Shown here in pieces: positions 1 through 46,681 of a stretch of 46,681 nt of DNA; within the stretch, counting starts at the first letter, position 1; each line of letters begins with the position of its first letter. Under the pieces are notes generated by a model, which worked only from the letters and a program-made list of their open reading frames with translations, made no database searches and was not told the origin of the DNA. The stretch comes from Clostridiales bacterium GWF2_38_85 (GTDB taxonomy: Bacteria > Bacillota > Clostridia > Oscillospirales > CAG-382), in the NCBI GenBank assembly GCA_001797275.1, contig MGOY01000047.1, positions 1 to 46,681 on the forward strand. Direction: 5' to 3'. The translations under genes were made by a program, and so were the position numbers.

Positions 1-17
1 TGGCTTAAACAACAAGC

Positions 18-53
18 ATGATACTTCAAATTTTCGCTACGCCGAAGTATCAT
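18..53. repeat. 10-bp perfect inverted repeat, 16-nt loop
   Basis: ATGATACTTC at 18-27 is repeated in inverted form as GAAGTATCAT at 44-53. No T-run follows on either strand, so it is not a classical terminator. It could be a protein-binding site or the end of a mobile element; the window edge prevents a decision. Confidence 0.5.
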
Positions 54-156
54 AATCTTATAGTAGCAATGGAGAGATATTCTTTTAATTATTCCAATAG
101 ATTTAAAACAATCTGTTGAAAGATCAATTAATAATTATACTTTAATTGCTAACAAG

Positions 157-348
157 ATGAGATTAGGTTTAGAAAAGCAACCTTTCCCACATTATGACAT
201 GAAAATTGGAGACGAAGCATATAGTGATATGTCTATTACATTAAGTCCACGCATCAGTGCAGGTAATCGAACTATTATAAAAAATTTAATTGAAAAGTAT
301 AATCCCAAAGTGAAAATTGAAGAAAGCAAACTATTAGGATTAATATAA
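157..348 (+). CDS. Unrecognised short reading frame, possibly a 3' gene remnant
   Basis: The ORF from the ATG at 157 encodes 63 residues. The same frame is open back to the stop codon at 64-66, and the residues before the ATG look protein-like, so this may be the tail of a longer gene cut off at its 5' side. No good ribosome binding site precedes the ATG. I recognise no domain in it. It lies upstream of the abiE promoter, with about 440 bases of A+T-rich DNA between. Calling it a remnant is inference. Confidence 0.3.
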   Translation: MRLGLEKQPFPHYDMKIGDEAYSDMSITLSPRISAGNRTIIKNLIEKYNPKVKIEESKLLGLI

Positions 349-714
349 TAATTAATCTCTCAATTAACAAATGTTTAAAGCGATACTTTCTACAGTTCAT
401 ATAACGATAGTATTAAATAAGTACAATTATTAAAGGAAAACGATTCTATTTACTAAACATATTTGTTTAGTTTTAATGACTTTTCCGAGCTACTTTATAT
501 TATATATCCCTGTTATTTGGATATAGCTGAGTTTTGGTTATCAAAATGTTATCAAGCATTTTCATATGCGTTTAAAGTAGAAAATTATATAATTCATAAA
601 TTTTTATACAAAAAATAGCTCAAATACATTCTATATTACTTATTATAATAATATTAAGTGGTTTTGTCAACTTGAATTAATATGCATTTTTTATATTTTG
701 CGTGCAGAAAATAG
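349..714. other. A+T-rich intergenic stretch
   Basis: No credible gene is seen here. The only clear structure is the palindrome at 452-471. The stretch separates a gene remnant from the defence operon and may contain a junction of the mobile region, but I found no duplicated att core in it. Confidence 0.4.
452..471. promoter_or_regulatory. Palindrome resembling the operator of the 14.3-kb regulator
   Basis: The core CTAAACATATTTGTTTAG (453-470) has 7-bp arms around TATT, and one further base pair extends it to 452-471. It matches the palindrome at 14148-14169 at 18 of 20 positions. Its 15-base segment 456-470 recurs exactly at 14283-14297, just before the HTH regulator gene. It may be a second target of that regulator or a terminal site of the mobile region. 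Confidence 0.45.
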
Positions 715-743
715 TTGCAATATTTTACTTTGTCGGTTATAAT
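715..743 (+). promoter_or_regulatory. Sigma-A-type promoter of the abiE/restriction operon
   Basis: TTGCAA (715-720) and a consensus TATAAT (738-743) are separated by 17 bp. Transcription would start near 750. A promoter at this place argues that translation of abiEi starts downstream, at 769 or 793, not at the in-frame TTG at 715. Confidence 0.7.
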
Positions 744-792
744 ATATTTTACATACAAAGATACAAAAATGCGTGTTGAAAGTTGGTGGCGT

Positions 793-1398
793 ATGGACAA
801 AAAAGAAATAGCAAAAAAAGTGATTATAAAATCCGGTGGTGTTGCAAAAACTGCTTCGTTTATTTCCGCCGGACTTAAAAATTATGAAGTTGCCTTTCTA
901 TGTGACAAGGGATATATCGAACGTATTCGCCATGGTTACTATCAACTTTCCGAAAAAAAAGATTTAACGGAAGCAAAACTTTTATCGACGCTTTTACCAC
1001 AAGGCATCGTATGCTTGGAATCTGCTTTGTTTCATTACGGGTACAGTGATTTTGCTCCACGGCAATGGGCTGTGGCTCTTCCCCGTACAATGTCAAGAGC
1101 AGCAAAGCAAATGCAAGCTGTACCTCTAAAAGCCTATTTCGTTAAAAAAGAATTTTACACGCTCGGTAAAACTACCGATAATTTTGATGGCATCACGCTG
1201 CCTATATACGATCGTGAGCGTACGATCTGCGATTGTTTCAAATACCGTACCAAACTGGATAATGAGCTTTTTAATAAGGCGGTCAACGCCTATGTGGCTG
1301 ACGATAAAAAGAATCTCGCTAATCTGTCCAAATACGCAAAACAAATGGGCCTTTATACAAAGGTGATGAATGTAATGGAGGTGCTTCTGAATGGCTGA
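793..1398 (+). CDS. abiEi: AbiEi-type antitoxin / transcriptional regulator
   Basis: This is the antitoxin of a type IV toxin-antitoxin, abortive-infection pair. AbiEi proteins have an N-terminal winged helix that binds the operon's own promoter and a C-terminal domain that neutralises the toxin without stable binding. The N-terminal 50 residues (KKEIAKKV, then an FISAGL...YIERIRHGYYQL segment) form the expected winged helix, and CLESALFHYGYSD is typical of the family. The frame is open back to 715, but the promoter at 715-743 lies inside that extension. The ATG at 793 (MDKKEIA) fits family starts; ATG 769 is the alternative. The gene overlaps abiEii by 8 bp. Autorepression is expected from the family, but I did not find clear repeats at the promoter. 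Confidence 0.85.
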   Translation: MDKKEIAKKVIIKSGGVAKTASFISAGLKNYEVAFLCDKGYIERIRHGYYQLSEKKDLTEAKLLSTLLPQGIVCLESALFHYGYSDFAPRQWAVALPRTMSRAAKQMQAVPLKAYFVKKEFYTLGKTTDNFDGITLPIYDRERTICDCFKYRTKLDNELFNKAVNAYVADDKKNLANLSKYAKQMGLYTKVMNVMEVLLNG

Positions 1399-2311
1399 TA
1401 TTGCTGCATCTGTTCTTTCAAGATTGAAAGACAAAGCAGAAGAAAGCGGCAGAAGTTATCAACTTTGCCTACAACTGTTCTGCCAGGAAGGATTCCTGCG
1501 CCGAGTAGAAGCGTCTGAATATGCTGATAATCTTGTGCTGAAAGGCGGCTTATTCATTTATTCCATCACTGACTTTGACAGCCGTGTCACTGTCGATGTG
1601 GATTTCCTTCTTAGAAAAATCCCGAATACACCGGAACAGCTGAAAATAGTATTGGAAGAAATCACAGCCGCTGAAACCGGAAATGATTTTATTACTTTTG
1701 AGGTAAAAAGTGTTGCTCCGATTGCTGTTGCAAAGAAGTACGCCGGAATCAGTGCTTCTATGGTAGCTTATATCAAGAATACCCGTACACCGTTCGGAAT
1801 TGATTTTGGGGTCGGTGATGTGATTGTTCCAAGGCAGGAGAAACGGAAAATCCCGACCCAGCTTGATGATTTTACTGCTCCAACGGTAAATACATATTCC
1901 ATTGAAACCACTGTTGCCGAAAAGATAGATGCAATTCTCTCGCTGATGGAATTTTCCAGTCGGATGAAAGATTATTACGATATTTACTATTTGGCAAATA
2001 GATTTAATTTTGATGGTAAGGTATTGACAGAAGCACTACGCAGAACCTTTGCCAATCGTGATCACCATTTTACAATGGAACAGTTTGAGCAAGTAATGGC
2101 ATTTGATGATGATCCGGCAATGCAGAAGAAATGGAAGGCATTTATCCGAAAAATCAATACAAGGTCAAATGATTTCGGCACGGTGCTTAAAACGATAAAA
2201 ATTTTCCTGACAGAGCCGTTTACAGCGATAAATGGAACTGAATGTGCCAAGAAGTGGTCGGCATCAACGGGAGAATGGATAGAAATTCAGGAGGGTAACA
2301 ATAATGGCTAA
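1391..2311 (+). CDS. abiEii: AbiEii nucleotidyltransferase toxin
   Basis: This 306-residue protein belongs to the AbiEii/AbiGii family, the nucleotidyltransferase-fold toxin of the AbiE system that stops growth of phage-infected cells. The fold's hallmarks are visible: KGG at about 51-53, the metal-binding TVDVDF with D69 and D71, ETTVAEKIDAIL, and SRMKDYYDIYYL near the middle. It starts inside the end of abiEi (ATGGCTGA overlap), so translation is probably coupled. Its own end overlaps the next gene by an equivalent 8 bp (ATGGCTAA). Family members use GTP or other NTPs and some modify tRNA; the substrate here is unknown. The gene is intact. Confidence 0.88.
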   Translation: MADIAASVLSRLKDKAEESGRSYQLCLQLFCQEGFLRRVEASEYADNLVLKGGLFIYSITDFDSRVTVDVDFLLRKIPNTPEQLKIVLEEITAAETGNDFITFEVKSVAPIAVAKKYAGISASMVAYIKNTRTPFGIDFGVGDVIVPRQEKRKIPTQLDDFTAPTVNTYSIETTVAEKIDAILSLMEFSSRMKDYYDIYYLANRFNFDGKVLTEALRRTFANRDHHFTMEQFEQVMAFDDDPAMQKKWKAFIRKINTRSNDFGTVLKTIKIFLTEPFTAINGTECAKKWSASTGEWIEIQEGNNNG

Positions 2312-4237
2312 GAAAGAAGTCAAAACAGATCTGTGGGTTGCTCGTCAGCTTGACGAATGCAAAATTGAGTATGATGCACAAGGCAGTGACATCAAGGAGC
2401 TTAATGAAGTGTTGAAAAGCGCTTCAAAGCGTGGAACAGGAAAAGCCGGTTATCCTGAATATGTTGCAGTTGTTAAAGATTATGTTATCGTGATTGAAGA
2501 CAAAGCTGATTTGTCAAAACATGAAAAATTGACTGATACAGGTATTCTCTCTGTTGGCCAGAAAGATATAGCGGATTTTGCAGTGAACGGAGCATACTAT
2601 TACGCCAAACATATTGCACAGAACAGCTCCTTTAGGAAAGTGTTTGCCATCGGTGTTTCCGGTAACGAGAAACACCACAAAATAACCCCGTTATACGTTG
2701 ATGACAGAGATGGCTATAAAAAGCTGCCGGATGTGGAATCATTCACATCTTTTACCGAAGACAATATTGACGAGTATTACACGCGATATGTTTTGAATGA
2801 AAAAACAGATTTGGAAAAGACAACAGAAGAAATACTCAAGGACGCTGCTACGCTGCATGAATACCTACGTACATATGGCTCGTTGAAAGATCAGGATAAG
2901 CCTTTAGTTGTCTCCGGTATTCTCTTGGCTTTGGACGATAAATTCTTCAAAGTCGAAAACCTACTCGGTGATGATACCACGACAGATGGACAACTGATCT
3001 ATGAGGCGATACAGCGCCGTCTTAAGGCCTCAAATGTTGGGCCTGATGCAAAACGTGATAAACTGATGAGCGAATTTGCAATCATTCGCACCAGTGCCCG
3101 CTTAAATGAAATTGACAAAAAACTCGAATCAGATGAGAAACTCGAGAAGACTCCGCTCAAATTTTATACTGAGTTTTTGAAGAAGAATGTCTTTGACAAC
3201 ATCAAATATCACAGTACAAGCGAGGACTTTATTGGCAGATTTTACGGCGAGTTTATGAGCTATTCCGGCGGCGACGGTCAGTCACTTGGAATCATTCTTA
3301 CCCCTCGCCATATCTGCGATCTGTTCTGCGATTTGCTCAATGTTCAGCCAAACGACATTGTTCTTGATCCCTGCTGTGGCACAGCAGGCTTCCTTGTGGC
3401 AGCAATGCACCATATGCTTGATAAGCAGGCACAGACACATCTAAGCGAAAAAGCATCAAGAAGAAGCAGCTTCATGGCTTTGAACTTCAAAGTAATATGT
3501 TTGCGATTGCCGCAACAAATATGATCCTTCGTGATGACGGAAACAGCAACATCAAATGTGAGGATTTCCTACGTCAAAATGCCGCCGAAGTACAGCTGAA
3601 AGGCGCAACGGTCGGCATGATGAATCCACCTTACTCACAAGGGACAAAAGTCGATTCAACGCAGTATGAGCTTTCATTTGTGGAGCACCTGTTGGATTCA
3701 TTAACAGAAGGCGCAAGAGCAGCGGTTATTGTTCCGCAGTCTTCAATGACCGGAAAAACCAAAGACGAACAGGCGTTCAAAGTAAACATTATGAAGCATC
3801 ATACGCTTGAAGGCGTTATTACCTGCAATACGGACACTTTCTATGGTGTGGGCACGAACCCCGTTATTGCGGTATTTACAGCACATGAGCCTCATCCGAA
3901 TGATAAGCTGTGTAAGTTTATTGATTTTCGGGATGACGGATATGAGGTTCGGGCTCATATCGGCCTTGTAGAAGGCGATTCTGCCAAGGACAAGAGGCAG
4001 CACCTGTTGGATGTTTGGAACGGTAGTGTAGAAGCACCGTCCAAGTTCTGTGTCGAGTCCACTGTAAAGCCAGAAGATGAGTGGCTACACTCCTTCTATT
4101 ACTTCAATGACGAGATTCCGACCGATGCTGATTTTGAGAAAGCCATCGGTGATTACCTAACATTTGAGTTCTCGATGGTTATGCAGAACCGTGAGTACCT
4201 GTTTGAGAGAGGTGACAAGGATGCAGAGTCTGAATGA
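2304..4237 (+). pseudogene. BcgI-like fused nuclease/N6-adenine methylase, frameshifted
   Basis: Two frames make one protein of about 644 residues. The first (2304-3524) has an N-terminal PD-(D/E)xK-like nuclease segment (VIVIEDKAD, E65-x-K67), a helical domain, and methylase motif I (LDPCCGTAGF, about 354-363). The second contains KKKQLHGFELQ, NMFAIAATNM and the catalytic NPPY motif. The frames meet at GAAAAAG (3447-3453); a -1 shift there restores the expected sequence. With a separate S subunit and no HsdR, this resembles type IIB BcgI, whose A subunit is 637 residues. As written, the first product lacks NPPY. Either the gene is inactivated or switched, or there is a base error. A fused nuclease is inferred from the motif. 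Confidence 0.75.
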
Positions 4238-5315
4238 AAAAACATGGGAGAAGTTTGATGTTTTCGGAGAGGCAGGCTTCTTGCGTATAGCTTCAACAAA
4301 TAGTAGTATTGACAGTATTCGCTTAAAAGAAGGCAAGGAAAAGACCGTTCCGTATATCACGAGATCCGATGCTGGAAACGGTATTACTCGGTTTGTCAGT
4401 AAAGATAACTACGAAGATGGAAGTAATGATGCCGGTTGCATTACAGTTGGCCTTGATACACAAACAGCATTTTATCAACCGCATAAGTTTGTTACCGGAC
4501 AAAATATACAGGTTGTGACTGGCGATTTGCTCAATGAAGATAGTGCACATTTTTATGTGACTATTCTCAAGAACCAGATGGAAGCAAAATTCAATTGGGG
4601 CGGGAATGGTGCAACTTTGGGGCGTATGAAACGTCTTGAAGCAATGCTTCCCACTACTGCTTCAGGTAAACCTGATTACGATTATATGGCTGACTTTATG
4701 CGACAGAAGCGTAAAGTCATGCAGACGAAATACAGTGTATATGTTGAAAAACGGATTGACGATCTGGGAACAGCCGTTGATATTCCGGCGCTGAACGAGA
4801 AGGAGTGGAAGCCAGTTTCAATTACAGCCGTTTTTAAGCTTGTGCGAGGCCGAGAAGGAAACATGGCAATGCTTAAAGACGGAGATATCCCTTTGATTTC
4901 TGCGAAAAATGCCAATAACGGCTTGAAGGGCTTTGTAAATACTCCAAAGAAAACCATCACGGGTCATTGTATTACCCTAAATAATGATGGAGATGGCGGT
5001 GCAGGTCTTGCTTACTATCAGCCTGCTGATATGGCACTTGATACGCATGTCACTGCTTTGATTCCGAATGATACAATGAGTGAATGGTCGATGATTTTCA
5101 TAGCGAAATGTGTGTCTGAATTACACGGATTCTTTGGACATGGTCTTTCAATTTCGAATAAACGTGCAGAGAAAATTAAAATTATGCTTCCCGTGAACGA
5201 TGCCGGAAAGCCTGATTTTGGCTATATGGAGCAGTATGTAAAGAATATGCTACTCAAAAAGTACAAGCAATATGCTGCATTTCTTGATGCAAAAAAAGAC
5301 ATGGCACAGGCATAG
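4221..5315 (+). CDS. BcgIB/HsdS-like DNA specificity subunit
   Basis: This is a target-recognition subunit of about 364 residues. It has two similar halves, each a target recognition domain followed by a spacer: the first ends with LEAMLP...SGKPDYDYM and the second with IKIMLP...AGKPDFGYM. Such subunits read a bipartite asymmetric DNA site, one half-site per domain. The length fits BcgIB (341 residues). The frame opens earlier, at 4164, but the ATG at 4221 has the ribosome binding site GAGGTGACAAGG and overlaps the methylase by only 17 bp. It is intact although its partner is frameshifted, so the break is probably recent or reversible. The recognised sequence cannot be predicted. Confidence 0.75.
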   Translation: MQSLNEKTWEKFDVFGEAGFLRIASTNSSIDSIRLKEGKEKTVPYITRSDAGNGITRFVSKDNYEDGSNDAGCITVGLDTQTAFYQPHKFVTGQNIQVVTGDLLNEDSAHFYVTILKNQMEAKFNWGGNGATLGRMKRLEAMLPTTASGKPDYDYMADFMRQKRKVMQTKYSVYVEKRIDDLGTAVDIPALNEKEWKPVSITAVFKLVRGREGNMAMLKDGDIPLISAKNANNGLKGFVNTPKKTITGHCITLNNDGDGGAGLAYYQPADMALDTHVTALIPNDTMSEWSMIFIAKCVSELHGFFGHGLSISNKRAEKIKIMLPVNDAGKPDFGYMEQYVKNMLLKKYKQYAAFLDAKKDMAQA

Positions 5316-5419
5316 AAAAAATACCATTCTGAATATACAACCAACATTGAACCGATATGGTCAAAAAACAGAGTATAATGTGTCTGTGTACCTTCAAGAA
5401 GAGACGGATGGGGATTGGT

Positions 5420-7389
5420 ATGCAACTATCAAAAATTAAGATTAAAAATTACAGGTTGATTGTTGATGCAGAGTTAGATGTTGATAAAAAGACAACGCTG
5501 ATTGTAGGACGCAATAACACAGCAAAAACTTCATGTATGGATTGCATTGGCAATGTATTGAATGGAAGAGATTTCTCCTACGATGATTATCCTTTAGAGA
5601 AGCGTGAAGAACTCCATAGACTTTTGACGCAATTCATGGCGAAAGAAATTACCTATACAGAACTTTGTGAAAAGCTTGCACTAATTTCCATAGAGTTTGA
5701 GGTTGATTATTCTTTAGACGATCCAGATGCGAATTTAGGAGCATTGTCTCCGTTTATCATTGACGTTGATGTTGACACAACCACAGCTCTCATTCGTGCA
5801 GAATGCAAGTTGAAAATAGATGAAAAGTCGCTTTGGAATCTTTTTGAGTCGAGCTTTTACAGAAATGGCACCTATTCTCCTGATAACGAGGAAGTCCATA
5901 ATCGGCTTGTTGACAATTTTAGAAAGTTATTCGGGTTGATTCTTTATGCAGTAAACCCCAAAAATGTAGAGGACAGACAGATAAAAGCCACTAAAGAACT
6001 GTCTGATCTTTTTCCGTTTTACTCAATTCCGGCAGAAAGAACCCTTGGTGAAGATGGCGTTCAGAACAATAACTCTCTTAGTGCTTTAATTACAAGCTTT
6101 TTTGACATGAGTGAAGATGACCTTGATCCCAGAGTTTCCGAAGAAGTCAAAACCTTGCGTAAAATAGTCGAAGATGCCAATAAAGATGTTCAAAAACGCA
6201 GTGATGCAATACTAAGCTCTGTGGTTAATAGTTCTATTGGCTTCGGCTATCCAAATGGAGAAGAATTACAGCTTGGCGTAACAACGCAATTGAGAATAGA
6301 TGACCAGATAAAAAACCAAACAAAGCTTTCGTATACATTTGGATTATCGGGTGAAAGTTTACCCAGCACGCATAATGGGCTTGGATATAAGAATCTGATT
6401 AAAATGGAATTTCTACTTGCGGCATTTGCAAGGGACGTTGAAAAGCACGGCACAGCTTGTATCCCCCTGCTGTTTATTGAGGAACCCGAATCACATATGC
6501 ACCCTCAAATGCAGCATGCTTTTGCTGATTATCTGGAAAAATTCCTTGGTAAGATTTCTTCTGTACATATCCAGACTTTTTTGACATCTCATTCAGCCCA
6601 CATTGCAAATACAATGGATTTTTCAAAAATCCGATATGCACAAAAAACTAAATCTGGAGTAATTTACAAGAATCTTCACTCGTTTGCGGAAAAGAACCCC
6701 GCTAACATGGACTTCATTAAGAAGTATCTTACGCTCAGCCGCTGTGATTTGTTCTTTGCTGATAAGATTATATTCGTAGAAGGAGCTTCTGAACGCCTGC
6801 TGCTACCGGACGTAATCACTAAATGTGACAAAGCAGGGTTGTTCGCTTCCAGAAAATACAATCTACCAGCACAGTACTACGCATTGATTGAGATTGGGGG
6901 GCATATGCCTATAAATTCATTCCTTTTGTAAATTTCCTTGGTATTCCTTGTCTAATTCTCACGGACATCGATGCAATGAAAGATGGCCGAACAAAAGCAG
7001 TTGTAAGCGAAGGAAAAACAACTTCGAATTCTACGATAAAGTGGTGGATGCGACGGATCAAATCGTTGCCCGAAGACGATACAACTAAAATCGATTTGCC
7101 AGAAGTTGTTGCGTTGGCAGCCGATCAAAAAACACTGGACAAGTGTCATATCGAATTTCAGACCACCGAAAATGGATTGTGCGGCAGGTCTTTGGAAGAA
7201 GCAATAAAAAATGTTAACCGAAGCCACTATGAATTGATCGAGCCTGTCACCGAAAGCACTTTGACGTTTAATGATAAGAGTAAAACTGATTTTGCCCTAA
7301 ATTTGATTTGCAATAATCCAGACTACGAAATTCCACAGTACATTAAAGATGGATTGATATGGCTAAATGAGCAGAGAGTTCTTGAGTAA
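5420..7389 (+). pseudogene. gajA: GajA-like OLD-family ATPase/TOPRIM nuclease (Gabija), frameshifted
   Basis: In the Gabija defence system, GajA is a DNA-nicking OLD-family nuclease restrained by nucleotides. Read across two frames, the protein is about 656 residues. Visible features are a Walker A-like GRNNTAKTS (30-38, Ala where Gly is usual), the signature region GLGYKNLIKMEFLL, Walker B LLFIEEPE (about 350), TSHSAHIAN, and the first TOPRIM motif FVEGASE (about 452). At the G6 run 6896-6901 the frame is lost and stops after 10 codons. One more G restores AYAYKFIPFVNFLG and the TOPRIM TDIDAM motif (about 515). The truncated form lacks the catalytic DxD. ATG 5408 is an alternative start. gajB follows after 15 bp. 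Confidence 0.75.
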
Positions 7390-7404
7390 GGAGGGGAAAG
7401 GCAT

Positions 7405-9141
7405 ATGGGTGAAAGCCACAAAAGCACCAATTATGATATTGCAAAGGCTGAAGCTGACAAGGTAGATGCACAGATTATTGCTGCATTGCAAGAAGGACGT
7501 AGTTTTCGTGTCGAAGCCGGTGCTGGTTCTGGAAAGACCTACTCATTAAACAAAGTAATAGAGTGGATTCAAGCAAATAAATGGAATGAATATAACCAAA
7601 AAAAGAAGAATGTTGTATGTATTACCTATACTAATGCGGCGGTAAATGTGATCTCTGAACGTTTGTCAAACGATTCTTTCATACTTCCCTCTACAATACA
7701 TTCTTTTGCATGGAATGCGATTAAGCAATATCAAAGCTCACTGTTGAAATTTATAGAGAGTGATGAGTCCTTACAACCAGACGAAGGAGATTTCTCTATG
7801 GTTGTGGAAGTAAAATATACATTAGGACACCGATATAAAGAAAACGGAATGCAGTATCTCTATCACGACGATGTACTTAAGCTGTTTTGTTTGCTCTTGG
7901 ACAATGTAAAATTCCGCCGTGTATTTACAGATAAATATCCACTAATCTTAATCGACGAATATCAAGACTCCTATAAGCCAATTGTTGACCGGTTCATTGA
8001 ATTTTTTATTGCTACAGAAAAAGGGCCTCAATTCGGGTTCTTCGGAGATGCTTGGCAGACAATCTACCAATCCAACAAAGCGTGTGGGCTGATAGAGCAT
8101 AACAATCTTGAAGTAATTAAGAAAGGATCAAACTTTAGATCCGCGCCCAGGATCGTCCAACTCCTCAATGATATTCGACCGGAATTGCCGCAGCAATCGG
8201 CCATAGATGACTTTGAGGGTGAAGTAATAGTGGTTACTTGCCAGGACTATTCTGGGGAGCGTCGTAATGATCGCAATTTTAATGATGACTTGCCAGCGGA
8301 AGAACTGAGAGCCAGACTGAACAAATTATCTGATCATATCAAGAATAGGGTTCCGTCTAAAGAAGATCTGAAAGTACTGATGATTACGCATAAGGTACTT
8401 GCAACGCAACAAGGATACGAGCGGCTTTTAGATATTCTGGGAGATGGTTTACGAGATAAACAAGATGCATTCCTATTGTTCTTTATGAATACCGTAGAAC
8501 CTATTTATAAGGCGCTTCAAACTTCAGATATGCAGTTGCTTTTTGATACACTTGGCATTAAACGATACCCTATATCCCAAAAAGCTGAAAAAGAAAAATG
8601 GAATAAACTGGAACAATGCGTTGGACAAGTCCGAACCAAGAGAAGCATTGATGTTCTTAAAACAGTAATCGACTCCAAATTAATCCCCATACCTCCACAG
8701 ATAGAGGGCTATTATCAACAATATTCCACTACTCCAGAGTTAATGTATTCTAATGAAGTTACGATTCAAGAGTTTCTTGAATTAGAGTACGGACAGTTCT
8801 TAGCTGCTATTGACTTCTTATATCCGGAAGCTGAGTATTCTACCGAGCATGGCGTTAAGGGCGAAGAATACGACAATGTAATATTCGTCATAAGCAAAGG
8901 CTGGAACCAATACCAATTTGAAACCTATGCACCCATGATAACCGGTTCTATTCCTGTCCCCAAAGGCAAGGAAGCGTCGTTTGAACGTAATAGAAACCTC
9001 TTTTACGTGTGCTGTTCAAGAGCCAAGAAGAGACTTATGCTTTTTGTTACGGTCCCAATCGAGCCAATATTTCGAGAGTTTTTATCAAATTTGGTTGGCA
9101 CAAATAATATTTATACGTATAATCAATATCTTGAAAAATAA
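7405..9141 (+). CDS. gajB: GajB-like UvrD/Rep-family helicase (Gabija)
   Basis: This 578-residue superfamily 1A helicase is the second Gabija component, thought to sense DNA ends or ssDNA made during phage replication and to activate GajA. All core motifs are present: AGAGSGKT (38-45), VCITYTNAAV, LIDEYQDS (Walker B, about 183-190), FFGDAWQTIY, NFRSAPRIVQLLN, EHGVKGEEYDNVIFV and NLFYVCCSRAKKRL. An excellent ribosome binding site (AAGGAGGGG) precedes the ATG, and the gap to gajA is 15 bp. The gene is intact, in contrast to gajA. Identification as GajB rather than another UvrD-like protein rests on the neighbouring OLD nuclease. Confidence 0.85.
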   Translation: MGESHKSTNYDIAKAEADKVDAQIIAALQEGRSFRVEAGAGSGKTYSLNKVIEWIQANKWNEYNQKKKNVVCITYTNAAVNVISERLSNDSFILPSTIHSFAWNAIKQYQSSLLKFIESDESLQPDEGDFSMVVEVKYTLGHRYKENGMQYLYHDDVLKLFCLLLDNVKFRRVFTDKYPLILIDEYQDSYKPIVDRFIEFFIATEKGPQFGFFGDAWQTIYQSNKACGLIEHNNLEVIKKGSNFRSAPRIVQLLNDIRPELPQQSAIDDFEGEVIVVTCQDYSGERRNDRNFNDDLPAEELRARLNKLSDHIKNRVPSKEDLKVLMITHKVLATQQGYERLLDILGDGLRDKQDAFLLFFMNTVEPIYKALQTSDMQLLFDTLGIKRYPISQKAEKEKWNKLEQCVGQVRTKRSIDVLKTVIDSKLIPIPPQIEGYYQQYSTTPELMYSNEVTIQEFLELEYGQFLAAIDFLYPEAEYSTEHGVKGEEYDNVIFVISKGWNQYQFETYAPMITGSIPVPKGKEASFERNRNLFYVCCSRAKKRLMLFVTVPIEPIFREFLSNLVGTNNIYTYNQYLEK

Positions 9142-9167
9142 ATGTGCCAGAATTACTTTATTATGCA

Positions 9168-9202
9168 TTGAAGAGCATAGGCTATTTACCTATGCTCTTC
9201 AA
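9168..9202. terminator. 14-bp hairpin between convergent gajB and tnpV
   Basis: TTGAAGAGCATAGG (9168-9181) pairs perfectly with CCTATGCTCTTCAA (9189-9202) around a 7-nt loop. It lies between the converging ends of the defence operon and the mobilisation operon. No U-rich tail follows on either strand, so efficient intrinsic termination is uncertain; it could instead block read-through or protect RNA ends. Confidence 0.5.
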
Positions 9203-9209
9203 GACCTTA

Positions 9210-9587
9210 CTAAATGAAAACAAAGTGAGAATTTACAACCTCCGTCGCACGATTTCGAATGCTATTAATCCTGCCAACCCATTCCATTTGATTTTCTGCT
9301 TTCAGCTTTTCCGTTACATTTTCCTTTTCGGCAAGTTGTTTTACCAGTTGAGAGAACATTTCTTCCGCCTGCTTGTCAATGTCGACAAGATAACCGTTTA
9401 ACTTACCGGAAGCCAGCAGCGAGGAATATAAGCCTCGCTTATTTTGCTTGATATACCGCAAATGCCGCTGTCCCCAGATGCCAATTGGTTTGTCTTCTTG
9501 GGTTGGCAGGGTAAGGCAAGGAATATAATAATCACCTTGCAACTCGTACCAAAGACCGTTCTTTTCATCGTAAATCTGTTTCTCCAT
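9210..9587 (-). CDS. tnpV: TnpV-family transposon-encoded protein
   Basis: This 125-residue protein matches the TnpV family found on clostridial mobilisable elements of the Tn4451 type. Visible markers are the GDYYIPCLTLP and PIGIWGQRHLRYI segments and NQMEWVGRINSIRNRA near the C-terminus. The function of TnpV is not established. It is the last gene of the minus-strand module and begins 9 bp after the relaxase stop codon; its ribosome binding site overlaps the relaxase end. It happens to lie in the same reading frame as the relaxase, separated only by a TAG. Confidence 0.8.
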   Translation of the reverse strand: MEKQIYDEKNGLWYELQGDYYIPCLTLPTQEDKPIGIWGQRHLRYIKQNKRGLYSSLLASGKLNGYLVDIDKQAEEMFSQLVKQLAEKENVTEKLKAENQMEWVGRINSIRNRATEVVNSHFVFI

Positions 9588-9596
9588 AGTGTGTTC

Positions 9597-10775
9597 CTAC
9601 CTTTCATAATTGTTATTTCTAAAGCGTGTATCACGCTGTTTAGACGGCTGTGTTTCCCTTGCTTTTTCAAGCAGATCATCAATTTGCTTGTTGCCGAACA
9701 CCTTTCGCAGCAGTGCATAATCCTTAACTTTTTCTTTGAGCTAGTTGTTTTCAGAAGTCAGATATTCGTTGTCGCTGTGTAAATTTTCATTGTCCTTATA
9801 TAGTCTTGCATTGTATTGATTAAGCCTGTGATAATCATCTCTTGATTTGAAATAGCGCACCATAACTGTTTTAACAAGCGATTTTAGCTTTGCTATCAAC
9901 GGCTCCACAAATTTGGTTTTATACGACTTGGCAGACATCAATCCCTGTGGCTCTGGCAGCTGATAATCGGGGGCGGTGTCAAGAAGATTCTGCATATCAG
10001 AGATGCCTTTTTCGCCGCTTTCAAAATCTTCAATACGTTTTGACAGCGTATCGAATTCACCTTTTTTATCGGCAAGTTTTTCATCCAGTTCCGCAACTTC
10101 TAAGGCACGCATCTTCTTTTCATAATCATATACAGATAAATGTTTTTCGTGAGAATCCTTGTGCTCCCATTCGATATCATAACGTTCCATCTCAGCGGCA
10201 AGATGTTCTTTTTCAGACTGTACCCACTGATTCCATTCTGTTTCGGAGCGTGTTCCGCCCTTAAAACCCTGCGCTGCTAATGCCTGTTTCAACGATACAC
10301 GGGTCTCCAATCCGCGCTTGCTGTCGGTGGTAAACGGGATAAAATCAATGTGCAGATGTGGTGTTGCTTCGTCCATATGAAGGTGTGTAGAGAACACTCG
10401 AAGCTGCGGATTTCTTATTTGAAACCCTTGATAATAATAATCTAATACCTGCTTTGCAAGCAGCCCATTTTCTCCGACAGTGCTCATATCATCTTTGTTT
10501 CCGATCTGTAAAATCAGTTCGTGAAACGGCTTCTCCTGTTTGCTGTTTCTGATCTTTTCATAATAATTATCAATACGTCGGTCGGCTCGGGTAAGCTTTG
10601 CGTTATACTTTTCCAAGGCTTCATCAAACATCTGATGATAGACTGTTTTGATGTTTTCATTACAGTAATCTATATTGAGATGGGAGCGTTCCGGATCGGT
10701 ATTTTTTGCATTAAACTTGCGGCTGTTATGGCTCACCGAACCCTTTCCGACTTCCGCACTTATCGTTCTTTTCAT
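9597..10775 (-). pseudogene. MobV-family relaxase (plasmid recombination/mobilisation) with internal amber stop
   Basis: MobV relaxases nick oriT and carry the strand to a recipient cell. The motifs are clear: HNSR (16-19), RSHLNI (30-35) and the metal-binding HLHMDEATPHLH (131-142), followed by a long coiled-coil-rich tail. Translation stops at TAG 9741-9743 after 344 residues. The same frame continues for 48 residues of plausible coiled coil (beginning LKEKVKDYALL, the stop most likely replacing a Gln codon) to a second TAG at 9597-9599 before tnpV. Because the catalytic domain precedes the stop, a shortened protein might still nick DNA. The start ATG lies just after the palindromic region 10776-11056. 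Confidence 0.75.
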
Positions 10776-11056
10776 TCAGTCACGTCCTTTCCGATTCGGC
10801 TGGTGGTTCTGTTACTCTTGCCAAGAGTAACGCAAAAGCACTTTTGACAGGCAAGCCCATCAAAAATGCAACCTGCAAGCAGGTTTTGCGCTCTCCGAGG
10901 GGCAAGGGCAGCCCTTTGAAAAGGGCTCCCTGCACCCAGCCTAAACTTAAATATGCGACATTGGAATGTCGCATTGGTGACGATCCGTGTCGATGGTGAC
11001 GGTGTTTTTGACACCGCTCCCACTGTCGTAAACATCGACACGATCGTCGCGCATCG
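10776..11056. other. Candidate origin of transfer (oriT): dense palindromes
   Basis: This gap in front of the relaxase gene holds at least six inverted repeats: 10811-10820/10822-10831 (GTTACTCTTG arms), 10833-10838/10841-10846, 10870-10876/10879-10885, 10910-10917/10920-10927, 10953-10962/10965-10974 (ATGCGACATT arms, 2-nt loop) and 10986-10995/11033-11042 (CGTGTCGATG arms enclosing a hairpin at 11000-11016). MobV and related relaxases nick beside such hairpins, usually next to their own gene. The nick site cannot be placed. Parts could also regulate the relaxase gene. Confidence 0.55.
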
Positions 11057-12198
11057 TCACGCCTGCTCTAAGTGAAGACTCACTTTTCGCCTATCGTGAC
11101 CACGGCTGTTCTCGTAGCGGATGCCGTATTCATTGAACAGCCGCCCGGCATTGACATTTAATTTCAATGTCAATACATTTGCCTTGATGTCTACACCAAG
11201 GAACGTCACCAATTCTGACGGTGTACCATTCCAGTTTGGATTGTCTTCTGTGATACATTTTTCAATTCTCTCAAGCAAAGGCTCAGGCGGTTCTTTCCAA
11301 AGCTCTGTCTCGGTTTTCTCCAACTCCCATAACAGCCGTTCCTGATTGCGTGATAAATATAACCGCTGATCCTGTTGATCTCTACCAGATACATCCAGCG
11401 TGGCTGAATTGCTTGTACGTTTTTCTTTCTGAAGCAGAAAAGCACCGTCAGCTGCTCCAAGCAAACCGTTTGTGCCGGAAATCATATCGAACCGATCATC
11501 CGATTGCTGCTTGCGTGTGTGGTGTACCAGCAGCAGACTTATACCAAAACTGTCTGCGAATTTTTTCAGTCGGGTTATAATGTCATAATCATTGGCATAA
11601 CTGTAACTGTCGCCACCGATCTCACGCACCTTTTGTAGTGTGTCGATAATGATAAGCTTTGTATCTTGATGTTCCTGAATAAAACCCTGTAGTTGTTCAT
11701 CCAGACCCTTGCCGAGCTGACTTGCCGAAACAGAGAAGAACAGATTCTCTGTGCCTTCTGTTCCAAACATCTAATACAACCGCTTTTGTAGTCGGTTGTA
11801 ATCATCCTCCAAAGCGAGGTAGAGTACCGTTCCTTTTCGGACGGTATAATTCCACAGTGGTGTTCCGGTACTGATGTGATAGGCAAGCTGCGCCATCAGA
11901 AAACTTTTACCGAGTTTCGGCGCACCAACAAAAAGATACGTTCCGGGATAGAGCAAACCGTCGATTAACGGCGGTTTGCTCTGAAACACGGTGTTGTATA
12001 GCTCGGTCATCGTAACTGTTTTCAGATAAGACGGATCCATTTGTCGGATCATATCCTGTTGCTTTTTTTGAAATCTTCCTCAGGGTTATTGAAATTCAAG
12101 GAATTTTCGGGTATACTATTTTCAGATATATTTAGTGACTGCCCGTCATCTGCGCCAACAGATGTGCCAGGGGCGGTCATTTCTTTTTTATTCGCCAT
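11057..12198 (-). pseudogene. RepA-like AAA/RecA-fold ATPase of mobilisable elements, doubly broken
   Basis: The family is a hexameric RepA-like helicase accompanying MobC and relaxase genes in Firmicutes mobile elements. Visible parts are a Walker A (FVGAPKLGKSFLM), YLALEDDYNRLQKRLY, the Walker B-like KLIIIDTLQKV, LLVHHTRKQQ and SGTNGLLGAADGAFLL. The natural start is the ATG at 12198, overlapping the MobC gene by 11 bp. From there the frame is lost at a T7 run (12063-12069 on the plus strand; one base short of the family frame). After the resumed frame, a TAG at 11771-11773 splits the ATPase domain between RLY and MFGTEG. The rest is open to 11057. Active protein is unlikely. Confidence 0.75.
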
Positions 12199-12520
12199 TT
12201 GGATTACCTCTCATTCCATTAAGCGTTACAGCTATCTGTGAAATTACAGCCAATAATTCATCTGATATTTCACCAGCCGAAGAAAGATATTGCAACATCT
12301 CAAATACATCTGCAAGTTGATTGCGAAGCGCCTTGTAGGTGCGTGGACTTCCTTGTACAACAATATCTTTTTTTAACACTCGATTGATGAGATACTCTTG
12401 CTTTTGTAGCCCTGACAGCTTTACGAAAATATTGATTTGCTCCCACTCTTCCGGCGATACCCTAAATGCAACCGTTTTACTTCGCCAACGATTTTTGTTA
12501 TCTCTGACTTTCTGCGACAT
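12188..12520 (-). CDS. MobC-like relaxosome accessory protein
   Basis: This 110-residue basic protein has a ribbon-helix-helix-like N-terminus (SKTVAFRVSPEEWEQI) and a helical C-terminal half, typical of MobC-like accessory proteins that bind oriT and help the relaxase open the DNA. It starts 3 bp after the integrase stop codon with the ribosome binding site AAAGGGG, and its end overlaps the start of the RepA-like gene. The family assignment rests on sequence feel and position. It appears intact. Confidence 0.65.
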   Translation of the reverse strand: MSQKVRDNKNRWRSKTVAFRVSPEEWEQINIFVKLSGLQKQEYLINRVLKKDIVVQGSPRTYKALRNQLADVFEMLQYLSSAGEISDELLAVISQIAVTLNGMRGNPNGE

Positions 12521-12523
12521 AAT

Positions 12524-13576
12524 TTAACCCCTTTCAATGTTTAACTTGTTTGCAATTTCTGTTTGCTTTGTCGGGAACAAGTGAGCATATCTATAAGTGA
12601 TGTCGATGCTTTCATGACCTACACGATCGGCAATGGCCACTGCTGAAAATCCCATATCAATTAGAAGAGATACATGAGAGTGACGCAGGTCGTGAATTCT
12701 TATGCGTTTAACTTTGGATGCTTCAGAACCTCTGTCCATTTCATGGTGGAGATAACTTTTTGTGAAAGGAAATATCCTATCCTCAGCTTTTACACCATAA
12801 AGTGAATTGATATACTCTTTCATTTCTTCACATAGAAAATCGGGCATTTGAATAACTCGTTTACTTCTTGGTGTTTTAGGATCAGTTATTACATCGCGCT
12901 TTTTAATCCGTTGATATGATTTTGTAATAGAGACAGTCTGTTTCTCAAAATCAAAATCCTTGGGCATAAGAGCAAGCAACTCACCTTCACGAACACCGCA
13001 CCAATAAAGCATTTCAAAAGCGTAAAATGATATGGGTTTGTCCATCATTGCGTCTGAAAATTTAAGATACTCTTCTTTTGTCCAGAAAAGCATTTCATTT
13101 TCGCTTTCTTTTTTGCCCATATTTCCGGCTTTTGCAGCAGGATTTGATTTCAGCTCATAATAACGAACAGCGTGATTAAAAATAGCACTGATTTGATTAT
13201 GAATACTTTTTAGAGTTGTAGCTGATAAATTTTGTTTCATGATTTCATTTTGCCAAGTGATAATATCTCTTGGCAAAATCGCATTTATTTTCTTATCCTT
13301 GAAATACGGCAATATCTTGCTGTTAATTATGCTTTCTTTCGTTCGCCAAGTGTTTTCTTTAATACGGTTTTTCATATCGTTAATACAAATCTCAACAAAC
13401 GATGCAAAGTTCATTTCAAGGCTTGAATCATTTTGCAATAATGCTTCTCTTTCGAACTCTAAAGCCTCTCTCTTAGTAGCAAAGCCCCTTTTTACCTTTT
13501 GAATTCTTTTGCCTTGTAAATCCCTGACACGATATGAAACATACCATGTTCCGTTATCCGCTTTAAATGCTGCCAT
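12524..13576 (-). CDS. int: Tyrosine recombinase / integrase
   Basis: This 350-residue integrase would catalyse excision and insertion of the mobile region. The N-terminus (GTWYVSYRVRD) is an arm-binding domain of the Tn916-integrase kind, followed by a SAM-like core-binding domain. The catalytic residues are present: R196 in CGVREGEL, H295 and R298 in HDLRHS, H321 in VGHES and the nucleophile Y330 in TYRYAH. The gene is complete and starts 3 bp after the excisionase. Its attachment site is not certain; the guaA 3' end at 15407 is a candidate because that position is a known insertion hot spot. Confidence 0.9.
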   Translation of the reverse strand: MAAFKADNGTWYVSYRVRDLQGKRIQKVKRGFATKREALEFEREALLQNDSSLEMNFASFVEICINDMKNRIKENTWRTKESIINSKILPYFKDKKINAILPRDIITWQNEIMKQNLSATTLKSIHNQISAIFNHAVRYYELKSNPAAKAGNMGKKESENEMLFWTKEEYLKFSDAMMDKPISFYAFEMLYWCGVREGELLALMPKDFDFEKQTVSITKSYQRIKKRDVITDPKTPRSKRVIQMPDFLCEEMKEYINSLYGVKAEDRIFPFTKSYLHHEMDRGSEASKVKRIRIHDLRHSHVSLLIDMGFSAVAIADRVGHESIDITYRYAHLFPTKQTEIANKLNIERG

Positions 13577-13579
13577 TTC

Positions 13580-13777
13580 TTATTCACCTTTCACACTTAA
13601 ATTTCCACCATAAACTTTTTCGTAAAAAAACTTACGGCTGATTTTCCCGGCTATTGTAATATAGCCTTTTCCCTTCAATTCACCGTTTAATTGCTGAAGC
13701 AGCTTATAAGCGTAAGGTTTTGATACTCCAAGCTCTTTTGCTACTTCTGCGGCACTGATTAATAATGTGTTTGTCAT
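13580..13777 (-). CDS. xis: Excisionase-like helix-turn-helix protein
   Basis: This 65-residue protein carries an N-terminal MerR-like helix-turn-helix (LLISAAEVAKELGVSKPYAY) and a basic tail, as in excisionases and Tn916-like Xis proteins that bend DNA near the attachment site and steer the integrase toward excision. A strong ribosome binding site (AAGGAGG) precedes the ATG, and the integrase follows after 3 bp. Confidence 0.75.
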   Translation of the reverse strand: MTNTLLISAAEVAKELGVSKPYAYKLLQQLNGELKGKGYITIAGKISRKFFYEKVYGGNLSVKGE

Positions 13778-13854
13778 AATGATGTTCCTCCTTAAAATTT
13801 AATTTTTAGCCTGTTATGACAATCAGGCTATGTACTTTTGTAGTAAAAGAGCTT

Positions 13855-13885
13855 AGTATAATAAGGGTTTTATGCCGTTTTTCAA
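13855..13885 (-). promoter_or_regulatory. Candidate promoter of the xis-int-mob operon
   Basis: On the minus strand TTGAAA (13885-13880) and TATACT (13860-13855) are separated by 19 bp, which is longer than ideal. The position, about 80 bp before xis, is right. Transcription from here would enter the hairpin at 13807-13830. Confidence 0.35.
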
Positions 13886-13905
13886 GCTGCGATTTGCTAA
13901 TCGCA

Positions 13906-14016
13906 TCACGGGAGTTTCACCCCTTGCCCTTGCGGCAAGCTATCCCCATTGCCTGCGACGGTTTTATCACGCTCGGACTGTGGCTGGATAGGAGTATCAT
14001 TATCCTCATTACTCAT
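13906..14016 (-). CDS. Possible 36-residue peptide
   Basis: An ATG at 14016 preceded by AAGGCGAAG opens a 36-codon frame ending in TGA at 13906. The peptide is hydrophilic and rich in Asp, Gln and Pro (begins MSNEDNDTPIQPQ). Its base composition matches the G+C-rich patch it lies in. It could be a small element-encoded protein or a remnant. No function is proposed. Confidence 0.3.
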   Translation of the reverse strand: MSNEDNDTPIQPQSERDKTVAGNGDSLPQGQGVKLP

Positions 14017-14147
14017 CTTCGCCTTAAAGGTTGCATTCCTTTATCTATCAACATTGTGTGTCGCTCGCTCTTTCGAGGTCTTGGCGCAATTTTGACTTGG
14101 CTCAAAGCAATAAGAAAGTTCTTGAAAACAGCTATTTAATTTTCATT

Positions 14148-14169
14148 AACTAAACAATATTGTTTAGTT
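14148..14169. promoter_or_regulatory. 22-bp perfect palindrome, operator candidate
   Basis: AACTAAACAAT (14148-14158) is followed directly by its reverse complement ATTGTTTAGTT (14159-14169). The half-site TTGTTTAG recurs at 14236-14243 and, in a 15-base block, at 14283-14297, all upstream of the HTH gene. A dimeric Cro/CI-type repressor is the obvious ligand. A near copy sits at 452-471. Confidence 0.55.
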
Positions 14170-14247
14170 TGTATTTTTATTATACTAAGCATTTTTGCTT
14201 ATATCAAGTGATTTTAAAAATAAATTTAAACTTTTTTGTTTAGGATA

Positions 14248-14276
14248 TTGTTTTTTGATATATAATAAGTTATAAT
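14248..14276 (+). promoter_or_regulatory. Promoter of the HTH regulator operon
   Basis: TTGTTT (14248-14253) and TATAAT (14271-14276) lie 17 bp apart. The start point, near 14283, falls in the operator-like block, and TTGTTTAG half-site 14236-14243 flanks the -35 box, so autorepression is likely. Confidence 0.6.
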
Positions 14277-14282
14277 ATATAT

Positions 14283-14297
14283 AACATATTTGTTTAG
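14283..14297. promoter_or_regulatory. Operator-like block at the regulator's start point
   Basis: AACATATTTGTTTAG is identical to 456-470 near the left side of the region. Its last bases merge into the AGGAG ribosome binding site of the HTH gene, so a bound repressor would cover both the transcription start and the initiation region. Confidence 0.45.
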
Positions 14298-14309
14298 GAG
14301 TGTGCTGTG

Positions 14310-14810
14310 ATGGCAATTGGTGATATAATAAAGAAAATCAGAAATCTTAGGGGACTTACTCAAAAGGAATTAGGAGTTGCAATTGGATTTGGTGAAAGAA
14401 CCGCTGATGTGCGTATGGCTCAATATGAATCGGGCACAAGAACACCGAAAGACGATGCAGTCCTAAAGCTTTCTGAAGTTTTAAATGTTAATGCAGAGCA
14501 TTTAACAGCTCCTGACCTTGTAGGACCAACTGAAATAATGCATACCCTTTTACATTTGGACGACAGCAACCAAATTACTTTTGACGAAGTAGAGTATGTA
14601 GATGAAAATGGTAAGAAGTTAAAACATATTGGCATTTATCTAAACAGAGGTTATATGGAGCTCTATTTAGAAGAATGGTCTAACCGTAAAAGCGAATTAG
14701 CTGCAGGTGAGATTACCGAAGAAGAATATATGGAATGGAAGATCAACTGGCCTGATACAGCTGACATGTGCGGTCATGCTGTGCCAAGAAAACAGTGGAG
14801 AAAAGAATAA
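14310..14810 (+). CDS. XRE/Cro-CI-type helix-turn-helix regulator
   Basis: This 166-residue protein has an N-terminal HTH_3 domain: IGDIIKKIRNLRGLTQKELG (helices 1-2), then AQYESGTRTPKDDAVLKLSEVL. The C-terminal part is acidic and of unknown role. The ATG at 14310 is chosen because AGGAG (14296-14300) lies 9 bp before it; a GTG at 14307 is adjacent. Its own promoter is surrounded by TTGTTTAG-type half-sites, which suggests autoregulation. It is co-transcribed with the next gene. It may control the mobile region or the defence operon; that is inference from the shared palindrome. Confidence 0.8.
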   Translation: MAIGDIIKKIRNLRGLTQKELGVAIGFGERTADVRMAQYESGTRTPKDDAVLKLSEVLNVNAEHLTAPDLVGPTEIMHTLLHLDDSNQITFDEVEYVDENGKKLKHIGIYLNRGYMELYLEEWSNRKSELAAGEITEEEYMEWKINWPDTADMCGHAVPRKQWRKE

Positions 14811-14837
14811 TATATATTTGACGTAAGGAGCTGCAGT

Positions 14838-15236
14838 ATGAACACTGATACATTCTTAATAAGTTCCATAAAAGAAATTACAAAAGATAGACTTGTATTT
14901 ACAAATAACGAAAACCAATTACAAGAAATTGATTTTTATGAGTGCCGTAAAAATTGGGTTGAACATTTTAACAATAATGAATTTGTTACATTTGAAGGAA
15001 ATCCAGCTCCAAAAGTTTCTCTGGAAGAAAACACTTGCGTTGGTGAGCGTGATTGGTTTTTTGAAAAACCTTATTATGAGTTTTATTCAAATCCCAAAAT
15101 CCGTTTTGAAATTCATCCTAAAAAAAGACTTTTTGATTGTTTAAATAAATATTGGTATCAACGCTATTATCCGGAATTTCGTAAAGTAGACAATGAATTA
15201 CATAAAGTCGGTTTGTGTACTTTTGATTTAGGTTAG
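14838..15236 (+). CDS. Unrecognised 132-residue protein
   Basis: It begins 27 bp after the HTH gene with the ribosome binding site TAAGGAG and ends in TAG before a strong terminator, so the two genes form one operon. The protein is soluble and rich in aromatic residues and Lys/Glu (FYECRKNWVEHF; YWYQRYYPEF). There is no signal peptide, membrane helix or motif I can name. Pairing with a Cro/CI-like regulator suggests a small accessory or toxin-antitoxin-like unit, but there is no direct evidence. Confidence 0.6.
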   Translation: MNTDTFLISSIKEITKDRLVFTNNENQLQEIDFYECRKNWVEHFNNNEFVTFEGNPAPKVSLEENTCVGERDWFFEKPYYEFYSNPKIRFEIHPKKRLFDCLNKYWYQRYYPEFRKVDNELHKVGLCTFDLG

Positions 15237-15252
15237 TTTTATATAACAAAAA

Positions 15253-15288
15253 GGACTTAGCTGATTTCTCAGCTAAGTCCAAATTTTT
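15253..15288 (+). terminator. Strong intrinsic terminator
   Basis: GGACTTAGCTGA (15253-15264) pairs perfectly with TCAGCTAAGTCC (15269-15280) around TTTC, followed by AAATTTTT. The A-run upstream (AAAAAGG) gives a U-run on the other strand, so it can also stop transcription arriving from guaA. Confidence 0.85.
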
Positions 15289-15328
15289 AGGTTTTAAATA
15301 TAATATATAACTATTCTAAAATAATAAA

Positions 15329-15350
15329 CGGTTATCAATCGGTTATCATT
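15329..15350. repeat. Tandem 11-mers beside guaA
   Basis: CGGTTATCAAT (15329-15339) is followed directly by CGGTTATCATT (15340-15350). Short tandem repeats near the 3' end of a target gene can be integrase arm sites. They lie about 57 bp from the guaA stop codon. Function is inferred. Confidence 0.3.
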
Positions 15351-15406
15351 TAGAGGTTAAACAGCCAACAAACCCAGTATTTACGGGATTCTTGTGAGTT
15401 AGGTGT

Positions 15407-17254
15407 TTACTCCCACTCGACTGTTGCGGGGGGTTTGCCTGTGGTGTCATAGAACACCATATCGATGTCTGGTGAGATTGCTTTGATTTCTGCTACTGCT
15501 TTTTTCAATGCTTCCACTGTGAAATCCCTGCCCGGTAGCGCTGAACGTGCTGTCATGAAATCGCTGGTTACAACCGCACGCATTGCAACAGAGTACTTCC
15601 CTTTCACACCCATCGGAAGAAGCACCGCAAAGCATTGGCTTATACCGCTATTCATTATATTGCTTGTTACGCAGTGGTCTGCTTCGCGGAGCAGTTCTGC
15701 TGTTTCGTGGCAGATATGCAGCGGATGTGCTTTTATCTCACCCTCAGGCTTATTGCCGCTGACAAGGTATGCGCATCTGTTGATGAATCCGAGTGCGTTT
15801 GGTATATCCGTTGACAGCTTCGCTGTCTTGGCGAAATCGGCTTCGCATCCCTCACCCCAAAGCACACAAAGTGAGCTGTAGCTTCGGTTGTCACCCTGAA
15901 CACCAACACTCTTGATGGGTGCGATAACACCGTTGAAGCGATCTGCTTTGAATTTGTTGAACTTCTCTGTCTGGCTGTCGTCAGGTATCGACGGTTCGTC
16001 AAGACATATTATTCTTACACCAAGTCCTGGTCCCGGGAAGGGTTGTCTTGCTGCAATTTCTTCGTCAAGTCCAAGCATTCTCGCAACCTGACGCACCTCG
16101 TCCTTGTGCCAGTCCCAGTTGGTTTCGATTACCCTGCCGGCATCTCTTGCTTTTCTGATTATATCAACATCGTTGTGATGTGTTTTGATTTTGTTTGCGT
16201 ATGCACTGACATCGGGGTTACCGCTCTCGATAAGGTCGGGGCGGAGTGTGCCCTGTGCAAGGAATGCATCGTCGAAGTCGATACCGAGCTTCTCTGCCGC
16301 TTCTCTTGTTACATCAATGAAAATTCTGCCGATAATCTGACGTTTTATCTCAGGTCGGGTTTCCTCTGATAACGGGCCTGCAAAAACACCGTCCGAGATT
16401 TCCACTCTTGTGTTGAAGAACTTATCCTCAACATTCAGTCTGAGCAGATTTGTTAAACCCTGCTTTTTGAGGTTTTCGCAGATAAAGTCGCTCTCGTTCT
16501 TGCGCATCAGGCCGTGGTCGATATGTATTGCGAATACATTCTCGTTGGGTAACGCACGAAGCAGAAGCGCTGCAGAAACAGCGGAATCAACACCACCGCT
16601 AACAAGAACGACTACTTTTTTATCTTTAACACGTTCCTTTATTGAACGGATAGAAGAGTCAATTCTGTCCTCGAGTGCATAGACTTCTTTGAAATTGCAT
16701 ATTTTGCGAAGAAAGTTTTCAAGCATTATCAACCCGTTTTCTGTCAGCTCAACCTCAGGATGAAACTGAACTGCTGCAATCCTTCTGTCCTCGCTGTAGA
16801 TAGATGCACAAACACCTTCGGTGTCGCCTGTTTTGACAAAACCGGTTGCAAGCACTTCAACAGCATCACCGTGGCTCATAAGCACTGTTTGTTCAGCTGT
16901 TAGTCCGTCGTATAATAGGCAGTCTGTGTCGACATTAACTCCGACACATCCGTATTCGGTTTTGAAATGTGGTATTACCTTGCCGCCGAAATGCTCGTTG
17001 ATAAGCTGCATTCCGTAACAGATACCGAGCATCGGAACACCAAGCTCGAAAATACCGTGATCATATTTCGGTGCACCGTCGTTCCAGACACTTGCCGGGC
17101 CGCCTGAAAGAATGATACCACCGAAGTCCTTTAATTTATCTGCAGATACTCCAATCGGGAATATCTCACTCTTTACTCCAAGCTCACGCACCTTGCGGTC
17201 GATAACTTTTGTGTATTGTCCGCCGCAGTCAAGAATTGCGCATCTCTCTGCCAT
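15407..17254 (-). CDS. guaA: GMP synthase (glutamine-hydrolysing)
   Basis: GuaA makes GMP from XMP, ATP and glutamine. The N-terminal class I amidotransferase has its nucleophile C79 in GICYGMQ and H165/E167 in QFHPE. The ATP-pyrophosphatase domain has SGGVDS at 219-224, and the C-terminus ends GKPPATVEWE. At 615 residues it is about 90 longer than the usual bacterial enzyme; the extra sequence lies between PGPGLGVRI and the dimerisation segment ISQCFAVLLP, as in the long type known from eukaryotes and some bacteria. It is downstream of the oxidoreductase gene on the same strand (22 bp). Its 3' end borders the mobile region. Confidence 0.95.
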   Translation of the reverse strand: MAERCAILDCGGQYTKVIDRKVRELGVKSEIFPIGVSADKLKDFGGIILSGGPASVWNDGAPKYDHGIFELGVPMLGICYGMQLINEHFGGKVIPHFKTEYGCVGVNVDTDCLLYDGLTAEQTVLMSHGDAVEVLATGFVKTGDTEGVCASIYSEDRRIAAVQFHPEVELTENGLIMLENFLRKICNFKEVYALEDRIDSSIRSIKERVKDKKVVVLVSGGVDSAVSAALLLRALPNENVFAIHIDHGLMRKNESDFICENLKKQGLTNLLRLNVEDKFFNTRVEISDGVFAGPLSEETRPEIKRQIIGRIFIDVTREAAEKLGIDFDDAFLAQGTLRPDLIESGNPDVSAYANKIKTHHNDVDIIRKARDAGRVIETNWDWHKDEVRQVARMLGLDEEIAARQPFPGPGLGVRIICLDEPSIPDDSQTEKFNKFKADRFNGVIAPIKSVGVQGDNRSYSSLCVLWGEGCEADFAKTAKLSTDIPNALGFINRCAYLVSGNKPEGEIKAHPLHICHETAELLREADHCVTSNIMNSGISQCFAVLLPMGVKGKYSVAMRAVVTSDFMTARSALPGRDFTVEALKKAVAEIKAISPDIDMVFYDTTGKPPATVEWE

Positions 17255-17276
17255 TATTTTAATCTCCTATGTTGAT

Positions 17277-18206
17277 TTATTTGCGTTGTTGTGATTCGTA
17301 GAACTTTTCGAAAGCAGCTCCGTCAAAAAGCATTTCATCCTTTAAATCAGCGATTTTTACTTCGTCGCCACCGTTGAGCTTTGATTTTTTGCCTGCAAGC
17401 ATGATTCTGACAGAATCGCAAAGCTGTTCGGTTGTTGCAATTATATTATCTTTACCTTCAAGATAATTGAGTAGCTGGTCAAGCATTGCTTCATAAACCT
17501 TGCTTGAATCAATCTTTATCGGGAAGGTTGTTTTTGTTGTTACGATTGTCAATGTACTTGGCTGCCAAGCTGGAGTACAGATATGATATGTAGCGGTAAT
17601 ACCGCTATCAAATTTCACGAAAAAGCTGTCGCATTCGCTGCTATCTGTTATTCCGTTGCCTATATATTCGGTTGAAACAGGTTTTGCTGTACTTGTTAAG
17701 CCGAGAATTGATTCGACTGCGTGTATGGCATAATTGAATTCGTCTACACCGACAGTTGCTGAGATATGTACAATCTTACCTCTTTCACTTTCGGATTTAG
17801 CAAAGAATTCCTGATGCTCGAATGTATAACGCATTGACGAACTGCCTAAAATAACAGCACTACTCTTTGCGTATACCTCGAATTTTTCTAAATCTGAAAG
17901 ACGCCCGGCTATAGGCTTGTCGATAAAAACCGGTTTCCCTGCTTTAATAAACGGTTCAGCAAGGGCAAGATGCTTGTCCCAGTCACAACCTTGTATAAGA
18001 GCAATATCGACTGACTTTGCCATTTCATCAAGTGAATATCTACGCCTTTTAAGATCGTATTTTGCTACAAATGCATCAACCTCAGCATCTGTACGGAAAG
18101 CGTCATTATATATTTCGGTATATCTTGCTCTGCCGCCTTTCAGAAGATATTCGGCAAAAGCATGAGGATGAGATGTATCTATATTTACTGTTCCTATTTT
18201 AATCAA
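17277..18206 (-). CDS. Gfo/Idh/MocA-family oxidoreductase
   Basis: This 309-residue NAD(P)-dependent oxidoreductase has an N-terminal Rossmann-like part followed by the family signature GKPVFIDKPIAG (about 91-102), whose EKP-like Lys sits in the active site. The C-terminal alpha/beta domain binds the substrate, usually a sugar or inositol derivative; the substrate here is unknown. The first strand (IKIGTVNIDTSHPHA) lacks the classical GxGxxG. The start is a TTG at 18206, preceded by GGAGTGAGTAG. It lies 22 bp before guaA and may be co-transcribed with it. Confidence 0.75.
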   Translation of the reverse strand: MIKIGTVNIDTSHPHAFAEYLLKGGRARYTEIYNDAFRTDAEVDAFVAKYDLKRRRYSLDEMAKSVDIALIQGCDWDKHLALAEPFIKAGKPVFIDKPIAGRLSDLEKFEVYAKSSAVILGSSSMRYTFEHQEFFAKSESERGKIVHISATVGVDEFNYAIHAVESILGLTSTAKPVSTEYIGNGITDSSECDSFFVKFDSGITATYHICTPAWQPSTLTIVTTKTTFPIKIDSSKVYEAMLDQLLNYLEGKDNIIATTEQLCDSVRIMLAGKKSKLNGGDEVKIADLKDEMLFDGAAFEKFYESQQRK

Positions 18207-18323
18207 AACTACTCACTCCAATACAATTTATATTATTGCACTATTTTATCATGCACGAGTTAGTTTGTCAACAAAAACAACCCTTTATTAATAAGTTTCA
18301 TTGGAATAATTTCTTGAAAAGTA

Positions 18324-18352
18324 TTTACAAATTAGTATTCTTATGATATAAT
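18324..18352 (+). promoter_or_regulatory. rpsO promoter
   Basis: TTTACA (18324-18329) and consensus TATAAT (18347-18352) are 17 bp apart. Transcription from about 18359 gives a 5' leader of about 100 nt before rpsO. Confidence 0.75.
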
Positions 18353-18358
18353 GTTCTG

Positions 18359-18459
18359 TAAACGAGTTATCGCTTGGTTTTGGGAATATTCGGCTTTTCC
18401 GTATTTCACCTGCCTAAGGCTACGCGGTTTCCGTATAAATAAACAGAAAGGTGAAGACA
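18359..18459 (+). promoter_or_regulatory. rpsO leader with potential Shine-Dalgarno sequestration
   Basis: TTCACCT (18405-18411) is complementary to AGGTGAA (18449-18455), which contains the rpsO ribosome binding site. A small GCC-TAA-GGC hairpin (18412-18420) and other short pairings lie between. S15 is known to repress its own translation by binding leader RNA in several bacteria, so this is a likely S15 autoregulatory element. The fold was drawn by eye. Confidence 0.5.
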
Positions 18460-18726
18460 ATGATATCAAAGGACGATAAGCAAAAAGTAATATCCGAATA
18501 TGCGGTTCATGAAAGCGATACTGGTTCTCCCGAAGTGCAGATTGCTATTCTTACTCATAGAATAACAACTCTTACAGAGCATCTTAAGGTTAACAAAAAG
18601 GATCACCATTCACGCAGAGGTCTTTTAAAAATGGTCGGTCACAGACGCAATCTTCTCAACTATCTCATAAAAGTTGATATAGAACGTTACCGTACCATAA
18701 TCGAAAAACTTGGTATTCGTAAATAA
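18460..18726 (+). CDS. rpsO: 30S ribosomal protein S15
   Basis: This 88-residue protein is the central-domain primary binder of 16S rRNA helices 20-22. Conserved segments are [28 protein letters not shown] and the C-terminal basic helix. ATG 18460 (MISKDD) gives the normal family length; GTG 18451 is part of the ribosome binding site AAAGGTG. It is followed by pnp, the classic rpsO-pnp order. Confidence 0.97.
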
Positions 18727-18734
18727 TTTTTTGC

Positions 18735-18754
18735 GGGCGGAGATATCTCCGCCC
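18735..18754. repeat. 20-bp perfect palindrome after rpsO
   Basis: GGGCGGAGAT is followed directly by ATCTCCGCCC, with T6GC before and A5 after, which can lengthen the stem. The A-run instead of a U-run downstream argues against normal termination. A very stable hairpin between rpsO and pnp could stop exonucleases or serve as an RNase III site. Confidence 0.55.
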
Positions 18755-18893
18755 AAAAATCTAATTTGACAATGCAATATAATTTATTGCAAAATTAATT
18801 GGTAAAGCAAGGCATTCAGCGTTTAAATATTCTCCATTGTAATCAGTATCCGCTATTGCAGCGAGGTGTATTTAAGTGCTCAATGCCACAGTG

Positions 18894-18938
18894 CTCGGTG
18901 GACACTCACTTTGCCAGAAAATTCGTAAAACCACCGAG
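18894..18938 (+). promoter_or_regulatory. Hairpin in the pnp leader
   Basis: CTCGGTGG (18894-18901) pairs with CCACCGAG (18931-18938), ending 1 base before the pnp ribosome binding site (AGTAAGGA). In E. coli a leader stem is cut by RNase III and degraded with PNPase to autoregulate pnp; a similar role here is inference. Confidence 0.4.
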
Positions 18939-18952
18939 AAAGTAAGGATAAT

Positions 18953-21046
18953 ATGTTCGAAAATTACAAAGTGTTTAAACACACATTTGCTGGCAGACCA
19001 CTAGTTATAGAAACCGGTAAGATGGCACAGCTTGCAGACGGTTCATGCCTCGTTCGATACGGCGACACCGCAATACTTGCAACCGCTACCGCATCGGCAG
19101 CACCGAGAGATGGAATTGACTTTTTGCCATTGTCGGTTGATTATGAGGAACGCTTATACGCAGTAGGCAAAATTCCAGGTTCGTTTTTAAAAAGAGAAGG
19201 CAGACCTTCTGAAAAAGCAATTCTGACATCACGTGTTATTGACAGACCTATTCGCCCGTTATTCCCTAAAGATTTAAGAAATGATGTTGTATTAAGTCTT
19301 CTTGTTATGTCTGTTGACCCCGATTGTTCGCCTGAAATAACTGCAATGATCGGTGCGTCAATTGCACTTTCAATTTCTGATATTCCTTGGAATGGACCAA
19401 TTGGTGGTGCATTTGTAGGATATATTGACGGTGAAATAATAATCAACCCGACCGAAGCACAGAGAGAGAACAGCGAGCTTCAACTAACTGTTGCCTCATC
19501 AAAAGAAAAAGTAGTAATGATTGAAGCTGGTGCAAAAGAAATAAGCGATGAGGTTATGTTTAATGCAATAATGAAGGCTCACGAAGAAATTAAGCCTGTT
19601 ATTGATTTTATTAACGAAATTGTTGCTGCTGTCGGCAAGAAAAAATTTGATTATGCTTCATGTGAGATTGATCACGATCTTTATGATAAGATTGCAGGTC
19701 TTGTTACAGATGATGTTAAGCTTGCTCTTGACACAGACGACAAGAGAATCCGCGACGAGCGTTTAAAACCTGTTTACGAAAAAGTATTTACGACATTTGC
19801 TGAGGAATACCCCGACAGCAAAGCGATGATAAACGAATGCATGTACAAGCTTCAGAAAACAATTGTCCGTCGCTGGTTGCTTGACGAACAAAAGCGTGTT
19901 GATGGCAGAAGAATGGATCAGATCCGTCCGCTTGCTGCTGAGGTTGGACTTCTTCCGAGAACTCATGGTTCTGCTATGTTCACCCGTGGTCAAACTCAGG
20001 TTGTAACTGTTGCAACTCTTGCTCCTGTCAGAGAGCAACAGCTTCTTGACGGACTTGATAGCGAAGAATATAAGCGTTATATGCATCATTATAACTTTCC
20101 AAGCTATTCAGTCGGTGAGGCAAGAGCCTCCAGAGGTGCAGGAAGACGTGAAATTGGTCATGGCGCACTCGCCGAACGTTCACTTGAAGTTGTTCTGCCT
20201 TCAAAAGAAGAATTCCCATATGCAATCAGACTTGTTTCTGAAGTTGTTTCCTCAAACGGTTCAACTTCCCAAGCATCCGTCTGCGGCTCAACTCTCGCAT
20301 TAATGGATGCAGGAGTTCCGATTAAAGCACCTGTAGCAGGTATCTCATGTGGACTTATTACTGAAGATGACCGTTGGATGACAATGATGGATATTCAAGG
20401 TCTTGAAGATTTCTTCGGTGATATGGACTTCAAAGTTGCCGGAACAAAAAAAGGTATTACCTCTATTCAAATGGATTTGAAAATAGACGGTCTTACACCT
20501 GAAATAATCAAAAACGCTCTTGAGACAACCCATAAAGGCAGAATTTATATAATTGATGAAATCATACTTTCTTGCATTCCTGCTCCGAGAGCAGATGTTG
20601 CTGAGTTTGCACCTAAGATGATAACAATAAAGATCGATGTTGACAAGATCCGCGAGGTTATCGGCAGCGGTGGTAAAGTAATACAGAAAATCTGCGCTGA
20701 TACAGGAGCAAAAATTGATATCGAAGATGACGGTACTGTTTATATTGCTGCTGTTGACAAGGCATCAGGTTATAAAGCTCTTGCAATAATCAATTCAATC
20801 GTTCTCGACCCCAAGGTTGGTGAAATTTATACAGGTAAGGTCACCCGTATAATGGCATTTGGCGCTTTTGTTGAAATTGCTCCCGGCAAAGAAGGACTTG
20901 TTCACATCTCAAAACTTGATAAAAAACGAGTTGAGAAGGTTGAGGATGTTGTTTCTATAGGCGATGAAGTTAAAGTCAAAGTTGTTGAAATTGATGATAA
21001 AGGCAGAATAAATCTTTCTCGCAAGGATGCTCTTACCGAAGAATAA
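18953..21046 (+). CDS. pnp: Polyribonucleotide nucleotidyltransferase (PNPase)
   Basis: PNPase is a trimeric 3'-5' phosphorolytic RNase. The 697-residue length is standard. Domains in order: first RNase PH (1 to about 215), helical linker, second RNase PH (about 310-540, with PSYSVGEARASRGAGRREIG and STSQASVCGS), KH domain (IREVIGSGGKVIQKIC, GxxG intact) and S1 domain (GEIYTGKVTRIMAFGAFVEI). It follows rpsO after 226 bp that contain two stable hairpins, so autoregulation and read-through from rpsO are both plausible. Confidence 0.97.
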   Translation: MFENYKVFKHTFAGRPLVIETGKMAQLADGSCLVRYGDTAILATATASAAPRDGIDFLPLSVDYEERLYAVGKIPGSFLKREGRPSEKAILTSRVIDRPIRPLFPKDLRNDVVLSLLVMSVDPDCSPEITAMIGASIALSISDIPWNGPIGGAFVGYIDGEIIINPTEAQRENSELQLTVASSKEKVVMIEAGAKEISDEVMFNAIMKAHEEIKPVIDFINEIVAAVGKKKFDYASCEIDHDLYDKIAGLVTDDVKLALDTDDKRIRDERLKPVYEKVFTTFAEEYPDSKAMINECMYKLQKTIVRRWLLDEQKRVDGRRMDQIRPLAAEVGLLPRTHGSAMFTRGQTQVVTVATLAPVREQQLLDGLDSEEYKRYMHHYNFPSYSVGEARASRGAGRREIGHGALAERSLEVVLPSKEEFPYAIRLVSEVVSSNGSTSQASVCGSTLALMDAGVPIKAPVAGISCGLITEDDRWMTMMDIQGLEDFFGDMDFKVAGTKKGITSIQMDLKIDGLTPEIIKNALETTHKGRIYIIDEIILSCIPAPRADVAEFAPKMITIKIDVDKIREVIGSGGKVIQKICADTGAKIDIEDDGTVYIAAVDKASGYKALAIINSIVLDPKVGEIYTGKVTRIMAFGAFVEIAPGKEGLVHISKLDKKRVEKVEDVVSIGDEVKVKVVEIDDKGRINLSRKDALTEE

Positions 21047-21065
21047 TTTATATTTAACAGAATAT

Positions 21066-21103
21066 AGAGATGTAAATCATAGCCTGATATTACATCTCTT
21101 TTC
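21066..21103 (+). terminator. Terminator after pnp
   Basis: AGAGATGTAA (21066-21075) pairs with TTACATCTCT (21090-21099), followed by TTTCT. Confidence 0.75.
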
Positions 21104-21192
21104 TATTAACACTATTCGTATTGACTTTGACCAGTTAATGTGTTATTTTAATATTAAAAGATTTTCATATTATTCGGGAAGGAATGCTGAGT

Positions 21193-22020
21193 ATGAATGG
21201 TAAAAAGCATACATTTTTTATAATCAGACGAGGTGATAAACGCTTGTCTGAAGTCATAACCAATCAGGCAAAAATCGGAAACATATTTTCAGGAATATCT
21301 CCGCTTGGATTTATAACTTTCACAAAAGGCGAACCTTCTGAACATATTTATAGAGTTGAGGATCCTGATCTTCCAAGGGATTTGCAATTATATGATTCTG
21401 ATATGTTTGAAGAAATATTCAGATCAAAATCATATGTTGTTTTTCGCTCAAAAAAACCTATATCTAAGGATTTACTCAAAGAAACAATTTCTTTTGAAGC
21501 TTGGGAATACGAACTTGAAACTACATGGCTTTCAGATAAAGCAAAAGAAGGATTGCTTTTACAACGTAAACATGGAGATACCTATTACTTCAGAAAAAGC
21601 GAACCCAGTGATTATCTTCACCGTATAGATTTTCAGGTGGTAAAAAACCCGCAAGAATATCTTGATTCATTCAAAAACGACGAATGGACCTATATTTGCA
21701 GCTGTAGAAACGACCATTATTTTAGAAAGATTGGTGGCGAACGTGAAAAAACGAGTGTTAAGCCACAAATTAAAGCTATTAAAAAGAAGATCCGATTTCG
21801 CTGGTTTATATTTATTTGGCTCTTTACTATGCTTGCAGTAGGCGGTATTTTCTTAACATTCGGTATTCTCACCGATCCGGTCGATTTAATATCAAAAATA
21901 CTTTTATTTATTGCAGGTGCATTTTTTGAGATGACAGCATTTATAATATTCTTTAGTGTATTAAAGGGATTCTTTGCGTTAAGAAAAAAACGCATACTCC
22001 TTAAATACCGTGGTGAATAA
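21193..22020 (+). CDS. DUF2812-domain membrane protein
   Basis: The protein has two copies of a DUF2812-like domain (GEPSEHIYRVEDPDLP... and SEPSDYLHRIDFQVV...EWTYICSCRNDHYFRK) and a C-terminal part with two hydrophobic helices (about residues 200-225 and 230-260) ending in basic residues. In Firmicutes such proteins often accompany PadR-type regulators; none is seen here, and the function is unknown. ATG 21193 is favoured over 21184 because GGGAAGGA lies 9 bp before it. TTGAC-type -35 sequences at 21121-21132 suggest an own promoter. Confidence 0.7.
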   Translation: MNGKKHTFFIIRRGDKRLSEVITNQAKIGNIFSGISPLGFITFTKGEPSEHIYRVEDPDLPRDLQLYDSDMFEEIFRSKSYVVFRSKKPISKDLLKETISFEAWEYELETTWLSDKAKEGLLLQRKHGDTYYFRKSEPSDYLHRIDFQVVKNPQEYLDSFKNDEWTYICSCRNDHYFRKIGGEREKTSVKPQIKAIKKKIRFRWFIFIWLFTMLAVGGIFLTFGILTDPVDLISKILLFIAGAFFEMTAFIIFFSVLKGFFALRKKRILLKYRGE

Positions 22021-22076
22021 TACAACATATTTCAGGAAGGACCATTTCATTAAATGTATAATGAAATATAAAACAA

Positions 22077-25000
22077 ATGAAAAAAGCATTTATTTTATTT
22101 CTTGCCATTTTACTCACAGGAGGAATTATTATGACCGGATGCACACCTAACCCGGATAATACTGCATCAAATTCATCCGAGACAAGCAATCAAAACAATA
22201 CAGGTAATATTGCTGCCGGTAAGCCTTATTTTTATTCTTTTATTAATGCAACTGCTATAAAAGAAGATACGGAATTGACTATATTGACAGACGGAAAAAC
22301 TGATTCATATGCTACCGTTAAAATGTCTCAAATTTCAACAACCTCAGGTGATTGGAATGGGAACAGTCATAATTTAGTCGGATTTGAAGATGAGGATAAT
22401 GCCTATTATCACATTTCTGTTGACTTCGGATTTATGTCTGAGGTATCAAAAATAAAGCTGTCCTTTTCAAGCAGTGGTGATATTGTACTGCCGAATAATA
22501 TCGAATTATATTCATCGACAGATGGATATAATTTTACTTCATATGTCAGTACAACCGGAGCATTTGATGGTAATAATTATATTTTTGAGTTCTCTTCACC
22601 GATAAATACCAAAGCATTGAGATTCTACATTTTCACACCTGTAGGAACAACAAACGCAATAAGTGAAATTACTGTCGAAGGCAGTGAAAGTGCTGAGAAA
22701 CAGCTTCTTTCAAAAGGTGCAACATATGTGTGGGAAGGCACAGAAAGAAAAGATTTTGAAGACGATTCGACATATAAACTCACAGATGGTGTAAAGACCA
22801 CAATGGATGAGAAGATCGGTTTTGTCGGCAAGAGATCGACTGAAGTTGATAATATAACACAAAAAAGCTGCGCAACGATTACCGTTGATCTCGGTTCGGT
22901 CAAGAATGTATCAGAGGTTCTGACCGATGCAATGAAATATACAAGCTATGCTGCCATTGCTCCCGAAATGCTTAATGTCAGATATTCTGAAGATGGAGAG
23001 AATTACACCGATTTCGGACAAACATATATAAACTCTGCTGTTGGTAATTCGATACAGTCAAGAAACAAATATATTATTACGCGTAACCACACAGTGAAAG
23101 CCCGTTATCTGAAGCTGACTTTCTACACATCATCTTTCCTTTTCATAGACGAAGTATCGATTTACGGAAATGAAAAGGAAGTTTCTGAACCGGATTATAA
23201 TTTCATTCAAAGAAAAAATCTTTATGCAAACACCAATGTTGCAGCATTCAAAGAAATATCATTAAACGGTTCTGTTGATGAAAAGCTTTCGGATATGCTC
23301 TTTTCTGCCGATTCCGGTACGGTAATTGGAGGTACCAGAAATGTTGTTGAGATAAACCTTGGTGAAGCAACCGATGCTTTATGTTCCGTAACTATAAAGA
23401 TGAATAAAAATTCTGTCACTGAAGCAATTGTTTATTACAATGACAACGGAACATATATTAAGCTTGATTCTGATAAAACCATAACAGATATTGCTTCAGC
23501 TACAACACTCACTCTCTACTTTCCCGAAATTTCATCTAATAAATTAAAGATTGAATTTTCCACCGGCACTGATTCTAAAGTGACCGAAGTCCAGACATTT
23601 GCAGTACAGCCTCAGCTCCCGTTGATACGAGGCGGCTTCTTCCAGTTGCCGACAAGCGGCGGTATTAATCCATCAGCACAAAACAGTCCGTATGCCTGGT
23701 ATCTTCAGCTTAAGGGTATGAAGGACTTAGGCATGGATTATGTTGTTCTTCAATACAGCGCTCATTTCATTGCTAAATCTACTCTTATAAACGGTGACAA
23801 TATTAAAGCTCTTGGCTTTAAATACACTGCTACCTATGGCAGTATAGACACTGCACAGGCTGTTCTCGATGCAGCAGAAAAGCTTGGTATGAAAGTTTTT
23901 CTCGGAACAATACATGATTCTGATTTCAATAATATAACTGAAGGCGAAAAATCATATGATGCAATTATCGAAGCCGGTATTGCTGTTATTGATGATATAG
24001 ACGAGATGTACGGTGATCACCCAGCATTCGCCGGATATTATCTGTCAGATGAAACATGCGATCTATGGTTGAATTCATATAAAGGTGTTGAGTCAGCAAG
24101 AAAGATATATAAATCTCAATCTGACCACATCCGTGAAATCGCATCTGAAAAACTGATTATGATTGCTCCGGCAATCTGGAGAAGCGGCAAACCAGAAAAA
24201 GGCGCAGATAACCTCTATCTGATGCTTGCTCCCGAAGAAGAAGGCAGTAAGCCAATTGTTGATATTGTAGCAGCACAGGATTGCCTCGGTCGATTACCTA
24301 CACTTACTGTTACTGACGATATTTATGATGCATTCGAAACATATATCGAAAAATGGTCCGAGGCTGTCAGAAAAGCGGGAACAGAATTTTGGAATGATGC
24401 TGAGGTGTTTGAAGTTACAAGTTCTTCAAAGAATTATATAGATTTGATAAAAGGACTTACACTCGAAGCTAAATACACCAACGGAACAATCGTATTTGAT
24501 ATACCCCATTACTTCACAACCTATCAACAGTATTCTTTTGATAGTTGGAAGCATTTCAACCTTACTGATGTTATGCGTCAGTATATTAAATTTTATTCTA
24601 AATATAATAATCTTGATAAAGTTGGTATAGAAGTAGCTGAAGCACCCACTGTTATTCTTCCTGAGAAGAGCGATAATACCAATGGAGAAATAACGGATGA
24701 TAATCATCTTTTGACATACGATTCGACTTTAAATTCAGCTGTTAAAGCTGTCAGTGTACCTACTTTTGATACTTTCAACTCTTCGCTGACTGAATTTACA
24801 GGCAGCAAGACAGGATATAAGCCCGAATACAGCGTATTATGGGACAACGAAAGACTTTATATTCTTATAAAAACCAATGATACAACTGCATCATTCGGAA
24901 AGGATGCCTGGTGGGCAGGTAAGGATGATTTGATTCAACTTTGGATTACTGCTGACGGTTCAACTCAACTTGGCTCAACTCTTGATTCAAGCTACGCAAT

Positions 25001-25304
25001 AAGATTCTATCTCCACTGTACTGCTGAAAACACCTGGACTATGGGCAATGAAACGAAAGATAATATAAAGATCGGTGTAAACAATGGAATGGCTTACGAG
25101 GTAAAAAATATAAATGATTCACCCTGCGCAATCATATCCTTCAGTTGGGAGTTGCTTAACAGAACTACTCCCGTTTTAGGTGATAAAACTGCTGTCGGGT
25201 TGAAAATTCATTACATTGACGGAGCTAATGAACAATGGGCTTCATCTAATGATTCATATGATCAGTCAATAAAAGCAAATGCGATTTTTGGATTTATTGA
25301 ATAA
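22077..25304 (+). CDS. Large surface lipoprotein: discoidin-like domains, DUF4434 and CBM9-like domain
   Basis: This 1,075-residue secreted protein has a lipoprotein signal (MKKAFILFLAIL...IIMTGC, lipid on C22) and a Ser/Asn-rich linker. It then has two or three F5/8-type-C-like beta-sandwiches (about 40-480), with repeated 'LTDGK'-type segments and 'RFYIFTP'/'YLKLTFYTSSFLF' endings. A TIM-barrel-like DUF4434 domain follows (about 518-860: RGGFFQLPTSGGINPS, GDHPAFAGYYLSDETCD). The C-terminal sandwich (about 880-1070) resembles CBM9. The Glu in the DETCD region may be catalytic. It probably binds or cleaves extracellular glycans. The ribosome binding site is weak. Confidence 0.75.
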   Translation: MKKAFILFLAILLTGGIIMTGCTPNPDNTASNSSETSNQNNTGNIAAGKPYFYSFINATAIKEDTELTILTDGKTDSYATVKMSQISTTSGDWNGNSHNLVGFEDEDNAYYHISVDFGFMSEVSKIKLSFSSSGDIVLPNNIELYSSTDGYNFTSYVSTTGAFDGNNYIFEFSSPINTKALRFYIFTPVGTTNAISEITVEGSESAEKQLLSKGATYVWEGTERKDFEDDSTYKLTDGVKTTMDEKIGFVGKRSTEVDNITQKSCATITVDLGSVKNVSEVLTDAMKYTSYAAIAPEMLNVRYSEDGENYTDFGQTYINSAVGNSIQSRNKYIITRNHTVKARYLKLTFYTSSFLFIDEVSIYGNEKEVSEPDYNFIQRKNLYANTNVAAFKEISLNGSVDEKLSDMLFSADSGTVIGGTRNVVEINLGEATDALCSVTIKMNKNSVTEAIVYYNDNGTYIKLDSDKTITDIASATTLTLYFPEISSNKLKIEFSTGTDSKVTEVQTFAVQPQLPLIRGGFFQLPTSGGINPSAQNSPYAWYLQLKGMKDLGMDYVVLQYSAHFIAKSTLINGDNIKALGFKYTATYGSIDTAQAVLDAAEKLGMKVFLGTIHDSDFNNITEGEKSYDAIIEAGIAVIDDIDEMYGDHPAFAGYYLSDETCDLWLNSYKGVESARKIYKSQSDHIREIASEKLIMIAPAIWRSGKPEKGADNLYLMLAPEEEGSKPIVDIVAAQDCLGRLPTLTVTDDIYDAFETYIEKWSEAVRKAGTEFWNDAEVFEVTSSSKNYIDLIKGLTLEAKYTNGTIVFDIPHYFTTYQQYSFDSWKHFNLTDVMRQYIKFYSKYNNLDKVGIEVAEAPTVILPEKSDNTNGEITDDNHLLTYDSTLNSAVKAVSVPTFDTFNSSLTEFTGSKTGYKPEYSVLWDNERLYILIKTNDTTASFGKDAWWAGKDDLIQLWITADGSTQLGSTLDSSYAIRFYLHCTAENTWTMGNETKDNIKIGVNNGMAYEVKNINDSPCAIISFSWELLNRTTPVLGDKTAVGLKIHYIDGANEQWASSNDSYDQSIKANAIFGFIE

Positions 25305-25322
25305 CTCAACTTTAAGTTTCTT

Positions 25323-25353
25323 ACTCCGGACAAAAAATCCGGAGTATTTTTTT
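25323..25353 (+). terminator. Intrinsic terminator after the DUF4434 gene
   Basis: ACTCCGGA (25323-25330) pairs with TCCGGAGT (25338-25345), followed by A and seven T residues. Confidence 0.9.
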
Positions 25354-25440
25354 GAAAAAAGCAAAAATTCTGAATAATGTTTTAAGTATTGTAAAAAATA
25401 AAAACGATCCATAAATGAAGGAAAGGACAAAATTAATAAT

Positions 25441-26193
25441 ATGAAGAAATTAATTGCAATATTGTTTTCAGCAATTCTGATAATATCGATGACAACTACT
25501 TCGATATTTGCTCAGGATAGTGCTGCGAGCATCCAATCAATTCAGTTTGCAGGAACTGATGTTGAGGTCGTGCCTCAGGGCGGTGCAACACTTGAGTCAT
25601 TAATCGACGGTGATAAGGTCAGTGGCGCAACATCATTTTCAACGGCAGGTGTTGTTTTGTTCAAGAACACAAAAGCAACCGAAGCAGGTGTATATACAGA
25701 ATTTTCACTTACTGTTCAACTTGACGAGGTAACAAGTGTTGACAGTGCAGTTATATCTTTCTACAAAGAATATAACTCTATGATAGGGTTACCTCAGGAC
25801 AACTTGATTTCTGTTGAATATTCATCTGACGGTTCAGCTTATTTTGCTATTGGTGATATAACCTTTACCGGCGAAGCTGTTGCGGGAACAAATGAAGTGC
25901 AGGATGCAAATCTTCAATTCGATGGCGCTGTTGATGCCGCCTTCTTAAGATTTACTTTTGTATACGGTGACAGTCCGTTTACAACAGACAATAAAGTAAT
26001 GTGGGAGTGGATGGGCTTAACTGAAATCAGCGTAAATGCTGCTCCTGTAACAGATGTATCTGATTTAAGTGATACAACAAGCGACACAACTCCACAGACT
26101 GGTGATTCCTCAGTCTGGGTTTATATTGTTGTTGCTATTCTCGCAGTTGCCGGAATCAGCATAATTGCTTTCAGAAGAAAATCTGAAAAATAA
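25441..26193 (+). CDS. Secreted discoidin-like protein with sortase-type C-terminus
   Basis: This 250-residue protein has a signal peptide (MKKLIAILFSAILIISMTTT, cleavage probably after IFA). A single F5/8-type-C-like domain (LESLIDGDK...FLRFTFVYGD) comes next, then a Thr/Ser linker. The C-terminus has a TPQTGD sorting motif, a hydrophobic helix (VWVYIVVAILAVAGISII) and basic FRRKSEK. The motif deviates from LPXTG only at the first position, as is common in Clostridia. It likely works with the neighbouring DUF4434 lipoprotein at the cell surface. It has its own terminators on both sides. Confidence 0.75.
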   Translation: MKKLIAILFSAILIISMTTTSIFAQDSAASIQSIQFAGTDVEVVPQGGATLESLIDGDKVSGATSFSTAGVVLFKNTKATEAGVYTEFSLTVQLDEVTSVDSAVISFYKEYNSMIGLPQDNLISVEYSSDGSAYFAIGDITFTGEAVAGTNEVQDANLQFDGAVDAAFLRFTFVYGDSPFTTDNKVMWEWMGLTEISVNAAPVTDVSDLSDTTSDTTPQTGDSSVWVYIVVAILAVAGISIIAFRRKSEK

Positions 26194-26212
26194 TATTTCC
26201 TGAAAATAGTTT

Positions 26213-26250
26213 TATCCACCTCTTCATTAAGTTGAAAAGGTGGATATTTT
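26213..26250. terminator. Terminator between convergent genes
   Basis: TATCCACCT (26213-26221) pairs with AGGTGGATA (26238-26246), followed by TTTTA. It ends the surface-protein gene and may also serve the polyamine operon from the other strand. Confidence 0.7.
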
Positions 26251-27388
26251 ATGATAATCGAGTTTTGAAATCAATATAATCAAATTTTTTAACTTCGATG
26301 ATTTTTCTGTCGGTTGATACAGAATATATTGTCGGTAAAGGCATTCCGTTAAAGGTATTATTCTTAACCATCGTGTAGTGTGCCATATCGATAAATACCA
26401 GTCTATCACTGACTTCAAGTGGCTTGTCAAACGAATAATCACTGATTATATCACCTGCAAGGCATGTAGACCCTCCAAGTCGATAGGTATATGGCTTTTC
26501 ATTCGGTAAGCCTGCACCGATTATCTGAGGTCTGTATGGCATCTCAAGTACATCAGGCATATGGCATGCTGCTGATGTGTCAAGAATTGCTATGTTCATA
26601 CTGTTCTGTATTATGTCAACTACTTCGGAGACCAGAAAACCTGTATTTAATGCAATTGCTTCACCAGGTTCGAGATATACGTGGACATTGTATTTATTCT
26701 GAATCCAATCAATGCATTCAATCAATGTTTTGATGTCATAATCAGAGCGAGTAATATGATGTCCGCCACCGAAATTGATCCACTTCATTCGGTTGAAATA
26801 CTTGCCGAACTTATCTTCAACAGCATCAAGTGTTGTTTTCAGAGCATCCGAGTTCTGTTCGCAAAGAGTATGAAAATGCAGTCCGTCGATACCATCAAGC
26901 AAATCCTCACGAAAATCTGCGATTGTGACACCAAGTCTTGAGCCGGCTGAACAAGGATCATAGATACCGTGTTCTTGCGTTGAACACTCCGGATTTATTC
27001 GCATGCCAAAGCTGCGTCCAGATTTCAATGCTTTTTCTTTGAACTTCTGCCATTGAGAAAAGGAATTGAAAATAATATGATCGCAGATTCGCAGTATCTC
27101 GTCGAAACTTTCTTTTCTGTATGCCGGTGAAAATATATGAGTTTCTCCACCCATCTCCTCATAACCGAGCTTTGCCTCATACAACCCGCTTGCAGCTGTA
27201 CCGCTGAGATATTGTTTTATCAACGGATATAAGTAGAACATTGAAAACGCTTTTTGTGCAAGCAGTATCCGACAGCCTGTTCTGTCGGATACCGATTTCA
27301 ATATTTCAAGATTCTTTTTCAATAAAGCTTCATCAACAATATAACAGGGTGTATTCAGTTCTTTTATATCAAAATTTAGATTTATCAT
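26249..27388 (-). CDS. nspC: Carboxynorspermidine/carboxyspermidine decarboxylase
   Basis: This PLP-dependent alanine-racemase-fold enzyme (379 residues) removes the carboxyl group from carboxyspermidine or carboxynorspermidine. The PLP lysine is K46 in ILLAQKAFSM. Other marks are SGLYEAKLGYEEMGG, HFHTLCEQ, NFGGGHHITR, LEPGEAIA and the inter-subunit loop GSTCLAGDIISDY. It is the last gene of the polyamine operon; its start overlaps the preceding gene by 1 bp. With an agmatine-putrescine route upstream, the expected product is spermidine, not norspermidine. Confidence 0.92.
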   Translation of the reverse strand: MINLNFDIKELNTPCYIVDEALLKKNLEILKSVSDRTGCRILLAQKAFSMFYLYPLIKQYLSGTAASGLYEAKLGYEEMGGETHIFSPAYRKESFDEILRICDHIIFNSFSQWQKFKEKALKSGRSFGMRINPECSTQEHGIYDPCSAGSRLGVTIADFREDLLDGIDGLHFHTLCEQNSDALKTTLDAVEDKFGKYFNRMKWINFGGGHHITRSDYDIKTLIECIDWIQNKYNVHVYLEPGEAIALNTGFLVSEVVDIIQNSMNIAILDTSAACHMPDVLEMPYRPQIIGAGLPNEKPYTYRLGGSTCLAGDIISDYSFDKPLEVSDRLVFIDMAHYTMVKNNTFNGMPLPTIYSVSTDRKIIEVKKFDYIDFKTRLS

Positions 27389-28596
27389 CAGTCAACCAAT
27401 GTTGGATTAAATGTTCCCTGCCATGGAAGTCCCCATTTGTTGAGTGCATCCATAAACGGATCGGGATCAAATTCTTCAACATTATAGACACCCGGTTTTC
27501 TCCAGCTTCCATTCATAACAAGCATTGTACCGATCATTGCCGGAACACCGGTTGTGTATGAGATTGCCTGAGAACCTACCTCACAATAGCATTCCTGATG
27601 ATCGCAAACATTGTAAACATAGTAGTGAACAGTCTTTCCATCCTTGACACCGGTGAAAATACAGCCTATATTTGTCTTTCCCTTCGTTCTCGGACCAAGT
27701 GATGCCGGATCAGGGAGAACTGCTTTCAAAAACTGAAGTGGAACAATCATCTTTCCTTCAAATTCTATCGGCTCAATTGATGTCATGCCGACATTTTCAA
27801 GGCATTTGAGGTGTGTCAGATAACTCTGGCCGAATGTCATAAAGAAGCGGATTCTCTTGATTCCTTTGATGTTGAGAGCAAGCGATTCAAGCTCTTCATG
27901 GTGAAGCAAGTACATATCTTTATTCCCGATTTCGGGAAAATTATAAATCCTCTTTATCTCCATCGGTTCGGTTTCAATCCAATCGCCGTTGTCCCAATAG
28001 CTACCATTTGCTGTTACTTCACGGATATTGATTTCCGGGTTGAAGTTTGTTGCAAAGGGATAACCGTGATCACCGGCATTCGCATCAAGTATATCGATAT
28101 AATGAATTTCATCAAAATAGTGTTTCATCGCATAAGCTGAGAAAACTCCGGTAACACCGGGGTCAAAGCCACAGCCGAGAAGCGCTGTAATGCCAGCTTT
28201 CTCAAATTTTTCTCTGTATGCCCATTGCCACTTGTACTCAAATTTTGCTGTATCCAGCGGTTCGTAATTTGCTGTATCAATATAGTGTGTCTTTGTTGCA
28301 AGGCAGGCATCCATGATTGTCAGGTCCTGATATGGCAGAGCTAAGTTCAATACAACATCTGGCTTATAGCTTTCAATCAGCTTAACTAATTGATTTACAT
28401 CATCAGCATCAAGCTTTGCTGTTGTTATCTTGGTTTTTGTTATACTCTCAAGCTTTTCTTTTAGTGTATCACATTTACTTTTTGTTCTGCTTGCAATGCA
28501 GATTTCTTCGAATACCTCGCTGTTTTGACAACACTTATTAATTGCAACACTTGCAACGCCACCACAACCGATAATTAATGCTCTTCCCATTTTCAT
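27388..28596 (-). CDS. Carboxynorspermidine/carboxyspermidine synthase (saccharopine dehydrogenase family)
   Basis: This 402-residue enzyme reductively condenses a diamine (putrescine or diaminopropane) with aspartate semialdehyde using NADPH. The N-terminal Rossmann motif GRALIIGCGGVASVA is clear, and CGFDPGVTGVFSAY and PGVYNVEEFDPDPFMDAL are typical of the family. It overlaps speB and nspC by 1 bp each, so the genes are translationally coupled. Together with NspC it makes a second, SAM-independent route to spermidine. Confidence 0.92.
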   Translation of the reverse strand: MKMGRALIIGCGGVASVAINKCCQNSEVFEEICIASRTKSKCDTLKEKLESITKTKITTAKLDADDVNQLVKLIESYKPDVVLNLALPYQDLTIMDACLATKTHYIDTANYEPLDTAKFEYKWQWAYREKFEKAGITALLGCGFDPGVTGVFSAYAMKHYFDEIHYIDILDANAGDHGYPFATNFNPEINIREVTANGSYWDNGDWIETEPMEIKRIYNFPEIGNKDMYLLHHEELESLALNIKGIKRIRFFMTFGQSYLTHLKCLENVGMTSIEPIEFEGKMIVPLQFLKAVLPDPASLGPRTKGKTNIGCIFTGVKDGKTVHYYVYNVCDHQECYCEVGSQAISYTTGVPAMIGTMLVMNGSWRKPGVYNVEEFDPDPFMDALNKWGLPWQGTFNPTLVD

Positions 28597-29468
28597 TACC
28601 CTTCCTTCTGTGTTTTATTTGTATTTATTGTGAGTAACAGCTCACGAAGTATTTTACATGCTACCGCTGTCGATGCTCCGCTTTGATCATATACGGGCGA
28701 CAGCTCATTAATATCACAACAAATTATATTGAGTTCATTCAACTTTAATAATGCATTCAACAGCTCATGAAAGCTGATTCCGCCTGCTTCGGGAGTTCCC
28801 GTTCCGGGAAACACAGATGGATCAAGCACATCGAGATCAAGTGTAAAATAAACAGGCTTGTCTTTTAAAGCTTCGATACATTCTTCAAGTCCATTCAAGT
28901 TATATCTGTTCATTTTGACATGGCTTTTCGCCCATTCGAATTCAGCTTTATCACCTGACCGAATACCGAATTGATATATTTTATTATCACCTACAAGCTC
29001 CCATGCTCTGCGGATAACAGTTGCATGTGAAAGCTTTTCACCGAGGTAGTCGTCACGAAGGTCAGTATGTGCATCGAAATGTATTATGTGCAAATCAGAA
29101 TACTTTTTTATAGCCGCACGAACTGCTCCAAGAGTAACCAAATGTTCACCACCGATCATTAACGGGATTTTATTATCTGCAAGCAGCGATGCTGTGAATT
29201 CTTCTATATCATTAAGTACTCTTTCCGTGTTACCAAAGCAAAGTTCAAGATCTCCTGAATCGAAAATTTTGATATCTGTGATATCCTTATCCTGATACGG
29301 ACTGTATGTCTCGAAGCCGTAGGATTCGGCACGCATTGTGCGGCTTGCCATACGAGTGCCGGGACGGTATGAGGTTGTTGAGTCAAAGGGTGCACCGAAT
29401 ATGACTATATCGGCATCCGCGTAATTTTTATCGCAACCTAAAAAAGCGTCAATCTTCGGGTTCAACAT
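28596..29468 (-). CDS. speB: Agmatinase / ureohydrolase
   Basis: This 290-residue arginase-fold enzyme hydrolyses agmatine to putrescine and urea. The binuclear Mn sites are seen in GGEHL, HFDAHTDLRDD and the DLDVLDPSVFPGTGTPEAGG segment. It overlaps speE by 20 bp. Since speE precedes it, it might instead act on aminopropylagmatine, as in some thermophiles; the sequence does not decide this. Confidence 0.93.
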   Translation of the reverse strand: MLNPKIDAFLGCDKNYADADIVIFGAPFDSTTSYRPGTRMASRTMRAESYGFETYSPYQDKDITDIKIFDSGDLELCFGNTERVLNDIEEFTASLLADNKIPLMIGGEHLVTLGAVRAAIKKYSDLHIIHFDAHTDLRDDYLGEKLSHATVIRRAWELVGDNKIYQFGIRSGDKAEFEWAKSHVKMNRYNLNGLEECIEALKDKPVYFTLDLDVLDPSVFPGTGTPEAGGISFHELLNALLKLNELNIICCDINELSPVYDQSGASTAVACKILRELLLTINTNKTQKEG

Positions 29469-30309
29469 TTTTCAATAACTCCTCAACATAATTCGGCAAC
29501 GCAAAAGCTCCGACATGCAGCTTTGTATTGTAATACTTTGTTTCGATTCCGAGTGCTTTCCACTGCTTTGTTTTCAGATCTTTGATAGGATGATACTTTT
29601 TCGAAGCGAAGCCAAACAACCAGTGACCTGACGGATAGGTAGGTATGTGAGCCTGATATAAGCGGCATATATCAAATGTATCGATAATTCTTTTGTGAAC
29701 TCTCTGAACAATTAAAGCATCTTCCTTGTAAAATGGACTTTCATGCTGATTAATCATGATACCGTCTTCTTTTAGTGCCTTATAACAGTTGCCGTAAAAT
29801 TCTTTCGCAAAAAGTCCCTCTCCGGGGCCAAACGGATCTGTTGAATCGACAATAATCAGGTCGTACTCATTATTGTATCTTCTGATAAACTTCAGGCCAT
29901 CCTCAAAATATATTGATATTCTTTTATCATATAGCCCTATAGCGGTTTCGGGAAGATATTCCTTGCATACTTCGACAACCTTTTCATCTATCTCAACAAG
30001 GTCAATATGTTCAACACAGTCATATTTACACAGCTCTCTTGCGACACCACCGTCTCCTGCGCCTACTACAAGAATATTTTTTGGGCTTGGATGCACTGCC
30101 ATCGGGACATGGACAATCATGTCGTGATATATAAACTCGTCCATTTCTGTCAGCATCATATATCCGTCGAGTGTCAGAAACCGACCGAACTCATTTGAAT
30201 CATATATATCAATTCTCTGAAAATCGCTTTGTACACTGACAAGCTGTTTATCAACCCTGATAGACAGCTTAACATTCGGTGTATGCCTTTCGGAAAACCA
30301 TAATTCCAT
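29449..30309 (-). CDS. speE: Spermidine synthase / aminopropyltransferase
   Basis: This 286-residue Rossmann-fold enzyme transfers the aminopropyl group from decarboxylated SAM. Visible parts are the N-terminal beta domain, LTEMDEFIYHDMIVHVPM, the nucleotide motif VVGAGDGGVARE (about 82-91) and the catalytic VDSTDPFGPGEGLF. The acceptor may be putrescine or agmatine. It starts 14 bp after the decarboxylase gene. Confidence 0.93.
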   Translation of the reverse strand: MELWFSERHTPNVKLSIRVDKQLVSVQSDFQRIDIYDSNEFGRFLTLDGYMMLTEMDEFIYHDMIVHVPMAVHPSPKNILVVGAGDGGVARELCKYDCVEHIDLVEIDEKVVEVCKEYLPETAIGLYDKRISIYFEDGLKFIRRYNNEYDLIIVDSTDPFGPGEGLFAKEFYGNCYKALKEDGIMINQHESPFYKEDALIVQRVHKRIIDTFDICRLYQAHIPTYPSGHWLFGFASKKYHPIKDLKTKQWKALGIETKYYNTKLHVGAFALPNYVEELLKNVEPED

Positions 30310-30323
30310 TAATATTCCCTTTT

Positions 30324-31772
30324 CTAACTTAATACATTGATGTATTCAACATTGGGGTCTTCGGTACCTGTCAGAGTACTTCCCTTTTCCTTTGAATAAA
30401 TAATATATTCTATAATATCATCGGTTATCTCCTCACCGGGTGCCAGAATCGGTATTCCGGGCGGATAACACATAACAAATTCCGTACAAACTCTACCACT
30501 ACATTCTCTGATAGGTAATGACTTATTGAGCGAATAAAATGCCTGTTGAGGTGCGACAACAACCTTAGGACTGATATATTCCTGCTTCAGCATACCAAGC
30601 TTACTATGCTTATAACGTCTGCGTATTTCTGCAAGAGCGCTGACCAGCCGTTCAATATCTCTAAATCTATCACCTGCAGAAAGGTATGCCAAGAAGTTTG
30701 CTAAATCACCGAACTCGGTTTGTATGTCGTATTCATCTCTCAATATATCATAAACCTCGATACCGGCAAGTCCGATTTCAAGGGTATTTACAGACAGCTT
30801 TGTATTATCAAAATCATATATTGTATCACCGTTTATCAGTTCGCCTGCATATGCGTAATAATCACCGATTTTATTGATTTCATTTCTTGCATAATCGGCC
30901 ATTGCAACTACCTTTGAATATATGTGTTCACCGTTCAAGGCAAGATTCTTTCTCGACACATCCAGACTTGACATCAATAGATATGAGCCACTGGTTGTTT
31001 GTGTCAAATTAATTATCTGGCGTACACGATTGTGATTTATTCTTTTTCCAGTTAATAAAAAAGAGCTTTGGGTAAGAGAACCACCTGATTTATGCATACT
31101 GACTGATGCAATATCTGCATCAGCTGCCATTGCTGATACAGGCATGTCTTTACCGAAATAGAAATGTGTACCGTGTGCTTCATCTACAAGCACGAGCATA
31201 TTATGTTCGTGTGCAATGTTTGTTATTGAACGCAAGTCTGAGCAAATACCGTAATAGGTAGGATTATTTACAAGCACTGCAACAGCGTCGGGGTTTGCTT
31301 TTATTGCCGCTTCAACTTCACTAACAGACATTCCGAGTGCTATACCCAGCCTGTCATGAGTGTGCGGGTTGACATACACCGGAACTGCACCGCATAAAAT
31401 TAATGCATTTATAACGCTGCGGTGTACATTGCGTGGTAATATAATTTTATCTTCTTTTTTACAAGTCGACAGAATCATTGCCTGAACAGCTGATGTAGTT
31501 CCGTTTGTCATTAGGAATGCATTTGTTGAACCGAAAGCATCGGCTGCAAGCTTTTCGGCTTCTCTTATAACAGAAACAGGATGGCATAGGTTGTCCAGCG
31601 GTTTCATTGAGTTGACATCAACCATCATACACTGTTCGCCGAGAAATGCGGTAAGTTCAGGGTTGCCTCTGCCATGTTTATGACCAGGTACATCAAAAGG
31701 AACCACTCTCATCTTCTTAAAGGCCTCGAGAGCTTCCATTATCGGCGCTTTGTTCTGCAGTTCCCTGTTCAT
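30324..31772 (-). CDS. speA: Arginine (Orn/Lys/Arg-family) decarboxylase, PLP-dependent
   Basis: This 482-residue fold-type I decarboxylase is of the short Bacillus SpeA type. PLP is bound by K228 in [25 protein letters not shown] and [12 protein letters not shown] are typical. Next to an agmatinase gene, arginine is the logical substrate, giving agmatine; lysine or ornithine specificity cannot be excluded by sequence alone. It overlaps speD by 4 bp (ATGA). Confidence 0.88.
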
Positions 31773-32551
31773 TCCTGAATCCTTTTTTGATATATACTCA
31801 TTCCGCTGAAGATTTCAATCATTTCCTGCCGCAGGTCATTCGTTATCTGAAGTCTGGTCTTTGGCGGCAGTTCATAAACATCGGAATTAAAGAGGTAGTT
31901 TTGTAAATCTACTTCTTTAATCAGCATTTTTGTGTGAAAAATATTCGATTGATAGACATTTATATCAATTGCATCATATGTTGCGAGAGTGTCATCGTCA
32001 ATATAATCTTGAATTGAAGTTATATTATGGTCAATAAAAAGCTTCTGACCGCTGATATCTCTTGTAAAACCCCTGACACGATAATCCATTGTTATTATAT
32101 CCGAATCGAAGCTTCCTATCAAATAATCGAGAGTGCTTAGAGGTGTGATTTCACCACAGGTTGCTACATCGATATCAACTCTAAAGGTGGCTATCGCTTT
32201 ATCCGGATGAAATTCGGGATATGTGTGAACCGTGATATGACTTTTATCAAGGTGAGCATGCACTGTTTCAGTATTCATTGCCAGCATCATTTTTTCTTCG
32301 GCAATCATAATATTTACACTTGCACCCTGAGGCTCATAATCCTGCTTTGAGATACTGAGAACCTGAGCACCAATCATTTCAGCAAGATTACAGAGGATTT
32401 TTGTCAGACGCTCAGAGTTATATTGTTCATCGATATAGGCAATATAATCCCTTTGCTCTCTTTCGCTCTTTGCATAACATACGTCATATATGTTAAAGCT
32501 GAGTGATTTTGTCAGATTGTTAAATCCATAAAGTTTTAATTTGTCTCTCAA
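31769..32551 (-). CDS. speD: S-adenosylmethionine decarboxylase proenzyme (E. coli type)
   Basis: The 260-residue proenzyme cleaves itself before S104 ([12 protein letters not shown]), making the pyruvoyl group that decarboxylates SAM for the aminopropyl transfer. Length and [22 protein letters not shown] fit the large E. coli class. A TTG start at 32551 follows GGAAGGATAA. It is the first gene of the operon and begins only about 45 bp after a terminator hairpin, so expression may depend on read-through of the upstream RNA. Confidence 0.93.
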
Positions 32552-32594
32552 TTCTATTTATCCTTCCAAAACATTATTATATTTATATTATAAA

Positions 32595-32647
32595 CAAAAA
32601 ACGCAAACTGAAATCTGTGACACAAAATCACACATTCACTTGCGTTT
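32595..32647 (-). terminator. Terminator / attenuator before speD
   Basis: On the minus strand AAACGCAA (32647-32640) pairs with TTGCGTTT (32606-32599), and the T-run extends to TTTTTTG. An inner TGTGA/TCACA-type pairing can form. It ends the upstream structured RNA about 45 bp before the speD start. Confidence 0.75.
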
Positions 32648-33018
32648 CAAATCTACATAAATTGTTTGTAAGCGATAAAATCCCTTACAAAATATAATAA
32701 TAATGCAGAAAGTCAGAGTCTATATAGCAAGAACTACTTTTACCACTCTTATTGATTGTTACACAAGTGTAATGTATCCGATGACACATCATTACAGTCG
32801 TTAACCTACATATAGCTGTAAAGAAGCTATACATAAAAATTTTAGAGTATAATCACAAGCTCTTTTGCTTGCATCTACTCAATCAATAAGGCAACACTGT
32901 TGCCAACCGGCATTCGACCCAGCTGTCCGCGGCCTCTTTCGCTTAAAGCATTTTTATGCAATAAGTTTGGTCAAGTTATTCTTAGCATTATAGCTACCTG
33001 AACCATCCTGCTCAGGTT
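32595..33018 (-). ncRNA. Structured RNA of about 420 nt upstream of the polyamine operon
   Basis: A good promoter (33025-33053) and a terminator (32595-32647) bound a region without ORFs. The RNA opens with hairpin ACCTGA/TCAGGT (33016-32995). It has GGCAAC-AGT-GTTGCC (32904-32890). A long-range stem joins TTATTGATTG (32889-32880) to CAATCAATAA (32758-32749) and encloses three hairpins: GAGTA/TACTC with GCAAGC/GCTTGT (32880-32845), TATAGCT/AGCTATA (32831-32811) and TGTAATG/CATTACA (32796-32768). Further stems occur at 32749-32714 and 32689-32667. I do not see hallmarks of SAM-I, T-box, tmRNA or RNase P. It may be a regulatory leader or an independent RNA. Confidence 0.6.
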
Positions 33019-33024
33019 AATATT

Positions 33025-33053
33025 AATATAACACATATTTTATTTAATATCAA
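33025..33053 (-). promoter_or_regulatory. Promoter of the structured RNA
   Basis: On the minus strand TTGATA (33053-33048) and TATATT (33030-33025) are 17 bp apart, with TGT just before the -10 box. The predicted start, near 33018, is directly before the first hairpin of the RNA. Confidence 0.65.
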
Positions 33054-33061
33054 TAGTTTTT

Positions 33062-33093
33062 GAAAAAAAATTATACGGCAATTAATGCCGCAT
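33062..33093 (-). terminator. Intrinsic terminator
   Basis: On the minus strand CGGCA (33090-33086) pairs with TGCCG (33080-33076), followed shortly by eight T residues. It lies just after the short coding remnant 33107-33202 and insulates the RNA promoter at 33025-33053. Confidence 0.65.
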
Positions 33094-33106
33094 AAATCAC
33101 AAAAAC

Positions 33107-33202
33107 TTATCGTGTTGTAAACGGAATATTGAAGTTTTCAGCAAATTCTTGTGCATAGCTTCCCAATTCGGATATTTTAGCTTTTATAATTTTAACTATA
33201 TA
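33107..33202 (-). pseudogene. Coding-like 3' remnant
   Basis: A frame without a start codon encodes about 31 residues with natural protein character (AKISELGSYAQEFAENF then IPFTTR and TAA) and is followed by a proper terminator. It resembles the tail of a lost gene. The family is not recognised. Confidence 0.3.
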
Positions 33203-33227
33203 AAACTAATAAATGAATTACTACAGC

Positions 33228-33267
33228 AATTTGAAAAATGCCTATACTTTTTGGCTTTTTTCAAATT
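33228..33267. terminator. Hairpin with T-rich and A-rich arms
   Basis: AATTTGAAAAATGCC (33228-33242) pairs, with one bulge, with GGCTTTTTTCAAATT (33253-33267). T-rich 3' arms exist on both strands, so it can act as a bidirectional terminator downstream of the YgjP-like gene. Confidence 0.5.
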
Positions 33268-33307
33268 AATAAAATCACAATTCACTTTTCAGCATCATTA
33301 ACATTCT

Positions 33308-33412
33308 TTATTTTTGATATAACATATGCGGCGGCTTTTTATACGTCAGGTCATATATTTCTCTAAACCTGATGTGAGCAAATGCCTTTTCCAAGTTGTC
33401 GTTCCCCCATAT
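33308..33412 (-). pseudogene. Second coding-like remnant
   Basis: An ORF of 34 codons without an upstream ATG (NDNLEKAFAHIRFREIYDL, then YKKPPHMLYQK and TAA) has protein-like composition. It lies directly downstream of the peptidase gene on the same strand and may be part of the same lost gene as 33107-33202, although the frames are broken between them. Low certainty. Confidence 0.25.
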
Positions 33413-33443
33413 TTAATAATCTAATTTTATATTGTTTTTATCC

Positions 33444-33968
33444 TTATTTTTTCAGTAATTCTTTATAATTTTTGTATTCAGGCATGTATTTTTCTATTTC
33501 GCGATAGAATTCTTTACTGTGATTTTTATGCTTTATATGTACAAGTTCATGCACTATAACATAATCGATTGCAACTTCCGGATAAAGCATTAACCTATAC
33601 GAAAAACAAAGGCTGTTCTTGCCGCTGCAGCTTCCGAAACGTTTTTCTGCTGAGGTTATTCTGATTTCTGTCGGGGTAACACCCATCAGCTTGCTGTAAT
33701 ATTCAACCTTTTTAATTATAATTTCTACTGTATTAAGTTTTAAATGTTTAATATCATCCGGAGTCAGAACAGGTCTTGATTGATTACGCAGTTCCTGTTT
33801 CTTCATTGATTTTTCAATCCATTGTTTATGTTCTTCGACAAATTTTTCGATTTCTACTGCTGGGAACCTAAAAGGTACACGTACTAATATCTCAAGGTTT
33901 CGTGTTATTTCAAGTGCAACAGTTTTTCTTGCCGAACATATAATTTTATACTGGTTTTTATTCATCAT
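33444..33968 (-). CDS. YgjP-like (DUF45, M48-related) metallopeptidase
   Basis: This 174-residue protein carries the zinc-peptidase motif HELVHIKHKNHSKEFY (HExxH) near residue 140 and the upstream AEKRFGSCSGKNSLCFSYRL segment typical of the YgjP/WSS1-like family. It is shorter than the usual 230-240 residues, lacking part of the N-terminal beta region. It overlaps the YaiI-family gene by 4 bp. The substrate is unknown. Confidence 0.8.
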   Translation of the reverse strand: MMNKNQYKIICSARKTVALEITRNLEILVRVPFRFPAVEIEKFVEEHKQWIEKSMKKQELRNQSRPVLTPDDIKHLKLNTVEIIIKKVEYYSKLMGVTPTEIRITSAEKRFGSCSGKNSLCFSYRLMLYPEVAIDYVIVHELVHIKHKNHSKEFYREIEKYMPEYKNYKELLKK

Positions 33969-34405
33969 GATTCCTTAATAAGTTTTTTAAAAGTTATTTT
34001 GAAGCTTTCATCCTGTAACGCTTCTCTTTTATGGGGACCGGGTAGCCTTCCACCGGCATTACGGATTTTCTTTGCAATATATCGTGAATGAAGAAGTTCG
34101 TCTATATTTTTGTCGCTGTAAATCATACCATCCTGATTGATCGGAATTGCTTTTTTAGCAAGACACATTGCGGCAAGCCCGTAATCCTGGGTAACAACAA
34201 TATCGTTTTCACGCAGCATGTTTACAAGCCTGAAATCGACGCTGTCGGTACCCTTATCGACTGTGATAGTCTTTGCTCCGGGTTTCTCAAATTCATGTGA
34301 TGTATCACAAATTATTATACAGTCAATCTTATTATCTGATGCAATTCTGGTAGTAATATCCACTACCGGACAGCCGTCGGCATCAATAAAGATTGTTGGT
34401 TTCAA
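33965..34405 (-). CDS. YaiI/YqxD family (DUF188) protein
   Basis: This 146-residue PIN-like protein contains IFIDADGCPVVD, VTQDYGLAAMCLAKKA and GGRLPGPHKREA, all hallmarks of DUF188. The acidic residues D8/D10 suggest metal binding, but the function is unproven. It overlaps cca by 23 bp and the peptidase gene by 4 bp; the three form one operon. Confidence 0.88.
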   Translation of the reverse strand: MKPTIFIDADGCPVVDITTRIASDNKIDCIIICDTSHEFEKPGAKTITVDKGTDSVDFRLVNMLRENDIVVTQDYGLAAMCLAKKAIPINQDGMIYSDKNIDELLHSRYIAKKIRNAGGRLPGPHKREALQDESFKITFKKLIKES

Positions 34406-35729
34406 TTTTTTCTCCGATAAATTTCAATAACTCTGCTTCTTCGTTTTCAACCTTTTCTTCAATTACTGCTTCGAGTAGTTTGTCAAGCGTATCTCCGATT
34501 TTCTTGCCTTCGGTTATACCTGTTTCAATTAGATCATTTCCTGTAACCGCAAGCTTTGATAGTGACCAGCAAACATTCTCTGCCATTAGTTGTCCGGTAA
34601 TTTGATTTACTTCGGTTAACATAATATCTCTCTTCGAGAGTTTACCGCCTTTTGCTGCACCGTCTGCTCTCTTCATTTCGAGTAAATCCGCAAATAATTC
34701 GGGAGACAGTTTGTTGAACCATTTTTTTATTGCGATTCTGTCAGGATTTATTGTTGTGTCATGATACTTTATCAGTGTCAGAACTTTGTGCTTTGTTATA
34801 TTATTCAGCTTTAATCGTTGTATAATATCAGCTGCGATTCTCTGACTGACTTCGACATGACCTTTAAAATGGCCTATCTTCTTCTCGTCTTCCTTGTATG
34901 TGTAAGGCTTGCCTGAATCATGCAGGAGTGCCGCCAGCTTCATGTATGGTTCTTTTACTATAGTTTCAACAGCCAGTACTGTATGTGTCCATACATCGTA
35001 CTTATGATATGGGTTGTTCTGTAGTAATCCTTTCATCGGAAGAAGCTCAGGTATTACAATACCAAGAATGTCAATATATTTTAAAAGAACATCCTTTACA
35101 TAGTCCCCGCATAACAGTTTAAATAGTTCCGCTGCTATTCTTTCGGCTGAAATATTGAGAAGCAGTTCCTTTTTGTTATACATTGCATTTTCTGTTTGCT
35201 CATCAATACTAAAGCCAAGAACTGAAGAAAACCTCAAGGCTCTTAAAATACGAAGTGCATCCTCTTCAAATCTTTTTTCTGGATCACCTACGCAGCGTAT
35301 AATGCGATTTTTGATATCGTCTGTGCCATTAAAATAATCAACGAACCTCTCTACCGGGTTATATGCTATTGAATTCATTGTAAAATCACGTCTTGCCGTA
35401 TCATCTTTCAGGTTTGTTGTGAAGGTAACATTTTCGGGCTTTCGGTTTTTTATATATTCGCCATCTATACGATATGTTGTTATTTCAAGGCGAAGATGAT
35501 CGATTATGACTGTCAATGTTCCATGCTTCATTCCGGTTTCTATTACTCTGTATGCTTGAAACACCTCAAGCATCTGCTCGGGAGTTGCATTTGTTGTTAT
35601 ATCAAAATCAGTCGGACTTTTTTCGAGCAAATAGTCACGAACACTTCCTCCGACAAGATATCCTTCAAAGTTATTATTTTTGAGTATATTTAAAGCTTTT
35701 TGAATCGCATCAGGTAAAATGAGCATCAT
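34383..35729 (-). CDS. cca: CCA tRNA nucleotidyltransferase
   Basis: This 448-residue enzyme adds or repairs the 3' CCA of tRNAs. The class II head domain has GYLVGGSVRDYLL and PTDFDITTNATPEQ with the catalytic DxD, and DFTMNSIAY and EEDALRILRALRFSS follow. A C-terminal HD-type segment (LAALLHDSGKPYTY) is present. The frame opens earlier, at 35855, but that part contains a terminator; ATG 35729 has the ribosome binding site AAAGAGG and the right family length. Confidence 0.93.
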   Translation of the reverse strand: MMLILPDAIQKALNILKNNNFEGYLVGGSVRDYLLEKSPTDFDITTNATPEQMLEVFQAYRVIETGMKHGTLTVIIDHLRLEITTYRIDGEYIKNRKPENVTFTTNLKDDTARRDFTMNSIAYNPVERFVDYFNGTDDIKNRIIRCVGDPEKRFEEDALRILRALRFSSVLGFSIDEQTENAMYNKKELLLNISAERIAAELFKLLCGDYVKDVLLKYIDILGIVIPELLPMKGLLQNNPYHKYDVWTHTVLAVETIVKEPYMKLAALLHDSGKPYTYKEDEKKIGHFKGHVEVSQRIAADIIQRLKLNNITKHKVLTLIKYHDTTINPDRIAIKKWFNKLSPELFADLLEMKRADGAAKGGKLSKRDIMLTEVNQITGQLMAENVCWSLSKLAVTGNDLIETGITEGKKIGDTLDKLLEAVIEEKVENEEAELLKFIGEKIETNNLY

Positions 35730-35754
35730 AAATTGCCTCTTTCTGATTTTCTTA

Positions 35755-35792
35755 AAACAAGGTGTTGTACAAAAGTACAGCACCTTGTTTTT
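35755..35792 (-). terminator. Terminator after the threonine/serine exporter genes
   Basis: ACAAGGTGCTGTAC pairs with GTACAACACCTTGT (one G-U pair) on the minus strand, followed by TTT. It overlaps the stop codon region of the exporter gene. Confidence 0.85.
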
Positions 35793-36249
35793 ATGCTTTC
35801 TTAACTTTTTTACTTCTGATAAATTTTGTAATAGGATTGATAATATGCTTCCCAAGAAGTGTTGATACTATAATAGCAAATACCATGCTACCTGCTGACA
35901 ATAATGTGTCAACACCTGACTGGATTGCTTGATTAGTATCATCCTGAACAAAATACATCATTGTTTCGTAGAACAAAACACCCGGGACGAGTGGAATAAT
36001 TCCACAGATAAGAATTACTGTTGTGGGTGTTTTCTTTATGCGAGCAAATATCTCCGCTAGAATACCTATAAACAATGCCGCAGCAAAATATGCCGCCATT
36101 TCATTATAACCTTCGATTATGCTGAACAATGCCCACCCGCTTGCACCGAGAATTGTTGTTAATAGCAATACTCTATTTGGTGTTCTTCGCATCAATGCAA
36201 AGAATAATGTTGCAAATGCTGCTGCGACAATTTCGATATATGCATTCAT
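35791..36249 (-). CDS. Threonine/serine exporter, ThrE_2-type small subunit
   Basis: This 152-residue membrane protein (four or five helices) corresponds to the C-terminal half of ThrE (DUF3815 type), with CGIIPLVPGVLFYETMMYF as signature. ATG 36249 has GGAG upstream; the frame extends to 36291 without a better signal. The other half is the preceding gene; the two probably form one exporter in the membrane. Confidence 0.8.
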   Translation of the reverse strand: MNAYIEIVAAAFATLFFALMRRTPNRVLLLTTILGASGWALFSIIEGYNEMAAYFAAALFIGILAEIFARIKKTPTTVILICGIIPLVPGVLFYETMMYFVQDDTNQAIQSGVDTLLSAGSMVFAIIVSTLLGKHIINPITKFIRSKKVKKA

Positions 36250-36360
36250 ACAAGTCTCCATTCTGCCACTAAATAGGTATGAAAAAGACACATTCTGTAT
36301 AACAGATGATGGTTATACTGATAAACCGTTAAGTGGTTTTTTCTGTGTGAAAATTGTTTA

Positions 36361-37152
36361 TCACGTTAGCAATTTCTCCAATGCAAGCGCAACACCAACA
36401 CCGGCAGCAATGCTGATTGCTGTAACAATCGAATCCAACCATCTGGCACTTCCGGAAACAAGGTCTCCGTTTACACTGTCACGGGTTGCATTTGTTACCG
36501 CAAGTCCCGGGACGAGAGGTATGATGCCGCCTATGATAACTATCGAAACATCGGAATTGATCAGATAGTTGAGAGCAATTGCCGCAACAGCGGTTATAAA
36601 GCTTCCGACAACATTGGCAACAAACAGAAAAACACCGTGTTTTTGCATACTGTCAACAGTAATCTGACAAAGGCATGATGCTATAACGGCACTGATGAAT
36701 TCAAGAATGCCCCCGTCAAACATAATTGTAAAAAATGCAGCTGAAAGACCTGAAAATAATGCAATAAAGAAATAATTAAATTTTTTCTCAGGCTTTTCAA
36801 GCTCTGTAAATGCTTCTTCTACAGTCATTGAATGCTCTGTTATAGCTCTTGATATTTTATTCAGAAGGTCAATACGTCCAAGATCATAGTCTCTTGTTGT
36901 AATTGATTTCATCTTCATATAACTTTTACCGGTTATTGTAACGGTAATAATAACAACAGTCGGCAGTGAAAATATCTGAATGTCATTTCCACCATTCGCT
37001 CGCAACATATTCGATGCGCAGGCATCGGCTCTCGAGGTTTCTCCGCCATTAATGATTATCCCACTGGAAACCAGCAATACAAGCTGAACCAGCCTGCTAT
37101 TAGGATCATTATTCTCTTGTGAATTCAACACAGTTGTCTGATTAAAATCCAT
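36361..37152 (-). CDS. Threonine/serine exporter, ThrE_1 (DUF1212) subunit
   Basis: This protein of about 263 residues has a soluble N-terminus (SSGIIINGGETSRADACASNM, a conserved ThrE motif) and five predicted helices with GGIIPLVPGLAVTNATRD near the end. ATG 37152 is chosen for AGAAGGATG upstream; a longer frame would overlap the PBP gene. It pairs with the small subunit 111 bp downstream. Confidence 0.82.
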   Translation of the reverse strand: MDFNQTTVLNSQENNDPNSRLVQLVLLVSSGIIINGGETSRADACASNMLRANGGNDIQIFSLPTVVIITVTITGKSYMKMKSITTRDYDLGRIDLLNKISRAITEHSMTVEEAFTELEKPEKKFNYFFIALFSGLSAAFFTIMFDGGILEFISAVIASCLCQITVDSMQKHGVFLFVANVVGSFITAVAAIALNYLINSDVSIVIIGGIIPLVPGLAVTNATRDSVNGDLVSGSARWLDSIVTAISIAAGVGVALALEKLLT

Positions 37153-37174
37153 ATGAATCGTACATCCTTCTGTA

Positions 37175-40100
37175 TTATTCAGGAATGCTGATTTCTTCCT
37201 CGGATTCATCGGACGGTATTATAATTACCATGCCGCTTTCTTCTGTACTTGTATCAGGTATACTTTCTTCAGACTCGCTGACATCAGGTATACTGGTGTC
37301 TGGTATGCTTGTATCGGGTATACTTGTGTTAGGAACACTGGTATCTGTTTGGCTGACTTCGGGGGAACTTGTTTCGCTTGCATCCGGTTGACTCTCTTCT
37401 TCCGGTTCCTTATCAACTACGAACCAGGTTGCATCGGGCATTTCACTCTTTTTATAAGTCATATAACTGAATGAGTTTACTGGATGATGTCCTTCAGTTG
37501 GATATGTTGTACCAATATAAACACCTTTTGCTATTATATTCTGGAAGTATGGTAATTTATCTGATGTTGGGAAGGTATAATTGGAGGGTATTTCTCTGTA
37601 TACATATTCAGCATCAACAATCCATATATTTATCTGGAAACTTCGTGTTTCATTTCGTACCAATGCTATTTGAGTGAGATCGGATTCGGGAGTGCTTTCA
37701 GAAGCAATTGCCTTATTTTTTTTATCCCACCATACAAGAACATGAGTATCACATTTCTCTGTAGGCTCTGTTCCCTTCTCAAAATAACCGGTTTCTATTC
37801 TGTCACCGCGTGGATCCTTATAACAGGCCTCTGAAGGTAATTTACCTGAATCAATACAGAAATCAACTTCAACTATATTTGAAGGTCTGTCAAAGTCTTC
37901 GAATACACCTCCATTTGTCTCAGCAAGATGCTCATGCAGCTCGACCATTACATAATCCCATAATGCAAGTGCAGGATTTATGGTGAATTTCCCAAGTGCT
38001 TTGTTTGAGTCATAACCAAACCAGCAAGCACCGACATAATAAGGTGTATAACCTATAAAGTATCTGTCACGGTCATCGTTTGTCGAACCGGTTTTACCTG
38101 CGACTTCAACGTTCAACCCTGTTGCTGCATCACCAAGAGTTACAAGATTACCGGTACCAACAGAAACAACATTTTCAAGCATTTTTGTCATTATATAAGC
38201 TGTTGATTCTTTTATTACAACATTCTGAGTTTTTTCGGTTTTAAGAACCAGGTTGTTCTGGTTATCATAAACTGCGTGATATATTATGGGGCTTGAATAG
38301 ATGCCCTGGTTTGCAAACATAGTATATCCTGCACACATTTCCATTGTTGTTACACCATAGGTGAAACCGCCAAGTCCGAGTGGTGCAAGACCAATGTCGG
38401 ATAAAACTTCACCGCTTTGAGTTACAACTCGTTCTACAACACTTGTAAACCCGAGTTTCTCTGTAAGAAATTTAAAACTGTTTTCAACACCAAGGTCATT
38501 TAATACTTTTACAGCAACTGTATTGAGTGATTTTTCTATAGCAAAATTAATCGTAACAAGTCCATAATACTTATCCGGTGTATTTGGTGGCCAGCGTCTT
38601 GCTTGACCGGTTGGAGAATTTTCTGCTGTATAAGTTTCAAACGGAGTATCATCTATTACTGTTGCATATGTTATGAGACCTTTATCCAATGCTTGTGAAT
38701 ATACCGAAAGCGGTTTTATTGAAGAACCACACTGTCGTCGGCTTTGCGTCGCTCTGTTAAGCTCACGATTGCCAGTCTTCTCTCCGAGACCTCCGATAAT
38801 ACCAAGCACATCACCGTTTTTCGGATCCATAACAACCATTGCAGATTCAGGCATTATTCCGCTCATCCCTGAAAGAAAATCATAATCCTCACGTGCAAAT
38901 ACACTTTCCATTGTATCCTGAACAAAAGGATCCATTGCTGTAATTATTTTCAAACCACCCGAATACAAAAGTCGAGATGCAATTTCTCTGCTGTATCCAT
39001 ATTGCTCCTGAAGGTCATCAAGAACCTGCTCTATGACTGCATCGACATAATACGAGTGTATAACATCAACCGTTTCTTCTTCAGCTGAAGCAAAAGTCAG
39101 CTCTTCAACTGCATATGCTTCATTATATTGCTCAAGTGTTATTTTTTCCTGTTCATACATCTGGGCCAAAACTTCACGACGTCTCTTGAGATTATGCTCC
39201 GGATTTCGAAGAGGATCGTAATAAGTCGGTGATTTCGGTATTGATGCAAGTGCTGCACATTCAACAAGTGACAGTTCTGAAACATCCTTTCCGAAATATG
39301 CTCGCGCGGCAGCTTTGACTCCATATGCATTTTGTGAAAGATATATCGTATTCAGATACATTTCAAGAATCTGTTCTTTTTTATACTGCTTTTCAAGGTC
39401 AAGCGCTCTTAAAATTTCCTGTACTTTTCGTTGTATCTTTACATCATCTTCTTTGGTTATATTTTTTATCAGCTGCTGGGTTATAGTTGAACCGCCACCA
39501 TAACTGTTACTCATTGGTATGAAAAAGTTTACAACAGCCGCAAAGGTTCTCTTAATATCTACACCATTATGTTCGAAGAATCGTTTGTCTTCAATACATA
39601 CAAATGCCAGATATAAATCCTGCGGCATTTCATTATAGGATACCCAGGTTCTGTTTTCACTGCCGTGCAGTTTTTCTCCTTCAATCTCTATTGTATTGCC
39701 GTTTTCATCAACATAATATATTCCGGTTGCCTGATCAAGATCAAATTCAAGTCCGGAGATATCAATTGTACCGTCAACATATTCCTGAACATATTTAAAG
39801 AAAACCGCGCTGACAACTATACCAGTAATTATTCCTACAAGCATAAATGTCAGAAAGGTTACCAAGATATAAGTCAGTGTTTTTTTTAAGACATAAAATA
39901 CTGATTTCAATGAAAAGCCGACAACCTTTTTTGTTGTTGCAACTGCTTTCAAGCTGTTATCAATCAATTTTGTTTTATCATCATTATCATCAGAAATGTC
40001 GTTTTTAGTCTTTTTTAAGGACTTAGTAAACATTTTAGATTTTTGCTCTGTGTTTCCTTCAAGAATATCCTGCTCCGTATTTGCTGAATTGCTATTGTCA

Positions 40101-40216
40101 TCAAATGCAACAACAGGAATATCGGTTTCTTCGACTTGATTTTCTTCCACATTCTTTTTCTTTGGCAATTCGATTGGTTCAATCGGTTCATCAAAATTAT
40201 TTTTATCTTCGTTCAT
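37175..40216 (-). CDS. Class A penicillin-binding protein (PBP1A-like)
   Basis: This bifunctional peptidoglycan synthase has 1,013 residues: an acidic cytoplasmic N-terminus (1 to about 110), a membrane helix (about 113-140), a GT51 glycosyltransferase (IEDKRFFEHNGVD, E209; GGSTITQQLIKN) and a transpeptidase with SxxK (SSIKPL, about 498), SLN (about 560) and KTGS (about 705). A C-terminal tail of about 80 residues is made of Pro/Thr/Ser/Asp repeats (PDTSI) ending in acidic residues. The ribosome binding site is AGAAAGGG. It may be co-transcribed with the exporter genes, 22 bp downstream. Confidence 0.93.
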   Translation of the reverse strand: MNEDKNNFDEPIEPIELPKKKNVEENQVEETDIPVVAFDDNSNSANTEQDILEGNTEQKSKMFTKSLKKTKNDISDDNDDKTKLIDNSLKAVATTKKVVGFSLKSVFYVLKKTLTYILVTFLTFMLVGIITGIVVSAVFFKYVQEYVDGTIDISGLEFDLDQATGIYYVDENGNTIEIEGEKLHGSENRTWVSYNEMPQDLYLAFVCIEDKRFFEHNGVDIKRTFAAVVNFFIPMSNSYGGGSTITQQLIKNITKEDDVKIQRKVQEILRALDLEKQYKKEQILEMYLNTIYLSQNAYGVKAAARAYFGKDVSELSLVECAALASIPKSPTYYDPLRNPEHNLKRRREVLAQMYEQEKITLEQYNEAYAVEELTFASAEEETVDVIHSYYVDAVIEQVLDDLQEQYGYSREIASRLLYSGGLKIITAMDPFVQDTMESVFAREDYDFLSGMSGIMPESAMVVMDPKNGDVLGIIGGLGEKTGNRELNRATQSRRQCGSSIKPLSVYSQALDKGLITYATVIDDTPFETYTAENSPTGQARRWPPNTPDKYYGLVTINFAIEKSLNTVAVKVLNDLGVENSFKFLTEKLGFTSVVERVVTQSGEVLSDIGLAPLGLGGFTYGVTTMEMCAGYTMFANQGIYSSPIIYHAVYDNQNNLVLKTEKTQNVVIKESTAYIMTKMLENVVSVGTGNLVTLGDAATGLNVEVAGKTGSTNDDRDRYFIGYTPYYVGACWFGYDSNKALGKFTINPALALWDYVMVELHEHLAETNGGVFEDFDRPSNIVEVDFCIDSGKLPSEACYKDPRGDRIETGYFEKGTEPTEKCDTHVLVWWDKKNKAIASESTPESDLTQIALVRNETRSFQINIWIVDAEYVYREIPSNYTFPTSDKLPYFQNIIAKGVYIGTTYPTEGHHPVNSFSYMTYKKSEMPDATWFVVDKEPEEESQPDASETSSPEVSQTDTSVPNTSIPDTSIPDTSIPDVSESEESIPDTSTEESGMVIIIPSDESEEEISIPE
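37250..37339. repeat. Imperfect 15-bp tandem repeats in the PBP 3' end
   Basis: Units such as GTATCAGGTATACTT and TGTATCGGGTATACT recur at 15-bp spacing, most clearly at 37280-37339. They encode PDTSI-type pentapeptides. The number could vary between strains by slippage without breaking the frame. Confidence 0.7.
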
Positions 40217-40347
40217 AGGTATACCCTTTCTAATATTAAACTAACAAATTAGTCTCAATTATTTTTATTCAATATAAAACTAAAAAATCAGAGATTTAAC
40301 ATCAAGCAACTGTTGTGAATTTATTTATTAGTTTCATAAACAAAGTA

Positions 40348-41025
40348 TTATAGATTTTTCTTTTCAGCCACAGCGGTTGTTTCACTGAATTTTTTTCTGT
40401 AGGTTTCACAAGCGCAACCGTAAATAGATCCGAGAAGGATAATAAAACCTCCGATTATAAGGCTGTTCCAGTCAAAACCAAACGAAATACTAATTTGTCC
40501 TGACTCAGGGGTCAAAAAGGTGCTTGTTAATGTATATATATAAAATTGTGAAACTAACCCGATAACTATGTTACCAAGTATAACTATTAATCCCACAAAA
40601 TTTATCACTTTTGCATTCTCTTCAGAAAATAGATTCTTTTCAGCTACATTTTTAAACAACCTTGATAAAAATCTAAAAACCGGTGCAAGCATTGCGAGAG
40701 ATGTGATCAAGAATAGAATAAATGCATATATTACAGCTTTGATATCGTTAAGAGATACATTTTCTTTTGGAGTTATAATTTTGAACCCTACACCAAGGTC
40801 TATCGAAAACGACGCAACACCTTCTTTGACCGCAACTTGCTTCATAAAAGGTGGAAGAAGCATTTTTTCAACATCGACATTAACAAAAAAGACAATTGCT
40901 GAAATAATGACAAGCAGAAGAATCGTAATTATCGATATGTAAAATAGTGCTGTTGCCAGTGGAGACAAAAACTTGCTTACTATACACACAGATTCGTATT
41001 TGTTCTTGTTTTTGAATATGTTCAT
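40348..41025 (-). CDS. DUF2975-like four-helix membrane protein
   Basis: This 225-residue protein has four hydrophobic helices, an extracytoplasmic loop between the first two, and the NLFSEENAKVINFVGLIV segment that resembles DUF2975 (usually 'PF..EN...L...G'). It starts 20 bp after dnaE and is probably co-transcribed. The function is unknown. Confidence 0.65.
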   Translation of the reverse strand: MNIFKNKNKYESVCIVSKFLSPLATALFYISIITILLLVIISAIVFFVNVDVEKMLLPPFMKQVAVKEGVASFSIDLGVGFKIITPKENVSLNDIKAVIYAFILFLITSLAMLAPVFRFLSRLFKNVAEKNLFSEENAKVINFVGLIVILGNIVIGLVSQFYIYTLTSTFLTPESGQISISFGFDWNSLIIGGFIILLGSIYGCACETYRKKFSETTAVAEKKNL

Positions 41026-41045
41026 TCTATATACACTCCTTTACT

Positions 41046-44000
41046 TTATTGTTTTTGCTTTAGTGCAACATTATCTGCACCAATAAGCTTCGAAAAATTT
41101 TGAAGTGTTTCTTTGTCTGCATTGCAGTTAATATTTTTTGCTGCAACAAGCTTTTTTTCATCTTCAAAATAAATACAAAGCTTGCTTTTACCTCTACTTT
41201 TTTTCGCAACTGCTAATAATTGCTCCAGATTTTGTTTGTTTTCAGCGGTTACCTTTATATAAATATCTTTATCATCATTAACATCTATAATTTCGGATAT
41301 ATTATTCTGCTTAGCAGCTTTCGTTGCATATTTTACAGTTCTGACAACAATTTTCAATTCATCAGCAGTGTCATTATAACCTTCTTTAAGCGATACTTCA
41401 CCGCTTATTTCAAGTATGCCACCAACAGTCAGCATTTTTGCATATTTATCAAGAGTTTTCGGAAATATTATCAGCTCTGCTTCACCATAACCATCCTCAA
41501 AAACACAGAAAGACATGATTTCATCTTTTTTTGTCGTTTTCAAACGATTTTTAATTATAATACCAACTGCTGTTATAACTTTTTTATCGGCAATTTCGCC
41601 TGTTTCAAGCATTTGTCTCAGCTTTGAAAGATTACAAATGTTATCAGCTCTAAAATTATCTGTCGGATGCCCTGAAATATATATACCTGTCAGTTCTTTT
41701 TCCATCTGAAGTTTGACGAGCAATGGAAATTCTTCTATCTGAGGATATTCAATTTTCAACGAGCTGTTATGTCTGCCCGAATCAAAGAGGCTGATCTGCC
41801 CGGGTGCGTTATTGCGGTTCATATCGGAAAGATTAGATAACGCAATTTCAAAGACAGCACAAAGTCTGCTTCTTTCAATGCCAAAGCTATCAAATACACC
41901 GCACTTTGCCATTGATTCTAACATACGTGTATTAGAATCATTAGCCATTCTTTGTAAAAAATTTTCGACAGAAGTAAATTTTCTTTCTCTTTTTTCATTT
42001 AACAGCTTCTCCACAAAGGTAACTCCAACATTTTTTATCCCGAGAAGTCCGAATCTGATGTTTCCACCCGATACAGTAAAACCCGATTCTGATTCATTTA
42101 TATCCGGGGGTAGCACTGAGATTCCCATACTGCGGCAATCCTCAATGTAATCATAAACTTTTCCGTTATAGCCTATAACCGAACTTATCAACGCGCACAT
42201 ATATTCGGTCGGATAATGAGCTTTCAGATATGCTGTTCGATATGACACAAAGGCGTACCCTGAAGCATGGCTTTTATTGAATGCATATTTTGCAAAATCG
42301 CAAATTTCATCGAAAACCGATGTAGCAATTTGAGAATCAACACCGTTCACAGCTGCTCCTTCAATGAAAGCACTGCGTTCTTTATCCATCAGGTGCTTTT
42401 TCTTTTTAGCCATAGCACGACGGACGATGTCGGCATGTCCGTATGTATAACCCGCCAGTTTTCTGCATATCTGCATAACCTGCTCCTGATATATTATACA
42501 GCCATGTGTCGGCTCAAGTATATCTTTTATTAACTCACATTTATATTTAACCTTATTCGGTGATGATCTGTTTTCAAGGTATTGTGGAATTGACACCATC
42601 GGACCGGGACGATAAAGCGAAATAGCGACTGTTATATCTTCAATTGAACGTGGTTTCAACCGCATAAGGAGTGAACGCATACCATCGCTCTCAAGCTGGA
42701 ACAGACCTTCAGTTCTTCCCTTCTCAAGAAGCATATATGTATCTGCATCATCAAGCGGTATATTATAAATTGAAAAATCAGGTTGATTCTTCTTAATTTG
42801 TTGAACGGCATTCTCAATAATTGTTAGGTATCTTAAGCCAAGAAAGTCGATTTTAAGCAAGCCTAATTTTTCGACTGTAGTCATTGTAAACTGGGTAACG
42901 GTTACATCGCCGCTTTGCGCAAGTGGCAGATATGCATAAACAGGTTTATCGGTAATAACAATCCCTGCGGCATGAATCGATATATGCCGCGGTCTACCTT
43001 CAAGCCGCATAGAATAATCAATTAATTTCTTTATTGAACTATCATTTTTATATAATTCTCTGAGTTCTGAGTTACTCTCAAGCGCTGAATTTACTGTTAT
43101 ATTGAAGTCACGGGAAAACAGTTTCAGGACTTCATCTACATCATTATAAGCCATCCCCAAGGCTCTGCCGACATCTCTGACTGCCGCACGGCAAGCCATT
43201 GTACCGAAGGTAACAATCTGGGCAACATGATCATGACCGTATTTTCTGCCGACATAATCGATAACCTCTCCGCGTCTGTCATTACAGAAATCAATATCAA
43301 AATCGGGCATGTTGATTCTTTCGGGGTTAAGGAATCTTTCAAAAAGCAGTCCGTATCTGAGCGGATCAACTTCAGTTACCCCCATGAAATATGCAGCAGC
43401 ACTACCGACAACCGAGCCTCTTCCCGGTCCAACCGGAATATTATTGCTTTTAGCAAAACGTATAAAATCCCAGACAATCAAATAATACTCCGTAAATCCC
43501 ATTTTGTCAACAACAGCAAGTTCGTAGTTTATCTGTTCTGTGTATTTTTCTTTATTAAAATATAATTTGCCGTCTTTTTCTTTTTTATCAAGACCTTCAA
43601 AACAAATTTTTCGAAGATATTCCTTCGGTGTTTCTCCTGTATCAGGTTTAAATGCAGGCAGATGCAGTTTTGTAAAATCAAAATCGAAATTACACTGTTC
43701 TGCGATTTTTGCTGTATTTTCAATAGCTTCCGGAAATTCGGGAAACAACTTTTTCATCTCTTCTTCCGACTTCAGATAAAACTCATCTGTTGGGAACGCA
43801 TCATTGCCTGCTTCGTCAAACCTGGTATTTGTTGATATGCAGCCGAGTAGTTTCTGTATCTCAGCATCTTCTTTTTTTATATAATGAACATCATTTGTTG
43901 CAACAAGCGGTATTGACAGTTCTCTTGAAAGGTATATAAGTGAAGCGTTAACCTGACATTCCCTCTCAGTGTTATGCTGCTGTAATTCTATATAAAAATC

Positions 44001-44501
44001 ATCACCGAATATACTTTTATACTGCTTTGCTGAATTTCGCGCTGAATGAGTATCACGGTTAAGCAAATGTCTTGATACTACCCCGTAAACACAAGCGGAC
44101 AATGCTATCAGTCCTTCATGGTGTCTCTCAAGTAAAGGAAGGTCGATTCTCGGCCATGAATAGAAACCTTCGGTAAAGGATTGTGATATTAGCCTCATTA
44201 GGTTCTCATAACCGATTGTATTTTTCACAAGCAGAACTAAATGAAAGGGTTCGGAATCGACTCCATGCTGTTTATCGAATCTGCTTCTTGGTGCAACATA
44301 CATTTCACAGCCTATAATAGGCTTTATACCGACTGCTTTACACTCACTGTAAAAATCGACAGCACCGTAAAGAACACCATGATCGGTTATAGCGATTGCT
44401 TTCTGGCCAAGTGCTGCTGCTGCTTTTGGCAACTCAGTAATACGGCATTCGCCGTCAAGCAGGCTGTATTCGGTGTGTACATGCAAATGAGTAAAAGCCA
44501 T
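41046..44501 (-). CDS. dnaE: DNA polymerase III alpha subunit (DnaE type)
   Basis: The 1,151-residue replicative polymerase starts with a PHP domain (THLHVHTEYSLLDG), followed by the polymerase core with VGPGRGSVVGS, the catalytic MPDFDIDFCNDRR (about residues 394-406) and AFNKSHASGYAFVSYRTAY. A helix-hairpin-helix and an OB fold (ITAVGIIIKNR) are at the end. There is no exonuclease insertion, so it is DnaE rather than PolC. The gene before it ends 14 bp upstream. Confidence 0.95.
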   Translation of the reverse strand: MAFTHLHVHTEYSLLDGECRITELPKAAAALGQKAIAITDHGVLYGAVDFYSECKAVGIKPIIGCEMYVAPRSRFDKQHGVDSEPFHLVLLVKNTIGYENLMRLISQSFTEGFYSWPRIDLPLLERHHEGLIALSACVYGVVSRHLLNRDTHSARNSAKQYKSIFGDDFYIELQQHNTERECQVNASLIYLSRELSIPLVATNDVHYIKKEDAEIQKLLGCISTNTRFDEAGNDAFPTDEFYLKSEEEMKKLFPEFPEAIENTAKIAEQCNFDFDFTKLHLPAFKPDTGETPKEYLRKICFEGLDKKEKDGKLYFNKEKYTEQINYELAVVDKMGFTEYYLIVWDFIRFAKSNNIPVGPGRGSVVGSAAAYFMGVTEVDPLRYGLLFERFLNPERINMPDFDIDFCNDRRGEVIDYVGRKYGHDHVAQIVTFGTMACRAAVRDVGRALGMAYNDVDEVLKLFSRDFNITVNSALESNSELRELYKNDSSIKKLIDYSMRLEGRPRHISIHAAGIVITDKPVYAYLPLAQSGDVTVTQFTMTTVEKLGLLKIDFLGLRYLTIIENAVQQIKKNQPDFSIYNIPLDDADTYMLLEKGRTEGLFQLESDGMRSLLMRLKPRSIEDITVAISLYRPGPMVSIPQYLENRSSPNKVKYKCELIKDILEPTHGCIIYQEQVMQICRKLAGYTYGHADIVRRAMAKKKKHLMDKERSAFIEGAAVNGVDSQIATSVFDEICDFAKYAFNKSHASGYAFVSYRTAYLKAHYPTEYMCALISSVIGYNGKVYDYIEDCRSMGISVLPPDINESESGFTVSGGNIRFGLLGIKNVGVTFVEKLLNEKRERKFTSVENFLQRMANDSNTRMLESMAKCGVFDSFGIERSRLCAVFEIALSNLSDMNRNNAPGQISLFDSGRHNSSLKIEYPQIEEFPLLVKLQMEKELTGIYISGHPTDNFRADNICNLSKLRQMLETGEIADKKVITAVGIIIKNRLKTTKKDEIMSFCVFEDGYGEAELIIFPKTLDKYAKMLTVGGILEISGEVSLKEGYNDTADELKIVVRTVKYATKAAKQNNISEIIDVNDDKDIYIKVTAENKQNLEQLLAVAKKSRGKSKLCIYFEDEKKLVAAKNINCNADKETLQNFSKLIGADNVALKQKQ

Positions 44502-44515
44502 ATCAACCTCGTTTT

Positions 44516-45259
44516 TTAATTACTTACTTCAGCACCGACATAAACTGCGAAGAGATCGTACCATTGTTCGAGTGTTTCTTCATCAACCTGTTCAAGTAAA
44601 GCTTCAAAATCTATATATTCCGCAAGTGTCTCAGCACCGATTTTATTTATTAATTGTTGTGTATCAATATTTTCGATTATAACATCCATATCTATATCAT
44701 GAATCAACTTTTCCATATCGATATTATCAATAAGAATTTGTGGATCCACATCCTCAAGTAAAGAATTCATATCAACATGTTTCATTAACTCTTCAAAATC
44801 AATATTATCAATGATTTTCTCCATATCACCGTTTGCTGTCATCTCATCAAGAACACCCTCAATACCGTTTTTGAAAAAAGCTTCTATATATAATTGCGCA
44901 GAATCAAGCTGGTCGTATTTTTCGAGCATTGATGTAATAAATATGCCTGCTGTAACTACGAGTATTGTAATAAAAATTAAAGCACAAATGAACATCAAAA
45001 GTATAGCTTGTGCAAGCTTTCTGCGTTGAAGGTTTATACTCGGTGTTACAGACCAGATAATTGCAACAATAAAACCAATGATGGGTAATAGCATTAACAA
45101 AATCGAACCAAAACAATTCCACGCTCCAAGTGCTTTTATCTTTTTATCTTGTATTTCATCATTAGGATTTTTAATAGCTTCAGATATATCTTTGGATTGA
45201 GTGGATTCTTTTGTTTCTTCAATATTTTCATTATTTTTAATCGAATTATTATCATTCAT
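44516..45259 (-). CDS. Membrane protein with ten 9-residue repeats
   Basis: This 247-residue protein has a hydrophilic Asn/Glu/Ser-rich N-terminus (1-42), a hydrophobic segment (about 45-70), a second helix (about 82-110), and a long C-terminal tail with a tandem nonapeptide of consensus D-x-x-x-L-I-x-x-I (about residues 146-240; examples DMEKLIHDI, DMDVIIENI, DFEALLEQV). The repeat would give an amphipathic helical solenoid with acidic ridges. It is the first gene of the dnaE operon. I know of no named family; it may be a surface or scaffolding protein. Confidence 0.65.
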   Translation of the reverse strand: MNDNNSIKNNENIEETKESTQSKDISEAIKNPNDEIQDKKIKALGAWNCFGSILLMLLPIIGFIVAIIWSVTPSINLQRRKLAQAILLMFICALIFITILVVTAGIFITSMLEKYDQLDSAQLYIEAFFKNGIEGVLDEMTANGDMEKIIDNIDFEELMKHVDMNSLLEDVDPQILIDNIDMEKLIHDIDMDVIIENIDTQQLINKIGAETLAEYIDFEALLEQVDEETLEQWYDLFAVYVGAEVSN

Positions 45260-45454
45260 ACTGATTACGGCAAAAGTGCCTACAACCTTTCATTATAATA
45301 CCATTTCGATTTAGAAACAGTGATAAAATTCGAAGAAAAGTTCTTATTTGATGGAATCTTTCTTAATATTATCTATTGTTTCTTATGAGAAATAGTATTT
45401 GCCTTCTTTATTTTTCAACAACATGAAGTTATTATTCTTCCAATTAGCATTATA
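45260..45454. other. Intergenic stretch between divergent transcription units
   Basis: A+T-rich DNA with a TATAAT-like -10 for the minus-strand dnaE operon (45292-45297 region) but a poor -35 box. Nothing else is seen. Confidence 0.3.
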
Positions 45455-45982
45455 ATGTTTTTTATAAAAAAAATCAATAGTGGCTCGGATAATTTCACAA
45501 ATACAAAGACTTATACTATATTAAAGTAGTAAATGTGGAGTCAAATACCGCTCCCCAATTTATCTCAGAACTTCAACATTCTGTTAACTGGGCATATATT
45601 ATGCGATAATGCCGGCGGGATTCATCATACGGGTTATTTATACGGGACTGTAAAGTATTCAACTTATTTCAGCACTCCCTTTGATATTAATGATGTCGGT
45701 ATGGATGGAAGAATTATCGTTACTACTACCGGAATTTATAGCGATGAAAGCGATTGGACAAATTATCGTTCTCAATCAATAAACATTTTTACAAGTTCTA
45801 TTTATCATGAAATCGGGCACTTATACGGCACAACAGACCATTATTATCAATCAGAAAGTGGACGAGCTGATTGCGTATATGGATTAAATCACTTTAATAA
45901 TAATGTATGTTGGGATTGTTTAATATGTAACGAATGTAAACAAACAATTCTCAACAACCGATTGAGATTTTCACACCCATAA
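45455..45982 (+). pseudogene. Metzincin-like metalloprotease remnant with displaced frame
   Basis: The 3' part carries a zinc-protease motif, IYHEIGHLYGTTDHYY (HExxHxxGxxxH-like), and a Cys-rich tail. It has an ATG at 45533 but no signal peptide or good ribosome binding site. Upstream, the same frame (45455-45511) encodes NSGSDNFTNTKTY, while the piece between (about 45512-45606) is protein-like in another frame (YIKVVNVES...FISELQHSVNWA). Two opposite frameshifts, near 45510 and 45605, would join one protein. No secretion signal remains, so the gene is probably dead. Confidence 0.55.
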
Positions 45983-46001
45983 TATTAGGAGGTTTTATAC
46001 T

Positions 46002-46601
46002 ATGAAAAAAATATTAATCATTATGCTTTTATTTACAATATGTATTTCATTATTATCATGCAATATTGAAAGCAGCATTGATGAAAACAGTAAAACATAT
46101 TATGTATTGCAAAGAACAGATGATGTTATTGATGAGGGTAATACCAACGAATACAATCAATGTTCCATGCCAAATATATTATATTCAGAAGAAGAATTCA
46201 TTGGGCATTTAAAAAATTCCGAAAATCCAATAATACCTGTAGATAAATATATCCCTTTGAAAGAACTATTTCCGGATTTCAGTCTTAATCTTGAAAAAAT
46301 CTTTTATTATAATAATTTAAACTATTACTTTTATGTTTTTAAGAATAGTGATACCTTAATTAGAATGAGTTTCTTTAAACAGAATGGAAATATAACAACT
46401 TTCGATTATCTTAATAGCAATCTTCATTTTATATATCCAGAATTAGAATTATCAATAGAAAATATAAACGATCATCAAATAATTAAAAAAGGTAATAAAC
46501 CTAATGTGAATCATACAATAACCTATATTAAAAATAGTTATTTTATTCAAATGTATAATAATGCTAGAGTGCCAAACAATCCATCTTCTGTCATGGTATA
46601 A
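46002..46601 (+). CDS. Small lipoprotein of unknown function
   Basis: The protein has 199 residues and a lipoprotein signal (MKKILIIMLLFTICISLLSC, lipid on C20) and a strong ribosome binding site (AGGAGG). The mature part is rich in Tyr, Asn and Ile, without a motif I can name. It lies 19 bp after the protease remnant on the same strand. It may be a partner of the former protease. Confidence 0.65.
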   Translation: MKKILIIMLLFTICISLLSCNIESSIDENSKTYYVLQRTDDVIDEGNTNEYNQCSMPNILYSEEEFIGHLKNSENPIIPVDKYIPLKELFPDFSLNLEKIFYYNNLNYYFYVFKNSDTLIRMSFFKQNGNITTFDYLNSNLHFIYPELELSIENINDHQIIKKGNKPNVNHTITYIKNSYFIQMYNNARVPNNPSSVMV

Positions 46602-46616
46602 TAAAGTTGTAACACC

Positions 46617-46645
46617 TTGACCTAATATAGTATAATAACTATAAA
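46617..46645 (+). promoter_or_regulatory. Promoter of the last, partial gene
   Basis: TTGACC (46617-46622) and TATAAA (46640-46645) are 17 bp apart, just before GGAAAGAGGAAAG and an ATG at 46663. Confidence 0.65.
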
Positions 46646-46662
46646 GGAAAGAGGAAAGAAAA

Positions 46663-46681
46663 ATGCAACAATACGAAAAGG
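46663..46681 (+). CDS. 5' end of a gene cut by the window edge
   Basis: Only MQQYEK can be read. A promoter and a purine-rich ribosome binding site precede it, so it is very likely a real start. The product is unknown. Confidence 0.55.

Follow-up and report, generated by a model that had tools for sequence, protein, structure and literature searches.

A conserved leader RNA of polyamine genes in Bacillota as a candidate spermidine riboswitch

Introduction

The one verified spermidine riboswitch class found in the literature consists of rare variants of the SAM aptamer (SAM-I variants), and the available part of the report describing it states that earlier evidence for polyamine riboswitches had stayed unconvincing (PMC10853860). 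According to the same text, these RNAs precede ldcC, speB, speD and speE and act as OFF switches on a terminator. Other candidate elements are associated with polyamine-related genes. The ABC-leader of Pasteurellaceae is a proposed attenuator in front of the polyamine importer operon potABCD, and the potE and odc1 motifs precede genes for the PotE antiporter and ornithine decarboxylase, the odc1 motif being a single long hairpin with a pseudoknot in alphaproteobacteria (available parts of PMC2965389 and PMC8632094, respectively).

A further RNA was described from a different angle. The pneumococcal F59/srn235 is located between SP0915 and SP0916 (PMC3395615), the latter coding for an arginine decarboxylase (SP_0916; PMC7531197). 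In the accessible portions of the catalogues it is an sRNA (PMC3395615, PMC12323649), retained in 2025 as a conserved putative sRNA at 869478-869804 (PMC12323649), and a lung fitness phenotype is listed for it (PMC4387999). The corresponding Rfam family, RF02440 (SpF59_sRNA, ldcC RNA), is typed as an sRNA gene.

Here we describe a leader RNA first noticed upstream of speD on the 46,681-nt contig MGOY01000047.1 of Clostridiales bacterium GWF2_38_85, which was analysed in full (the window). Like the SAM-I variants it precedes polyamine genes and ends in a terminator; in contrast with them, neither the window segment (E up to 5) nor L139, a canonical relative (E up to 10), gave a match to the SAM-I family. 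The ABC-leader is reported from Gammaproteobacteria, and the potE and odc1 motifs serve other genes. In the accessible open-access literature, with preprints outside the scope of the search, we found no description of this leader RNA as a cis-regulator, and a term look-up in the available text of PMC11109978, PMC6429828, PMC6296669 and PMC10942264 returned nothing on it. What is already catalogued is just its first 54 nt, as RF02440.

Results

Layout of the leader upstream of speD

The minus strand of the window carries, between 33053 and 32551, a promoter, a hairpin, a structured stretch, a 10-bp stem around three hairpins and a terminator, followed by speD. The first gene downstream codes for the S-adenosylmethionine decarboxylase SpeD (31769-32551; TIGR03331, 404 bits, cut-off 255.8). 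It is followed on the same strand by genes for an Orn/Lys/Arg decarboxylase of the SpeA/LdcC type (30324-31772; PF01276, 232.2 bits; the specific NCBIfam models for decarboxylases score it under their cut-offs), spermidine synthase SpeE (29449-30309; TIGR00417, 316.8 bits, cut-off 249.55), agmatinase SpeB (28596-29468; TIGR01230, 289.8 bits, cut-off 174.3), a carboxynorspermidine synthase-like dehydrogenase (CANSDH; 27388-28596; NF043000, 406.8 bits, about half of the family's cut-off of 800) and carboxynorspermidine decarboxylase NspC (26249-27388; TIGR01047, 509.5 bits, cut-off 409.05).

The initial annotation had proposed most of this architecture from the letters of the DNA, and its elements were recovered. 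The promoter, TTGATA (33053-33048) and TATATT (33030-33025) with a 17-nt spacing, is present. As a scan of the window yielded 6 promoter-like sites for 5.8 expected, i.e. chance level, we judged it together with its relatives: matches of at least 11 of 12 bases are found at the equivalent place upstream of 65 of the 129 loci listed, against 0.2% of base shuffles, which backs its position. The 8-bp hairpin said to open the leader was found at 33017-32996 (-11.7 kcal/mol, z -4.8). The 10-bp long-range stem is exact (32889-32880 with 32758-32749); supported by sequence, fold and the alignment of relatives, it corresponds to the helix that we call P6, with 96.5% of the cells paired in 64 relatives. 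The three hairpins that it encloses are P7 (32880-32845), P8 (32831-32811) and P9 (32796-32768). As for the terminator (32647-32596; -19.7 kcal/mol, z -4.65), no shuffle was as good, and it ends about 45 nt from the start of speD. A simple terminator scan of the window did not list it, probably because its stem is interrupted. As a whole, the 425-nt leader folds at -134.8 kcal/mol (z -7.2).

The remaining parts were delineated with the help of the relatives described below. The 5' strand of a closing stem, P1 (P1a/P1b), lies at 32973-32997 and pairs within 32714-32745 in the minimum free energy fold and in our covariance model R2. It is followed by a 5' domain (32907-32973) with P2 (GACC/GGUC), P3 and P4, which includes a conserved CGGACAG, and by the P5 hairpin (GGCAAC/GUUGCC; 32890-32904), in which all six pairs show two-sided changes among relatives. 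The segment CACUUGUGU (32761-32769) contains a conserved CUUGUG and is complementary over 9 nt, with one G-U pair, to the 5' arm of the terminator, ACGCAAGUG (32645-32637); we propose it as an antiterminator strand. The 3' domain, GAGUGGUAAAAGU...UUGCUAUAUAGACUCUG (32714-32748), is a highly conserved block that provides the 3' strand of P1.

A second terminator-like hairpin with a T-run is found on the minus strand just upstream of the promoter (33071-33095). It possibly terminates transcription of the YgjP-like and DUF188 genes that lie upstream.

Relatives and their distribution

The window RNA is a divergent copy of a leader RNA of about 250 nt present at no fewer than 130 distinct loci, mostly in Bacillota. 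BLASTN gave matches in 14 of 60 genomes, that of the window included, and 13 of these sequences, again with the window, were used to build a first covariance model, R1. A 20-base pattern brought in at least 118 named GTDB loci; this model confirmed 117 of the 118 listed, and the one without a match, L058, was dropped. Together with the 14 BLASTN loci (the 13 seeds and L012) these make 131 loci listed, 130 of them distinct, L003 and L063 being one place. At three loci the R1 match is truncated where the retrieved sequence ends, and those of L023 and L054 are weak. The loci listed belong to Oscillospiraceae, Lachnospiraceae, Faecalibacterium, Blautia, Acidaminococcus, Phascolarctobacterium, Paenibacillus, Bacillus, Neobacillus, Kurthia and others.

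A larger model including the closing stem, R2, was made from 64 sequences without the window. With the genome of the window counted, it found matches in at least 52 of 197 genomes of the order and 10 of 63 of the family (E up to 0.01), and across an evenly drawn phylum sample in at least 25 of 398 genomes, again counting that of the window. These searches, in which at most 10, 32 and 5 candidates per genome were scored, respectively, listed one match per genome. Among the eight genomes behind loci cut by an edge, two have two matches, in one case a full and a partial copy and in the other two contig-end fragments. The phylum sample provided 24 further loci, of which three had been seen before and 21 lie outside the 131; L147 equals L139.

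The window copy itself scores 97.4 bits with R2 (E 8.5e-31), which supports homology over the whole element, and it shares the gene context of its relatives. Its R1 score is 128 bits, but it is one of the 13 seeds of that model.

A phage collection gave no match and a plasmid collection a single Paenibacillus replicon. Two copies in front of speD, L071 and L104 (57 and 101 bits), come from contigs that bear the labels Spirochaetes and Synergistaceae; their placement is a matter of transfer or mis-binning. In some low-scoring relatives before speD or ldcC (L160-L164) hardly more than the CUUGUG strand and the 3' domain is left by eye, some of them having P1b too, and these compact variants point to the 3' part as the core.

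Gene context

The first recognised gene downstream codes for SpeD at 42 of the 131 loci listed, for SpeA/LdcC at 41, for a PotA-like protein at 23 and for CANSDH at 16, with none recognised at 9. Longer flanks, obtained for eight of these nine, added SpeA/LdcC (L037), CANSDH (L021) and SpeD (L104). A polyamine gene is thus found downstream at 125 of the 131 loci, a C39-like peptidase gene at three, and at the remaining three (L024, L047 and L106) the contig end is reached first; in the genome of L106, another fragment, matching the 3' part of the model, precedes SpeA/LdcC. The 24 loci of the phylum sample all precede SpeD, SpeA/LdcC or CANSDH. These counts, which cover the 131 loci and the phylum-sample loci, tie the RNA consistently to one metabolic pathway. 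Two PotA members were checked and both exceed the TIGR01187 cut-off, and the CANSDH identity rests on NF043000, below its cut-off.

The three loci that do not precede polyamine genes, L023, L050 and L054, are followed by genes for secreted, lipoprotein-like proteins that are related to one another and match Peptidase_C39_2 and Peptidase_C70 with scores exceeding the Pfam cut-offs; the proteins at L023 and L054 are 58% and 34% identical to that at L050. The stretches concerned are 1960-2123 and 2230-3045 in L050, and L215 and L217 denote the loci of L023 and L054. By eye, L050 keeps the 3' domain, and just the RF02440-like 5' domain is recognisable at L023 and L054; at L054 it stands without the rest of the element. 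The RF02440-like 5' domain may therefore be a separable module.

Conserved fold

The consensus fold was established on 64 of 106 dereplicated sequences (from 128 with both flanks), chosen for their middle length; this alignment, A2, leaves out the window and other long or divergent copies. A first RNAalifold structure on another alignment, A1, in which CACA and UGUG are paired, was replaced by a structure made by hand. The latter has 61 pairs in 11 helices, with 91.4% of the cells paired, against 27-43% when the structure is slid. The covariation that the initial annotation had proposed to look for among homologues is present: 28 pairs show two-sided change, compared with 16.7 in shuffles (none of 500 as high), and 242 cells with 86, counts that lean towards the structure to the extent that it was made from two of the A2 sequences.

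Most compensatory change is found in P1b, P3, P5, P7 and P9. P4 never varies, and in P6 and in P10, the proposed switch helix, any change is confined to one side; covariation by itself is thus no proof of P6 and P10, which are carried by their near-invariant pairing. Apart from these three helices, which hardly vary, the RNA thus has an aptamer-like conserved domain with compensatory changes. The closing stems P1a (84%) and P1b (86%) join the 5' end to the 3' domain. RNAalifold on A2 extends P10 to UUUAUAAGUU/RACUUGUGAAA and also gives a helix GAGU/ACUC (columns 281-284 with 314-317) that competes with P1a and is a candidate second switch helix in this model. A pseudoknot between UGCCG and a CGG, proposed by eye, was rejected, as both sides hardly vary and give it no support.

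Relationship with RF02440

No Rfam 15 family, including T-box and other cis-regulator families, matches the leader at gathering thresholds, in agreement with its description in the initial annotation as an unassigned RNA. That description stands at this level but not below it, since a permissive scan matched 32907-32973 to RF02440 (30.9 bits, E 0.0014, gathering score 37.2). Similarly, the statement that it bears no known riboswitch signature was nearly right, the exception being its 5' part, to which a 54-nt Rfam 'sRNA' family corresponds. The window copy misses the RF02440 gathering score and genome G000 has no RF02440 match, but all ten relatives scanned exceed that score (37.8-71.5 bits) over 5'-part model positions. 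In the canonical member L139, the other eight matches of a permissive Rfam scan have at most 19 bits, far under their cut-offs. A match of the window to S774 (31.1 bits, cut-off 48) was dismissed as chance over the A/T-rich promoter. The sole gathering-level Rfam match in the window is a pemK RNA (RF02913) elsewhere on the minus strand (13906-14003; 49.8 bits).

The 54 positions of the RF02440 model correspond to the 5' domain of the leader RNA, namely P2-P4, CGGACAGCCGGGUC and UGCCG; the leader RNA has in addition P5-P10, the 3' domain, the closing stem P1 and a coupling to a terminator, none of which is part of that model. RF02440 occurs in 17 of the 398 phylum-sample genomes, and all 17 matches lie inside an R2 match. 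In this sample it is thus always a fragment of the larger element. Lactococcus lactis is the one named control genome with RF02440. The full element is presumably present in Streptococcus as well.

Coupling to the terminator

An intrinsic terminator was detected by script at 116 of the 126 loci listed with at least 300 nt downstream. The window is among the other ten, as its interrupted stem, which nevertheless folds well, is invisible to the script. RCARG, the complement of CUUGU, is found in 81 of the 116 terminator 5' arms (81 of 115 distinct ones), compared with 7.2 ± 2.5 after shuffling. For stems scoring at least 12, it is present in 77 of 106 arms versus 13 of 176 control terminators, which come from overlapping 450-nt windows of the sequence retrieved for these loci (Fisher, 6e-31, a p-value that was not pre-specified, RCARG having been picked after inspection of the arms). 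Complementary runs of at least 6 nt occur at 95 of 115 loci listed, against 21% of shuffles. A weaker result came from ranking all 8-nt segments of the RNA by their complementarity to the terminator arm: CUUGUG came first at only 28 of 115 loci listed (2.7% of shuffles).

One flank of this pairing covaries with the RNA: CUUGUA goes with U (7 U, 3 C) and CUUGUG with C (43 C, 6 U; p 4e-4). Over all 85 RCARG arms, the base facing the variable R is U in 7, C in 3 and A in 2 cases for A, and C in 43, U in 6, A in 23 and G in 1 for G; in 29 of the 85 there is no pairing at this flank, 23 of 73 CUUGUG arms facing an A. The other flank shows no covariation (A with 59 U, 20 C and 2 A; G with 3 A and 1 C).

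In the conserved fold, including that given by RNAalifold, the CUUGU strand sits in helix P10. Not all loci use it in the same manner: in 14 Bacillales loci the terminator arm prefers the AUUUGCU of P1b, and 35 of the 116 arms lack RCARG, four of them (three distinct loci, L002, L003 = L063 and L004, relatives of the window) repeating the 3' strand of P1a, GACUC. Arms with RCARG and arms that repeat P1a both imply mutual exclusion of the fold and the antiterminator, and we infer from these sequence relationships that stabilisation of the fold would favour termination. For the putative competition between fold and platform, the statistics across loci are strong and covariation is found on one side of the pairing, but the ranking of 8-nt segments is weak and the predicted energies of the window copy are unfavourable to its antiterminator.

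Discussion

The initial annotation had left the choice between a large polyamine-linked riboswitch or attenuator and an independent RNA. The first is strongly favoured by the conservation of the element, its cis context at 125 of 131 loci listed and its coupling to terminators, and attenuation of polyamine genes in cis is very likely in our opinion. That the RNA senses a ligand directly appears quite likely, and we consider it probable that the leader of the speD operon is an OFF riboswitch that acts by terminating transcription and responds to a polyamine, with spermidine as the likeliest one. As long as the ligand is absent, ACUUGUG would pair with the terminator's 5' arm further downstream, and RNA polymerase would continue into speD-ldcC-speE-speB-CANSDH-nspC. 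The ligand would stabilise the aptamer, i.e. the P1 closing stem, P2-P9 and the P10 helix UUUAUAAGUU/RACUUGUGAAA. The CUUGUG strand would then be sequestered, so that the terminator could form and transcription would stop before speD.

As for the identity of the ligand, CANSDH consumes putrescine. The products of speD, ldcC, CANSDH/nspC and potA seem to have in common just that they raise the level of spermidine or a near relative, which fits OFF control by an end product; spermidine itself is about an even bet on these grounds. The same architecture might instead respond to putrescine, agmatine, cadaverine, SAM or decarboxylated SAM (dcSAM), a proposal that, for the polyamines, overlaps with the one we prefer. 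In favour of this, dcSAM is the product of SpeD, and LdcC-type enzymes yield agmatine or cadaverine. However, SAM and dcSAM fail to explain why the same RNA is also found with the transport gene potA and with CANSDH/nspC, a pair that does not depend on SAM, and shutting off CANSDH in response to its own substrate putrescine would be odd. We thus regard another ligand as unlikely, and a spermidine-like end product as the better candidate.

Somewhat less likely still is a leader that acts in cis but whose effect on termination is mediated by an RNA-binding protein or some other indirect signal. The terminator and the competing pairing would look alike in that case, and a protein site could explain the invariant unpaired bases. 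Nevertheless, protein-binding leaders usually need less size and conservation than this RNA has, with its approximately 250 nt, 11 helices and long near-invariant stretches maintained from Paenibacillus to Blautia to Acidaminococcus.

That the element is a trans-acting small RNA, as the listing of the Streptococcus F59/SpF59 piece would have it, seems very improbable. F59 is catalogued as an sRNA (PMC3395615, PMC12323649), but a terminated leader would show up as a discrete RNA too, and a polar effect could give the lung fitness phenotype listed in the available part of PMC4387999 just as well. Against a role in trans, at 125 of 131 loci listed and at 24 of 24 further ones the RNA precedes polyamine genes on their own strand, and a flank of the terminator arm covaries with it. 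Nothing here requires an independent role for the terminated transcripts. Lastly, a leader-peptide (uORF) attenuator would also suit an operon controlled by a terminator, but what is conserved are base pairs and loops, and no conserved ATG is seen by eye in the consensus, which makes it hardly credible.

Coming back to the riboswitch that we favour, a broader proposal has in our eyes roughly equal chances of being right or wrong: these RNAs would form a widespread Bacillota class of about 250 nt with a spermidine aptamer unrelated to SAM-I, terminating transcription of genes for both polyamine synthesis and import. SpF59 would be its 5' fragment, the RNA or its 5' domain would precede a C39-like peptidase gene in a few genomes, and the copy in the genus of the window would have been remodelled, with a possible change of ligand or affinity. 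If so, this candidate class would be independent of, and much larger than, the variants of the SAM aptamer, with a defined expression platform; direct sensing of polyamines by RNA would become testable in many Gram-positive bacteria, such as Faecalibacterium and Blautia; and a catalogued pneumococcal sRNA would be reinterpreted as a piece of a cis-regulator.

The window copy departs from the canonical members in several respects. It keeps the 3' domain, P2, P4, P5 and P6, the latter with U-A pairs where most relatives have U-G, as well as the 9-nt complement between CACUUGUGU and the terminator arm. It has longer P7 and P9 hairpins and rewritten P8 and P10 helices, and non-standard pairs are found at 2 of 5 model positions in P10, 1 of 5 in P8, 2 of 7 in P1a and 1 of 7 in P1b; judged by the model, P10 is partly lost. 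The 5' hairpin lies over the P1a strand, where most canonical relatives have CAGAGUC-like P1a bases, and might be a local replacement of, or a competitor with, that strand. The antiterminator conformer is predicted to be 13.8 kcal/mol less stable than the terminator conformer, with a mean pair probability of 0.0 even before the 3' arm of the terminator is made. The sole other genome of the genus in the search has a match of 24.8 bits. The window copy represents a diverged sub-lineage, perhaps with altered specificity; presumably it still works like the canonical members. By eye, GCUUGUG occurs a second time in its extended P7, as another possible partner of the terminator arm.
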